This document shows, piece after piece, positions 1 through 47,745 of a stretch of DNA of 47,745 nt. The DNA is taken from NCBI GenBank assembly GCA_003643835.1, contig QMKX01000012.1, positions 1 to 47,745 on the forward strand, written 5' to 3'. The notes under the pieces were generated by a model. It was not told the origin of the DNA. It saw only the letters and a list, made by a program, of their open reading frames with translations, and ran no database searches. Position numbers and translations under genes: made by a program. This stretch comes from Campylobacterota bacterium. GTDB taxonomy: Bacteria > Campylobacterota > Campylobacteria > Campylobacterales > Arcobacteraceae. Numbering within the stretch: the stretch's first letter is position 1; the number at the start of each line of letters is the position of its first letter.

Positions 1-73
1 GTATTGTCGATGTTCCATCTTCAGCGAAAACCAAAGTTGATATTGCCAACAAACCAAATATAATTTTATTCAT
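1..73 (-). CDS. Exported protein, N-terminal fragment
   Basis: Only the first 24 codons lie in the window. The ATG is at 73-71 on the minus strand, with an AAGGA ribosome binding site a few bases upstream. The peptide begins MNKIIFGLLAISTLVFAEDG: a basic start, a hydrophobic core and a VFA-ED junction, which is a typical signal peptide with cleavage after the alanine. The product is probably periplasmic or outer membrane. Nothing about its function can be seen. Confidence 0.6.
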   Translation of the reverse strand, partial: MNKIIFGLLAISTLVFAEDGTSTI

Positions 74-225
74 ATTTATCCTTTTTTGAAGTTTTGTCTT
101 TCGGATATCGTAAATGCTCGAGCTATTTAAAACTATATCTAAATATCTCACTGCATCAACAAGCACATAAATGCGACCTGTTTCCCTACTAAACAAACAT
201 GAAAGTATATCAAGATTAGCTTAAA

Positions 226-939
226 CTAATCAATATTTTTCTCTATATAAATAATTCTACCGCAACTATCGCATACATTTATGTCATTGCCCAATTTTAA
301 CAGGTTGTATGTTTTGTTGCTAATTTTCATAAAACAACCGTAACAAGCTTTATTTTTAACCTTCACAACGGCAGTTTCTTTTGCCCATCTTTGTATATTT
401 TCATAAAAATTTAAAAGTTTTTTATCTACATATTTTGCCAATGCTGTTTTTTGCTTTTTTATCTCATTTATTTTTGTATTTAACTCTTTTATCTCGCCTT
501 TTATACTTTTTGATAGTTTATCAAAAAGCTTTTTTTCTATTTTAAGCTCTTCTTGTTTCTCTTTATTTTGACTTTTTTTAAGTTCGATTATATTTTGAAG
601 TCTTGTTATTTCATCATTTGTGAATGATATTGATGATTTAGCTATATCCTCTTCTATTTGCACAGCATTAACTTCTTTTTGAGTTTTGGCCTTTTTTGAT
701 TTTTTTGTTATATCTTTTAGTTGCGTAGACAAATCTTTTAAGTGTGTATTATTTTTAGATACATTTTGCTGTGTATTTACTATATTTTCTTTTGTTGTTT
801 CAATATCATTTTTTATATTTTCAATTTTATTGGCACTTTTTTTAAGCACTTTTTCGTGGTTGCTTATCTGCGGTTTTATCTCACTTATATCTTGGTTTAA
901 CTGCGATAAACCAATCAAATGTTCAAACTCTTTATTCAA
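226..939 (-). CDS. Coiled-coil protein with C4-type zinc ribbon (COG1579-like)
   Basis: This 237-residue protein has two parts. Residues 1 to about 165 are highly charged, rich in Lys, Glu, Asn and Ile, and look like a long coiled coil. The C-terminus has two Cys pairs, C199-x2-C202 and C223-x2-C226, which form a zinc ribbon. This layout matches the widespread COG1579 family, which has structural homologues but no settled function; nucleic-acid or protein binding is likely. The ATG overlaps the 3' end of the upstream nif3-like gene by 8 bp, so the two are probably translationally coupled. The reading frame is intact and the length is normal for the family. Confidence 0.85.
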   Translation of the reverse strand: MNKEFEHLIGLSQLNQDISEIKPQISNHEKVLKKSANKIENIKNDIETTKENIVNTQQNVSKNNTHLKDLSTQLKDITKKSKKAKTQKEVNAVQIEEDIAKSSISFTNDEITRLQNIIELKKSQNKEKQEELKIEKKLFDKLSKSIKGEIKELNTKINEIKKQKTALAKYVDKKLLNFYENIQRWAKETAVVKVKNKACYGCFMKISNKTYNLLKLGNDINVCDSCGRIIYIEKNID

Positions 940-1681
940 ATTTTTTCTCCTGCTGTGGGTTTTGTATTTTTGGTATTATAACTTTTATTTCTTTATGTTC
1001 CAAGTAGTTTGTTAATTTTTTATAAATTAAACTGCCAAAATGCTTCTCACTTTCAAAATGACCAATATCTATAAGTGATATATCTTTTGCTTTCGCCTCG
1101 ACAGCATTATGATATTTAACATCTCCTGTTAAAAAACAATCGGTTGTGATATTATTTAAAAATGATGTGCCACTTCCACACATTATTGTGATATCTTTTA
1201 TATTCTCTTTTGTTTTAACAAAGTTAAAGTATTTTTTATCTATCTTTTGTGATATTGTTTCTAAAAGTTTATCAAAACTTGTATCTACTTGTGAAATAAA
1301 AAGATAGTCATTTTTCATCTCACCACAAAACCCTAAAATATTTTCGCAAAAATATCTATTTAGATGAGTTTTATCAAAATTTGTATGCATAGATATCAAT
1401 TTTATATCTTTTTTTATCATTTTATACAAAAATTTAGTCGCCATGTCATCAAAATTGATGCGACTAATTGGTGTAAATATCATGGGATGATGCGATATCA
1501 CCAAAGTGTTGTTTGGTAAGCTGTCTAATAGTGTGTCATCGATATCTATAGTCAAGCAAATCGTATCAAACGTATCTTTTTTGTTTCCTACAAGCAAACC
1601 GCTATTGTCCCATTGTTCTTGTAGTTCAAAAGCAGATATATCGTCCAAAAACATAAATATATCGGCTATTTTATATTTCAT
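932..1681 (-). CDS. Nif3-like dinuclear metal centre protein
   Basis: This 249-residue protein belongs to the Nif3/GTP cyclohydrolase I type 2 family. Visible metal-site motifs are VISHHPMIF (H64, H65), MHTNFD (H99, D103) and DIGHFESE (H208, E212). The N-terminal stretch with WDNSGLLVG is also typical. Family members form hexameric toroids with a two-metal site; the physiological reaction is not settled. The gene starts with ATG just after lysS (1 bp gap) and overlaps the zinc-ribbon gene downstream, so it belongs to the cvpA-lysS transcription unit. Confidence 0.9.
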   Translation of the reverse strand: MKYKIADIFMFLDDISAFELQEQWDNSGLLVGNKKDTFDTICLTIDIDDTLLDSLPNNTLVISHHPMIFTPISRINFDDMATKFLYKMIKKDIKLISMHTNFDKTHLNRYFCENILGFCGEMKNDYLFISQVDTSFDKLLETISQKIDKKYFNFVKTKENIKDITIMCGSGTSFLNNITTDCFLTGDVKYHNAVEAKAKDISLIDIGHFESEKHFGSLIYKKLTNYLEHKEIKVIIPKIQNPQQEKKFE

Positions 1682-1682
1682 T

Positions 1683-3173
1683 TTAGCTCTTATTTTTTGT
1701 TTTCATAGCAGGAAAAAGTATGACATCTCTTATGCTTTGTTTATTTGTAAGCAACATAACTAATCTATCTATACCTATACCCTGTCCAGCAGTTGGTGGC
1801 ATACCATATGACAAAGCATCAATATAATCTTCATCCATCTCATGTGCCTCATCATCACCTGATTCTTTAGCAACTATTTGTTGTTCAAACCTACCAAGCT
1901 GATCAATTGGGTCATTTAGCTCACTAAAAGCATTTGCGATCTCTTTTCCAGCTATGAATAGTTCGAACCTTTGTGCTATATTATGGTCGTCATCATCTCG
2001 TCTTGCTAATGGGCTTATTTGTATAGGATAATCCACTATAAATGTAGGATTTATAAGTTTATGCTCTACAAATATATCAAAAAGTTCGCCTTGTAGTTGT
2101 CCTAAATTTAGTTTTTGTTTTATTGGTATATTTTTAGCTTCAAAGAAACTATATATTTTTTCTATGTCGCCACATATGTCTGCTGGTATCTCGCCAATTG
2201 TTATTAGACTTTCTACAAATGGCACTTGTAAAATATCAGAAAAATCTATTTGTTTATCAGCATAATCTATCTTTTTTGGCAAGTTTAAACTATGTAAAAG
2301 GTATTCAAGATATTCTATTGTAAGTTTTATCAAATCTTTGTAAGTTTTATAAGCCCAATAAAATTCAATAGATGTAAACTCAGGATTGTGTGTTGCGTCC
2401 ATACCTTCATTTCTAAAGTTTCTATTTATCTCAAACACGGCATCAAAACCGCCTACTATGAGACGCTTTAAATACAATTCTGGTGCAATTCGCAAATACC
2501 TATCCACCGATAAACTATTATGGTGTGTTATAAATGGTTTTGCATTTGCTCCTCCTGCTATTGGGTGCATCATAGGTGTCTCAACTTCCAAAAAATCTTT
2601 TGCTTCAAAAAATTGTCTAGTTAGTGATATTATCTTACTTCTTGTTTGAAAAGTTTGTTTTATATTATCATTCATAATCATATCAAGATATCTTTGTCTG
2701 TATCGTTGCTCTTTATCTTGCAGTCCATGAAATTTTTCAGGCAATGGCGATATAGCTTTTGTCAGCATTGATATTTTTTGAGCATATATAGATAACTCAC
2801 CTTTCCCAGTGACAAAAGCATATCCAACGACCTCTACAATATCGCCAGTTTCAAAACATTTTTTAAATATATTGTTATAAAATCCATCTTCGAGATTGTC
2901 TCTTGATACATAAACTTGCAAAAGTGATGTAGCGTCTTCTATCTTCAAAAAAGTTGCTTTGCCCATAATACGAAAAAATTTGATACGGCCACATATAGTG
3001 AATACTTTTGTCTCATCTCTTTTGTTTTCAAGAGATACTATGTGTTTGTTTGTTTGCTTAAAAGTTTTTATATCACTATCTTTTTTAGTTTTGTTTGAAT
3101 AAGGATTGATACCAAGCTCTCTTAAGTTTTTCGCTTTTTGCACTCTTTGTTGTATATAAATATTTTCAAACAA
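1683..3173 (-). CDS. lysS: Lysyl-tRNA synthetase, class II
   Basis: The enzyme charges tRNA-Lys with lysine using ATP. It has an N-terminal OB-fold anticodon-binding domain (about residues 50-150, with [19 protein letters not shown]) and a class II catalytic core. Motif 2 is visible as [18 protein letters not shown] and motif 3 as [11 protein letters not shown]. The frame is open upstream of 3173, but I chose the TTG at 3173. It gives [17 protein letters not shown], the usual start of this family, leaves 1 bp after the cvpA stop, and has an AGGTGG sequence about 8 bases upstream. The resulting 496 residues match the family length. Confidence 0.95.
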
Positions 3174-3174
3174 T

Positions 3175-3720
3175 TTATTTATCCACCTTTTCTTCCAGTT
3201 TTTTATCAATAATTTTTTCAATACTTTGCGGTGTCTGTCCACCTATTTTTAATATATACGACCCTGTTGTTTTAAACACTTCATACATAATACTATCTTT
3301 GTTTGCTTTGTCTAATTTTTGTGCTACCATATCTATACTGGTCAAAGCATAAATAGATATTGAAAATATCAAAAATACTTTAGCGGTTCCAAAACAAAAA
3401 CCTAAAAATTTGTCAAATATACCCAAACCACTTTTATCTGCTATTTTATATACTATAAGTCCTATCATATATACCAAGCTCCAAAATACTAAAAGCGACA
3501 CAACAAAACCAACAATCATATATGTAGAGTTGTTTTCAATTCCTACAATATCACCAATAATCTTACCGATACTATTGGCAATTCTTGAAGCTACGAAAAC
3601 ACCGCCAATTATGCCTACAAGTCCAAATGCTTCTTTTATCAGACCTCTAATCAAACCCTTAAATCCCAATACCGTGATGATACTTATAGTAATAACATCA
3701 AACAAGCCTACATTTTCCAA
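3175..3720 (-). CDS. cvpA: CvpA family inner-membrane protein
   Basis: This 181-residue protein has about four hydrophobic segments. The family signature is the N-terminal [22 protein letters not shown]. CvpA-family proteins are needed for colicin V production in E. coli and affect envelope stress elsewhere; their molecular role is unclear. A charged C-terminal tail follows the last membrane segment. The start is TTG at 3720. lysS begins 1 bp after the stop codon, so the two are cotranscribed. Confidence 0.85.
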
Positions 3721-3811
3721 ATTTTGCCTTTTTTATTTTTGAGCCCGTATTTGGGTATTTTTCTTAAATTTTGCACAAATAAAATTTTATATTTGTAAAT
3801 AATCTTATATT

Positions 3812-5077
3812 TTAGCAAATTATCTTTAAAGTTGCTACGACACCATCTAAACCATCATCTCGATTTTTCAAATATATCTGCGACCCTATGGTATCTGATG
3901 CATTTTTAGACAAATATAAGCCCAGTCCAACCCCTTGTTTGTCGCCATATCTTATAAATGGTGCAAAATAATCAACCGATTCATCTATCGTTTGGCCTTC
4001 GTTTATAATTTTTATATATACATATTGTTGTTGTTTCTCCAAAGAAACTATTATCTCGCTATTCTCTTTAGCAAATTTAATCGCATTTTGTAACAGATTT
4101 TGAACTATTTGAGAAAACATTGTGGGTTGTATTTTTAGTTTTATATTTTCAATATTATTTTTTAGTTTTATTTTATACGACTTTTGAGCTATAAATGAGA
4201 AGTCATTTACAACTACTTTGACACTTGAAGCTACATCAATATATTTCTCATGTTCAAACTTTGTAGCCTCTTGTCTTCCCATCTCCATAACTGAACTTAC
4301 TATGTTTGTCATTTTGTCTGTTTCAGATAAATTTAACAATAGTGTTTCTTTATATTGTTCAATTGTTCTTGGCTTTTTTAGCATTATATCGTTTTTTAGC
4401 TTTATGACACTTAGAGGAGTTTTCAACTCGTGTGTGATACCTATATACAACTCTTTTTGATATAAAATATGAGACTTGACTTTATTTGCTAATTTATTCA
4501 ATGATACGACAATGGGGTGAAACTCATAAGGCATGGTAGCTTTATCCAAAGTTTGTATATTGTTAGTGTCTGTATTTGCTATAAGTTTGGAAAACTTGTT
4601 TATGGGAAGTGTTAGGACTTTTGATATTGTAACGGCATACAAAATAACAAAAAATAGCCCAATAAAAGCAAATATAAATAAATTTTGAAATATTTTATCA
4701 ATAGTATCAAAAGTTGTTGTCATATCTTTTGTTATTGTTATAAAACTATTTTTGATATCTGTTGATGGATACTCAATCTTGTAAAAACTTCTGCCGTCTT
4801 TTTTATAGTTGCTGTGGTATATTTTTTGCTTTTTGTTTATAAATATGATATCTATTGAAGTTCTATTTTCCAAAAAATAGCCCAACATAGTGATACTTTT
4901 TTGATCTAATTTATTTAGGTTGTTTACAAGTTTTGCATTTAATTCCAGATTATTTTCTATGTCGGACTTTATTGTGGTCAATATATAGTTATAAAAAAAC
5001 AAAGATATAGCAAACAAAAATACAGAAGTTGCAACTATAAGTCTAGTCAGAAACTCTCTTTGTATGCTAAACTTCAA
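3812..5077 (-). CDS. Sensor histidine kinase
   Basis: This 421-residue membrane kinase has one transmembrane segment at about 13-35, a sensor region of roughly 95 residues, and a second segment at about 131-152. A HAMP-like linker, a dimerisation domain with phospho-acceptor H216 (ITHELKTPLSVIK) and an ATPase domain follow. The N box (NLLQNAIKFAKEN) and the glycine-rich GVGLGLYLSKN are present. The start is TTG at 5077 with AAAGG upstream. It lies 12 bp after the response regulator gene and is its obvious partner. The signal sensed cannot be told from the sequence. Confidence 0.9.
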   Translation of the reverse strand: MKFSIQREFLTRLIVATSVFLFAISLFFYNYILTTIKSDIENNLELNAKLVNNLNKLDQKSITMLGYFLENRTSIDIIFINKKQKIYHSNYKKDGRSFYKIEYPSTDIKNSFITITKDMTTTFDTIDKIFQNLFIFAFIGLFFVILYAVTISKVLTLPINKFSKLIANTDTNNIQTLDKATMPYEFHPIVVSLNKLANKVKSHILYQKELYIGITHELKTPLSVIKLKNDIMLKKPRTIEQYKETLLLNLSETDKMTNIVSSVMEMGRQEATKFEHEKYIDVASSVKVVVNDFSFIAQKSYKIKLKNNIENIKLKIQPTMFSQIVQNLLQNAIKFAKENSEIIVSLEKQQQYVYIKIINEGQTIDESVDYFAPFIRYGDKQGVGLGLYLSKNASDTIGSQIYLKNRDDGLDGVVATLKIIC

Positions 5078-5089
5078 TACTGTGAACCT

Positions 5090-5776
5090 TTAGTCCAACT
5101 CGTCATCATCTTTACTATTATAACAAAATCTATAACCCCTTCGTCTTACTGTATCTATGGTAGATATACCAAGTGGCTTGTCCATCTTTTGTCTTATTTG
5201 ATTTATCGCTACTTCTATGACATTTGGTGTTACTAACTCTGGTTCTTCCCATATAGAGTCAAGAAGTTGCTCTTTCGATACTATCTGGTCTCTATGTCTG
5301 GCTAAATGAGAAAGCACCTCAAAAGGTTTGCCTTTTAACTCGATCTCTTTGTCGTTGAGTGTCACCTTTTCGTCATCGGTGTCGATAATCAAATCATCTA
5401 TTGCTATACAATTACTACCACCAAATCTAAGTCTCGCTCTAATTTTAGCGATAAAAATATCAAAGTCAAATGGTTTTGTGATATAATCATCTATTCCTAC
5501 ATCAAATGCATCGAGTATACTTTGTTTATCATCTCTGGCACTTAAAATCACAACGGCGGTTTTGCCAAATCTACTTTTGACAGTTTTTGCTATACCCAAA
5601 CCGCTGCCATCACTTAACATCCAATCCACGATTATCAAGTCATAATGCCTTATCTCTATAAAATACTCTGCATCTGCTAAATTTTCTACAGAATCAACCA
5701 AATATCCTTCGTCCAACAAACCATCTACTATGGTTTTATTTAAAGTTATTTCATCTTCAACTACTAACAGTCTCAA
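5090..5776 (-). CDS. OmpR-type response regulator
   Basis: This 228-residue protein has a receiver domain (acidic VVEDE near residues 5-9, phospho-acceptor D51, conserved Lys in ITKPFDF) and a C-terminal winged-helix DNA-binding domain (about 130-222, ending in DTVRRRGYRF). It starts with TTG at 5776, with AGGA upstream. It is the first gene of a two-gene operon with the histidine kinase that follows and has its own -10 box at 5799-5804. The target genes are unknown. Confidence 0.92.
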   Translation of the reverse strand: MRLLVVEDEITLNKTIVDGLLDEGYLVDSVENLADAEYFIEIRHYDLIIVDWMLSDGSGLGIAKTVKSRFGKTAVVILSARDDKQSILDAFDVGIDDYITKPFDFDIFIAKIRARLRFGGSNCIAIDDLIIDTDDEKVTLNDKEIELKGKPFEVLSHLARHRDQIVSKEQLLDSIWEEPELVTPNVIEVAINQIRQKMDKPLGISTIDTVRRRGYRFCYNSKDDDELD

Positions 5777-5798
5777 TTCTAAATCCTATTTTTTAGTG

Positions 5799-5804
5799 AT
5801 TATA
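5799..5804 (-). promoter_or_regulatory. -10 box for the response regulator/kinase operon
   Basis: The minus strand reads TATAAT here, preceded by ATGA and by T/A-rich DNA, 22 bases upstream of the TTG start. No -35 hexamer is evident, as is usual for sigma-70 promoters in Campylobacterota. Confidence 0.6.
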
Positions 5805-5899
5805 TCATAATTTTACTTAAAATACTTTTTTGTGCGATACAAATACTACAATTTCTAAATTTTCTTTATCTATCAAACAATAATTAAAGATTTTTTAGA

Positions 5900-5905
5900 T
5901 ATAAT
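5900..5905 (+). promoter_or_regulatory. -10 box for the peb4-fba-queF unit
   Basis: TATAAT lies in TTTTTTAGATATAATTGTGC, 28 bases upstream of the ATG at 5934. A run of T residues precedes it. The 157-bp gap from 5777 to 5933 therefore carries two divergent promoters. Confidence 0.65.
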
Positions 5906-5933
5906 TGTGCTTAACAAATCAAAAAGGAAAAAT

Positions 5934-6728
5934 ATGAAAAAAATTTTAATCGTTTGTGTGGTATTTGCACAATTTGCAATATCCGCTCAAAATTATGGCA
6001 CCGTAAATGGTGAAAAAATTACAGACCAAGATGTCAAACTAATAGTAGGCAAAAGTATAAATTTGAACACTATACCAAAAGCAGATAAAACAAAAATTTT
6101 AGACCAAATAGTCAAAAAAAAGCTTCTTATGGCATATGCTATGAAATCTGGAGTTCCAAATAGCAAAGGATTTAAAGAAGCGATGCATGTCCTAAAAGGC
6201 AACCTCGCTTTAGAGTATTGGATGCAAAAAGAGGTCAACAATATAAAAGTATCCGACACTCAAATGAAAACATTTTACGATAAAAATAGAAAAAATTTAT
6301 CTCAAAAAGCAGTTATGAGGGCTAGCCATATATTATTAAAAACAAAGTCAAAAGCACAAGAGTTGATAACAACACTTAACAAAAGTCAAAATAAGTTTCA
6401 AACATTTAAAACTCTTGCCAAACAGCACTCAACAGGACCAACCGGTCCAAATGGCGGCGATTTAGGCTGGTTTGAACCAAAGTCTATGGTGCCTCAATTT
6501 TCTAAGGCAGCTTCAAAACTAAACAAAAACAACTACTCAAAAACTCCCATAAAAACTAAATATGGATATCATATAATTTATCTTGAAGACAAAAAACCTG
6601 AAGGCACAGCATCATACGATGATTCAAAAGCTAAAATAATAGAAGTTTTAAAACAAAAAAAACTTATGGACAAAATTGATAAAAAAGTATTGTCGCTTGA
6701 GAAAAAAGCATCAATAAAACTAAACTAA
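5934..6728 (+). CDS. peb4: PEB4/SurA-like periplasmic peptidyl-prolyl isomerase
   Basis: This 264-residue chaperone and prolyl isomerase probably helps outer-membrane proteins fold. A signal peptide (MKKILIVCVVFAQFAISAQ) is followed by a SurA-N-like helical region. A parvulin domain spans about residues 130-230 (ASHILLKTK, GGDLGWFEP, TKYGYHIIYLED) and a basic C-terminal helix closes the protein. The frame is open back to a GTG at 5907, but the ATG at 5934 has AAGGAA at the right distance and gives the signal peptide directly. The aldolase gene follows after 10 bp; the same pair (peb4 next to fba) occurs in Campylobacter jejuni. Confidence 0.88.
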   Translation: MKKILIVCVVFAQFAISAQNYGTVNGEKITDQDVKLIVGKSINLNTIPKADKTKILDQIVKKKLLMAYAMKSGVPNSKGFKEAMHVLKGNLALEYWMQKEVNNIKVSDTQMKTFYDKNRKNLSQKAVMRASHILLKTKSKAQELITTLNKSQNKFQTFKTLAKQHSTGPTGPNGGDLGWFEPKSMVPQFSKAASKLNKNNYSKTPIKTKYGYHIIYLEDKKPEGTASYDDSKAKIIEVLKQKKLMDKIDKKVLSLEKKASIKLN

Positions 6729-6738
6729 GATTTGTACC

Positions 6739-7806
6739 ATGTCGTTTTCAAAATACAAAGGCGTAGTCAATGCTACACAGGCAAAAGAGATATACAAAAA
6801 AGCAAAAGAGAAGAATCTTGCAATACCCGCTATAAATATAGTCAATAGCGAATCAATAAATGCTGTTTTAGCAGAAGCAAAAAAAAGGCAAATGCCAATA
6901 ATACTACAGTTTAGCCATGGTGGAGCGAAGCATTTTGCTGGTTCTTGCTGCGACAATAACGCTAAAACTGCCATAATAGGAGCTGTAGCAGGGGCCAAAT
7001 ATATACACTATATTTCAAAACACTATGGAGTAGCTGTCATATTGCACACAGACCACGCAAATAAAAAACTGCTTCCTTGGATAGATGGGTTATTAGAAGA
7101 GGGGCAGAAGTATTTTAAACATACCAAAAAGCCACTTTTTACATCTCATATGCTTGATTTAAGCGCTGAATTATTAGATGAAAATATCGCTATATCAACA
7201 CAATATTTTAAAAAATTTCACGAATTAAATATGGGTATAGAAATAGAGCTTGGTATCACAGGCGGCGAAGAGGATGGAGTTGACAATAGTTCAATTGAAA
7301 ATGATTTGTTGTATACTCAACCGGATGATGTTCTTCTGGCCTACAGACAACTCAGTCTTATAGGAGAAAATTTTACTATAGCTGCCAGTTTTGGCAATGT
7401 TCACGGAGTATATAAGCCGGGCAATGTCATTTTGATGCCATCTATTTTAAGAGATAGTCAAAAACATATCAAAACAAAACTATCTTTAAGTACCAACAAT
7501 CCTATTGATTTTGTGTTTCATGGTGGTAGCGGCAGCGAGCATTCTAAAATACAAGAAGCTATAAGTTATGGTGTTGTCAAGATGAACATAGATACAGACA
7601 CACAATGGGCATTTTGGAGTGGAGTAAATAAATTTCAAAAAGAAAACCAAGATAAACTACAAACCCAAATAGGAAATAACGAAGGCAAAGAAAAGCCAAA
7701 TAAAAACTACTACGATCCAAGGGTATGGTTAGGTTATGGTATTAGCTCTATGGCATCGCGTGTAGGTAAAGCATATGATGATTTGACACTACAATATGAA
7801 AAATAA
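6739..7806 (+). CDS. fba: Class II fructose-1,6-bisphosphate aldolase
   Basis: The enzyme cleaves or forms fructose-1,6-bisphosphate from two triose phosphates in glycolysis/gluconeogenesis, using a divalent metal. The 355 residues match the long FbaA type. HTDHANKKLLP supplies catalytic D105 and zinc ligand H106. GGSGSEHSKIQEAISYGVVK and MNIDTDTQWAFW form the phosphate-binding part. It starts with ATG 10 bp after the peb4-like gene, and its 3' end overlaps queF by 11 bp. Confidence 0.95.
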   Translation: MSFSKYKGVVNATQAKEIYKKAKEKNLAIPAINIVNSESINAVLAEAKKRQMPIILQFSHGGAKHFAGSCCDNNAKTAIIGAVAGAKYIHYISKHYGVAVILHTDHANKKLLPWIDGLLEEGQKYFKHTKKPLFTSHMLDLSAELLDENIAISTQYFKKFHELNMGIEIELGITGGEEDGVDNSSIENDLLYTQPDDVLLAYRQLSLIGENFTIAASFGNVHGVYKPGNVILMPSILRDSQKHIKTKLSLSTNNPIDFVFHGGSGSEHSKIQEAISYGVVKMNIDTDTQWAFWSGVNKFQKENQDKLQTQIGNNEGKEKPNKNYYDPRVWLGYGISSMASRVGKAYDDLTLQYEK

Positions 7807-8185
7807 AAAAAAATATGGTGAATTAGAAGTAAATCAGTTTGATATAAATAACCCACAAAATTTTTGGCCAAATACACATAAAAAAAACTACAAGATAAAC
7901 ATAAAACTACCTGAATTTATGTGTAGGTGTCCTATGAGTGGGTATTTTGATTTTGCTACTATTTATATACAATACATTCCAAATTCTTTGGTTATTGAAC
8001 TAAAAGCACTGAAGCTTTATATAAATAGTTTTGCTTCAAAATACATATCTCATGAAAATTCATCAAATGAGATATATGATACTATTTATGAAAAACTCCA
8101 ACCAAAAAAACTAAAACTCACGGCAGTGTTTAATCCAAGAGGAAATGTAAGCACAAAGATTGTGATAGATAGCGAAGATATTTAA
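7796..8185 (+). CDS. queF: NADPH-dependent preQ0 reductase QueF
   Basis: It reduces 7-cyano-7-deazaguanine (preQ0) to preQ1 on the way to queuosine in tRNA. At 129 residues it is the short, unimodular type. The nucleophile C45 and proton donor D52 lie in RCPMSGYFDFATI. ELKALKLYINSF and ISHENSSNEIYD are the substrate and cofactor signatures, and FNPRGNVSTKI matches the usual C-terminal strand. Its start overlaps the end of fba by 11 bp, so it is probably read from the same transcript. Confidence 0.92.
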   Translation: MKNKKKYGELEVNQFDINNPQNFWPNTHKKNYKINIKLPEFMCRCPMSGYFDFATIYIQYIPNSLVIELKALKLYINSFASKYISHENSSNEIYDTIYEKLQPKKLKLTAVFNPRGNVSTKIVIDSEDI

Positions 8186-8214
8186 AATATACTCAAGACA
8201 CCTCTAGAACATCT

Positions 8215-8721
8215 CTAATTTTCTAAATTATCCTTGATATAATTATATATAATTTTTGCATCGTCTTGGGTTACTGACTTGGCTACAGGCGACATCAAAT
8301 ATGCATTGTTTGAGCTTATCTCATCTCTTGCATATTGCGATAGTCTATGCTGGAAGTCATCAAATTTTTTGTATTTTAACAAATCCTTATCACTTTTTTT
8401 GTGGCATCTTTTGCATCTTGTGTCAAACAATTTTTTTGCTATTTTTTTGTCTGTTTTCAACTTGATAGGTTTTGCTATATTTTGTTTGTTATTGACAAAT
8501 ATATATACAAAGTTTAACTTTTCGTTAGTTTTATTTGTTTGTATATCTTTTACAAACCATCCATCGTCAAGCATATTTTTGATAGTCTTGCCAACACATT
8601 CATCGCCTTCAAGTATAGCAGTTTTCATCATCGATGGTGTAGTAACAGCTTCTTTGTAGCATAAAATAGCTTTAGCGTTTAGTGATATTACAAACAATAA
8701 TATATAGAAAAAAACTCTCAT
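8215..8721 (-). CDS. Periplasmic monoheme c-type cytochrome
   Basis: This 168-residue protein has a signal peptide (MRVFFYILLFVISLNAKA), a cysteine-containing domain of about 75 residues, and a C-terminal cytochrome c domain. C103-x2-C106-H107 (CKRCH) binds heme, and the methionine in YLMSPVA is the likely sixth ligand. The ATG at 8721 is used; it overlaps the sppA stop (TGATG), indicating coupling. The redox partner is not evident. The 29-bp gap between its stop and the convergent queF stop shows no strong hairpin. Confidence 0.8.
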   Translation of the reverse strand: MRVFFYILLFVISLNAKAILCYKEAVTTPSMMKTAILEGDECVGKTIKNMLDDGWFVKDIQTNKTNEKLNFVYIFVNNKQNIAKPIKLKTDKKIAKKLFDTRCKRCHKKSDKDLLKYKKFDDFQHRLSQYARDEISSNNAYLMSPVAKSVTQDDAKIIYNYIKDNLEN

Positions 8722-9596
8722 CAATATGCCTTCAAGCTTGAAGTATACAATTGTATTGATTTGATTAAACTTGTATTGACTTGTTTCACAAATTTTTCAA
8801 ACCTATCCTCTTCTTGCCATACTGGTTTATCAACTTTTGCTTTTTTTATCAAAAATTCTTTAGCTTTTGATATGGTAGCTACTTCATCTATGAGACCGAT
8901 GTCTTTAGCTTGTCTTGCTGTAAATATGTGACCATCTGCGAACATATTTTTGTCGATTTGTAGTTTTCTTGCTTTTAAAACATCGTCTACAAACATATCG
9001 TATGTATCATTTATAACTTTTGATAACTCCTGCTTTTCTATATCATCCCATGCTCTGGCGCTTGTGCCTACACTTTTATATTTACCTGCTTTTATTGTTT
9101 GAGTTTCAATACCGATTTTTTCCATAAGTTTTTCTGTGTTGATACCACTTATAATGACACCGATACTGCCTACAATACTGCCAGGATTTGCTATTATTTT
9201 AGAGCTATACAAGCTAGCATAATAGCTACCACTTGCTATCACACCGCTAGCATAAGATACCACCGGTTTAAGTTCGTTTAGTTCTTTTATAGCATAAGCA
9301 ATCTCAACAGACGCATCTACAGCGCCTCCGGGCGAGTTTATTTTTATAAGCACCCCTTTTATATTCTCGTCATTTTTAATTTTGTCAAGTTGTTTTATGA
9401 TATTGTCCGATAAAATTATAGGACCGACTATTTCTACTTGAGCTAAATTAGCGCTTGCGGTGCTCAATGTTTCTTTGTCAATATTTAAAACTATATACAA
9501 TAATATCGTGAAAAATAAAACAGATTTAAAGTTTCGTTGAACAAATCGTATTGGTGCTGTTATTGGTAAAAATATTTTTTCTATGAAGTTTATCAT
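8721..9596 (-). CDS. sppA: Signal peptide peptidase SppA (short form)
   Basis: This 291-residue membrane-bound serine protease degrades cleaved signal peptides. One transmembrane segment (about 24-40) is followed by a crotonase-like protease domain. The Ser/Lys dyad is probably S122 in IASGSYY and K174 in AGKYKSVG. INSPGGAVDAS is the usual oxyanion/binding loop. It is the single-domain type, as in Bacillus, rather than the double-length E. coli form. It overlaps the DUF59 gene upstream by 4 bp and the cytochrome gene downstream by 3 bp. Confidence 0.92.
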   Translation of the reverse strand: MINFIEKIFLPITAPIRFVQRNFKSVLFFTILLYIVLNIDKETLSTASANLAQVEIVGPIILSDNIIKQLDKIKNDENIKGVLIKINSPGGAVDASVEIAYAIKELNELKPVVSYASGVIASGSYYASLYSSKIIANPGSIVGSIGVIISGINTEKLMEKIGIETQTIKAGKYKSVGTSARAWDDIEKQELSKVINDTYDMFVDDVLKARKLQIDKNMFADGHIFTARQAKDIGLIDEVATISKAKEFLIKKAKVDKPVWQEEDRFEKFVKQVNTSLIKSIQLYTSSLKAY

Positions 9597-9904
9597 AAGC
9601 CTCCTTTAAGTTTTTGTTGGACTTCATCGCTTGCAAAAGATATATTCCAAGCAGGCTCCCAAACTACATCTACTGTTGCTTTGGTTACTTCTGGCAACTC
9701 TCTTAATACTGCTTCTTCAACCCACTGCACAATCATCTGATGCAAAGGACAAGCTTTTGTGCTCAATGTCATGGTAACTAAAACTTCACCATTTTCATCA
9801 CACGATGCATCATATATCAAACCCATTTCTACTAAATTAAACCCAACTTCAGGGTCGTTTACTGTCGCTACAGCTTTAAATATCTGCTCTTTTTCATATT
9901 TCAT
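9593..9904 (-). CDS. DUF59/MIP18-family metal-sulfur cluster assembly protein
   Basis: This 103-residue single-domain protein carries the family motifs NDPEVGFNLVEMGLIYD and TKACPLHQM. The conserved, probably reactive cysteine is C52. Relatives (SufT, PaaD, MIP18) help mature iron-sulfur proteins. It is the first gene of a three-gene minus-strand group with sppA and the cytochrome. Which substrate protein it serves cannot be told. Confidence 0.85.
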   Translation of the reverse strand: MKYEKEQIFKAVATVNDPEVGFNLVEMGLIYDASCDENGEVLVTMTLSTKACPLHQMIVQWVEEAVLRELPEVTKATVDVVWEPAWNISFASDEVQQKLKGGL

Positions 9905-10098
9905 ATTTATACCTTGTTTATGTATTAAAATAACATAATAAACTTAAAATAACTTTTTTTATATTTGTGACAATTTTATTTTAAACAAATAAATTTTGAT
10001 CAAAGCTATTTCTTTTATATCAATAGGCGTCCCAAAGCATATCTCCAACAACATCTATCAATATAGATTAAAAAATTAGATGTGTGCAAAATATTTTA

Positions 10099-10317
10099 CT
10101 ATTTAAACCTATGCGTTATGCGACCTTTATCTAAGCTATATGGAGTGATCTCAACCGTCACTTTGTCGTTTAAAAGTATCTTGATATAGTGCATTCTCAT
10201 TTTGCCAGATATGTGACACAACACTATCAAACCATTTTCCAATTGCACATTAAATGTCGCATTTGGTAACACCTCTACAACTTTTCCGTCCATTGTTATC
10301 AAGTCATTTTTTGCCAT
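10099..10317 (-). CDS. infA: Translation initiation factor IF-1
   Basis: This 72-residue S1/OB-fold factor binds the ribosomal A site during initiation. The sequence [20 protein letters not shown], then [20 protein letters not shown], is family-typical and full length. It lies 3 bp downstream of map and is the last gene of the S10-spc operon here. The alpha operon genes that often follow (rpmJ, rpsM, rpsK, rpsD, rpoA, rplQ) are not next to it. The gap 9905-10098 shows no recognised gene; its only visible structure is a short ATCTAT-CAAT-ATAGAT hairpin at 10053-10068. Confidence 0.95.
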
Positions 10318-10320
10318 TGT

Positions 10321-11088
10321 TTACTCCTGTAACTTTGTTAATATTTTTGCTTTATTGTTTATTATAGCTATTTGGTGCTCATGATGACTTGTCCTGAGGT
10401 TATCTTCGCTTCGCACACTCCATTTGTCTTTTTTATCTACTACTGATTTTGATTTTATTTGACATATCATAGGCTCAAGACAAAACACCATGCCATTTTT
10501 TATTTTTGGTCCTTGTTTTGGATTTTTTCCCTCAAGATAGTTTAAAATCTCTGGTTCGCTATGTGCTGACCTACCTATACCATGCCCAGAGAAATCAAAC
10601 AAAGGCACAAATCCTTGCCTTTTGATAAAGTTCTCTATCATATAACTTAATTCTTTAAATCTCATACCTACTTTGATACTATCTATAGCGAATTTCAAAG
10701 TATTCTTGCTACATTGTATCAGTTCTTCATCTATTTTTGATATCTTGCCAATTGGTATTGTGATTGCTGCATCGCCATGCCAACCATCTTTTTTGCTACC
10801 TATGTCCACACCAAGTATGTCGCCGTTTTGTAGTTTTTTTTCATCTGGTACACCGTGTATGACTACTTCGTTTAGCGATGTACATACAGCCGATGGAAAT
10901 CCATACAACCCTTTAAATGAAGGTTCATATCCCAGCGATAGCATATATTTTTCGCCCATGTTATCGACTTGTTTCAAAGTCATATCTGCTTTGATATTTT
11001 GTTTGAGATATTTTAAAGTCTTGGCAACAGCTTGACCACATTGAAACATTTTATCAATCTCGCTTGGCTTATATAAAGCTATCGCCAT
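10321..11088 (-). CDS. map: Type I methionine aminopeptidase
   Basis: It removes the initiator methionine from new proteins. The 255 residues hold the five metal ligands: two Asp in GVDIGSKKDGWHGDAAITI, His in GHGIGRSAHSEP, Glu in CLEPMI and Glu in HHEHQIAI. It lies 5 bp after secY and 3 bp before infA, the usual secY-map-infA order. Confidence 0.95.
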   Translation of the reverse strand: MAIALYKPSEIDKMFQCGQAVAKTLKYLKQNIKADMTLKQVDNMGEKYMLSLGYEPSFKGLYGFPSAVCTSLNEVVIHGVPDEKKLQNGDILGVDIGSKKDGWHGDAAITIPIGKISKIDEELIQCSKNTLKFAIDSIKVGMRFKELSYMIENFIKRQGFVPLFDFSGHGIGRSAHSEPEILNYLEGKNPKQGPKIKNGMVFCLEPMICQIKSKSVVDKKDKWSVRSEDNLRTSHHEHQIAIINNKAKILTKLQE

Positions 11089-11093
11089 ATATT

Positions 11094-12356
11094 TTATAAT
11101 CCTACAGCAGAAAGTGTATCGTATTTATTCATATACTGTTGAGCTTCAATTTTTCTCATGGTATCTATAGCTACTTGCACTACGATAAGCACAGCAACGC
11201 CACCAAAATAAAATGGCACACCCATAGCCTGAACTACAAGCAATGGCAAAGTTGAAACAGAAGCTAAGTATATTGACCCAAAAAATGTCAACTTGCTTGC
11301 AGTATCGTTTAAAAAGTCAGCAGTGCTTCCTCCTGGGCGAACTCCGGGTATGAAGCCTCCCTGTCTTTTGAGATTGTCTGCTATATCTTTTGCATTAAAT
11401 GTAATAGACGCATAAAAATATGCAAAAAATACAACAAATAAAAACATAAATACATTAAATGAGTAGCTAGACGGATTTAAAGCATCTGCTATCATATTGA
11501 TATATTGATTGCTACTTCCTTGCAGCAAAGTGCCCGGAAACATCAATATCGCACTTGCAAATATAGGTGGAATTACTCCGCTTAAATTTAGTTTTATTGG
11601 TATGTAATTCATCACTCGTCTATTTTGATTTTGCATCATAACTTTTCTAGAATAAGAAACAGGCACTCTTCGCTCGCCTAACTCCACATAGATAATCAAA
11701 CCAATAGTAGCAACTATAACTACAATCATACCGATAACGGTTATGAAATTTATTTGACCGTTATTTACCAAATCAACAGTCCCGCCTATAGCACTTGGTA
11801 TTGCCGATACAATTCCTGCAAAAATTATAAGTGATATACCATTGCCTATGCCTTTTTGGGTGATTTGTTCGCCTATCCACATAAGCATTATGGTTCCTGC
11901 GAGCATGGATATGGCAGCAACCGCTACAAATGTGTTCATATCTATTGTTATAGCACTTTGACCGCCAGCACCAGTAAGTGAGTTAAGACCCATAGACACA
12001 CCAATAGCTTGAATAAGTGTGATTACTATAGTTGTGTATCTTATTATTTGCATATATTTTGTCATGCCATCTCTCTCTTTTTTCATCTTGCCAAGAGCTG
12101 GAAATGTAGCTGCGAGCAACTCCATTATTATAGAAGCAGTAATATACGGCATGATACCCAACGATATGATACTTAGCCTTTCTACTGCGTTTCCACTAAA
12201 CATATTTATCATACCCAATGCATTGCCAGAGTTTGTATCAAAAAATTCTTTAACCACATCTATATTTACACCTGGCACTGGCACATATGCCAACACTCTA
12301 TATACAAGTATAAAAGCAAATGTAATTAAAATTTTATTTAATAAATCTTTACTCAT
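11094..12356 (-). CDS. secY: Preprotein translocase channel subunit SecY
   Basis: This is the core of the Sec channel in the inner membrane. The 420 residues contain about ten transmembrane segments. The plug/segment-2 region (MINMFSGNAVERLSIISLGI), GIGNGISLIIFAGI and the cytoplasmic loop GERRVPVSYSRKV are typical. It follows rplO after 2 bp, within the spc part of the operon. Confidence 0.96.
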   Translation of the reverse strand: MSKDLLNKILITFAFILVYRVLAYVPVPGVNIDVVKEFFDTNSGNALGMINMFSGNAVERLSIISLGIMPYITASIIMELLAATFPALGKMKKERDGMTKYMQIIRYTTIVITLIQAIGVSMGLNSLTGAGGQSAITIDMNTFVAVAAISMLAGTIMLMWIGEQITQKGIGNGISLIIFAGIVSAIPSAIGGTVDLVNNGQINFITVIGMIVVIVATIGLIIYVELGERRVPVSYSRKVMMQNQNRRVMNYIPIKLNLSGVIPPIFASAILMFPGTLLQGSSNQYINMIADALNPSSYSFNVFMFLFVVFFAYFYASITFNAKDIADNLKRQGGFIPGVRPGGSTADFLNDTASKLTFFGSIYLASVSTLPLLVVQAMGVPFYFGGVAVLIVVQVAIDTMRKIEAQQYMNKYDTLSAVGL

Positions 12357-12358
12357 GA

Positions 12359-12754
12359 TTATTTACCTGTATGAGCTATGTTCTCATCTTTGATTTTAAC
12401 TGCCATATTTTTTGCAGTTTTACCTATTAGTTTGATTTTTGTAATCTTTTTTGGAACTGTGTGAACTGCTCTTATGTTGTCCATTGTTATCTCTTTGAGC
12501 TCACCTATAGATTTAACTTTATCTACATTGATTGAAAAAGGTTTATTTACTCTTGAAAAAAAACCAACTTTAGGTAGTCTTTTAGCAAGTGGAAGCTGAC
12601 CACCTTCAAAATTTCTTTTTATTTTATATCCGCTTCTTGCTTTTTGGCCTTTGTTTCCTTTGCCAGCTGTTTTGCCATTGCCTGTGCCTTGACCTCTGCC
12701 TACTCTTTTACTGTTTTTTACACTATTTTTTGCTGGTTGTAGATTTTCTAACAC
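12359..12754 (-). CDS. rplO: 50S ribosomal protein L15
   Basis: This 131-residue basic protein has the glycine-rich N-terminus [19 protein letters not shown] and the [11 protein letters not shown]-like segment (here [20 protein letters not shown]). It directly follows rpsE with no rpmD (L30) between them, the arrangement known from Campylobacterota. Confidence 0.95.
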
Positions 12755-12764
12755 TCTTAACTCC

Positions 12765-13205
12765 TTAACTTTTTATTTTTCCCAATGCTTCTACTGTTGC
12801 TTGCACTAAGTTATTTGGATTGTTTGAGCCCAATGATTTGGCTATGATATCTTTTATACCTGCCAGCATCAACACAGGCCTTGCAGCTCCACCAGCTATC
12901 AAGCCTGTTCCTTCGCTTGCAGGTTTTAGCAATATCCTACTTGAGTTGTATTTATACTCTATGTCGTGTGTGATTGTTGTGCCTTTCAAAGACACATTGA
13001 CAAGGCTTTTAAATGCATCGTCAAGACCTTTTTTCACAGCATCTGGAACCTCTTTAGCTTTGCCTGTACCAAAACCAATTGTGCCATTTTTGTTACCCAC
13101 AACCACCAATGCAGTAAATCTAAATCGCCTACCACCTTTTACAACTTTTGTAACTCGCCCAACATTTACAACAGCTTCTTCAAAATCATCTCTATTTATA
13201 GCCAT
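12765..13205 (-). CDS. rpsE: 30S ribosomal protein S5
   Basis: This 146-residue protein has the S5 N-terminal RNA-binding region ([33 protein letters not shown]) and the C-terminal domain ([20 protein letters not shown]). It lies 1 bp after rplR and is complete. Confidence 0.96.
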
Positions 13206-13206
13206 A

Positions 13207-13569
13207 TTATACCTTTATTCCATTTTCTCTTAAAGTTTCAACAAACTGTTTTACTACGCCATGATACAAATACCCATTTCTATCAAATACAATTATATCT
13301 ATTTTTGCATCTTTCAAGTTTTGTGCGAACTGCTCACCTACTTTTTTAGCGTTGTCTATATTTACAGACAAGCCCAAAGCTTTGCTATGGACTGATGCCA
13401 ATGTCTTACCGCTTGTATCATCTATCGCTTGTGCTTGCATATATTTATTTGACTTATGTATAGATACTCTTGGTCTTTGTTCGGTGCCACTATCTATACT
13501 ACCTCTTACTCGTCTTTTTCTCTTTATTCTTAGTAAATTTTTTTTATTTATAACTTTTGCTCTACTCAT
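13207..13569 (-). CDS. rplR: 50S ribosomal protein L18
   Basis: This 120-residue 5S rRNA-binding protein is recognised by [20 protein letters not shown] and a C-terminal [20 protein letters not shown]. The basic N-terminus ([14 protein letters not shown]) is normal. It lies 10 bp after rplF. Confidence 0.95.
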
Positions 13570-13579
13570 ATTTTACCTT

Positions 13580-14113
13580 TTAGCTTGCTGTTTTTCCAGC
13601 TTTTCTTACAATATGTTCATCAACATATTTAACACCTTTGCCTTTGTATGGTTCTGGTTTTCTGTATGCTCGTATTATTGCAGCAGTTTGTCCTACTTCT
13701 TGCTTGCTGATTCCTTTGATATTTATGATATTTTTTTCTATTGTTATCATAATATCTTGTGGAATTTCAAAATTGATAGGATGCGAATACCCAAGCTGTA
13801 GTTCTAAAGTTTTGCCTTTGACAGCCGCTCTATATCCTACACCATTTATCTCCAAAGATTTTTCATAGCCTTTATGTAATCCCTCTATAGCATTTGCGAC
13901 AAGTGATCTATATGTGCCCCAATAAGCAGAGCTTTGGGCATCGTCTCCAACTCTTTCAAAACTTAAAGATGCTTTATCTAAAGTAGCTTTCACCCTACTT
14001 TTAGTATCTACTTCGATAGTTTTATTTGATTTTTTAACTATTATTATACCATCTTTTTCACTAATTTCTATACCAGATGGTATATCTATAATTTTTTTTC
14101 CTACTCTTGACAT
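13580..14113 (-). CDS. rplF: 50S ribosomal protein L6
   Basis: This 177-residue protein has two repeated L6 folds. MSRVGKKIIDIPSGIE is at the start, and EPYKGKGVKYVDEHIVRKAG at the end binds the sarcin-ricin loop region. It lies 12 bp after rpsH. Confidence 0.96.
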   Translation of the reverse strand: MSRVGKKIIDIPSGIEISEKDGIIIVKKSNKTIEVDTKSRVKATLDKASLSFERVGDDAQSSAYWGTYRSLVANAIEGLHKGYEKSLEINGVGYRAAVKGKTLELQLGYSHPINFEIPQDIMITIEKNIINIKGISKQEVGQTAAIIRAYRKPEPYKGKGVKYVDEHIVRKAGKTAS

Positions 14114-14125
14114 ATTATATCCTCC

Positions 14126-14524
14126 CTACCAAACTGTGCACAACACTTCACCACCTGTGTTGTTTTTGTATGCTTTGTCATTTGATATTATGCCTTGGTT
14201 TGTGCTTATCACTATAATGCCTCGTCCACTTTTAAAGTTTTTCACCTCTTGCGCAGATTTATAAACTCTACGGCCTGGCTTTGAAACTCTTTTGAGTTCA
14301 TTTATGACAGCTTTTTCATTTTCATCAAATTTTATTTTGACTTTTATTGTTTTTTTGTTGCTTTCACCTTCTATTACATCAAATCCTTCTATATACTCTT
14401 TTTCATTTAATACATTTACTACACCTTCAACTGCATTTGAATGAAGTAGAGTTGCTATATCAAGTTTCCTTGATGAGGCATTTCTTATTCTTGTCAAAGC
14501 GTCTGCGATCAAATCATTCATCAT
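14126..14524 (-). CDS. rpsH: 30S ribosomal protein S8
   Basis: This 132-residue protein has the N-terminal DLIADALTRIRNA and the C-terminal RGIIVISTNQGIISNDKA, with VLCTVW closing the chain. Two ATG codons stand in a row at the start (14524 and 14521), and either could be used. It lies 24 bp after rpsN. Confidence 0.95.
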   Translation of the reverse strand: MMNDLIADALTRIRNASSRKLDIATLLHSNAVEGVVNVLNEKEYIEGFDVIEGESNKKTIKVKIKFDENEKAVINELKRVSKPGRRVYKSAQEVKNFKSGRGIIVISTNQGIISNDKAYKNNTGGEVLCTVW

Positions 14525-14548
14525 GGGCTTTTTCTCCTTATTTCTTAT

Positions 14549-14734
14549 TTACCAGCTTGATTTTCTAACACCGGGTATCAAACCCTCGTTAGCCATTTTT
14601 CTAAAACACACTCTACATAGACCAAAGTCTCTCATAACTGAGTGCGGTCTTCCACATATAGAGCATCTTGTATATGCTCTAGAGCTAAACTTCGCAACTC
14701 TTTTAGCTTTTGCTATCATTGATTTTTTTGCCAT
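14549..14734 (-). CDS. rpsN: 30S ribosomal protein S14, zinc type
   Basis: This 61-residue short S14 carries a zinc-binding site: [20 protein letters not shown] supplies the two CxxC pairs. This is the zinc (type Z) form, not the longer zinc-free paralogue. It starts on the base where rplE stops (1-bp overlap). Confidence 0.96.
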
Positions 14735-15282
14735 TAGTTATGTCCTTTTGTAAACGGCAACCCAAAAAACTCTAAAAGTTTATGTGCCTTTTTGTCATCA
14801 TCTGTAGTCGTGCTTATAGATATATTCATACCATGTGATTGTATTATATCATCATATTTTATCTCTGGAAACATCAACTGTTCTTTTAAACCAAAGTTAT
14901 AATTTCCTTTACCATCAAAGCCATTTATGTTAAGTCCTGAAAAGTCTTTCACTCTTGGCAAAGCTACACACACAAGCTTATCAAAAAATTCATACATTTT
15001 ACTTGCTCTTAATGTCACCTTTATACCTACAGGCATATCTTCTCTGACCTTAAAACCTGCGATACTCTTTTTTGATTTCACTACTACTGCTTTTTGACCA
15101 GCAAGCAACGATATAGTATCTTGGATATTTTGTATTAGTTTGCTATCTTTCATCGCAAAACCAGTCCCAACCGATATGACTATTTTGTCAAGTTTTGGTG
15201 TGAGCATCTTGTTGTTGTCAAACTCTTTTTCCAACTTTTCTTTTATCTCGTTTTTATATTTATCATAAAATCGCGCACTCAT
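14734..15282 (-). CDS. rplE: 50S ribosomal protein L5
   Basis: This 182-residue 5S rRNA-binding protein is recognised by the N-terminal [14 protein letters not shown], the central [20 protein letters not shown], and [10 protein letters not shown] followed by [16 protein letters not shown]. It lies 3 bp after rplX. Confidence 0.96.
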
Positions 15283-15285
15283 ATA

Positions 15286-15522
15286 CTACACCTCTACTTT
15301 TTTTACATTTGATATATCTATAGGCATCTCTTTATTTACAAAGCCGCCTTCTTGGTTTTTCTCTTGGTCAGGCTTGATTGTTTTTTTTACTATTTTACAA
15401 TCTTTTACAACCACTTTTCTTTTTGATGGATTTACAGACAACACCTCACCTTGCTTGCCTTTATCATCTCCGCATATTATTTGGACTGTATCACCTTTTT
15501 TTATTTTCAGTTTATTTGCCAT
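15286..15522 (-). CDS. rplX: 50S ribosomal protein L24
   Basis: This 78-residue protein has the KOW motif (KIKKGDTVQIICGDDKGKQG) and the usual following strand VLSVNPSKRKVVVKDCKIV. It shares one base with the end of rplN. L24 of this size is the short form. Confidence 0.94.
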   Translation of the reverse strand: MANKLKIKKGDTVQIICGDDKGKQGEVLSVNPSKRKVVVKDCKIVKKTIKPDQEKNQEGGFVNKEMPIDISNVKKVEV

Positions 15523-15890
15523 TATAGAACCTCCGGAGCAAGAGAGACTATTTTCATAAAACCACTATATCGCACTTCTCTTGCTACTGGACCAAATATT
15601 CTTGTGCCTATTGGATCTTTTTTTTCATCGAGTATTACAGCGGCATTGTCATCAAATCTTATAAGCGAGCCATTTTCTCTTTGAACCTCTTTGTGAGTTC
15701 GTACTATTACTGCTTTGACTACTTGTCCTTTTTTTACTTTACCTGTTGGTATTGCTTTTTTGACAGACGCTACTATGACATCTCCAACTGTAGCATATCG
15801 CCTTTTAGAGCCACCAAGCACTTTTATACACATGATTTGTTTTGCTCCTGTGTTATCAGCTACATTTAATCTAGTAAAACTTTGTATCAT
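15522..15890 (-). CDS. rplN: 50S ribosomal protein L14
   Basis: This 122-residue protein is very well conserved: [20 protein letters not shown] at the start, then a basic strand with [31 protein letters not shown] lies near the end. It overlaps rpsQ by one base. Confidence 0.97.
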
Positions 15891-16141
15891 TATTTGACTC
15901 CTTTAGATATAACTTCACTTAGTCTAAAAGATTTTGTTTTAGATATTGGCCTACACTCAATAGCCGAAACAACATCATTGATATCAAGTTGTGATTTTTC
16001 ATCGTGTATTAAATACTTTTTAAATCTTTTAACTGTTTTGTGATATTTTGCATGCATAACTTTTCGTTCTACAATTATTGTAGCTGTTTTTTCGCCAGCT
16101 ACTTTGACTACTTTTCCTTGTATTGTTCTACCATTTGTCAT
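15890..16141 (-). CDS. rpsQ: 30S ribosomal protein S17
   Basis: This 83-residue OB-fold protein is recognised by [20 protein letters not shown], then [17 protein letters not shown] and [13 protein letters not shown]. It lies 9 bp after rpmC. Confidence 0.96.
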
Positions 16142-16150
16142 ATATACCCC

Positions 16151-16336
16151 TTAACCTATAGCAGATATAGCTGTTTTTATCTTTGCTATATCTTTTTTGC
16201 AAACTCTTAAATCACTTGTTTTAGTTAGTTGCATAGTTTTTTGTTTGACTTTTAATTCAAACAACAACATCTTTTTGTCTTTCAAGAGTGTTATAAGCTC
16301 TTCTCTATTTTTTTCTTTTATTTCAGTATAGTTCAT
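16151..16336 (-). CDS. rpmC: 50S ribosomal protein L29
   Basis: This 61-residue helical-hairpin protein sits at the tunnel exit. [20 protein letters not shown] and the C-terminal [14 protein letters not shown] match L29. Its start overlaps the end of rplP by 14 bp. Confidence 0.93.
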
Positions 16337-16748
16337 CTTCTACCTCTGCTAATATAATTTTTGTTTTAAATGGAAGTTTACTTTTTGCCAATTTTAATGC
16401 TTCTTTAGCCAAATCAATATCAACTCCTGCTATTTCAAAACATACTCTACCTGGCTTGATATTCATAACCCACTCTTCTACGCTACCTTTACCTTTACCC
16501 ATTCGCACTTCAAGTGGTCTTTTAGTCAATGGTTTAGCGGGAAATACATCAATCCAAACTTTTCCTTGTCTATTTATTTTTCTTGTCATAGCTATTCTCG
16601 CTGCTTCGATTTGACGAGAGTTTATCCTTCCATGCTCAAGAGCCTTTAGACCAACTTCGCCTTGTGTTAAACTATTTGCACGAAAAGATTTACCTCTGTT
16701 TCGGCCTTTCATCATTTTTCTATATTTTGTTCTTTTTGGCATCAACAT
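16323..16748 (-). CDS. rplP: 50S ribosomal protein L16
   Basis: This 141-residue protein starts [19 protein letters not shown], which is typical. [20 protein letters not shown] and [13 protein letters not shown] surround the site near the peptidyl-transferase centre. It lies 2 bp after rpsC. Confidence 0.96.
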
Positions 16749-16750
16749 GG

Positions 16751-17431
16751 TTATTCACCTCTTTTTTTATTGTTCTCTACAGTAGTATTAACAACTGTGC
16801 TTTTTGATAATACTTCACCTGTAAATATCCACACTTTTATTCCTATACACCCATATGTAGTATGTGCTTCTGCAAAACCATAATCAATTTTTGCTCTTAT
16901 GGTATGAAGTGGCACCCTGCCTTCAAGATACCATTCAGTCCTCGCCATCTCGGCACCACCTAATCGCCCTGCTACAGATACTTTGATACCTTTAGCACCA
17001 CCTTTTATCGCGTTTTGCATAACTCTTTTCATAGCTCTTCTAAACGCAACTCTGCGTTCAAGTTGTTGTGCTATATTTTCAGCAGCAAGAATTGAGTTCA
17101 AAAATGGTTTCCTGACCTCTTTTATATTGACAGCGACCTCGTCGCCTACAAGACGACTGAGATTTGTTTTGAGTTTCTCTACATCTGCGCCTTTTTTTCC
17201 TATGATAATACCAGGTCGTGCTGCAACTATAGATACTCTTGCTTTTTTTGATGTTCTTTCAATGACAATAGAAGAGATACCAGCATAATACAACTCTTTT
17301 TTAATATATGTTCGAAGTTTGTTGTCCATAGCTATGTTTGCTGGCATCGTAGATATTTGAGGAAACCACCGCGAATCCCAGTTTTTATTTATTCCAAGTC
17401 TTAGACCAATTGGATTGACTTTTTGACCCAT
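16751..17431 (-). CDS. rpsC: 30S ribosomal protein S3
   Basis: This 226-residue protein has the N-terminal [20 protein letters not shown], a KH domain ([17 protein letters not shown]) and the C-terminal S3 domain ([20 protein letters not shown]). It shares one base with the end of rplV. Confidence 0.97.
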
Positions 17432-17832
17432 TATTTTTCTCCTTTTGTGTCGCTTATCTCTACAAAGATATGTGATGTTGGCTTATGTATTGGTGTAGCA
17501 CTACCTCTGGCTCTTGGTATAAACCTCTTAAGAACTGGACCTTTTTCTACTATACAGCTTTTTATCGTAGCTTCTTCTGCTTCAAATCCAGCATTTGCTG
17601 TTGCTGAAGCAACTACTTTAGATAATATTTTTGCTGCTTTATTTGGAGTGAAATCCAATGTTGCTATCGCTACTTCTACATTCATTCCTTGTATTTGTCT
17701 TGCTATCAATCTAGCTTTAGTTGGAGATAGTCTGATAAATTTTAGTGTTGCTGTTTTTTGATTATTGATGCCTTGTGCTTTTTTCTCTTTTTTGGTTAGT
17801 TTTTTAACTCGTTTGTTTGCCCTTATATCCAT
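17431..17832 (-). CDS. rplV: 50S ribosomal protein L22 with Lys-rich N-terminal extension
   Basis: The L22 core starts at about residue 28 ([20 protein letters not shown]) and ends normally with [20 protein letters not shown]. Ahead of it are about 27 basic residues ([20 protein letters not shown]). The only ATG in this stretch is at 17832, giving 133 residues. The frame stays open further upstream, but only inside rpsS, so I rejected the longer version. It lies 4 bp after the rpsS stop. The extension is longer than in the L22 proteins I know from related bacteria. Confidence 0.9.
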
Positions 17833-17836
17833 GATA

Positions 17837-18115
17837 CTATCCGACCTTTCTTTGAACTGAACCTTTATGGCCTTTAAATGTTCTAGTTGGTGCAAACTCA
17901 CCTAATTTATATCCTACATGATTTTCCGACACCTTAACTGGCACAAAATTTCTACCGTTGTGAACATTAAATGTGAGACCAATCATATCAGGTAAAACCA
18001 TACTTCGACGCGACCAAGTTTTTATAGGTTTTTTGTCGCCACTTTCTAATGCTTTTTTAACCTTTTTTGATAGGTGCTCATCTATAAATGGTCCTTTTTT
18101 TATACTTCTTGCCAT
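17837..18115 (-). CDS. rpsS: 30S ribosomal protein S19
   Basis: This 92-residue protein has [15 protein letters not shown] at the start, [20 protein letters not shown] in the middle and [14 protein letters not shown] near the end. All are standard S19 segments. It lies 8 bp after rplB. Confidence 0.97.
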
Positions 18116-18123
18116 ATATCCTC

Positions 18124-18951
18124 CTATTTCTTTCTTCTTGAGATTATCATCTTATCGCTGGCTTTTTTCTTTCTTGTTTTATAACCTTTTGTAGGCATAC
18201 CCCATGGCGACACAGGGTGGCGACCTGAATTTGTCTTGCCTTCACCACCACCATGTGGGTGATCTATTGGATTCATAGCACTACCACGAGTTTGTGGTCG
18301 TTTTCCCATATGCCTTTGTCGTCCAGCCTTTCCTATGACAGTATTTGAAAAATCTTCGTTTCCTACTATACCAATAGTTGCCATACAAACACCAAGTATT
18401 TTTCTCATCTCACTGCTTGGTAATCTAACTATTACATATTTCTCTTCTCTACCCATAACTTGAGCATATGCACCTGCACTTCGCACTATTTGACCACCTT
18501 TACCAGGTTTCATCTCTATGTTATGAACCATTGTTCCTACTGGTATATTTTGAAGCTGCATTGCATTTCCCGGCTTACTATCAAGACCTTTTATACTTGA
18601 GCTGATTTTATCCCCGACATTTAAATCAATAGGTTGCAAAATATATCTTTTTTCACCATCTATATAATGTATCAAACATATACGACAGTTTCTATACGGA
18701 TCGTATTCTATTGTCGCAACAGTTCCAGATATATCATGCTTATCGCGTTTAAAATCTATAATTCTATACTGTTTTTTCGCTCCTGCTTCTCTGTGTCTGC
18801 TTGTGATTCTGCCATTGCTATTTCTACCTGCTTTTGATTTTATTTTTTTCAACAATGACCGAACAGTTGGCTTTGATGTGATATCACTACTATCCATCAC
18901 TGCCATAAATCTTCTTGCTGGTGTTGTTGGTTTAAATTTTTTTATCGCCAC
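18124..18951 (-). CDS. rplB: 50S ribosomal protein L2
   Basis: This 275-residue protein is needed for subunit joining and peptidyl transfer. The near-invariant [20 protein letters not shown] is present, as are [20 protein letters not shown] and [17 protein letters not shown]. It lies 9 bp after rplW. Confidence 0.98.
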
Positions 18952-18960
18952 TATACACTC

Positions 18961-19242
18961 CTATACTGAAAGGTTCGCTATCTCAGCGCCTTGTGGTAAA
19001 GTTACATAAAACTTTTTAAAACCAGGACGATTACCCAGTTTGCCTCTAAATCTTTTTGTTTTGCCTTTTTGATTAAGTGAGTTAACTTTCAGTGGTGCGA
19101 TACTAAAATACTCACGAAATACTGCTTTGAGATTGTTTTTGTTTATTCTTTGGCTTGTTTGCACCACTACTACGCCGTGTTCTTGTTGTTCTATCGTCTT
19201 TTCTGTATAAAGAATTGTTTTGATGTCTGTTATATCTGCCAT
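18961..19242 (-). CDS. rplW: 50S ribosomal protein L23
   Basis: This 93-residue tunnel-exit protein has [14 protein letters not shown] in place of the usual start. [18 protein letters not shown] ends the RNA-binding part. Compared with longer L23 proteins the loop is ordinary. It lies 1 bp after rplD. Confidence 0.92.
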
Positions 19243-19243
19243 A

Positions 19244-19858
19244 TTATACCTCTCCTGTCAAGCTATCTAACACTTTTTTTTCTATCAATACCGACCTATA
19301 AGCCGCTATTAGATAAGCATTTAGCTCATTTTTTTCTATCATATAGCATTTTTGTATATTTCTAAATGCTAGATATGTTTTTTCATCTAAACTTTCTACT
19401 ACTATCAGAATATCTCTTTGATTTAATTTGTCAAATATTGCTTTGGCATCTTTTGTTTTACCACTGCTAACTTCTATTTTATCAACAACAAACAAGTTTT
19501 CTTTTTTTGCTTGTTCGTTGATAGCATACTTCAAGGCATGCATTTTTTGTTTTTTGTTAATTTTTTGGTCGTAGTTTCTTTTAGTAGGACCAAAAATTTG
19601 TCCGCCACCTACAAACAATGGCGACCTTTTTGAGCCAGCTCTTGCTCGCCCTCCACCTTTTTGTGCCCAAGGTTTTTTCCCGCCACCACGAACTTCAGAA
19701 CGATTTTTTACTGAAGCTGTATTTGCTCTAATACTACTTAAATATGATTTGACATATAGATATAAATTGTGTTTATTTATACCTTCAAAGGTATCTGGCA
19801 ACTCATATGTAGCTTTGCTTTTTGCATAACTTTTTGTTAATGTTTGAACTGCTATCAT
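19244..19858 (-). CDS. rplD: 50S ribosomal protein L4
   Basis: This 204-residue protein has the extended loop signature [20 protein letters not shown], followed by [17 protein letters not shown]. In E. coli, L4 also represses its own operon by binding the S10 leader; whether that happens here is unknown. It overlaps the end of rplC by 4 bp. Confidence 0.96.
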
Positions 19859-20433
19859 TTACTTACCTTTATTTTGCCTATTGCACCATTTGGTCCAGAT
19901 ACAGAACCTTTAAGCACCAATATATTTGTAGTTTTGTCAAAAGATATAATATTGCTTTTGACACTACTTGTAGTGTTACCGTGTTGGCCTGGCATCTTTT
20001 TACCCGGCATCACTCGTCCTGGCCACTCTGCGTTACCTATAGAGCCAGTTCTTTTGCCCATACGGTGTCCATGGCTTGCGCGCCCACCTGCAAAGTTCCA
20101 TCGCTTGACTACACCTGTGAAGCCTCTACCTTTTGTTGTAAATGTAGTTTTTAATGTTTTTGATTCTTCTAATGGTTTCACATCTATATCGCCTGCCTCT
20201 TCATTTGCTACAAATAAACTTGCAAATCTGTTAAACTCTTTGCTTAGGTTGTATTTTTTCTGTTTACCTCGTATTGCTTTGTTTATTTTTTTGCCTTTTG
20301 TATATGATACGACAGATTTCCCGTCTTTGTTGACTTCACATACTTTTGTGTTTAAAACTTTCAGCAATGTAACACCAACAGAAGGAACATCCATAGTTCT
20401 GCTCATGCCAATTTTTTCTACTATAAACTCCAT
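19855..20433 (-). CDS. rplC: 50S ribosomal protein L3
   Basis: This 192-residue protein starts [15 protein letters not shown]. The core motif [20 protein letters not shown] and then [10 protein letters not shown] is characteristic, including the Gln that is methylated in E. coli. It lies 6 bp after rpsJ. Confidence 0.96.
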
Positions 20434-20439
20434 TTGTCC

Positions 20440-20754
20440 TTACTCCTTGTCCATTGATCTAACTTCTACATTTACTTCTGGAGCTAAATCCAACTTCATA
20501 AGTGAGTCAACTGTATCTGGAGTTGATGATATGATATCTACTACTCTTGTATGCACTCTTATCTCGAACTGCTCGCGACTATCTTTGTTTACATGTGGTG
20601 ATTTAAGCACTGTGTATTTTCGTCTTTTTGTAGGCATTGGTATTGGACCTACCAATTGAGCGCCTGTTCGTTTGACTGCATCTACTATCGATGCTATAGA
20701 TCTATCAAGCACGCGGTGGTCATATGCTTTTAGTCTCAATCGTATTTTCTCCAT
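20440..20754 (-). CDS. rpsJ: 30S ribosomal protein S10
   Basis: It is the first gene of the S10-spc operon. The 104-residue protein starts [17 protein letters not shown] and contains [20 protein letters not shown]. The frame is open to 20778, but the ATG at 20754 has AAAAGGAAACAG directly upstream and gives the standard N-terminus. In E. coli, S10 also acts in transcription antitermination (NusE). A leader hairpin and -10 box lie upstream. Confidence 0.97.
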
Positions 20755-20769
20755 CTGTTTCCTTTTTAA

Positions 20770-20803
20770 AATCCGCACAACAATAAGTTTTGTTGATTGG
20801 ATT
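20770..20803 (-). promoter_or_regulatory. Hairpin in the 5' leader of the S10 operon
   Basis: On the minus strand, AATCC-AAT-CAACAA-AACTTA-TTGTTG-TGC-GGATT forms two stems (5 and 6 bp) separated by a 3-by-3 internal loop, with a 6-base loop. It lies between the -10 box and the ribosome binding site and ends 15 bases before the rpsJ ATG. It could be an autoregulatory site for a ribosomal protein or a stability element. The structure is read by eye. Confidence 0.5.
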
Positions 20804-20818
20804 TAAATTTTGTAAGCC

Positions 20819-20824
20819 ATTATA
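20819..20824 (-). promoter_or_regulatory. -10 box of the S10-spc operon
   Basis: The minus strand reads TATAAT in TTTTTTGATATAATGGC, 64 bases upstream of the rpsJ ATG. T-rich DNA precedes it and no -35 is visible. Transcription from here would include the leader hairpin. Confidence 0.65.
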
Positions 20825-20882
20825 TCAAAAAATATTTAAATTTTCCTATATTATGGTAATTTTGAGAAAATTAAGGAAAATT

Positions 20883-20905
20883 TGTGTCCTTAAATTAAGG
20901 ACACA
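20883..20905. promoter_or_regulatory. Perfect 11-bp palindrome between metH and the S10 operon
   Basis: The arms TGTGTCCTTAA and TTAAGGACACA are exact inverted copies around a single A. A partial extra copy (AATTAAGGA) lies just to the left at 20869-20877. The near-absence of a loop favours a protein-binding operator over an RNA hairpin, but a metH terminator is possible. It lies about 107 bp after the metH stop and about 59 bp upstream of the S10 -10 box. Confidence 0.5.
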
Positions 20906-21011
20906 CAATACAAAAAATGAGAAATTGAACATCTGAAAAAATTATAATCTCTTTGAAACATAAAATTTGTTCGGCAAATCGTTCAGTTTATCAACTAATG
21001 AAAAAATAACT

Positions 21012-24000
21012 TCAAACACTAAAATATTTAGCTTCAATATTTGCTGATACGATAGCACATGTGCTTTGTTCTGGGTGCATTTGGTGCGTTTCACTCAAGC
21101 TTATACCATATCTTTGTGGTTTAAGCAAGTCAAATATTGTTTCATTTAGAGATAGGTCAGGACAGGCCATATATCCAGGACTGTATCTACGACCTTGATA
21201 ACCTTTCATCTTGACATCGCTTAAGACAGCTTTTTCGTTTTTGGTTATACCGAGCTCTATTCTTATTTGTTTGTGTAAAATCTCTGCTGTAGCTTCGGCG
21301 AGCTCCACACCAAGCCCGTGAACTTGATAGTATTTGCTAAACTCTCCTGCTTCGTATATCGCTTTTTCATAATTTGTTATATTTAATCCAGCACTTGCAA
21401 AAGTCAAAGCCACTACATCGTATTGGTCACTTTTAAAATAATCTGCCACAGATCTATGTGGCGAGATACCTTGTCGCGGAAAGTTAAAAGTGGCTACCTT
21501 ATCAAAATTTTCATCATATATATTTAGTTTATCATTTTCACTTTTGCATCTAAAGTATCCATATATAGCTATTGGGTCAAACACATTGTTTTTTATAAAC
21601 TCTTGTTTATATTTCTCAAAAAGCGGGTCTAATGTTTGTTTTTCATAGTTTAGAAACTCTTGGGTATTTTTTTTGCCTCTTTTATATGCCCACCTTTGAC
21701 GATATAACACTCTTCTATCTATCCAATTAAAAGCCAATGCTTTGTCTAAAGTTTTATGAAAATCTTTATAAGACCAAAATGGTGCTTTAAAATTATGATT
21801 GTTTTCCAGTAGTATTGGTTTGTCTTTTGTTTTGTCGAACAATTTTTTTGGTTTTTTTGGTTTTATTTCGAATTTATTTGCTTTTTTGTCAGCATCAAGC
21901 CATACATCAAGCACGCCACCTGCTTGAATTCTCTGCATCGCTACGACACCATCAAAGGCATCTCTACAATAAAATATTGCGCCTTTATAAAAAGGCCTAC
22001 AAAAATTATCTACAAAATCTTTAGTCAAAGCTGCGCCACCCAATAATACAGGTGTAGCTATATTTTGTTTTTTTAGTTCTATCAAGTTTGCTTTCATCTC
22101 GTTTGTTGATTTTACAAGCAAACCACTCATACCAATAGCATCGGCTTTGTGTGAATTAAAACTTTTTATAAAATCACCAACAGCTACTTTGATACCGATA
22201 TTTATAATATCAAAACCATTATTGCTCAATATAATATCCACAAGATTTTTGCCTACATCGTGCACATCACCTTTGACGGTGCCTATTATCAATTTTGATT
22301 TTGTTTTGCATTCTTTTTTTGGTAAATATGGGTTTAACTTGTCTACACACGCTTTCATACACTCAGCACTTTGCAACACGAAAGGTAGTTGCATCTGTCC
22401 GCTACCAAACAACACTCCAATACTTTTCATACCATCAATTAACCACTCATTGACTATAGTTTGTGCTGGTATTTTGTCTTTTAATTTTAAAGCAAGCGGT
22501 ATCAGTCTTTGTTTGTCACCCTCTTTTAGCAGATAAATTATTTGCTGTTTACTACTCAAACTATCTAACTCGTCTTTGCTTTTTTGTTTTATGTGTTCTG
22601 TTTTGTCAAAATGCTCTATAAAATCAAAAAGAGGGTCGCTTTCGATACGCTTGTTAAATATCAGGTTTTCACATATTGTTATGTTTTTTTTGTTTATTTT
22701 TTCATAAGGCAAGATATGTTTTACATTGACTATCGCACTACTTAAGCCTGCTTTTTTACAATGGTGTAAATACACGGAGTTTAGATAAATTCTAGCATCT
22801 TTGTCAAGCCCAAATGATATATTTGACAAACCTAGAGTTGTGCTAACTTGTGGGTATTTTTGGCTAAACTCTTTTATAGCGTTGATTGTCTCAACTCCTG
22901 CATCAAAATACTGCTCTTCGCCACTACCTATGGTAAATACAAGCATATCAAATATCAAGTTTTTTGGGTTTATGCCGTGAATTTTGGTAGCTCTTTCATA
23001 TATTCTTGTAGCTATATCTACTTTTCTTTTGCAAGTTTTTGCCATAGAGTCTTCATCTATACTCAAGCATACCAAAGCTGTGCCAAATTTTTTAGCAAGT
23101 GAGCAAATAGCATCAAATCTTTGCTCACCATCTTCAAAATTCACAGAGTTTAATATAGGCTTGCCACCTATAAGTTTAAGCGAAGCTTCCAAAGCTAACA
23201 GCTGTGTAGAATCAGGCATAAGCGGTAAAACTATCTTTTGGCTGTATAACGATATCACCTTTTTCATATCTTCAGTTTCATCGCGTCCTGCGTAACCCAC
23301 ACTTACATCAAGCACATCTGCTTTGTCTCTTGTTTGTTGCTGAGCTATAGTCAAAGTGCCATCAAAATCCTCATTTTTTAAAATATCTTTAAATGCTTTA
23401 CTGCCAGTTGCGTTGCTTCTTTCACCAATTTTTAGATAATTTTCTTTTGGTTTTAGCTCTTTTGTCGTAAATAACGATGCCACCATATTTGTGTCTGTTT
23501 TTTTCACTGGTTTTGGCTTGATGTGCTGTGTAGCTTCACTCAAAGCTTTTATATGCTCTGGTGTTGTGCCACAACAACCACCCAAAAATGCAACACCATC
23601 AAAGTTCAAAAACTGTTTTTGTATTGTAGCAAACTGCTCTGGTTTCATAGGATAAACAAATGTCCCACCGACATTTTCTGGCAATCCAGCATTTGCATGT
23701 ATAGATATAGGTAGATTTGAATTGTCACAAAAAATTTGTATGTGTTGCGCCACTTCAATAGGACCAGTGCCACAATTAAATCCAAGCGAAAGTATATCAA
23801 ATGGCTCAAGTATTGTTGCTATTGTTTTAGTATCTGTGCCTATAAGCATAGCTCCAGATAACTCGATAGTCACAGATACCATCACTGGTATTTGTGGAGC
23901 TGTGTCGTTTAGAGCATGAATACCGGCTTTTATTTGTAGTGGATCTTGGCAAGTTTCAAGCAAAAATATATCTACTGCTCCGTCTTTTAGTGCTTGTGCT

Positions 24001-24440
24001 GTTTGACAGTATCCTTGATACATTTTATCATAACTTATGTGTCCAAGTGATGGTAGTTTGGTGCCAGGTCCTATGCAACCTAATACATATTTTTCATCTT
24101 TTTGATTGTGATATTTTTCACATAACTCTTTGGCTATTTTTGCAGCTTTGTATGCTATATCGTAAGTTTGATTTTCTAAACCATAATCCTGCAATACCCA
24201 TGGTATTGCACCAAATGTATTTGTCTTGATTAGGTTTGCACCAGCTTTGATGTATTGTTCATGCATGTTGTGTATTATATTTGGTGCTGTCAAATTAAGT
24301 AGTTCGTTGCACCCTTCGCAATTTAACTTACCAAAGTTCCACAAAGATGAAGCTATATTCGTCTTTTGTATCATGGTGCCCATGGCACCATCTATTATAA
24401 GTGGTTTTCGTTTGATTGAGTTTAAAATTTTGCTTTTCAT
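21012..24440 (-). CDS. metH: Cobalamin-dependent methionine synthase
   Basis: It transfers a methyl group from methyltetrahydrofolate through cobalamin to homocysteine. The 1142-residue protein has all four modules. The homocysteine domain spans about 1-305, with zinc ligands C223, C289 and C290 in FNCGTGP and GGCCGTTPEH. The pterin domain is about 335-590 (KIGERSNATGSKAF). The cap and B12 domains are about 625-860, with D725-x-H727-x2-G730 in KGDVHDVGKNL. The reactivation domain is about 900-1142 (RYSPGYMACPDLS, ETHQMHPEQSTCAI). Reactivation would need a reductase encoded elsewhere. It is a single gene with no coupled neighbour; the ribosome binding site is weak and no B12 riboswitch was recognised in the short 64-bp gap to hpf. 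Confidence 0.97.
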   Translation of the reverse strand: MKSKILNSIKRKPLIIDGAMGTMIQKTNIASSLWNFGKLNCEGCNELLNLTAPNIIHNMHEQYIKAGANLIKTNTFGAIPWVLQDYGLENQTYDIAYKAAKIAKELCEKYHNQKDEKYVLGCIGPGTKLPSLGHISYDKMYQGYCQTAQALKDGAVDIFLLETCQDPLQIKAGIHALNDTAPQIPVMVSVTIELSGAMLIGTDTKTIATILEPFDILSLGFNCGTGPIEVAQHIQIFCDNSNLPISIHANAGLPENVGGTFVYPMKPEQFATIQKQFLNFDGVAFLGGCCGTTPEHIKALSEATQHIKPKPVKKTDTNMVASLFTTKELKPKENYLKIGERSNATGSKAFKDILKNEDFDGTLTIAQQQTRDKADVLDVSVGYAGRDETEDMKKVISLYSQKIVLPLMPDSTQLLALEASLKLIGGKPILNSVNFEDGEQRFDAICSLAKKFGTALVCLSIDEDSMAKTCKRKVDIATRIYERATKIHGINPKNLIFDMLVFTIGSGEEQYFDAGVETINAIKEFSQKYPQVSTTLGLSNISFGLDKDARIYLNSVYLHHCKKAGLSSAIVNVKHILPYEKINKKNITICENLIFNKRIESDPLFDFIEHFDKTEHIKQKSKDELDSLSSKQQIIYLLKEGDKQRLIPLALKLKDKIPAQTIVNEWLIDGMKSIGVLFGSGQMQLPFVLQSAECMKACVDKLNPYLPKKECKTKSKLIIGTVKGDVHDVGKNLVDIILSNNGFDIINIGIKVAVGDFIKSFNSHKADAIGMSGLLVKSTNEMKANLIELKKQNIATPVLLGGAALTKDFVDNFCRPFYKGAIFYCRDAFDGVVAMQRIQAGGVLDVWLDADKKANKFEIKPKKPKKLFDKTKDKPILLENNHNFKAPFWSYKDFHKTLDKALAFNWIDRRVLYRQRWAYKRGKKNTQEFLNYEKQTLDPLFEKYKQEFIKNNVFDPIAIYGYFRCKSENDKLNIYDENFDKVATFNFPRQGISPHRSVADYFKSDQYDVVALTFASAGLNITNYEKAIYEAGEFSKYYQVHGLGVELAEATAEILHKQIRIELGITKNEKAVLSDVKMKGYQGRRYSPGYMACPDLSLNETIFDLLKPQRYGISLSETHQMHPEQSTCAIVSANIEAKYFSV

Positions 24441-24474
24441 AAGAGCATTTTACTTAAAATTTATAAAACTACGA

Positions 24475-24480
24475 TACAAT
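24475..24480 (+). promoter_or_regulatory. Probable -10 box for hpf
   Basis: TACAAT in CTACGATACAATTG lies 24 bases before the ATG at 24505. Upstream DNA is A/T-rich. It would lie in the gap between the divergent metH and hpf genes. Confidence 0.45.
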
Positions 24481-24504
24481 TGTTTTGAAAAACAAGGAGT
24501 GATT

Positions 24505-24864
24505 ATGAATACGACTATAGTAGGACGGCATATAAAAATTGATGATGACACAAAGAAGTTCATAAACAACACAAGTGCGAACTTCCAAAAATATCACTTG
24601 GATATCATATCGGTTAATTCAATTGTATCAAAAGATGAGGCTCAAAAAACATCTGTGATATCATTTGAGTTTGTTATAAATGTAGCAAATTTAGATACCA
24701 TAGTCATCAAGCAAAAAGACAAAGATCTGCATAAAGCTATAGAAGTAGCAGCCCAAAGAGTAGCAAAAATACTAAGAAGACATCACGATAAAATAACATC
24801 GCACGATGCCACAAAACTAAGTAAGGCATTTGAAGAAAAAGCACAAGATGATATTGACAAATAA
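24505..24864 (+). CDS. hpf: Ribosome hibernation promoting factor (short form)
   Basis: This 119-residue protein has the HPF/RaiA fold: MNTTIVGRHIKIDDDTKKFI at the start and a basic helix with VAAQRVAKILRRHHDKI in the second half. Such proteins bind the 30S subunit in stationary phase and promote inactive ribosomes. It lacks the long C-terminal dimerisation domain. The frame is open back to 24226, but the ATG at 24505 follows AAGGAG and gives the family N-terminus. Confidence 0.88.
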   Translation: MNTTIVGRHIKIDDDTKKFINNTSANFQKYHLDIISVNSIVSKDEAQKTSVISFEFVINVANLDTIVIKQKDKDLHKAIEVAAQRVAKILRRHHDKITSHDATKLSKAFEEKAQDDIDK

Positions 24865-24968
24865 ATTTCTTATACTTATCAAATCATATGACAGCACTTG
24901 ATAAACAAAAAAAATAACTTTTTTTTGACTATTTATTTAATTTATAGGTTTGTTTTATAATTTTATGT

Positions 24969-24974
24969 TATAAT
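24969..24974 (+). promoter_or_regulatory. -10 box for the symporter operon
   Basis: TATAAT in TTTTATGTTATAATTCC is preceded by repeated T-rich stretches. It lies 57 bases before the ATG at 25032, which has AAGGAG as ribosome binding site. Confidence 0.65.
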
Positions 24975-25031
24975 TCCACAAGATATTTTTAGCTTTTTCT
25001 AAATATATCTTAAGACACAAAAGGAGTTTGT

Positions 25032-25286
25032 ATGGATGCTATAAAAGCACAGGAGTATTGGAAAGAGAATATCTCAACGATACTCAAACTTTTAGCTGTT
25101 TGGTTTATTGTCTCGCTTGGATGTGGGGTATTGTTTATCAATCAGTTAAATATGATAGAGATAAGTGGAGTTAAATTAGGTTTCTGGTTTGCTCAACAAG
25201 GTTCAATTTATATATTTGTGATACTTATATTTGTATATGTATCAATGATGAAAAAAATTGACGAAAAATATAATGTAGACGAGTAA
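25032..25286 (+). CDS. DUF4212 small membrane subunit of a sodium:solute symporter
   Basis: This 84-residue protein has two transmembrane segments (about 15-38 and 50-72) with a short loop containing GVKLGFWFAQQGSIY, the typical DUF4212 signature. Family members are encoded directly ahead of VC2705-type symporters and are thought to be their small subunit. The symporter gene follows after 9 bp with its own AAGGAG. Confidence 0.88.
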   Translation: MDAIKAQEYWKENISTILKLLAVWFIVSLGCGVLFINQLNMIEISGVKLGFWFAQQGSIYIFVILIFVYVSMMKKIDEKYNVDE

Positions 25287-25295
25287 GGAGATATT

Positions 25296-27191
25296 ATGGA
25301 ATTACAAGGTTTAATATATCTATTTGTAGGAATATCTTTTGCTTTATATATAGGTATTGCTATATGGAGCAAAGCGGGTTCTACAAAAGATTTTTATGTA
25401 GCAGGTGGAGGAGTGCCTCCTATCGCAAATGGTATGGCAACAGCAGCAGACTGGATGAGTGCTGCTTCATTTATATCTTTGGCTGGTATTATAGCTTTCA
25501 AAGGTAGTGATGGTGGTGCATATCTTATGGGCTGGACTGGTGGATATGTGCTTTTGGCTATGCTTTTGGCACCATATTTGAGAAAATTTGGTAAATTTAC
25601 AGTGCCTGATTTTGTAGGCGATAGATACTACTCTGACTTAGCGAGAACTGTTGCTGTTATAGCTGTGATATTTATATCATTTACTTATGTTGCAGGTCAA
25701 ATGAGAGGTGTTGGAATTGTATTTTCAAGATTTTTGCAAGTTGATGTAAATACAGGAGTGATGATTGGTATGGGTATTGTATTTATATACTCTGTGCTTG
25801 GTGGTATGAAAGGTATTACTTATACACAAGTAGCACAATATTGTGTTATGATATTTGCTTTTACAGTTCCTGCGATTTTTCTTTCGCTTCAAGTTACTGA
25901 TACATTTTTGCCACAACTTGGTATTTTTGCTCAAACGGCCTTTGCTTTTGATGATGGTGTCAAGATGATACCAGAAGGCACCTATTTGATGCATGCACTT
26001 GACCAAGCTGTCAATGACTTAGGATTTAATAACTACACAGATCCAGGCAATATATTTAATATGTTTATGCTAACAGTTGTGCTTATGGCAGGAACTGCTG
26101 GATTGCCACATGTGATTGTGCGATTTTTTACAGTGCCAAAAGTCAAAGATGCCAGAGTTAGTGCTGGCTGGGCTTTAGTGTTTATCGCTATTATGTATAC
26201 ATCTATATCTTCTGTTGCTGCATTTTCGAGAGTAAATCTCATAAACAATGTTCAAAATGTAGAGTACGCAAAATTTGTAAGTGGCTCACAACTAAGAGCG
26301 GACGGAACTGTCAATAGTGGTGCTTGGTTTAAAACTTGGGAAAATGGTGGCTTATTAGCTTGGAATGATAGAAATGGCGATGGCAAAATTCAATATGCAG
26401 CTGGTGCAGCGTTTGATGGAGCTAAAGGCAAACCAAAATTCGATGGTGAAAAAAGAGGCGAACATGGTCAAAGACTTACTACAAATGCTAAAGGTCAAGC
26501 CGAACAAGCACAACTTACAAAAAATAACGGCATAGCAAATGAGATATATGTAGATAGAGATATCATGGTTTTAGCAAACCCAGAGATTGCACACCTGCCA
26601 AATTGGGTTATTGCACTTATGGCTGCTGGTGGATTGGCTGCTGCTTTATCTACTGCTGCTGGTTTGTTGTTGGTTATATCATCATCTATATCACACGATT
26701 TGTTTGGACAAGTTATTTACAAAGACAAAAAAACAGGACAAACTACATTGAGCGAAAAAAATGAGTTGGCATTGGCAAGAGCTGCTGCTGTTGTAGCTAT
26801 AGGGGTGGCTGGCTATTTAGGTATAAACCCTCCTGGATTTGTAGCACAAGTTGTTGCATTTGCATTTGGTTTGGCTGCTGCTTCATTTTTCCCTGTGATT
26901 ATTTTGGGAATTTTTGACAAAAGAATGAACAAAGAAGGTGCGATAGCAGGTATGGCTATAGGATTGTCATTTACATTTATCTATATAGCATACTTTGTAT
27001 TTTGGGGTGGAAACAAGGCTGACTATCTGTTTGGAATAGCACCTACAGGTATAGGAACAATAGGTATGATAATTCACTTCGCAGTGGCATTTGTTGTATC
27101 TCGTGCGACACCACCGCCACCAAAAGAGATTCAAGATATGGTTGAAAATATCAGAGTCCCGATGGGTGCTGGTAAAGCATCTGCTCATTAA
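25296..27191 (+). CDS. Sodium:solute symporter, VC2705 type, with EF-hand-like insert
   Basis: This 631-residue protein of the SSS family has about 13 transmembrane segments. ADWMSAASFISLAGI and the VLGGMKGITYTQVAQY segment are family-typical. The substrate is not fixed by sequence; relatives are acetate or other short-carboxylate transporters, and the DUF294 gene downstream supports that. Residues about 319-432 are a hydrophilic insert between two membrane helices; it contains D358-RNGDGKIQY, which resembles a calcium-binding EF-hand loop. The frame is intact. Confidence 0.88.
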   Translation: MELQGLIYLFVGISFALYIGIAIWSKAGSTKDFYVAGGGVPPIANGMATAADWMSAASFISLAGIIAFKGSDGGAYLMGWTGGYVLLAMLLAPYLRKFGKFTVPDFVGDRYYSDLARTVAVIAVIFISFTYVAGQMRGVGIVFSRFLQVDVNTGVMIGMGIVFIYSVLGGMKGITYTQVAQYCVMIFAFTVPAIFLSLQVTDTFLPQLGIFAQTAFAFDDGVKMIPEGTYLMHALDQAVNDLGFNNYTDPGNIFNMFMLTVVLMAGTAGLPHVIVRFFTVPKVKDARVSAGWALVFIAIMYTSISSVAAFSRVNLINNVQNVEYAKFVSGSQLRADGTVNSGAWFKTWENGGLLAWNDRNGDGKIQYAAGAAFDGAKGKPKFDGEKRGEHGQRLTTNAKGQAEQAQLTKNNGIANEIYVDRDIMVLANPEIAHLPNWVIALMAAGGLAAALSTAAGLLLVISSSISHDLFGQVIYKDKKTGQTTLSEKNELALARAAAVVAIGVAGYLGINPPGFVAQVVAFAFGLAAASFFPVIILGIFDKRMNKEGAIAGMAIGLSFTFIYIAYFVFWGGNKADYLFGIAPTGIGTIGMIIHFAVAFVVSRATPPPPKEIQDMVENIRVPMGAGKASAH

Positions 27192-27198
27192 GTATATA

Positions 27199-27225
27199 CA
27201 AGGCGAGAATAAATTTCTCTCCTTG
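27199..27225 (+). other. Intergenic hairpin between symporter and DUF294 genes
   Basis: CAAGG-C-GAGAA-TAAAT-TTCTC-T-CCTTG forms a stem of 5+5 bp with one C/T mismatch and a 5-base loop. It starts 7 bases after the symporter stop and ends 11 bases before the next ATG. No T-run follows, so it is probably an mRNA-stability or partial attenuation element rather than a full terminator. Confidence 0.45.
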
Positions 27226-27236
27226 TTGGAATTAGT

Positions 27237-29051
27237 ATGAGCTTACACAACCAAAAAGAGTTTCTAAGCTCGCATCACCCTTTCGATAAGTTAAGTGAAT
27301 TTGAGTTAAATCTTTGTTTGAAAAACATTGATATTGGTTATTATGCCAAAGATAATGTCATAATATCGCCAACAAAAATATCAGATAAATTTTTTATCAT
27401 CATAAAGGGTGAGGTCAATGAATACAACGATGATGTTTTGACATCTGTTTATCATATAGATGACAGTTTTGATGCTGATTCGTTGATATCAAACCAAACA
27501 AAAAGTTATTTTAAGATATCAGAAGATTTGATATGCTATGAATTGAACAAAAAGATATTTTTGAAACTGCTTGAACTAAATAGCAAATTTAAGGAGTTTT
27601 ATCTTCAAGACTTGTCAAATAGACTACAATCACTAAAAACAAAACAATACGACAACGATATGTCAAGTTTTATGGTCTCGCGAATAAGCGAACTGTATTT
27701 GCACAAAGCTTGTGTAGTAAGTGGAGATACAATACTAAAAGATGCTATCACAAAATCATTGGAATACAAAACATCTACTATCGTTGTAGAACATGATGAA
27801 AAATATGGTATTATCACTGATTCTGTTTTGAAAAAAGAGGTGTTATTAAAGGGTGCCAACCTTTTGATAAAATCTTTTTCTATAGCAAATTTTCCTCTCA
27901 TATGTGTCAAATATGACGATTTTTTATTTCAAGCGCTTTTAACTATAACTAAACACACTATCAAAAGAATAGGTGTCATAAAAGATGGCAAACTTATAGG
28001 AACAGTAGATCAAATAGACATACTTAGCTATTTTGCGAACCACATACACCTAATAGCAAATCAAATATCAAAAGCTACCACCACACAAGAGCTTCAAAAA
28101 GCAAGCTTAAGTATCATCAAAACTGTGCGGTCTTTATCAAGCAAGGGTGTGAGCACTACATATATAGCCAAAATGGTAGCTCAGCTAAATAGTAAAATAT
28201 ACGAAAAACTTTTTGCTTTGATGGTGCCTGAGGATTTGCAAAATAGTTGCGCTTTACTGATAATGGGTAGCGAAGGTAGAGACGAACAAATACTTAAAAC
28301 AGACCAAGACAATGCTTTGATAATCAACAACAACACTGATACTAAACTATATGAGCCACATATGCAAGAGTTTTGCAAAAAGCTTATAGAGTTTGGATTT
28401 CCAAAATGCGATGGCGATATTATGGTGACAAATAGTTATTGGAGAAAAAGTCAAAAAGATTTTGAGTTGCAAATAGATAGCTGGATAAATGGTTCAAATA
28501 TGGAAGATTATATGAATATGGCTATATTTTTTGATGCTAAAGCAGTAGCTGGAGATGCTTCACTGCTCAAAAAACTCAAAAAAAAGTTATTTAAAAAAAT
28601 TCAAAATAAAGATGTCTATATGGCATACTTTGCTAAAGCGACTTTGACATTTGAGACACCTATAGGTTTGTTTTCAAATTTTATCACAAAAGATGACAAC
28701 ATAGACCTAAAAAAAGGAGCGATATTTGCTATAGTTCAAGGTGTTAGAGCTTTGTCGTTACGACACACAATCACTAAATTACCAACAATAGCAAGGATAA
28801 AAGAGCTAAACAAACAAGACATAATACCAAGAGATATGGCAAGTGAGCTTATAGAGGCATTTGAGTTGTTAGTCAGGCTTAAAACTCAAGCGCAGCTTGA
28901 CAAAATAGACAACAATATGCCAATCACAAACTCAATAAACCTGACAAATCTTACAAAAATTCAGCGAGATATGCTAAAAGATAGTTTTAAAATTGTAAAT
29001 AATTTTAAGAAATTTATATCAAACCACTTCAGACTTGACAACATATCATAA
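27237..29051 (+). CDS. DUF294 protein: cNMP-binding, CBS pair, nucleotidyltransferase
   Basis: This 604-residue cytoplasmic signalling protein has four domains in order: a cyclic-nucleotide-binding-like fold (about 10-125), two CBS motifs (about 145-270), a GlnD-like nucleotidyltransferase (about 280-440) and a C-terminal DUF294 substrate-binding domain (about 460-600). The transferase signature MGSEGRDEQILKTDQDNA, with a GS...DxD arrangement, is intact. By analogy to GlnD it may nucleotidylate a partner in response to nucleotide binding; the target is unknown. It is commonly found beside acetate symporters, as here. It overlaps the exonuclease start by 1 bp (TAATG). Confidence 0.88.
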   Translation: MSLHNQKEFLSSHHPFDKLSEFELNLCLKNIDIGYYAKDNVIISPTKISDKFFIIIKGEVNEYNDDVLTSVYHIDDSFDADSLISNQTKSYFKISEDLICYELNKKIFLKLLELNSKFKEFYLQDLSNRLQSLKTKQYDNDMSSFMVSRISELYLHKACVVSGDTILKDAITKSLEYKTSTIVVEHDEKYGIITDSVLKKEVLLKGANLLIKSFSIANFPLICVKYDDFLFQALLTITKHTIKRIGVIKDGKLIGTVDQIDILSYFANHIHLIANQISKATTTQELQKASLSIIKTVRSLSSKGVSTTYIAKMVAQLNSKIYEKLFALMVPEDLQNSCALLIMGSEGRDEQILKTDQDNALIINNNTDTKLYEPHMQEFCKKLIEFGFPKCDGDIMVTNSYWRKSQKDFELQIDSWINGSNMEDYMNMAIFFDAKAVAGDASLLKKLKKKLFKKIQNKDVYMAYFAKATLTFETPIGLFSNFITKDDNIDLKKGAIFAIVQGVRALSLRHTITKLPTIARIKELNKQDIIPRDMASELIEAFELLVRLKTQAQLDKIDNNMPITNSINLTNLTKIQRDMLKDSFKIVNNFKKFISNHFRLDNIS

Positions 29052-29680
29052 TGTTTGACAATCTAAAATACAAATACAATAAATCCAAACTTAAAAAGAA
29101 TGAGTTTGATTTTATTTTTGATAAAAATATCTCAACAGATGAATATATTGTTCTTGACACAGAAACGACAGGTCTTAATCCAAAAAAAGATGAGATACTT
29201 TCAATTGGAGCTGTTAAAGTAAAAAAAAACAAAATCATCACAAGCGAATCTTTTGAAATTTTTATCAAACCTATAAACAAAATAAGCGACGAAAGTATCA
29301 AAATACACCACATATTGCCTCAAGATATACAAAACGGAACTACTATAAACAATGCTTTGGAACAGTTGTTGTATTTTGTCGGCAACAAAACTATTGTAGG
29401 TTATTATATCTGGTTTGATGTATCGATATTAAACAGATTTTTAAAACAATATATAGGCTCTATTTTACCAAATAAAACTATTGAACTATCATCTATGTAT
29501 TATGAAAGATATAGAAAAAAATCAGCCCACGAGTTTGTGGATTTGAAGTTTGATACTATTATTGACAACCTCGATATACCAATACTTGGCAAACACGATG
29601 CCTTGAACGATAGTATCATGAGTGCTATGATATTTCTAAAATTAATAAATATACCTATATATAAAGGTGCTTTTAGTTAG
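29051..29680 (+). CDS. DnaQ-like 3'-5' exonuclease
   Basis: This 209-residue DEDDh exonuclease has Exo I D36/E38 in VLDTETTGL, Exo II in a YYIWFDVSILNRF segment, and Exo III HDALNDSIMSA with the His and Asp. It is a stand-alone nuclease domain preceded by about 30 residues. Translational overlap with the DUF294 gene suggests they are made together. The same pairing recurs with SSS symporter clusters; the reason is not known. Confidence 0.85.
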   Translation: MFDNLKYKYNKSKLKKNEFDFIFDKNISTDEYIVLDTETTGLNPKKDEILSIGAVKVKKNKIITSESFEIFIKPINKISDESIKIHHILPQDIQNGTTINNALEQLLYFVGNKTIVGYYIWFDVSILNRFLKQYIGSILPNKTIELSSMYYERYRKKSAHEFVDLKFDTIIDNLDIPILGKHDALNDSIMSAMIFLKLINIPIYKGAFS

Positions 29681-29734
29681 TATGCCATAAATAAGCTACA
29701 CTATCAAATACACTTCTAAAAGCTCAGTTTTTTT

Positions 29735-30631
29735 TCATTTGCTTTTGCTTGCATAAAACAAAGACAAATATATACCTGCTGCTATGAAAACTGCTCCTAT
29801 CATATGATACATCTCCAATGTCTCATTTAAAAATATTGAAGCTATGACTATACCAAATATGGGCATAAGATGTGTAAATTGGCCTGTTTTGGTTGGGCCT
29901 ATTTTCTCTATGCCAAGGTGCCATAAATAATAAGACAAAACAGATGCGAAAATAGATACATATAAAAATACCCAATAGTTATTTTCTAACATCTCTATCT
30001 CTTGTCGCCACGAATACCCTTGGTATAAATAGACAGGCAACAATAAAACAAAACCAATAGCAACAACAATAGCAAAATACTCAAGGTTATCTAACTCTTT
30101 TGGTTTAAGTTTCATCAACACCGAATACAAAGCCCAAGTTATAGAAGCTATCACTACAACTATATCACCGCTATTGAATTGCAAAACAAATATATTTGAA
30201 ATATCTGCTTTTAGTATCAAAAATATCACACCAAAAGTTGAGAACACTATGCCTATGGTTTGGAACAAATATATGTTTTGCTTCAAAATAAAAAACGACA
30301 TAATAAGTATCAAAATAGGCACGGTAGAATTTATTATCAAAGCATTTGTGGTAGTTGTTTTGGTCAGTGCAGAATACAATAGTGTATTAAATGCTGTTAT
30401 GCCAAGTATGGAAAGTGTCGTTAGTATTATAAAGTTTTGTTTTAAACAATTTAATATTTTTTTATGCCTAGTTATCAATATAGGAGATATCATCGCAAAT
30501 ACAAAAAACCAGCGAAAAAAAGCCAGCTCAAATGGTGTGATATCATCCTTGACAAATCTACCAAGCACAAAATTGATAGACCAGAACAATACACAAGTTG
30601 ACACTAAAAAATAAGTTTTCATATTTGACAA
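29735..30631 (-). CDS. EamA/DMT-superfamily transporter
   Basis: This 298-residue inner-membrane protein has about ten transmembrane helices and two EamA repeats. The first is marked by FWSINFVLGRF, the second by ITWALYSVLMKL. PTKTGQFTHLMPIFGIVIAS near the end is typical of metabolite exporters of this group. The substrate is unknown. Either TTG at 30631 (better spaced from AAGGAA) or ATG at 30622 could be the start. It is convergent with the exonuclease gene, with 54 bp between the stop codons. Confidence 0.82.
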   Translation of the reverse strand: MSNMKTYFLVSTCVLFWSINFVLGRFVKDDITPFELAFFRWFFVFAMISPILITRHKKILNCLKQNFIILTTLSILGITAFNTLLYSALTKTTTTNALIINSTVPILILIMSFFILKQNIYLFQTIGIVFSTFGVIFLILKADISNIFVLQFNSGDIVVVIASITWALYSVLMKLKPKELDNLEYFAIVVAIGFVLLLPVYLYQGYSWRQEIEMLENNYWVFLYVSIFASVLSYYLWHLGIEKIGPTKTGQFTHLMPIFGIVIASIFLNETLEMYHMIGAVFIAAGIYLSLFYASKSK

Positions 30632-30744
30632 ATTTTGTATTCCTTATATTGATAAATTTTGACAAAAGTCATTTTTTTTGTAGTATAACCACTTTAAATA
30701 AAAAATCTAAAACAATAGCTTTTGTTTCTTGCTTTTTTTGCAAC

Positions 30745-30763
30745 GATACTCACTATCATTTTA
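30745..30763. promoter_or_regulatory. Candidate Fur-like operator
   Basis: GATACTCACTATCATTTTA matches 13 of 19 positions of the classical Fur box (GATAATGATAATCATTATC), counted by eye. It lies between the divergent EamA and thioredoxin-like genes, about 65 bp upstream of the -10 box of the latter. The match is suggestive only; Fur sites in Campylobacterota differ from those of E. coli. Confidence 0.3.
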
Positions 30764-30827
30764 GCATTGTATCTAAAAATATAAATTAATTTGCAGTTTT
30801 GTTCATATTGTATTCATAATAATTAGT

Positions 30828-30833
30828 TATAAT
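30828..30833 (+). promoter_or_regulatory. -10 box of the thioredoxin-DUF4266-DUF3570-apbE operon
   Basis: TATAAT in TTAGTTATAATAAC lies 26 bases before the ATG at 30860, which has AAGGA as ribosome binding site. The preceding DNA is T-rich with no clear -35. The rest of the 228-bp gap (30632-30859) holds the Fur-like site and no gene. Confidence 0.65.
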
Positions 30834-30859
30834 AACAAATAAATTACTAAAGGATCATT

Positions 30860-31306
30860 ATGAAAAAAATTTTATTGGTATCTCTTTTGTCGTTGAGTCT
30901 TTTTGGGCTTACGATAGGCGACAAATTAGATGGCAAAACTATCAAAACTTTGAAACTGAAATCTAATATCATATATGTAGTTGATATTTTTGCTTCTTGG
31001 TGTCATAGCTGCAAAAAAGAGTTACCTTTAGTTTCAAAACTAAACAACACCATAAACAAAACAAAATATGAGATAATTGGTATAGATATAGACGAAGATA
31101 AAAAGATAGGTATCAATTTTCAACAACAAGTTGCAGTGAATTTTAGAGTTATAAATGATGATAAAAATGTCATAGTTAAGACATTTGCTCCTGTAGGCAT
31201 TCCTGCTTTGTATATCATAAAAAATGGTCTTATAATAGACGAAATTATTGGTGCTGTTGACAAGATAGATACAGTTATAAACAAAAAATTGGCAAAAATA
31301 AAATGA
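30860..31306 (+). CDS. Exported TlpA-like thioredoxin
   Basis: This 148-residue protein has a signal peptide (MKKILLVSLLSLSLFGLTIG) and a thioredoxin fold. The redox motif is W-C48-HS-C51-K in FASWCHSCKKELP, and the cis-proline is in VGIPALYII. It should act as a disulfide reductant or resolvase in the periplasm. Its stop overlaps the ATG of the DUF4266 lipoprotein (ATGA), so the two are coupled. The likely partner is the CxC-containing lipoprotein encoded next. Confidence 0.88.
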   Translation: MKKILLVSLLSLSLFGLTIGDKLDGKTIKTLKLKSNIIYVVDIFASWCHSCKKELPLVSKLNNTINKTKYEIIGIDIDEDKKIGINFQQQVAVNFRVINDDKNVIVKTFAPVGIPALYIIKNGLIIDEIIGAVDKIDTVINKKLAKIK

Positions 31307-31518
31307 AAACAAGAGTTTTAATTTTGTTTTTGCTGATGATAAACGGATGCGCCATAAAAGATGTCAAATCTTGGGAAAAATCAAAACTATCAAAAGATAG
31401 TATGAGCGAAGCTGGTATAAACAATAACTTCAAAGCTTTTAAAGAGCACATATATTTTTCAAAAGAAGCTACAAGAGTTGGCAACACTATAGGTGGTGGA
31501 GGTTGCGGATGCAACTAA
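31303..31518 (+). CDS. DUF4266 lipoprotein with C-terminal GGGGCGCN
   Basis: This 71-residue protein has a lipoprotein signal peptide ending MINGC, with lipidated C16. The conserved DUF4266 parts follow: VKSWEKSKLSKDSM and HIYFSKEATRVGNTIGG. The chain ends GGGGCGCN, with C68 and C70 as a CxC pair two residues from the C-terminus. A terminal CxC could hold a metal, form a disulfide that the neighbouring thioredoxin reduces, or be modified; none of this is shown. The codons for the Gly/Cys tail include GGAGG, which serves as ribosome binding site for the next gene. Confidence 0.85.
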   Translation: MKTRVLILFLLMINGCAIKDVKSWEKSKLSKDSMSEAGINNNFKAFKEHIYFSKEATRVGNTIGGGGCGCN

Positions 31519-32639
31519 AATACAAACTATCTGTTGTTGCTTTTTTAGCTGCTAACTCACTATGTGCTGACGATACTGTGTCTATATCTATGATGAGCTA
31601 CAACGAAAACGACAATCGTGTTGATATAAAAGCACCAGCTATAACCGTAAACAAAGATTTTGGTACGGATTACGCTTTGAGCGCGGGTGTGGTTTATGAT
31701 GCAGTTTCTGGTGCGAGCCCAAATTTTGTAGATACAAATAGTGGAGCTTCGGCTTATTCTCGAGGCAACACAACCCAAGCAAATGTGAAAAAAACAAATG
31801 TCAAATTTGAAGAGAAAAGAACAGCTATAAATGCTATTTTGACTACAAGATTTGACAATAGAGATGAATTGAAAAGTGGATTTAATTTTTCTTCTGAGAG
31901 TGATTATTATTCTATGGAACTTAGCCAAGATTATCTACACTATTTAGATGACAACCACAACCAATCATTGAGTTTTGGTTTATCTGGACAAACAAATCAA
32001 ATATTAGTATACTGCAAAAACAACAGCAAATGTGACACAAATAGTGGCGCAAGCGAAAAATTTAACTCAAATAACTACAAAGCAAGTATAGGTTTTAGTC
32101 AAGTTATAGACAAAAGCAGTATCGTCAATAGTTCTTTATCGTTTGTAAATGAAAGTGGGTATTTAACAAATCCATATCTAAATGTAGTGAGAAACTACAA
32201 CACAGCTCCAGAAGTAACAAATGAAAACAGACCTCAAAAGCGCACAGGTTATGGTGTTTTTGTCAAATACCTTAAAATTTTTGATAAGTTTAGTTCAAAT
32301 ATAAGTTATAGGTATTATGGTGATAATTGGCATATAAATTCACACACTATTGATACAAATGGCTATTATGAATTTGGCAAACTTACTATAGGGGCGGGAG
32401 TTAGACACTACAAACAATCAAAGGCAAAATTTTATAGTGGGCTGGTTGACTATTTTACAAATCAAAAATATGCGAGCAGCGATGAAAGGTTGAGTGATTT
32501 TGATGCCACTACTTATAAAGTTATGGTTGATTACAGATTAACAAATAGTATAAATTTGAACTTGACGGCTGATTATTATGATCAAAGCACTGGATTGAAA
32601 GCTACGACTTTTATGAGCGGAATAAAATACAAGTTTTAA
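31509..32639 (+). CDS. DUF3570 outer-membrane beta-barrel-like protein with three DxxSGAS motifs
   Basis: This 376-residue protein has a signal peptide (to about NSLCADD) and many alternating strands, and it ends in GIKYKF with a terminal Phe, as outer-membrane barrels do. It carries DAVSGAS (64-70), DTNSGAS (75-81) and DTNSGAS (176-182). These fit the D-x-x-S/T-G-A-S/T pattern to which ApbE attaches FMN, and an ApbE homologue is the next gene. FMN attachment is an inference. The ATG at 31509 is preferred over a TTG at 31503 because GGAGG lies six bases ahead of it. It overlaps the DUF4266 gene by 10 bp. Confidence 0.85.
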   Translation: MQLKYKLSVVAFLAANSLCADDTVSISMMSYNENDNRVDIKAPAITVNKDFGTDYALSAGVVYDAVSGASPNFVDTNSGASAYSRGNTTQANVKKTNVKFEEKRTAINAILTTRFDNRDELKSGFNFSSESDYYSMELSQDYLHYLDDNHNQSLSFGLSGQTNQILVYCKNNSKCDTNSGASEKFNSNNYKASIGFSQVIDKSSIVNSSLSFVNESGYLTNPYLNVVRNYNTAPEVTNENRPQKRTGYGVFVKYLKIFDKFSSNISYRYYGDNWHINSHTIDTNGYYEFGKLTIGAGVRHYKQSKAKFYSGLVDYFTNQKYASSDERLSDFDATTYKVMVDYRLTNSINLNLTADYYDQSTGLKATTFMSGIKYKF

Positions 32640-32641
32640 AA

Positions 32642-33484
32642 TTGAAACATATTTATATATTTGAGATTATGACAACTCCTTGTGAATTGCAACTTTTTCA
32701 CAACAATAAGCAATTTTGCAACGATGTTGCAAAAAAAGTTTTAAAAGAAGCTAAAAGATTGGAGCTTAAATACAACTATTTTGATAAAAACTCTTATCTT
32801 TCTAAAATAAATGCGAGAGTAGCAAATGTATTGGATTTAGAAACAAAAGAGTTATTAAAAAAATCTAAAAGATATTATATATCTACAGATTATATTTTTG
32901 ATATCACTTTAGCTACTATAAAAGATATTTATTTATCAAACAACATAAAAAAGTTTTCTCAAGAAAAAGATCGTTTGTTAAAATATGTAGGATGTGAAAA
33001 TTTTGAAATAAAGAAAAATAAAATTTATTTTTCAAATGTTTTCACTAAAATTGATTTTGGTGGTGTGGTCAAAGAATATGCAGTTGACAAGGTTGTGAAA
33101 ATTATAAAAAAACATAAAATCAAATCAGCTTTGATAAATTTTGGCGGAGATATTTTTGCGATTGGAAAAAAAGAAAATGGCGACAAGTTTAAAATTGGTA
33201 TAAAAAATCCGTTTGAAAAAAAACAAAATTTAACTTATGTGGAGATTATGGATGAAGCTTTGACAACTTCAGCTTCTTATGAACGAAGTTATGTTATACA
33301 AGATAATAATTTTTCTCATATAATTTCCAAAGAAAACACAAAAAGCAATATTTTGTCAGCTACAGTAGTGTCAAATAGCTGCTTAAATAGCGGCGTGTAT
33401 TCTACTTCTTTGATGATAAACGATTTGCTGGATGTGCCATATAAAAGAATATTGGTTCATAAAGATTTGAGTATAACAAATTGA
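32642..33484 (+). CDS. apbE: ApbE-family FAD:protein FMN transferase (variant)
   Basis: ApbE enzymes move FMN from FAD to a Ser/Thr of a target protein. This 280-residue homologue keeps MTTPCELQLF (the usual MGTP position), KIDFGGVVKEYAVDKV, ALINFGGDIFAIGKK and DEALTTSASYERSY. Two features are odd. No signal peptide or lipobox precedes the domain, although most ApbE proteins are exported. The ADAxxT segment that supplies a magnesium-binding Asp reads NSGVYST here, with Gly in place of Asp. The start is TTG, 2 bp after the DUF3570 stop, with no clear ribosome binding site. The last base of its TGA lies inside the next gene. Confidence 0.82.
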   Translation: MKHIYIFEIMTTPCELQLFHNNKQFCNDVAKKVLKEAKRLELKYNYFDKNSYLSKINARVANVLDLETKELLKKSKRYYISTDYIFDITLATIKDIYLSNNIKKFSQEKDRLLKYVGCENFEIKKNKIYFSNVFTKIDFGGVVKEYAVDKVVKIIKKHKIKSALINFGGDIFAIGKKENGDKFKIGIKNPFEKKQNLTYVEIMDEALTTSASYERSYVIQDNNFSHIISKENTKSNILSATVVSNSCLNSGVYSTSLMINDLLDVPYKRILVHKDLSITN

Positions 33485-34155
33485 AAATATTTATAGTTGA
33501 AGATGACAAAAAGATAGCTTTATTTTTAAAAAAAGGTTTACAAGAGGAGTTTTATAGTGTAGATATTTCAAACAATGCAGAAGAAGCCATATATTTAGTG
33601 CAAACAAATAGATACGATTTGATTATCTTGGATATTATGCTACCAAAGCTCAATGGCATAGAGCTATGCAAAATAATTCGTCAAAAAAACATAGACACAC
33701 CTATAATCATGCTAACCGCAAAAAATAGTATTGAAAACAAAGTTGAAGGATTAAACGAAGGAGCAAATGATTATCTTACAAAACCATTTTCATTTGATGA
33801 ACTTTTAGCGCGAATAAAAGTTCAACTACGAATCAATAAATCACTCACAAACAGATTAAAAATAGCAGACTTAGAATTAGATTGTGATACATTAGAAGCC
33901 AAGCGAGCAGATATCAAGATAGAGCTTACATCAAAAGAGTATTCTTTGCTTGAGTTTATGATGCGCAACAAAAACAAAGTTTTGAGTGTACAGATGATAA
34001 ATGATAACATATGGAATATAGACGAAATAACAGCGAACAATATTGTAAATGTATATATTTATCGACTGCGAACAAAAATAGATAAAATTTTTGATTTAAA
34101 ATTGATACATACTATACGAGGAGTTGGATATAAAATTAGCGACAAAAATATCTAA
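33481..34155 (+). CDS. OmpR-type response regulator
   Basis: This 224-residue protein has a receiver domain (IVEDDKKIA; phospho-acceptor D51 in IILDIMLPKLNG; Lys in YLTKPFSF) and a winged-helix domain ending in HTIRGVGYKI. It starts with TTG at 33481, overlapping the apbE stop (TTGA), so it is part of the same operon and may control it. Its kinase partner directly downstream is broken. Confidence 0.9.
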   Translation: MKIFIVEDDKKIALFLKKGLQEEFYSVDISNNAEEAIYLVQTNRYDLIILDIMLPKLNGIELCKIIRQKNIDTPIIMLTAKNSIENKVEGLNEGANDYLTKPFSFDELLARIKVQLRINKSLTNRLKIADLELDCDTLEAKRADIKIELTSKEYSLLEFMMRNKNKVLSVQMINDNIWNIDEITANNIVNVYIYRLRTKIDKIFDLKLIHTIRGVGYKISDKNI

Positions 34156-34174
34156 AAATATCTAAACAAAACTT

Positions 34175-35502
34175 TTGTTTTGGTATTTGATACTTATCAT
34201 CTCAATTTTGTTTGGCTTTAGCTATAGTCTTATATATTTATTTCAAAAAAGTTATATAGAAAAGATTGACACAAAATTAAATGCTGTGGTTCTTGATGTA
34301 AAAGATGACTTTAAAGAGAAAAAAACAAGAACGGCTACTACACGATAGACGAAGGTGATAAATTTATAATCAAACCATTTTATGCGCTTATTTTAAAAAT
34401 AGGACAAAAAAAATATCTATTATAACAAAATCACCGAATTTAAAACAAAATATATTGCCTATAAAAAAAGAGCTTTATGATAAAATTATTGAAAATCAAA
34501 CTTTGTTTTATGATACCACTGATAACCTAAGAGTTGTCGTTTTTTTGCTCGAAAAAACAAACGATTATAAATATATAGTGCAGGCCTCTACTAAATTTGA
34601 AACCGGCAATGAAACTATAAAAAGATTAAAACTTACACTTATTGTTTTAAATCCTATCATACTTTTTTTATCTTTAATTGCTGGCATATTATTTATCAAG
34701 AATGCCTTAAAACCAGTTGCTAAAATAGTAAAAAATGTGCAAGATATTGAGGCTAAAGATTTATCAAAAAGAATAGACAGAATAAATAGTGACGATGAAA
34801 TTGATAATTTAATCATAACATTTAACAATATGCTTTCAAGGTTGGAAAGTGGATTTAAAAATATAAAAAGGTTTAGTCAAAATGTCTCTCATGAGCTAAT
34901 AACTCCACTTACGATTATAAGAGGTGAGATAGAAGTGGGTCTTAGAAAAAAAAGAAAACATAATGAATATGAAAAGATATTAAATCAAGCTTTAATTGAA
35001 ACAAAAACCTTGCAAAAAAGTATTGATAATCTTCTATTTCTATATTCTTTTGATAAAAATGAGATAAAAAAATCATTTAAAGAGTTTTATTTAGACGAAT
35101 TGGTAACTGAAATTTTCTTAGAGAAACAAAAACTATCTAAAACACGAAGTATAATTTTGTCGCTTATTAATATAAACCAGTCACAATAAATTCTGACTAT
35201 AATTACTCAAAATTGCTATCAACAATTTGATTGACAATACGATAAAATATTCGTATACAAATACAAAAATTGAAATTGCTTTAAAATTAAATACCTTGAC
35301 TATCAAAAATTATAGTGAAGGCATAAACAAAAAAGATTTACCATTTGTTTTTGAACAGTATTACAAAGCAGACAACAATAAAAAACAAGAGGGATATGGC
35401 TTGGGATTATCAATCGTGAAAACGATTATGGATATTTGTGATTTTGAAATAGATATAAAAAGCAAAATCAACAAATACACAACTGTTATCATAAGCTTCT
35501 AA
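34175..35502 (+). pseudogene. Sensor histidine kinase broken by four frameshifts
   Basis: The pieces together make a normal kinase: a membrane segment (LFWYLILIISILFGFSYSLI), a sensor, a second membrane segment near 34630-34695, a HAMP linker, the H box (FSQNVSHELITPLTIIR), the N box (LIDNTIKYS) and GYGLGLSIVKTI. The frame breaks near 34320, 34405, 35173 and 35225. At each point adding one A to an A-run restores continuity. A TAA at 34163-34165 also interrupts a frame that would otherwise extend the N-terminus (TKLLFWYL). The longest intact piece is 34455-35189. Either the gene is decaying, or the assembly has local one-base errors. Confidence 0.82.
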
Positions 35503-35559
35503 ATAACAGTTTTTGTCAAATATTGTTGCTTGGTAGATAGTTTAAGCTTCAAACGATAT

Positions 35560-35565
35560 TATAAT
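35560..35565 (+). promoter_or_regulatory. -10 box for rpmB
   Basis: TATAAT in AACGATATTATAATC lies 17 bases before the ATG at 35583, so the leader is very short. AAAGGA is the ribosome binding site. Confidence 0.6.
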
Positions 35566-35582
35566 CAAAAAAAGGAAAAATT

Positions 35583-35771
35583 ATGTCAAGAGTATGTGAA
35601 ATATCAGGCAAAGGACCTATGGCAGGCAACAATGTAAGTCATGCAAACAACAAAACTAAAAGAAAATTTCTACCAAATTTGAGAACTGTGCGAGTAACAC
35701 TCGAAGATGGCACAACTAAGAAGATGAAAATTTCGGCTAAAGAGCTAAGAACTATGAAAAAAAATACATAA
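35583..35771 (+). CDS. rpmB: 50S ribosomal protein L28
   Basis: This 62-residue basic protein has the standard [20 protein letters not shown] start and [13 protein letters not shown] core. It has its own promoter, and argJ follows after 7 bp. Confidence 0.96.
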
Positions 35772-35778
35772 CAGCGCT

Positions 35779-37002
35779 ATGTTCACAATCACTCCAATAA
35801 AGGGTGATATAGCCTCTATCAATGGATTTTTTGCTGATGGTTTATCGGCAAATATATCTCCAACCAAACCAAAAAACTGGTCGGATGTCGCATTTGTATA
35901 TAGTGATACTATGTGTGAAGTAGAGGCTATATTTACAACAAATAGTTTTCAAGCTGCTGCGTTGGTACATTATCAAACTTATCCTAAAGATTTTCAAACA
36001 AATTTTGTGCTCATAAACTCACAAAATGCAAATGCCATGACAGGACAAACGGGGTTAGATAATATAAAACAAATAAATAAGCAACTCCAAACAAGCTACC
36101 CAAATATTAAAAATCCTATATTTAGTAGCACTGGTGTCATAGGGGTTCAACTTCCTGTATCAAATATCTTAAAAAGTCTTGACGATATAAACCTATGTGC
36201 TAAAAATGGCGATAAGGCGGCCAAGGCTATACTCACAACTGACAAATACTCTAAAACTACTTTATATGAAGTGAAGTTAAACGATGGTAAAACTTTTAAA
36301 ATTGGAGCAATAGCAAAAGGTGCTGGTATGATAGACCCAAATATGGCTACTATGCTATGTTTTATTTGCACCGATGCAAAAGTGCCAAAATCCCATATGA
36401 AAAAGTTATTATATTATGCTAATAACACTACATTTGATACCATATCAGTAGATGGCGACACATCTACAAATGACACTGTGATGTTGCTCGCAAATAACAA
36501 AAGTGGAGTTTATAACCAAGATGCGTTTAAAGAGGTATTAAAGTTAGTTATGCAAGATATAGCTTTGTCAATGATAAGCGACGGTGAAGGTGCTACAAAA
36601 TATGTGGTATTTGAAGTAATAGGAGCCAAAGATGACAATCAAGCTAAAATCATAGCCAAAAAACTATCAAACTCCTTGTTAGTCAAGACAGCTTTGTTTG
36701 GCGGTGACCCAAACTGGGGCAGAATTGCTTCAACTATAGGGGCAAGCGGGTGCGAAGTATTTGAAAATAGTTTGAGCATATCGTTTGTAGGAGTTATAAA
36801 CAACAAACAAACAACCATAACTGTATATGACAAAGGGCAGATACATTTTGATAACAACATAGAACTACAAGCATCAAATATATTCGCTACAACAAACTTC
36901 AAAATATCGTGTGATATTGGTATAGGAGATGGCAAATACACTGCCTTTGGCTGTGATTTGGGTATTGAATATGTCAAGATAAACTCGCAGTATAGGAGCT
37001 AA
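35779..37002 (+). CDS. argJ: Bifunctional ornithine acetyltransferase / N-acetylglutamate synthase
   Basis: It transfers the acetyl group from N-acetylornithine to glutamate in the cyclic arginine pathway. The 407-residue precursor cleaves itself before T191 in KGAGMIDPNMATML, which then becomes the N-terminal nucleophile of the beta chain. GGDPNWGRIASTIGASG marks the second half. Whether it also uses acetyl-CoA (true bifunctionality) cannot be told. It starts with ATG 7 bp after rpmB. Confidence 0.93.
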   Translation: MFTITPIKGDIASINGFFADGLSANISPTKPKNWSDVAFVYSDTMCEVEAIFTTNSFQAAALVHYQTYPKDFQTNFVLINSQNANAMTGQTGLDNIKQINKQLQTSYPNIKNPIFSSTGVIGVQLPVSNILKSLDDINLCAKNGDKAAKAILTTDKYSKTTLYEVKLNDGKTFKIGAIAKGAGMIDPNMATMLCFICTDAKVPKSHMKKLLYYANNTTFDTISVDGDTSTNDTVMLLANNKSGVYNQDAFKEVLKLVMQDIALSMISDGEGATKYVVFEVIGAKDDNQAKIIAKKLSNSLLVKTALFGGDPNWGRIASTIGASGCEVFENSLSISFVGVINNKQTTITVYDKGQIHFDNNIELQASNIFATTNFKISCDIGIGDGKYTAFGCDLGIEYVKINSQYRS

Positions 37003-37003
37003 T

Positions 37004-37375
37004 ATGGAAGATTTTATAAAACAACTACAACCAAATAAAATGCCGGAACTTATGCTAAAAACTGAAGAGTTTTTGGAACTTATGAAAAATAGTGGGGCTG
37101 TATTCGTAGATATAAGAGCAAAGTTTGAGACAGATATATGGGCTATGAGTTTTGGACTGAAAATCCCACTTCACAAGCTACCAGACAACTTGGAGCTACT
37201 TCCCAAAGATAAACTTATAGTATGTGGCTGTCCAAAATCCGATAGAAGTATCATAGCTGTAGCTTATCTAAACAGCATAGGCATCAAAAGTGCCTATTTA
37301 AAAGACGGTATGCTTGACCTTACACGACACTTGATAGGCGGCAGGGCAAAATCATTTCAAATACCAAATGTCTAA
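37004..37375 (+). CDS. Single-domain rhodanese-like protein
   Basis: This 123-residue protein has a rhodanese fold (AVFVDIRAKFETDIWAMSFG). The active loop C76-PKSD-R81-S fits the C-x4-R-S pattern, and a second cysteine, C74, lies two residues before. It has no signal peptide, so it is cytoplasmic. It probably carries persulfide sulfur; the acceptor is unknown. It lies 1 bp after argJ and overlaps the flavoprotein gene by 8 bp. Confidence 0.82.
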   Translation: MEDFIKQLQPNKMPELMLKTEEFLELMKNSGAVFVDIRAKFETDIWAMSFGLKIPLHKLPDNLELLPKDKLIVCGCPKSDRSIIAVAYLNSIGIKSAYLKDGMLDLTRHLIGGRAKSFQIPNV

Positions 37376-38882
37376 TATATTTGATACTATAGTTGTAGGT
37401 AGTGGCATAGCTGGTTTAACCGCAAGCATAAAAGCCTCATCGTATGGTAAAAAAGTGGCTATAATATCTAAAAATAAAACAACTTCAAGCCAAAGCACAC
37501 AAGCTCAAGGCGGTATAAATGCTACTACAAATAAAAATGACACAGATATATTTATCAAAGATACTATAAAATCATCTCACGATATATACGACAAAAAAGC
37601 CATAAGCTATATGTGCGAAAATAGCGACCGTGCTATAAGGTGGCTCGATGATATAGGAGTGCCATTTAGCAAATTGGATGACGGTGGGTTTGCTACGAGA
37701 AAACTGGGTGGCTCACAAAGTAGCAGGACATATTATAGCAGCGACTACACAGGCTTGAAGATAGTTCAAACACTTTTTGATCAAGCTATCAAAATGGGTG
37801 TTGAGTTTTTTGAGTTTTATTTTTTGCTTGATATTATTATAGAAAACAACACAGCAAAAGGTGTCGTGCTGCTTGATATCAAAACTTCACAAGTTATTCA
37901 ATTGTATGCTACCAATATTGTGCTATCTACTGGCGGATATGCTGGTATATATGCAAAAAATACAACAAATAGTGTTGATACTACTGGTGATGGTGTGGCA
38001 GTTGCTTTGAAAAATAACTTAAAACTTTCAAATATGGAGCTTGTTCAGTTTCATCCTACATCTATGAGTAGCTCACACATACTTATAAGCGAAAGTGCTA
38101 GAGCACAAGGTGGGCATTTGGTAAATAGTGCTGGCAAAAGATTTGTAGATGAACTAAAACCACGAGATGAAGTATCAAAAGCTATATACGAACAGATACA
38201 AACAGGACAAAAAGTGTATTTAGATATGCGACATATAGAATCAAAGACTATACAAGAGACTATGCCACAAGAGAGGGAATTGGCTTTGAGATTTGCTGGT
38301 GTTAAATTGGAAAGCCAACTACTACAAATAGAACCATCAGCACACTATAGTATGGGTGGAGTTTCAGTCGATACACAAGGCAAAACTGCTATCAAAAATC
38401 TATATGCTATAGGTGAGTGTAGCGATACAAATATACACGGGGCAAATAGATTAGGTGGTAATTCTTTGCTGGAGTGTGTTGTATTTGGCAAAACTGTAGG
38501 CAAACTTTGTGCTACAAATCAAGACAAAGTATTGTCAATAAAAAACGATAAATTGCAACACAATAAAATAAAAATAGATAAAATATTTGAAAAGAAACCA
38601 ACTACAAACTTCTATGATATCAAAGACAAATTAAGCGAAATTCTAAACCAAAACATAGGCATAGTGCGAGACGAGCAAGGAGTTTTGAAAGCTATAAAAA
38701 ACATAAACAAACTTCAAAAAGATTATGACAACACATCTATCGAAGACAAGCACAGAGGATTTAACAACACGATAGTTCAGTTCTTACAGCTTGGCAACTC
38801 GCTATTGATAGCGCACAAGCTTGCAGTATCGGCACTAAATCGTAAAGACACCGCAGGCTCACACATAAGAAGCGACAAGTGA
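37368..38882 (+). CDS. Fumarate reductase/succinate dehydrogenase-like flavoprotein
   Basis: This 504-residue protein has the FAD-binding GSGIAGLTASIKA at the N-terminus. Substrate-site segments are ESARAQGGHLVN and DELKPRDEVSKAI, and HYSMGGVSVD and GGNSLLECVVFG lie in the C-terminal part. At the place where FrdA/SdhA carry the FAD-linked histidine (before the AEGG-type motif) there is Gln, Q42, so FAD is probably not covalently bound. L-aspartate oxidase (NadB) is the alternative, but the iron-sulfur subunit encoded next, overlapping by 4 bp, favours a fumarate reductase-like enzyme. It may reduce fumarate or oxidise succinate with an unknown partner. Confidence 0.8.
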   Translation: MSNIFDTIVVGSGIAGLTASIKASSYGKKVAIISKNKTTSSQSTQAQGGINATTNKNDTDIFIKDTIKSSHDIYDKKAISYMCENSDRAIRWLDDIGVPFSKLDDGGFATRKLGGSQSSRTYYSSDYTGLKIVQTLFDQAIKMGVEFFEFYFLLDIIIENNTAKGVVLLDIKTSQVIQLYATNIVLSTGGYAGIYAKNTTNSVDTTGDGVAVALKNNLKLSNMELVQFHPTSMSSSHILISESARAQGGHLVNSAGKRFVDELKPRDEVSKAIYEQIQTGQKVYLDMRHIESKTIQETMPQERELALRFAGVKLESQLLQIEPSAHYSMGGVSVDTQGKTAIKNLYAIGECSDTNIHGANRLGGNSLLECVVFGKTVGKLCATNQDKVLSIKNDKLQHNKIKIDKIFEKKPTTNFYDIKDKLSEILNQNIGIVRDEQGVLKAIKNINKLQKDYDNTSIEDKHRGFNNTIVQFLQLGNSLLIAHKLAVSALNRKDTAGSHIRSDK

Positions 38883-39538
38883 ATATCGAAGTAATAGAAA
38901 AAAAATACAACATCATAGCCAAACCAACCACCGTCTTGGGTGCTTTGAAATATATCAAACAAAACATAAACCAAAGCTTGACATACAATAGCGCATGCAA
39001 AAGTGGAGTTTGTGGATGTTGTGCTGTTGTTGTAAATGGTATTGAAAAGTTAGCTTGCAACACAACCATAAAAGATGGCGACAAAATAGAGCCGTTGGCA
39101 AACAAAAGAATATATAGAGATTTGGTAGTCCAACCTACACAAAAAAATATACTAAAAAAAATCAAAAGTTATCTTATAAAAAAAAGCGATGAAACTATCA
39201 CCACGCAAGATGAAAAAACAATAGATATCTTAAGCAACTGTATATTGTGTAGTAGTTGTCAAAGTAGTTGCCCTGTATATACTATAAACCCTAACTTTAT
39301 TGCACCTTTTGTATATGTGAGAGCTTTGAGATATATAAATGACAAAAAAGAGATAGAAAAAAATTCACGGCTTGAAGCTATACAAAACGATGGCATATAC
39401 GACTGCACTTTGTGTGGCAACTGCGATATGGTTTGCCCTGAAGATATACCCATAAAGGATAGCATCAATAGTTTGCGAAACAAAAGTGTACAAGCTGGAC
39501 ATATGCCACCTATGCCAGACAATTTTATGACTTTTTAG
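38879..39538 (+). CDS. Fumarate reductase/succinate dehydrogenase-like iron-sulfur protein
   Basis: This 219-residue electron-transfer subunit starts with GTG. A plant-type [2Fe-2S] site is formed by C40, C45, C48 and C60 (CKSGVCGCC). C121-x2-C124-x2-C127-x3-C131-P is a [4Fe-4S] site. A third set, C176-x2-C179-x2-C182-x3-C186-P, has a cysteine where FrdB/SdhB normally have none, so it could hold a second [4Fe-4S] instead of [3Fe-4S]. No cytochrome b or CCG-domain anchor gene follows; the next gene is on the other strand. Confidence 0.82.
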   Translation: MNIEVIEKKYNIIAKPTTVLGALKYIKQNINQSLTYNSACKSGVCGCCAVVVNGIEKLACNTTIKDGDKIEPLANKRIYRDLVVQPTQKNILKKIKSYLIKKSDETITTQDEKTIDILSNCILCSSCQSSCPVYTINPNFIAPFVYVRALRYINDKKEIEKNSRLEAIQNDGIYDCTLCGNCDMVCPEDIPIKDSINSLRNKSVQAGHMPPMPDNFMTF

Positions 39539-39544
39539 TAAATA

Positions 39545-40324
39545 TTACTTATGTGATAAACTGTTTTTTATATCGCTACTTTTGCTAAACTCTATGAGTT
39601 GTGATACGGTTTTGATATTTTGTGGCAAAAACTTTAAACAAATTTCAAATATATCTTTGGCACTTGAAGCATCGCTACAAGCTCTGTGGTGGTCGGATAT
39701 ATTGATACCTAAAAAATCTTTAAGATGCCTTAAACCATATTTTTCAGTGTTTATAATCCGTTTTGACAGGTCTATGGTGCAAAGTGTTGTATTTGCTATC
39801 GTTTGCAAACCCTCTTTTGCTAAACTATGGTTTATAAACTTATAGTCAAACTTCACATCGTGTGCTACAAACACAGCATCACCCAAAAACTCTACAAACT
39901 GTTTTAATACTTGTGATAGTGGTGGTGCTGTATATAACATATCTGTATCTATGCCTGTGATACGATGGATATGTGTAGACACACTACTACAATACACCAA
40001 ACTTTCAAAATGATCTATTGTCTTGCTATTTTTGTATTTAATAACACCTATTTCTATGATTTGCCCACCGTTTTTGATACTGTCGCTACACTCTATATCT
40101 ACTATACAAAATTGTTGGTCTGCTATGTCGGTGATAGTTGGTCTATAATAGACCATATCATCTAAAATATCAAGAGCAAATCCACTATCTATAAGAAGTT
40201 CCAACTCAAGCGAAGTATCGCAAAATGTAGTCTCACTTTTGCATAAAAATTCCAAAAACCTATCCATAGGCATGGGGGTGGTGGTGAGGAGTTTTTGAAG
40301 TTTATCTTGATATTGCACGAGCAT
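39545..40324 (-). CDS. DEDDh 3'-5' exonuclease (DnaQ-like)
   Basis: This 259-residue protein has an N-terminal region of about 70 residues (DRFLEFLCKSETTFCDTSLE) and then an exonuclease domain. Exo I is VDIECSD, Exo II HDVKFDYKFI and Exo III HHRACSDA, with all acidic residues present. It may be a DNA polymerase III epsilon-type proofreader or a general nuclease. ATG at 40324 is used; a GTG two codons earlier is possible. Its start lies inside the end of trpF (23 bp overlap), so the two are coupled. Confidence 0.83.
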   Translation of the reverse strand: MLVQYQDKLQKLLTTTPMPMDRFLEFLCKSETTFCDTSLELELLIDSGFALDILDDMVYYRPTITDIADQQFCIVDIECSDSIKNGGQIIEIGVIKYKNSKTIDHFESLVYCSSVSTHIHRITGIDTDMLYTAPPLSQVLKQFVEFLGDAVFVAHDVKFDYKFINHSLAKEGLQTIANTTLCTIDLSKRIINTEKYGLRHLKDFLGINISDHHRACSDASSAKDIFEICLKFLPQNIKTVSQLIEFSKSSDIKNSLSHK

Positions 40325-40898
40325 TGTCACAAAAATGTTTTAGTTTTTGAGGGTCTTTCCGTCCTATAATTTGTTCTACACCACTACTGACATCTACACC
40401 ACAAAAACTATAATTTTTAAGTTGATATAAGTTGTCGGCAGTTAGCCCACCTGCCAAAATAATTTTAGAGTTGTCTTGATTTTCAAACCACTTAAGTTTG
40501 AGTCGTTTGCCTTGACCGCCATATTCATCCACAAAACTATCTACTATATAAAATTTATCTTTGTCTATCTCTATATCAACAGGAGATTTAGCTCTTATAA
40601 CCTCTATATATTTGACTTTAAGACTATTTTTAAACCTATCATCACAACTAAAATGAAGCTGTGCTATATCTATACCAGATATTTTTGTGATATCGTTTAT
40701 CTCTTGTGGTGAATGATTGACAAAAAGACCAAAACTTTTCACAAATGGCGGAAGCTGTGCTATAATAGCTCGCACTTCTGTAGGAATTATATATCTAGGA
40801 CTTTTGTCATAAAACACAAACCCCAAGGCATCTGCCCCACAACTTATACTATCTATAGCATCTTTATAATTTGTGATACCACAAATTTTTATAAACAT
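40302..40898 (-). CDS. trpF: Phosphoribosylanthranilate isomerase
   Basis: It catalyses the third step of tryptophan synthesis from anthranilate. The 198-residue TIM barrel has KICGITNYKDA with the catalytic cysteine at the start. ALGFVFYDKSPRYI lies in an early strand, and LAGGLTADN and GVDVSSGVE form the phosphate-binding end. It lies 3 bp after deaD and is not with other trp genes in this window. Confidence 0.93.
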   Translation of the reverse strand: MFIKICGITNYKDAIDSISCGADALGFVFYDKSPRYIIPTEVRAIIAQLPPFVKSFGLFVNHSPQEINDITKISGIDIAQLHFSCDDRFKNSLKVKYIEVIRAKSPVDIEIDKDKFYIVDSFVDEYGGQGKRLKLKWFENQDNSKIILAGGLTADNLYQLKNYSFCGVDVSSGVEQIIGRKDPQKLKHFCDNARAISR

Positions 40899-40901
40899 AT
40901 A

Positions 40902-42632
40902 TTATCTTTGTCTGTTGTTTCTGCTTCTTCTATTTCTACCGCCGCCACTATCGTGTCGTCCTCGCCTACTGCCACTTTTTTCATCTTTGGAACGTCTTTT
41001 TGATCTTGCTTTTGCTTTCATCTCGCTTTCATTTGGTTCTTGCAGTCCAAGTTTTCTTCCATTTATTCGGATACTTGAGAGTTCTGCTACTCTACTATCT
41101 ACTAAATCATCTGGTAAATCAACCGTACTAAATATGTCGTATATCTCAATTTTAGATATTTCGTCTCCGTCAAGTTTACCTTCATTTACCAAGGCTCCTA
41201 CTATGTTGCCAGTTTTTACGCCATCTTTTGACCCAACTGATAAACGGTATCGTTTGAAACCATCTTTGATAGTAGCAAGTATATCGCCGCTGTTGTTGTA
41301 GTCTACTTTTTGTTCTTTGACATCTTTAAGCTCTAGTGGATCGCCACCTCGAGCTATCTTTGCTAGTGCCCCTGCTATCTCGATAGCTGGTATATTAAAC
41401 TCGTCTTGGTAGCTTTGCACTATGTCGTTGTAGCTTTCTAAAGCATTTTGATTTAAAGTGTCTGTTATTTGTTGCTTAAATCTCACTACTCTACTATCGT
41501 TGATATCTTTGACAGATGGCAAGCTCATTCGTTCTATCGGCTTTTTGGTAGCCTTTTCGATAGATCGAAGCAAGTTTCTCTCACGAGGAGCAACAAAGAG
41601 TATAGCCTCGCCAGTTTTTCCTGCTCGTCCTGTCCTGCCAATTCTATGTATATAACTCTCAGTATCATAGGGTATGTCGTAGTTTATGACATGAGTAATC
41701 CTCTCTATATCTAACCCGCGTGCAACTATATCGGTGCCTATAAGTATATCTATCTTGCCTTTTTTGAGTTGATTTACCATCTTTTCTCTTTGGGCTTGGT
41801 TCATATCGCCATTTAAAGCTGATGCAGCCAAACCTCTAGCGCTTAAATTTTCAGCTAACTGTGTCGTCATAGATTTAGTTCGCACAAATATGAGAACTCC
41901 ATCGTATTGTTCTGCTTCGAGTATTCTCGTCAAGGCATCTATCTTGTGTAGTCCGCTCACCATCCAAAACCGCTGGTTTATGGTATCGGCTGTGGCTGTT
42001 TTCATCTTGATGATGATATGCTGTGGGTCTTTTAGGTATCTTTGGCTTATTTTTTTGATAGCGGTTGGCATAGTGGCACTAAACAAAGCTATTTGTCTAT
42101 CGTCTGGAGTGTGTTTGAGTATCCACTCTACATCGTCAATAAAACCCATATTTAACATCTCGTCAGCTTCGTCTAAAACCATGGTGCTAATCTCATCTAT
42201 AACCAATGTGCCCTTTTTGATATGATCCATTACTCGCCCTGGAGTTCCTACGATGACTTGTGGATTTCTTTTTAGGCCTCGTAGCTGGATACCATAATCT
42301 TGTCCGCCGTATATTGGCAATATGTGGAAGTTTTTCAAAAATTTTGCATATCCTTGAAAAGCCTGTGCTACTTGTATAGCAAGCTCTCTGGTTGGGGCGA
42401 GCACCAACACTTGTGGTTTTTTCTTTTTGGTATTGAGTGTAGAGAGTATAGGCAAAGCAAATGCTGCCGTCTTGCCAGTGCCTGTCTGTGCTTGTCCTAA
42501 TACATCGCCACCTTTTAGCATATATGGTATCATCTGCTCTTGTATTGGCGATGGACTGTCGTAGCCAGCTGTTTGAACTGCCTTTAAGACATTTTCATCT
42601 AACTGCAGGTCTTCAAATTTTGTATCTGTCAA
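40902..42632 (-). CDS. deaD: DEAD-box RNA helicase, DeaD/CsdA type
   Basis: This 576-residue ATP-dependent RNA helicase acts in ribosome assembly and cold adaptation in relatives. The Q motif (YDSPSPIQEQMI), Walker A (AQTGTGKT), DEAD box (VLDEADEM), SAT, and helicase C-terminal motifs (GTDIVARGLDI, YIHRIGRTGRAGKTG) are all present. A DbpA-type RNA-binding domain spans about 465-540, and an Arg/Gly/Ser-rich tail ends the protein. The start is TTG at 42632 with AAAAGGA upstream. Confidence 0.95.
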   Translation of the reverse strand: MTDTKFEDLQLDENVLKAVQTAGYDSPSPIQEQMIPYMLKGGDVLGQAQTGTGKTAAFALPILSTLNTKKKKPQVLVLAPTRELAIQVAQAFQGYAKFLKNFHILPIYGGQDYGIQLRGLKRNPQVIVGTPGRVMDHIKKGTLVIDEISTMVLDEADEMLNMGFIDDVEWILKHTPDDRQIALFSATMPTAIKKISQRYLKDPQHIIIKMKTATADTINQRFWMVSGLHKIDALTRILEAEQYDGVLIFVRTKSMTTQLAENLSARGLAASALNGDMNQAQREKMVNQLKKGKIDILIGTDIVARGLDIERITHVINYDIPYDTESYIHRIGRTGRAGKTGEAILFVAPRERNLLRSIEKATKKPIERMSLPSVKDINDSRVVRFKQQITDTLNQNALESYNDIVQSYQDEFNIPAIEIAGALAKIARGGDPLELKDVKEQKVDYNNSGDILATIKDGFKRYRLSVGSKDGVKTGNIVGALVNEGKLDGDEISKIEIYDIFSTVDLPDDLVDSRVAELSSIRINGRKLGLQEPNESEMKAKARSKRRSKDEKSGSRRGRHDSGGGRNRRSRNNRQR

Positions 42633-42651
42633 TTTTTATCCTTTTATGTGC

Positions 42652-42657
42652 ATTGTA
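42652..42657 (-). promoter_or_regulatory. Probable -10 box for deaD-trpF
   Basis: The minus strand reads TACAAT in TTTTTTAGATACAATGC, 19 bases upstream of the TTG start of deaD. It is one base off the TATAAT consensus, with T-rich DNA before it. Confidence 0.5.
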
Positions 42658-42689
42658 TCTAAAAAAGATAAAATAAAGCACATTGGCAC

Positions 42690-42711
42690 TTTTAAAATAT
42701 GTGACAATATA
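42690..42711 (+). repeat. Left copy of an inverted sequence pair flanking the vanW remnant
   Basis: The plus strand reads TTTTAAAA then TATGTGACAATATA. Its inverted counterpart is at 43643-43663. The last 12 bases (TGTGACAATATA) are exact between the two, and the rest differs by one gap and one mismatch. The motif also contains a TATAAT overlapping its inner end. Confidence 0.5.
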
Positions 42712-42717
42712 ATATTA

Positions 42718-43546
42718 CTACTTCAAAAGTGGATTATACATCATAATGGCATTGTTTTGAAATAGAAACTTTTCTGTAGTTCGTCCGTATTTATCTTTTG
42801 TGATTTTATATATCTCATTGTGTCTTGTATATGCACCCCAAAATTGCTGTTTGATACTATGATTTCTCTCTTGTATCTCATAAATTTCTCCAAGCTGTTT
42901 AGAGCAAAAAAGTTCACCGTGAAGATACTTTTCATCTAACCACAACTTCAATACAAAACTATCTTTAGTGTTGTTTTTTACTTGAAAATCAATATAGTTG
43001 TATGATAGTGTATGCACCAAATGGAACATCTCTATTTGTATCTGGAAATACATCAAAACTATGTCTAAATCTTTGGATGATAGATAGAGGACTGTGAGCA
43101 AATATCCAAAATAACAAATTGCCAAGCTGACAAAGTCCACCACCTATATCTTTTTCTATTTTGCCTTGATTTAAAGAGAGTCCATCAATATAACCTTTCT
43201 TTTTCGTAGGGCGACCTACAAGTTTCCAAAAAGAAAATATCTCATCTTGTTTTACAACTATATTATTTATATGATTTATAGCAAGTTGTAGATTTGTTCT
43301 TTTGTTTTCTTGTAGATACATATCTATATCTTTTAACTTTCTCTTTATCACTGATTTGTGTTTTTTGATACTAAAACCATCGAAAGTTTTGTCGCTTTGT
43401 TTTGCCCAAGATATATCACTATATAGCCAATATAGCTTTCTTTTGAGTATAAAATACTCCTTGCCAAGTTGTTGTCTCAATATAGACCTATTTGTTGGTT
43501 TTTTAATATTTTGCTCTTTTTTGATTTGATTGTATCCTAATAAACT
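42718..43546 (-). pseudogene. VanW-family protein, frameshifted
   Basis: The first part, up to about 43012 on the minus strand, reads LRQQLGKEYFILKRKLYWLY, then VVKQDEIFSFWKLVGRPTKK and GGGLCQLGNLLFWIFAHSPL: a typical VanW domain. In the middle of the conserved VPFG...YNYIDF segment the frame changes. The rest (TLSYNYIDFQVKNNTKDSF to the end) is in another frame. Removing one T near 43012 would join them. No ATG or GTG precedes the conserved N-terminus; only a TTG at 43480 is available, and the frame is open to 43546. The function of VanW proteins is unknown. I take this as a decayed gene unless the base is an assembly error. Confidence 0.78.
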
Positions 43547-43642
43547 TCAAACACGGCATCTATGTGCAGCCATACAAATAAGCTACTAAATTTGACAAGG
43601 CTAAAAATATCACTAAAACTACCATCGTAAAAGTATCAAAAC

Positions 43643-43663
43643 TATATTGTCACACATTTAAAA
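43643..43663 (-). repeat. Right copy of the inverted sequence pair flanking the vanW remnant
   Basis: The minus strand reads TTTTAAATGTGTGACAATATA, matching the left copy at 42690-42711 with one gap and one mismatch. It overlaps the probable promoter region of the vanW-like gene (TATAGT follows). No target-site duplication is seen outside the two copies. Confidence 0.5.
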
Positions 43664-43672
43664 ATATTTTGA

Positions 43673-43678
43673 TATAAT
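43673..43678 (+). promoter_or_regulatory. -10 box for the HARE-ovoA-lyase unit
   Basis: TATAAT in TATTTTGATATAATCAC lies 17 bases before the apparent first codon at 43696, with AAGGA at 43685-43689. The transcript leader would be only about 10 bases. The gap 43547-43695 otherwise holds only the right repeat copy. Confidence 0.6.
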
Positions 43679-43695
43679 CACAAAAAGGATAAAAG

Positions 43696-44670
43696 ATAAC
43701 TATAAAAGAAGCGATACTCAAAAGTCTTGATGATATGAAAAGATTATCAACAGCCGATGAAATATATCAAAATATTTTAGAGAAAGGTTATAGTAAATTT
43801 AACAAAGGTAAAACACCTAAAAATTCAGTAGTCGCATTGTTGTTTTATTTTATACGAGACAACGATGAAAGAGTCAAAAGAGTCAAAGCCGATGGCAACT
43901 ATTATCTGTATTATCTTACTAAACATGAACAAGAAATTAATATGACAGAAACACAAACCAAACAAACACCAAAAACAAAAGAGACAAAACAAACATATCA
44001 TGAGCGAGACCTACATAAACTTTTGAGTAGTTGGCTAAAAAACAAAAATATTTACAGCAAGACAATCTTGCATGAAATATCAAAAAATAGCAAAGATGAG
44101 CATCAAAAATGGATACACCCAGATATGGTAGGAGTGGAATTTTTGAAACTCAAGACAGACACGACCAAGTCTTTCATGAAAAATCTAAATATATTAGACA
44201 CTATCAAACTATATTCATATGAGCTAAAAAAGGAGATAAGAAACGACCACGAGCTAAAAAAGTGCTACTTCCAAGCAGTATCAAATTCAAGCTGGGCAAA
44301 CTATGGTTATCTTGTAGTATTTGAGATAGACGACAACCTAAAAGATGAGATAAACAGACTTCATCAGTCGTTTGGCATAGGAGTTATAGAGCTAAAAGCA
44401 AATCCATACCAAAGCAAGATATTGCATATAGCTAAATACAAAGAACTTGACTACAAAACTATAGACAAACTATGTTTTGTAAATAAGCACTTTAAAGAGT
44501 TTATAGGTTATGGTCACAATATGCTAACTATAGAGGAAATAAATTTTAAACATATTGAAAATAGTTTTGATAAATTTTGCGATAAGTATTTTATAAATGA
44601 CAATGAAATAAATGAGCATAATGATAAATACAACATACCATACAACAAGGACAAAAGTGAAACCATATAG
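43696..44670 (+). CDS. HARE-HTH protein with PD-(D/E)XK-like C-terminus; ATA at the start position
   Basis: The N-terminal domain reads TIKEAILKSLDDM at 43699-43737, then LSTADEIYQNILEKG and GKTPKNSVVALLFYFI, a good match to the HARE winged-helix domain. The codon expected to be ATG, seven bases after AAGGA, is ATA (43696-43698), and a stop lies just upstream. The first ordinary start is ATG 43735, which would lose the first helix. After a Thr/Lys-rich linker, WIHPDMVGVEF and LYSYELKKEI resemble the PD and ExK parts of a nuclease fold. The function is unknown; DNA binding is likely. The 3' end overlaps ovoA by 14 bp. Confidence 0.72.
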   Translation: MTIKEAILKSLDDMKRLSTADEIYQNILEKGYSKFNKGKTPKNSVVALLFYFIRDNDERVKRVKADGNYYLYYLTKHEQEINMTETQTKQTPKTKETKQTYHERDLHKLLSSWLKNKNIYSKTILHEISKNSKDEHQKWIHPDMVGVEFLKLKTDTTKSFMKNLNILDTIKLYSYELKKEIRNDHELKKCYFQAVSNSSWANYGYLVVFEIDDNLKDEINRLHQSFGIGVIELKANPYQSKILHIAKYKELDYKTIDKLCFVNKHFKEFIGYGHNMLTIEEINFKHIENSFDKFCDKYFINDNEINEHNDKYNIPYNKDKSETI

Positions 44671-46756
44671 CCTAAATACAATATCTTTAAGTGGCAATGA
44701 TAAAAATAAAAAACGACAAGAGATAAAAGAGTATTTTATAAATACTTTTGATATATATGAAAGTTTGTTTGATATGTTTGTAGATGATGAAGTGTTTTAT
44801 ATCCAGTCTGAGCGAACAAGGCACCCTATGATATTTTATTATGGACATACTGCTACTTTTTTTGTAAACAAACTTATAAATATGAGCATCATACACCAAA
44901 GGATAAATCCAGATTTTGAGTCGATTTTCGCTGTAGGTGTAGATGAGATGACATGGGATGATACAAACAAAGCTAACTATATATGGCCTAGTGTTAATGA
45001 TGTGCGAGAGTATAGACAAAAAGTGCGAGAGTTTGTGTGCAAGCTTATAGACAATATCAACTTTAGCTTGCCTATCACCCCAAATAGCGATATGTGGATA
45101 GTGCTTATGGGTATAGAACATGAGAGGATACATATAGAGACATCGTCTGTGCTTCATAGGCAGCTACCTATAAAATATATCAAAGATATGCCTGAATTTA
45201 ATATATGTGAAACATCGCACAAAATTATCACAAATAGCCTTGTAGATATAAAAAAACAAAATATAAAGTTAGGGATAGATGATGCACACCATCTATATAG
45301 TTGGGACAATGAATATGGCGACTTTCAAGAGGTGGTGGATGATTTCAAAGTAGCTAAATATCTAGTTTGCAACAAAGAGTTTTTGGAGTTTATGCAAAAC
45401 GATGGTTATGTTACAAAAAAGTATTGGTGCGAAGATGGTTTGAACTATCTCAAAAAGACAAATGCCACTCACCCTGCTTTTTGGATCAAGCACAAAGACA
45501 CATACAAATACAGGGCTTTGGGTGCTGTCATAGATATGCCGTGGAATTTTCCAGTAGATGTCAATGCCTTAGAAGCAAAGGCTTTTTGTGTCTATAAAAG
45601 CCATAAAGACAAACTAAACTACAGTTTGCCAAGCGAAGCTCAACACAAAGCTATATGTCAAAGTGTGAGCTTGAAAAATATACCCCACTTTGATAGCACA
45701 AAAGCAAATCAAAACTTAACTTCTTATAGCTCATGCGATATAGACCGTCATAGTTTTGATGGCATTTATGATGTAGTAGGCAATGTATGGCAGTGGTCAA
45801 GTACTGCTATATTTGGCTTTGATGGTTTCAAACCACACAAGGCTTATGATGATTTTTCTACTCCTACATTTGATGGCAAGCATTATATTATGAACGGCTC
45901 ATCGTGGGCAAGTAGTGGCAACTTAATATCTACTACTTCACGATATGCTTTTCGAGAGCATTTTTATCAGCATAGCGGATTTAGATATATTGTCCAAGAC
46001 AAAAAAACTATGACAAGGCAAGACAACATATACGAAAGTGATAGTTTAGTTCATCAGTATTGTGAATTTCAATACGGGCAAACATATTTTGGAGTGGAAA
46101 ATTTTGCTATAAGTTGCACAAAAATAGCCAAACAATATGCTACAAATACAAGCAAAGCACTAGATCTGGGTTGTGCTACAGGTAGAGCTTCGTTTGAGTT
46201 GGCAAAGATATTTGACCAAGTTGTTGGGGTTGATTTTTCTGCTCGATTTATAAAAGTTGGCTCAAATTTGAAAAATGACGGAATTATAAGCTACTATAAC
46301 ACAACTGAAGGGGAATTAAAAACAAAAAAAGAGATAACACTGGAGCAGTTAGGATATGAAAAACTCAAAGATAAAGTCCAGTTTTGGCAAGGCGATGCTT
46401 GTAATTTGAAACAACGATTTACAAACTATGACTTGATACTCGCTATAAACTTGATAGATAGACTTTATGCTCCTAGGGATTTTTTGGAAAACATAGACCA
46501 ACGACTAAATAAAAATGGAGTGCTTATAATCACTTCGCCATATACTTGGCAAATATCATCTACAAAAAAAGAGTTGTGGTTAGGTGGCTACAAAGACGAA
46601 AGTGGTAAAGATATATATACGATAGATACTATGAAAAATATACTTGAAAAAAAGTTTGAGTTGCTTCATATACAAGATTTGCCATTTGTCATAAAAGAGA
46701 CAAACAGAAAGTATCAGCATACTGTATCGCAAGTTACCGTTTGGAGGAAAAAATAA
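44657..46756 (+). CDS. ovoA: OvoA: 5-histidylcysteine sulfoxide synthase with methyltransferase domain
   Basis: OvoA joins cysteine to C5 of histidine using iron and oxygen, and its C-terminal domain later N-methylates 5-thiohistidine to ovothiol A. This 699-residue protein shows all parts. A DinB-like domain carries the iron ligands H64 (YYGHTATFF), H155 and H159 in HERIHIETSSV. The FGE-sulfatase-like domain is about 185-450 (GIYDVVGNVWQWSSTAIFG, GFRYI). A SAM methyltransferase spans about 480-699, with motif I at 502-510 (LDLGCATGR). GTG at 44657 is chosen over an ATG at 44612 because AAGGA lies five bases ahead. The lyase gene follows after 1 bp. Confidence 0.92.
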   Translation: MKPYSLNTISLSGNDKNKKRQEIKEYFINTFDIYESLFDMFVDDEVFYIQSERTRHPMIFYYGHTATFFVNKLINMSIIHQRINPDFESIFAVGVDEMTWDDTNKANYIWPSVNDVREYRQKVREFVCKLIDNINFSLPITPNSDMWIVLMGIEHERIHIETSSVLHRQLPIKYIKDMPEFNICETSHKIITNSLVDIKKQNIKLGIDDAHHLYSWDNEYGDFQEVVDDFKVAKYLVCNKEFLEFMQNDGYVTKKYWCEDGLNYLKKTNATHPAFWIKHKDTYKYRALGAVIDMPWNFPVDVNALEAKAFCVYKSHKDKLNYSLPSEAQHKAICQSVSLKNIPHFDSTKANQNLTSYSSCDIDRHSFDGIYDVVGNVWQWSSTAIFGFDGFKPHKAYDDFSTPTFDGKHYIMNGSSWASSGNLISTTSRYAFREHFYQHSGFRYIVQDKKTMTRQDNIYESDSLVHQYCEFQYGQTYFGVENFAISCTKIAKQYATNTSKALDLGCATGRASFELAKIFDQVVGVDFSARFIKVGSNLKNDGIISYYNTTEGELKTKKEITLEQLGYEKLKDKVQFWQGDACNLKQRFTNYDLILAINLIDRLYAPRDFLENIDQRLNKNGVLIITSPYTWQISSTKKELWLGGYKDESGKDIYTIDTMKNILEKKFELLHIQDLPFVIKETNRKYQHTVSQVTVWRKK

Positions 46757-46757
46757 A

Positions 46758-47745
46758 ATGTTTAATTTTGATACATCAACAGACAGACAAAACTCAAATA
46801 GTGAAAAATACACAAAAAGAGATAAACTATTTGGCACAAACGATATAACACCTATGTGGGTAGCTGATATGGATATAGATACACCTATGTTTGTCTTAGA
46901 TGCTATCAAGGAAAGATTAAAGCACCCAGTATTAGGATATGAAAGCATACCACAAAGTATGTATCAAGCTCAAATATCTTGGCTTGATAGGCGATACGGT
47001 GCTAAATTTGATACAGCCGATATGTTATATAGTCCCAGTGTGGTAGCTAGTATCGGCATAGCTATAGAGGCATTTAGCGATATTGGTGATAATATCATAG
47101 TGCAAACTCCTGTGTATCCGCAGTTTTTCAAATCAATAAAAAGATACAAAAGAGATATATTAGAAAATCCTTTGATAGAAAAAGATGATGGCAGTTGGAT
47201 TATGGATATAAAAAACCTAAAATCACAAATAAACAAAAAAACAAAACTATTGATACTTTGCAATCCGCACAACCCAGTAGGAAGGTCGTGGCACAAAGAC
47301 GAGTTAGAGCAGTTGCTTGATGTTTGTATAAAAAACAACATAATAGTATTTAGCGATGAGATACATTGTGATCTGGTTTATACTCCACACAAGCATACGG
47401 TATTTTCTAGTATAGATGACAGGGCAAAAGATATAACAGTATCGGCTTTTGGAGTGGGCAAGAGTTTCAACTTAGCTGGTCTATCCACAAGCACGGTTGC
47501 GATACAAAATAAAAAAATAAAAAATAAATTTATGGAAGTTTATAATAAAATTCATTTTCCACAAGGTAGTATATTGTCCTGTGTAGCATTTGAAACGGCT
47601 TATAAATATAGTGACATTTGGTTAGAAGAGCTCAAAATTCACTTATGGCAAAACTATATATCTTTGAAAAATTTATGCGATAAATATCCACAATATATAA
47701 AAATCACACCAATAGAGGCAACTTATTTAGCTTGGCTTGATTGCA
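46758..47745 (+). CDS. ovoB: PLP-dependent C-S lyase, MalY/PatB type; probable OvoB (3' end outside window)
   Basis: The first 329 residues of a fold-type I aminotransferase-like enzyme are present. The MalY/PatB signature MWVADMDIDTP is at 33-43. CNPHNPVGR (168-176) and SDEIHCDLVY (199-208) bind PLP, and K235 in GVGKSFNLAGL is the Schiff-base lysine. Such enzymes cleave cystathionine-like thioethers. Placed 1 bp after ovoA with a strong GGAGG, it is the natural candidate for OvoB, the lyase that splits 5-histidylcysteine sulfoxide to 5-thiohistidine. Cystathionine beta-lyase is the alternative. The gene runs past the window end without a stop. Confidence 0.85.
   Translation, partial: MFNFDTSTDRQNSNSEKYTKRDKLFGTNDITPMWVADMDIDTPMFVLDAIKERLKHPVLGYESIPQSMYQAQISWLDRRYGAKFDTADMLYSPSVVASIGIAIEAFSDIGDNIIVQTPVYPQFFKSIKRYKRDILENPLIEKDDGSWIMDIKNLKSQINKKTKLLILCNPHNPVGRSWHKDELEQLLDVCIKNNIIVFSDEIHCDLVYTPHKHTVFSSIDDRAKDITVSAFGVGKSFNLAGLSTSTVAIQNKKIKNKFMEVYNKIHFPQGSILSCVAFETAYKYSDIWLEELKIHLWQNYISLKNLCDKYPQYIKITPIEATYLAWLDC

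Follow-up and report, generated by a model that had tools for sequence, protein, structure and literature searches.

The closest described system is the four-gene set published by Méheust et al. 2021 (eLife, PMC8238504), the only paper found by a full-text literature search for DUF3570 or DUF4266. Its running text counts 227 DUF3570 clusters in which DsbD is present and 316 ApbE/DUF3570/thioredoxin/DUF4266 clusters lacking an adjacent DsbD, already remarks the CxC end of DUF4266 and leaves the function of the DUF3570 system open. According to the same text, the DUF3570 protein of Chlorobium luteolum is flavinylated upon co-expression in E. coli, and this is abolished only when both motifs are mutated; the co-expressed protein was signal-truncated, cytosolic and mostly found in the insoluble pellet, yet it was flavinylated. 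The multi-flavinylated FMN_bind proteins described in that text likewise bear several covalent FMN and are exported; however, they repeat the FMN_bind domain, whereas DUF3570 lacks this domain and has bare motifs in a barrel. As to the flavin transferases, the text of the review PMC12052999 reports that most known ApbEs with envelope substrates act in the periplasm, and that cytosolic ApbEs serve cytosolic fumarate reductases. Cytosolic ApbEs are not known to serve exported substrates.

The window (i.e., the whole stretch of DNA analysed, 47,745 nucleotides) contains a member of this described system, in a triple-site variant. The preliminary description knew of no described function for the set; that the set itself is undescribed is not supported, as it was published in 2021. 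The features considered below are the following:

30860..31306, + strand: exported TlpA/ResA-like thioredoxin, active site WCHSC (Cys48, Cys51), cis-Pro IPA
31303..31518, + strand: lipoprotein of the DUF4266 family with lipobox INGC, C-terminal GGGGCGCN, CGC encoded at 31504-31512
31509..32639, + strand: DUF3570, predicted 16-strand outer-membrane barrel, in-frame TTG upstream at 31503
31698..31718, + strand: motif 1 of DUF3570, DAVSGAS at residues 64-70 with acceptor S70, in the upper part of strand 3
31731..31751, + strand: motif 2, residues 75-81, DTNSGAS, end of strand 3 and loop b3-b4
32013..32033, + strand: cysteine pair C169...C175 (C-x5-C) immediately ahead of motif 3, the mature barrel having no other cysteine
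32034..32054, + strand: motif 3, residues 176-182, DTNSGAS, loop b7-b8
32642..33484, + strand: signal-less ApbE flavin transferase, with Ser210 and His226 retained and the usual Asp replaced by Gly251 (33392-33394)
33481..34155, + strand: OmpR-type response regulator, overlapping the end of apbE
34155..35502, + strand: histidine kinase remnant with frame changes and stops

The four core genes (thioredoxin, DUF4266, DUF3570 and ApbE, in that order) overlap their neighbours or lie at most 2 bp from them. This compact arrangement, noticed at the outset, is confirmed by the coordinates and by the Pfam families, i.e., PF00085/PF13905 for the thioredoxin, PF14086 (2e-15) for DUF4266, PF12094 (3e-61, 208 bits vs. 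a gathering cut-off of 25) for DUF3570 and PF02424 (1e-50, 173 bits) for ApbE, all of them well over the cut-offs. The window set and the published system (named «DsbD») have in common the clustering of the same four families and the [ST]GA[ST] motifs in DUF3570. They differ in that: (i) the published homologue has two motifs whereas the DUF3570 of the window has three, the third being preceded by a cysteine pair; (ii) the published thioredoxin accession is PF13899, that of the window protein being PF00085/PF13905; (iii) DsbD is clustered in the published DsbD subtype, whereas the window set has no adjacent DsbD and a single DsbD_TM protein is encoded elsewhere in the genome. DsbD adjoins the set in several relatives. 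The running text of the published account, figures and supplements aside, states neither that DUF3570 is an outer-membrane barrel nor that ApbE is signal-less. With respect to that text, the additions made here include the invariant acceptor of motif 1, the triple-site variant and the cysteines that go with it, the predicted side of the barrel on which the sites lie, the Asp-to-Gly replacement in ApbE and the lack of a signal peptide in ApbE; priority for this last point is not certain.

The CGC terminus is found in 62/62 clustered DUF4266 neighbours. The most likely start codon of DUF3570, ATG 31509, is embedded in the GGA-TGC (Gly-Cys) codons of this CGC motif, and an in-frame ATG within TGY-GGA-TGY recurs in 60 of 89 DUF3570 homologues. 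DUF3570 and DUF4266 are thus probably translationally coupled. It must be noticed that this embedded ATG, the C-x5-C before motif 3 and the lack of a signal peptide in ApbE were all missed in the preliminary description.

Residue numbers of the DUF3570 motifs are counted from ATG 31509. Shuffled DUF3570 sequences contain 0.003 strict motifs on average, with a maximum of 1 in 20,000 shuffles, as compared with 3 observed; occurrence by chance of the three D-x-x-S-G-A-S motifs first reported is thus rejected. DUF3570 is patchy in Campylobacterota (11/397 genomes positive), and 80 DUF3570 loci were gathered from one genome per species, besides these 397 genomes. Among 74 aligned sequences, motif 1 has a Ser or Thr acceptor without exception (74/74); its Asp is conserved in 71 (Glu in the other 3) and its Ala in 68. 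The conservation among homologues on which the initial proposal depended is found for the acceptor of motif 1. Three strict motifs are present in 20 of the 74 sequences, two in 1, one in 42 and none in 11. All 20 triple-motif proteins belong to one Campylobacterota clade, which includes the window protein; those of Gammaproteobacteria, Betaproteobacteria and Acidobacteriota have one strict motif or none. The 11 sequences with no strict motif mostly show a one-letter change (e.g., TGSS, SGGT, TAAS), the acceptor not being lost, and some relatives (L046, L057) have a fourth motif-like site. Three flavin sites in the window DUF3570, conserved in its clade, are plausible, and so is the initial estimate of up to three FMN. 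The initial designation of DUF3570 as the likely ApbE substrate is supported by (i) the invariant acceptor, (ii) the flavinylation of a homologue (PMC8238504), (iii) the presence of a single ApbE in the genome, and (iv) the absence of FMN_bind (PF04205) from the window DUF3570 and from its genome. One genome (G358, loci L020 and L030) has two triple-motif DUF3570 copies and one adjacent apbE, whose transferase may serve both. Split PF12094 matches in three relatives could be taken for broken DUF3570 genes; this was rejected, each being a single open frame.

In most of the triple-motif clade, motif 3 is immediately preceded by two cysteines. Of the 29 DUF3570s that carry motif 3 or a closely similar sequence, 11 lack cysteines and 18 contain two or three. 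Each of these 18 sequences includes a pair at or directly before motif 3, typically C-x(n)-C-D-x-x-S-G-A-S, which represents the only cysteines of the mature protein in 16 of them. The 60 DUF3570s without motif 3 contain no cysteine (49 sequences), one (10) or two (1). This all-or-none pairing in the sequences suggests a disulfide or a dithiol beside the third flavin. C169 and C175 may be either an electron relay or a mere holder of the loop.

AlphaFold2 was run on the mature DUF3570 of the window, with 73 homologues as further input. The window model has 16 strands (mean pLDDT 93.4, pTM 0.88), and the C-terminal residue is Phe. An even number of strands, a Sec signal and an aromatic C-terminus thus come together in this prediction, as for an outer-membrane barrel; the initial assignment, made from a barrel-like C-terminal Phe, is in agreement with the model. 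Outer-membrane barrels of the PDB are aligned with it from the first to the last residue. The best match is the BamA barrel (Z 21.7, rmsd 3.6 over 273 residues), and further matches are PelB (Z 21.6), BcsC, CymA and OmpG. These matches reflect a shared generic fold and are uninformative on the function of DUF3570; no solved structure is related to DUF3570 by sequence.

The two sides of the model differ markedly, with turns of 2-6 residues on one side and loops of 15, 17, 26 and 27 residues on the other. All three motifs are on the long-loop side. The long-loop side of outer-membrane barrels is normally extracellular, and by this general rule the motifs of the model would face the cell exterior. 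The Asp and the acceptor Ser of motif 1 are in the lumen-facing register, as judged from the alternation of hydrophobic residues. Alignment columns with an entropy below 1 bit fall almost without exception within the loops of the long side or within upper strand segments, and these segments are better conserved than the lower segments (2.12 vs. 2.51 bits, permutation p 0.001). The model of a distant clade B protein (L097, with some 27% identity to the DUF3570 of the window) also has 16 strands, with sites at strands 3-4 and on the same side.

The ApbE of the window begins nine residues ahead of its own domain and has no signal peptide. For comparison, 78 distinct DUF3570-linked ApbEs were set against 28 unlinked ones, drawn either from the same phylum or, in many cases, from genomes that also encode a linked one, a signal-like stretch being defined as an 11-residue hydrophobicity mean of at least 2.2 within at most 60 residues before the ApbE domain. 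Such a stretch is present in 0/78 linked vs. 22/28 unlinked ApbEs (medians 0.65 vs. 2.7, p 1e-10), the 78 linked proteins not counting as independent events since they may be one lineage. The measure, based on hydrophobicity and length, is cruder than SignalP and misses some weak signals: the signal peptides of DUF3570 themselves score from 1.24 up, only 63/89 of them reaching 1.8, and 15 linked ApbEs score 1.24-2.2, several of them through long GC-rich upstream frames. The maximal extension before the domain is at most 20 residues in 57/78 linked vs. 1/28 unlinked ApbEs, and the sole unlinked exception (L124) belongs to the linked type. A signal peptide hidden by a wrong start codon was rejected as well, none being found in up to 60 upstream residues when start codons were ignored. 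In a quick tree the signal-less ApbEs have two origins (the main clade and clade B); a single clade is not rejected (AU test p 0.46), and no convergent origin is therefore claimed. The ApbE of Klebsiella fumarate reductase is likewise signal-less in the text of PMC12052999, but its substrate stays cytosolic whereas here it is an exported barrel.

One check proposed initially was that the motifs be conserved only beside apbE. As worded, it fails: motif 1 is also kept in barrels without adjacent apbE. Among the 14 genomes with such a detached DUF3570, 9 have a signal-less ApbE of the linked type elsewhere; the other 5, some of which are incomplete bins, have a truncated ApbE (1), signal-bearing ApbEs only (2) or none (2).

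The active-site residues of ApbE were placed by comparison with the aligned chains of TM1553 and FmnB. Ser210 and His226 of the window protein align with the family. The Asp that in characterised ApbEs belongs to the Asp-Ser-His triad or metal site (Vc D285, FmnB D301; PMC12052999) is replaced by Gly in 61/61 aligned linked ApbEs of the main clade (Gly251 in the window), whereas it is Asp in 14/14 linked ApbEs of clade B and in 22/28 unlinked ones. This Gly251, at a position thought to be catalytic, counts against the reading preferred below. A signal-less ApbE of the Gly type (L124/L178, genome G056, 7987-8814) is encoded next to the gene of a small Ser-rich protein, in a genome with no DUF3570 match; it is possibly an orphan with another substrate.

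The reading we prefer, with about even confidence, is a triple-site module in which FMN is loaded in the cytosol, the protein is exported by Sec, the flavins face outward and thiol electrons pass outward. ApbE, having no signal peptide, would transfer FMN from cytosolic FAD onto Ser70, Ser81 and Ser182 of the DUF3570 precursor while this is still unfolded. The flavin-loaded precursor would then be exported through Sec and inserted as a 16-strand barrel into the outer membrane, its flavins lying at the rim that faces the cell exterior. The TlpA-like thioredoxin, whose reductant is probably DsbD, would reduce the CGC lipoprotein DUF4266 in the periplasm, and DUF4266 in turn would pass electrons to the flavins of the barrel; the cysteine pair by motif 3 may act as a relay. 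The end result would be the reduction of something outside the cell. Cytosolic flavinylation is the simplest account because the sites would be out of periplasmic reach after insertion and ApbE has no recognisable export. We infer the timing before export, the electron path, its outward direction and the acceptor. The published co-expression result, obtained in the cytosol, is consistent with flavinylation before export. The presumed thiol partnership advanced in the preliminary description would be in keeping with the TlpA-like protein, the CGC lipoprotein and the cysteines of the loop.

MtrCAB is a porin-cytochrome conduit, i.e., a barrel with redox cofactors, a periplasmic partner and a multiheme cytochrome. 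The likeness drawn here is that of a barrel with cofactors and a periplasmic partner, for which a passage of electrons across the outer membrane is proposed. The difference is in the cofactors, which are hemes in MtrCAB and predicted flavins here, the four window proteins having no CxxCH. A more general proposal is tentative, and we would sooner doubt than assert it: that there are outer-membrane proteins loaded in the cytosol with up to three covalent FMN and passed through Sec, forming a heme-free conduit fed by periplasmic thiols, with flavins exposed at the cell surface and one of them paired with a disulfide.

The main rival to a respiration-like export of electrons is an uptake-linked metal reductase. 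The barrel would be a reductive uptake channel, a flavin at its outer vestibule reducing a metal or a complex (e.g., ferric iron) for uptake. The invariant polar and aromatic residues on the motif side of the barrel would suit such a channel, and the VIT1 iron transporter is present in 25 DUF3570 clusters according to the text of PMC8238504. The response regulator by apbE resembles the heavy-metal cztR/silR/copR subfamily, but with 234 bits it is under the cut-off of 279. Moreover, the set of the window has no metal transporter next to it, and the recurring neighbours are two-component, DsbD and CxxCH genes; we consider this reading possible but rather unlikely. It is still less likely that the signal-less ApbE reaches the periplasm otherwise, flavinylation and electron transfer then being periplasmic as in the published DsbD model. 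The periplasm is indeed the usual site for known ApbEs with envelope substrates, as reported in the text of PMC12052999. However, the linked ApbEs start at their domain or a few residues from it, the sequence ahead of the start codon has no hydrophobic stretch either, and the motifs would be unreachable once the barrel is inserted, if the predicted side is correct.

In about one third of the loci a histidine kinase or a regulator is encoded within 6 kb, so that the flavins and loop cysteines might be thought to form a redox sensor, or a loop staple, with the two-component neighbours as output. This is quite improbable, as the kinase of the window is broken while the four core genes are intact, and the regulators near the set have no single conserved arrangement. 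Finally, the motifs might be unmodified and ApbE might serve an unrelated cytosolic protein, as the cytosolic ApbEs of fumarate reductase do (text of PMC12052999) and as the signal-less ApbE of G056, with no DUF3570 match, may hint. The tight linkage and co-occurrence of DUF3570 and ApbE, the invariant acceptor of motif 1, the genome without FMN_bind protein and the homologue flavinylated by experiment (text of PMC8238504) make this highly improbable.

If flavinylation precedes export, as in the preferred reading of cytosolic loading, the usual picture of envelope flavoproteins matured by a periplasmic ApbE would be overturned, and export of FAD would be unneeded in these bacteria. Sec and the barrel-assembly machinery would then accept a precursor bearing several FMN groups; Sec is said, after work by Bonardi et al. 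in 2011, to tolerate bulky attachments. A barrel with outward flavins would mean heme-free surface redox chemistry for deep-sea and for sulfur-cycling Campylobacterota.

The kinase at 34155-35502 has at least 2 frame changes with stops and is intact in relatives, which points to decay or to an assembly error; in three relatives (L021, L022, L049) a regulator and a kinase are downstream of the set. CxxCH neighbours are found in the loci of 12 relatives, mainly of clade B, where CxxCH lipoproteins are encoded upstream of the thioredoxin gene (L025, L028, L031, L084, L085, L096, L097, L106). In clade B loci a second porin-like gene often follows the set, as does a small gene of periplasmic-binding-like type. 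Elsewhere in the window, 37368-39538 encodes a short FrdA/NadB-like flavoprotein (504 aa), which is under each of the named NCBIfam cut-offs listed, and an FrdB-like iron-sulfur protein. At 44612-46756 is found OvoA (a 5-histidylcysteine sulfoxide synthase-methyltransferase fusion), i.e., an ovothiol gene in a small Campylobacterota genome.

Follow-up and report, generated by a model that had tools for sequence, protein, structure and literature searches.

A probable operon for ovothiol A biosynthesis in a member of the Campylobacterales, encoding OvoA and a predicted co-translated OvoB-type PatB lyase

Described ovothiol systems and the new locus

In the published pathway for ovothiol A, OvoA generates a sulfoxide, which a broad-specificity PLP-dependent β-lyase, OvoB, converts to 5-thiohistidine, and the C-terminal domain of OvoA carries out the methylation (PMC12631010, PMC9103826). 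The OvoA/OvoB pair of Erwinia tasmaniensis (PMC9103826), to which we liken the present locus by its description, has the same three-step scheme of OvoA, PLP lyase and OvoA methyltransferase. The 5-thiohistidine N-methyltransferase OvoM (PDB 9bxl) is homologous to the C-terminal domain of the OvoA studied here (E 6.5e-86), but OvoM was solved as a free-standing construct whereas the methyltransferase of our locus is fused to OvoA. The nearest solved sequences to the lyase of the locus are PatB, annotated as a cystathionine β-lyase, and related C-S lyases (6qp3, 4dgt); these share with it the fold-type I PLP lyase family, TIGR04350 and the catalytic lysine, and the present lyase is set apart by its position directly downstream of ovoA. 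The best solved match of our OvoA, covering residues 29-713 and hence nearly the whole length, is PDB 8khq, which we take to be OvoA_Th2 of Hydrogenimonas thermophila, a member of the Campylobacterales. A paper on OvoA_Th2 (ACS Catal 2023) is among the entries in the reference list of PMC11677154. The 8khq chain matches with zero differences over 699 residues the OvoA of a genome (G058) from the same order as our genome, which identifies that order as the Campylobacterales and agrees with the original prediction of a likely campylobacterotal source. OvoA_Th2 also shares the fusion of sulfoxide synthase and methyltransferase, and in G058 a PatB lyase directly follows its gene; our OvoA is about 49% identical to it, while the lyases are just 36% identical.

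The stretch of DNA analyzed (the window, 47,745 nucleotides) is the entire contig 12 of a 40-contig, 1.43 Mb, 96% complete assembly. The identity of its two terminal genes, their domains, active-site residues and packing are matters of direct observation, and comprise the following features:

44657..46756, + strand: ovoA (699 aa from a GTG start), a fusion of 5-histidylcysteine sulfoxide synthase with 5-thiohistidine N-methyltransferase (TIGR04344, TIGR04345, PDB 8khq)
44846..45139, + strand: iron-ligand histidine region, H79/H170/H174 in 714-aa numbering, equal to H64/H155/H159 from the GTG (alignment to 8khq and 37 relatives)
45845..45847, + strand: codon of a conserved tyrosine, Y412 in 714-aa numbering (alignment to EgtB 4x8b; invariant YDDF motif in relatives)
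46031..46753, + strand: C-terminal methyltransferase region of OvoA (TIGR04345 residues 474-713; PDB 9bxl OvoM, E 6.5e-86)
46743..46749, + strand: Shine-Dalgarno-like GGAGGA motif for the lyase, within the 3' end of ovoA (direct reading of the sequence)
46758..47745, + strand: PatB-family PLP-dependent C-S lyase, candidate ovoB (TIGR04350); 3' end missing, about 67 residues by comparison with the congeneric genome G002

Taken together, family models, conserved residues, gene coupling, trees and co-occurrence make it very probable, as far as sequence can tell, that the locus is an operon for ovothiol A biosynthesis comprising OvoA and a co-translated OvoB-type PatB lyase, and thereby support the original prediction that the cell makes ovothiol A from two genes. 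By analogy to characterised homologues, the iron center of OvoA would combine histidine, cysteine and O2 into 5-histidylcysteine sulfoxide, the co-translated PLP lyase in the role of OvoB would cleave this to 5-thiohistidine, pyruvate and ammonia, and the C-terminal methyltransferase of OvoA would methylate the imidazole of 5-thiohistidine to give ovothiol A. The genome encodes a haem-copper oxidase, suggesting that the cell is likely to meet O2. A search of the genome for EgtD gave no match, which argues against ergothioneine as the product.

OvoA, its active site and its methyltransferase

The stop-free reading frame in the ORF list spans 44612-46756 on the + strand, and numbering from 44612 gives 714 aa. 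Within this frame the GTG at 44657, which has an AAGGA motif 5 nt upstream, is probably the right start. The homologous position is used in two congeneric genomes: in G002 it is a GTG, with no earlier start downstream of an in-frame stop, and in G001 it is an ATG. In both it is preceded by an AAGGA-like motif, and these starts back the earlier choice of the same GTG. Promoter-like sites in the region are about as frequent as in shuffled sequence; therefore, we claim no promoter. Immediately upstream lies a + strand ORF (43735-44670; 311 aa) of no recognized family, which overlaps the start of ovoA by 14 bases and could be part of the same transcription unit. Beyond it, on the - strand, is a VanW-like gene (42718-43480) that is apparently split into two overlapping frames, at 42989-43480 and at 42718-43143, which match distinct parts of PF04294; the split appears to be a frameshift or an assembly error.

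The OvoA protein scores 602.5 bits with TIGR04344 (ovoA_Nterm; curated cut-off 400) and 324.2 bits with TIGR04345 (ovoA_Cterm; curated cut-off 170), and falls below the NCBIfam cut-offs for EgtB (168.9 bits against 360) and SenA (145.7 bits against 420), so that it is not recognized as an EgtB. Pfam models detect DinB_2, FGE-sulfatase and methyltransferase domains, and after 8khq the next structural matches are EgtB-IV, followed by the methyltransferases OvoM and OvsM. A single-protein scan of the genome contigs returned one match, distant and weak. The iron-ligand histidines lie in the sequence motifs YGH... and HERIHIE and are conserved in all aligned relatives (n=37) other than a broken copy in one genome (G055). 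In an alignment to 4x8b, Y412 (...HKAYDDF...) falls opposite Tyr377, the catalytic tyrosine of EgtB. Thus, by alignment, the protein combines a three-histidine iron site with a tyrosine at the catalytic position, as found in OvoA, and with both family models above cut-off it bears out the original reading of a full OvoA with iron ligands and a fused methyltransferase. We also considered whether the phenylalanine of an AIFGF motif, where 8khq has the tyrosine of PIYPF, marks a lost catalytic tyrosine; this was ruled out, as Tyr377 aligns with the tyrosine of YDDF. In the exceptional genome G055 (L039, 4661-6466 and beside) ovoA is broken: its N-terminal part matches in a piece of its own that contains an in-frame TGA, and the main frame is devoid of the first iron-ligand region.

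The methyltransferase bears on the nature of the end product. Other 5-thiohistidine products, such as N-acetyl-5-thiohistidine, are known (PMC12631010), and certain related OvoAs have shortened methyltransferases, so one might suppose that the main product here is an unmethylated or differently modified 5-thiohistidine rather than ovothiol A. We regard this as highly improbable, since the methyltransferase in the window is full length, scores 324 bits where the cut-off is 170 and retains the SAM, NLIDRLY and SPYTW motifs, and no acetyltransferase gene is recognized beside the operon on its assembled side, the contig ending in the lyase on the other. Ovothiol A hence remains the predicted product.

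The downstream PatB-family lyase

A single base separates the TAA of ovoA (46754-46756) from the ATG of the lyase (46758), with the GGAGGA motif just upstream, exactly as in the original description of a PLP-dependent lyase 1 bp after ovoA with a strong ribosome binding site. The lyase scores 412.3 bits with the TIGR04350 PatB C-S lyase model (cut-off 340), even though its sequence breaks off at residue 329 out of roughly 396. It has K235 as the PLP lysine and conserves the NPHNP and SDEIH motifs; thus, it belongs to a family of PLP-dependent C-S lyases and has the catalytic lysine, as would be required of an OvoB. The homolog in G002 (397 aa) is 83% identical over the shared part and contains a C-terminal FRLN-type arginine, the corresponding region of the window lyase being beyond the contig end. 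The truncation of the window lyase stems from the assembly, as the contig itself, and not just the window, ends at 47745. A check of the 3' end and of the following genes had been proposed along with the original prediction: the truncation was confirmed, and when the C-terminal part of the G002 homolog was compared with the genome's own assembly no match to the missing end was obtained. The contigs of two congeneric genomes (L034, L036) likewise end within or shortly after the lyase, suggesting that in this genus assemblies are prone to break at this gene.

The genomic context points to 5-histidylcysteine sulfoxide as the likely substrate of the lyase. Its assignment as OvoB is nevertheless putative, because the family also holds cystathionine β-lyases and other cysteine-conjugate β-lyases. 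It could accordingly be proposed that the enzyme is a general lyase of the PatB/MalY type that merely resides in the ovoA unit, with another PLP enzyme, or this lyase only incidentally, catalyzing the OvoB step. Such a proposal draws on the annotation of its closest solved relatives as cystathionine β-lyase PatB and related lyases, and on the description of the published OvoB itself as a broad-specificity β-lyase (PMC12631010). However, the lyase is the only PatB match above cut-off in its genome, which in addition encodes a distinct enzyme with a strong match to the PF01053 family (426 bits); the latter could have a methionine or transsulfuration role, implying that the PatB lyase need not be the sole sulfur-amino-acid lyase of the genome. 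The comparative evidence below also weighs against a general lyase, and we consider that explanation improbable overall.

Distribution and evolution of the ovoA-lyase pair

The comparison used a set of 60 genomes, comprising the window's own and its relatives, with curated cut-offs applied throughout. OvoA is above cut-off in 38 of these 60 (and in 49 of 249 genomes drawn from the class) and the PatB lyase in 40. Both are found in 35 genomes, OvoA only in 3, the lyase only in 5 and neither in 17, a co-occurrence that is strong (Fisher p 5e-8, relatedness not corrected for) and that speaks against a general lyase; the five relatives with PatB and without OvoA favor such a lyase, as they imply that PatB lyases have other uses. 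In 17 of the 38 OvoA-bearing genomes, spanning several families, the lyase lies directly after ovoA, the junctions being direct abutments, 1-base gaps or overlaps, and this tight coupling again argues against a general lyase. In 18 further OvoA-bearing relatives the lyase is elsewhere in the assembly, which counts against the operon reading, and it was absent from the neighbors read beside three unlinked OvoAs. The coupling that had been singled out as worth documenting is therefore real, but at 17 of 38 OvoA genomes it is not rare. Indeed the pair is ordinary: it occurs in many related genomes, its gene order already accompanies a solved OvoA structure, and the accepted pathway is unchanged. 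What it adds is a small-genome Campylobacterales lineage among the likely ovothiol makers, and its recurrence across the Campylobacterales, including beside the structurally solved Hydrogenimonas OvoA, provides a convenient set of lyases for OvoB assays.

In both the OvoA and lyase trees the window proteins group with three congeneric genomes and with G051, a genome from another family. The branching order of the five-genome clade, (G051,(G003,(window,(G001,G002)))), is identical in the two trees, indicating that ovoA and the lyase were inherited together within the window clade. This congruence, in conjunction with the adjacency in 17 of 38 genomes, provides the genetic association with ovoA expected of an OvoB, and is a further point against a general lyase. 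Across the wider set the linked lyases do not form one clade and the starred branches of the lyase tree require linkage to have changed three times or more, with gains and losses not distinguishable from this tree; one starred clade of the OvoA tree consists of 17 unlinked members. A tentative possibility, which we think rather doubtful, is that ovoA gained a PatB-type lyase as its neighbor on more than one occasion in the Campylobacterota, with the window-clade lyase being a separate recruit and possibly a sulfoxide-specialised OvoB.

A more unusual observation than the operon in the window concerns seven related OvoAs outside it (L041, L042, L043, L045, L046, L047 and L052), in which the methyltransferase region spans 169-177 residues as against about 250-259. 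The four of these that were scanned fall below the ovoA_Cterm cut-off, and the short C-termini have altered SAM motifs and are devoid of SPYTW and NLIDRLY. All seven sit directly before a PatB lyase, and the product of these OvoAs may differ from ovothiol A.
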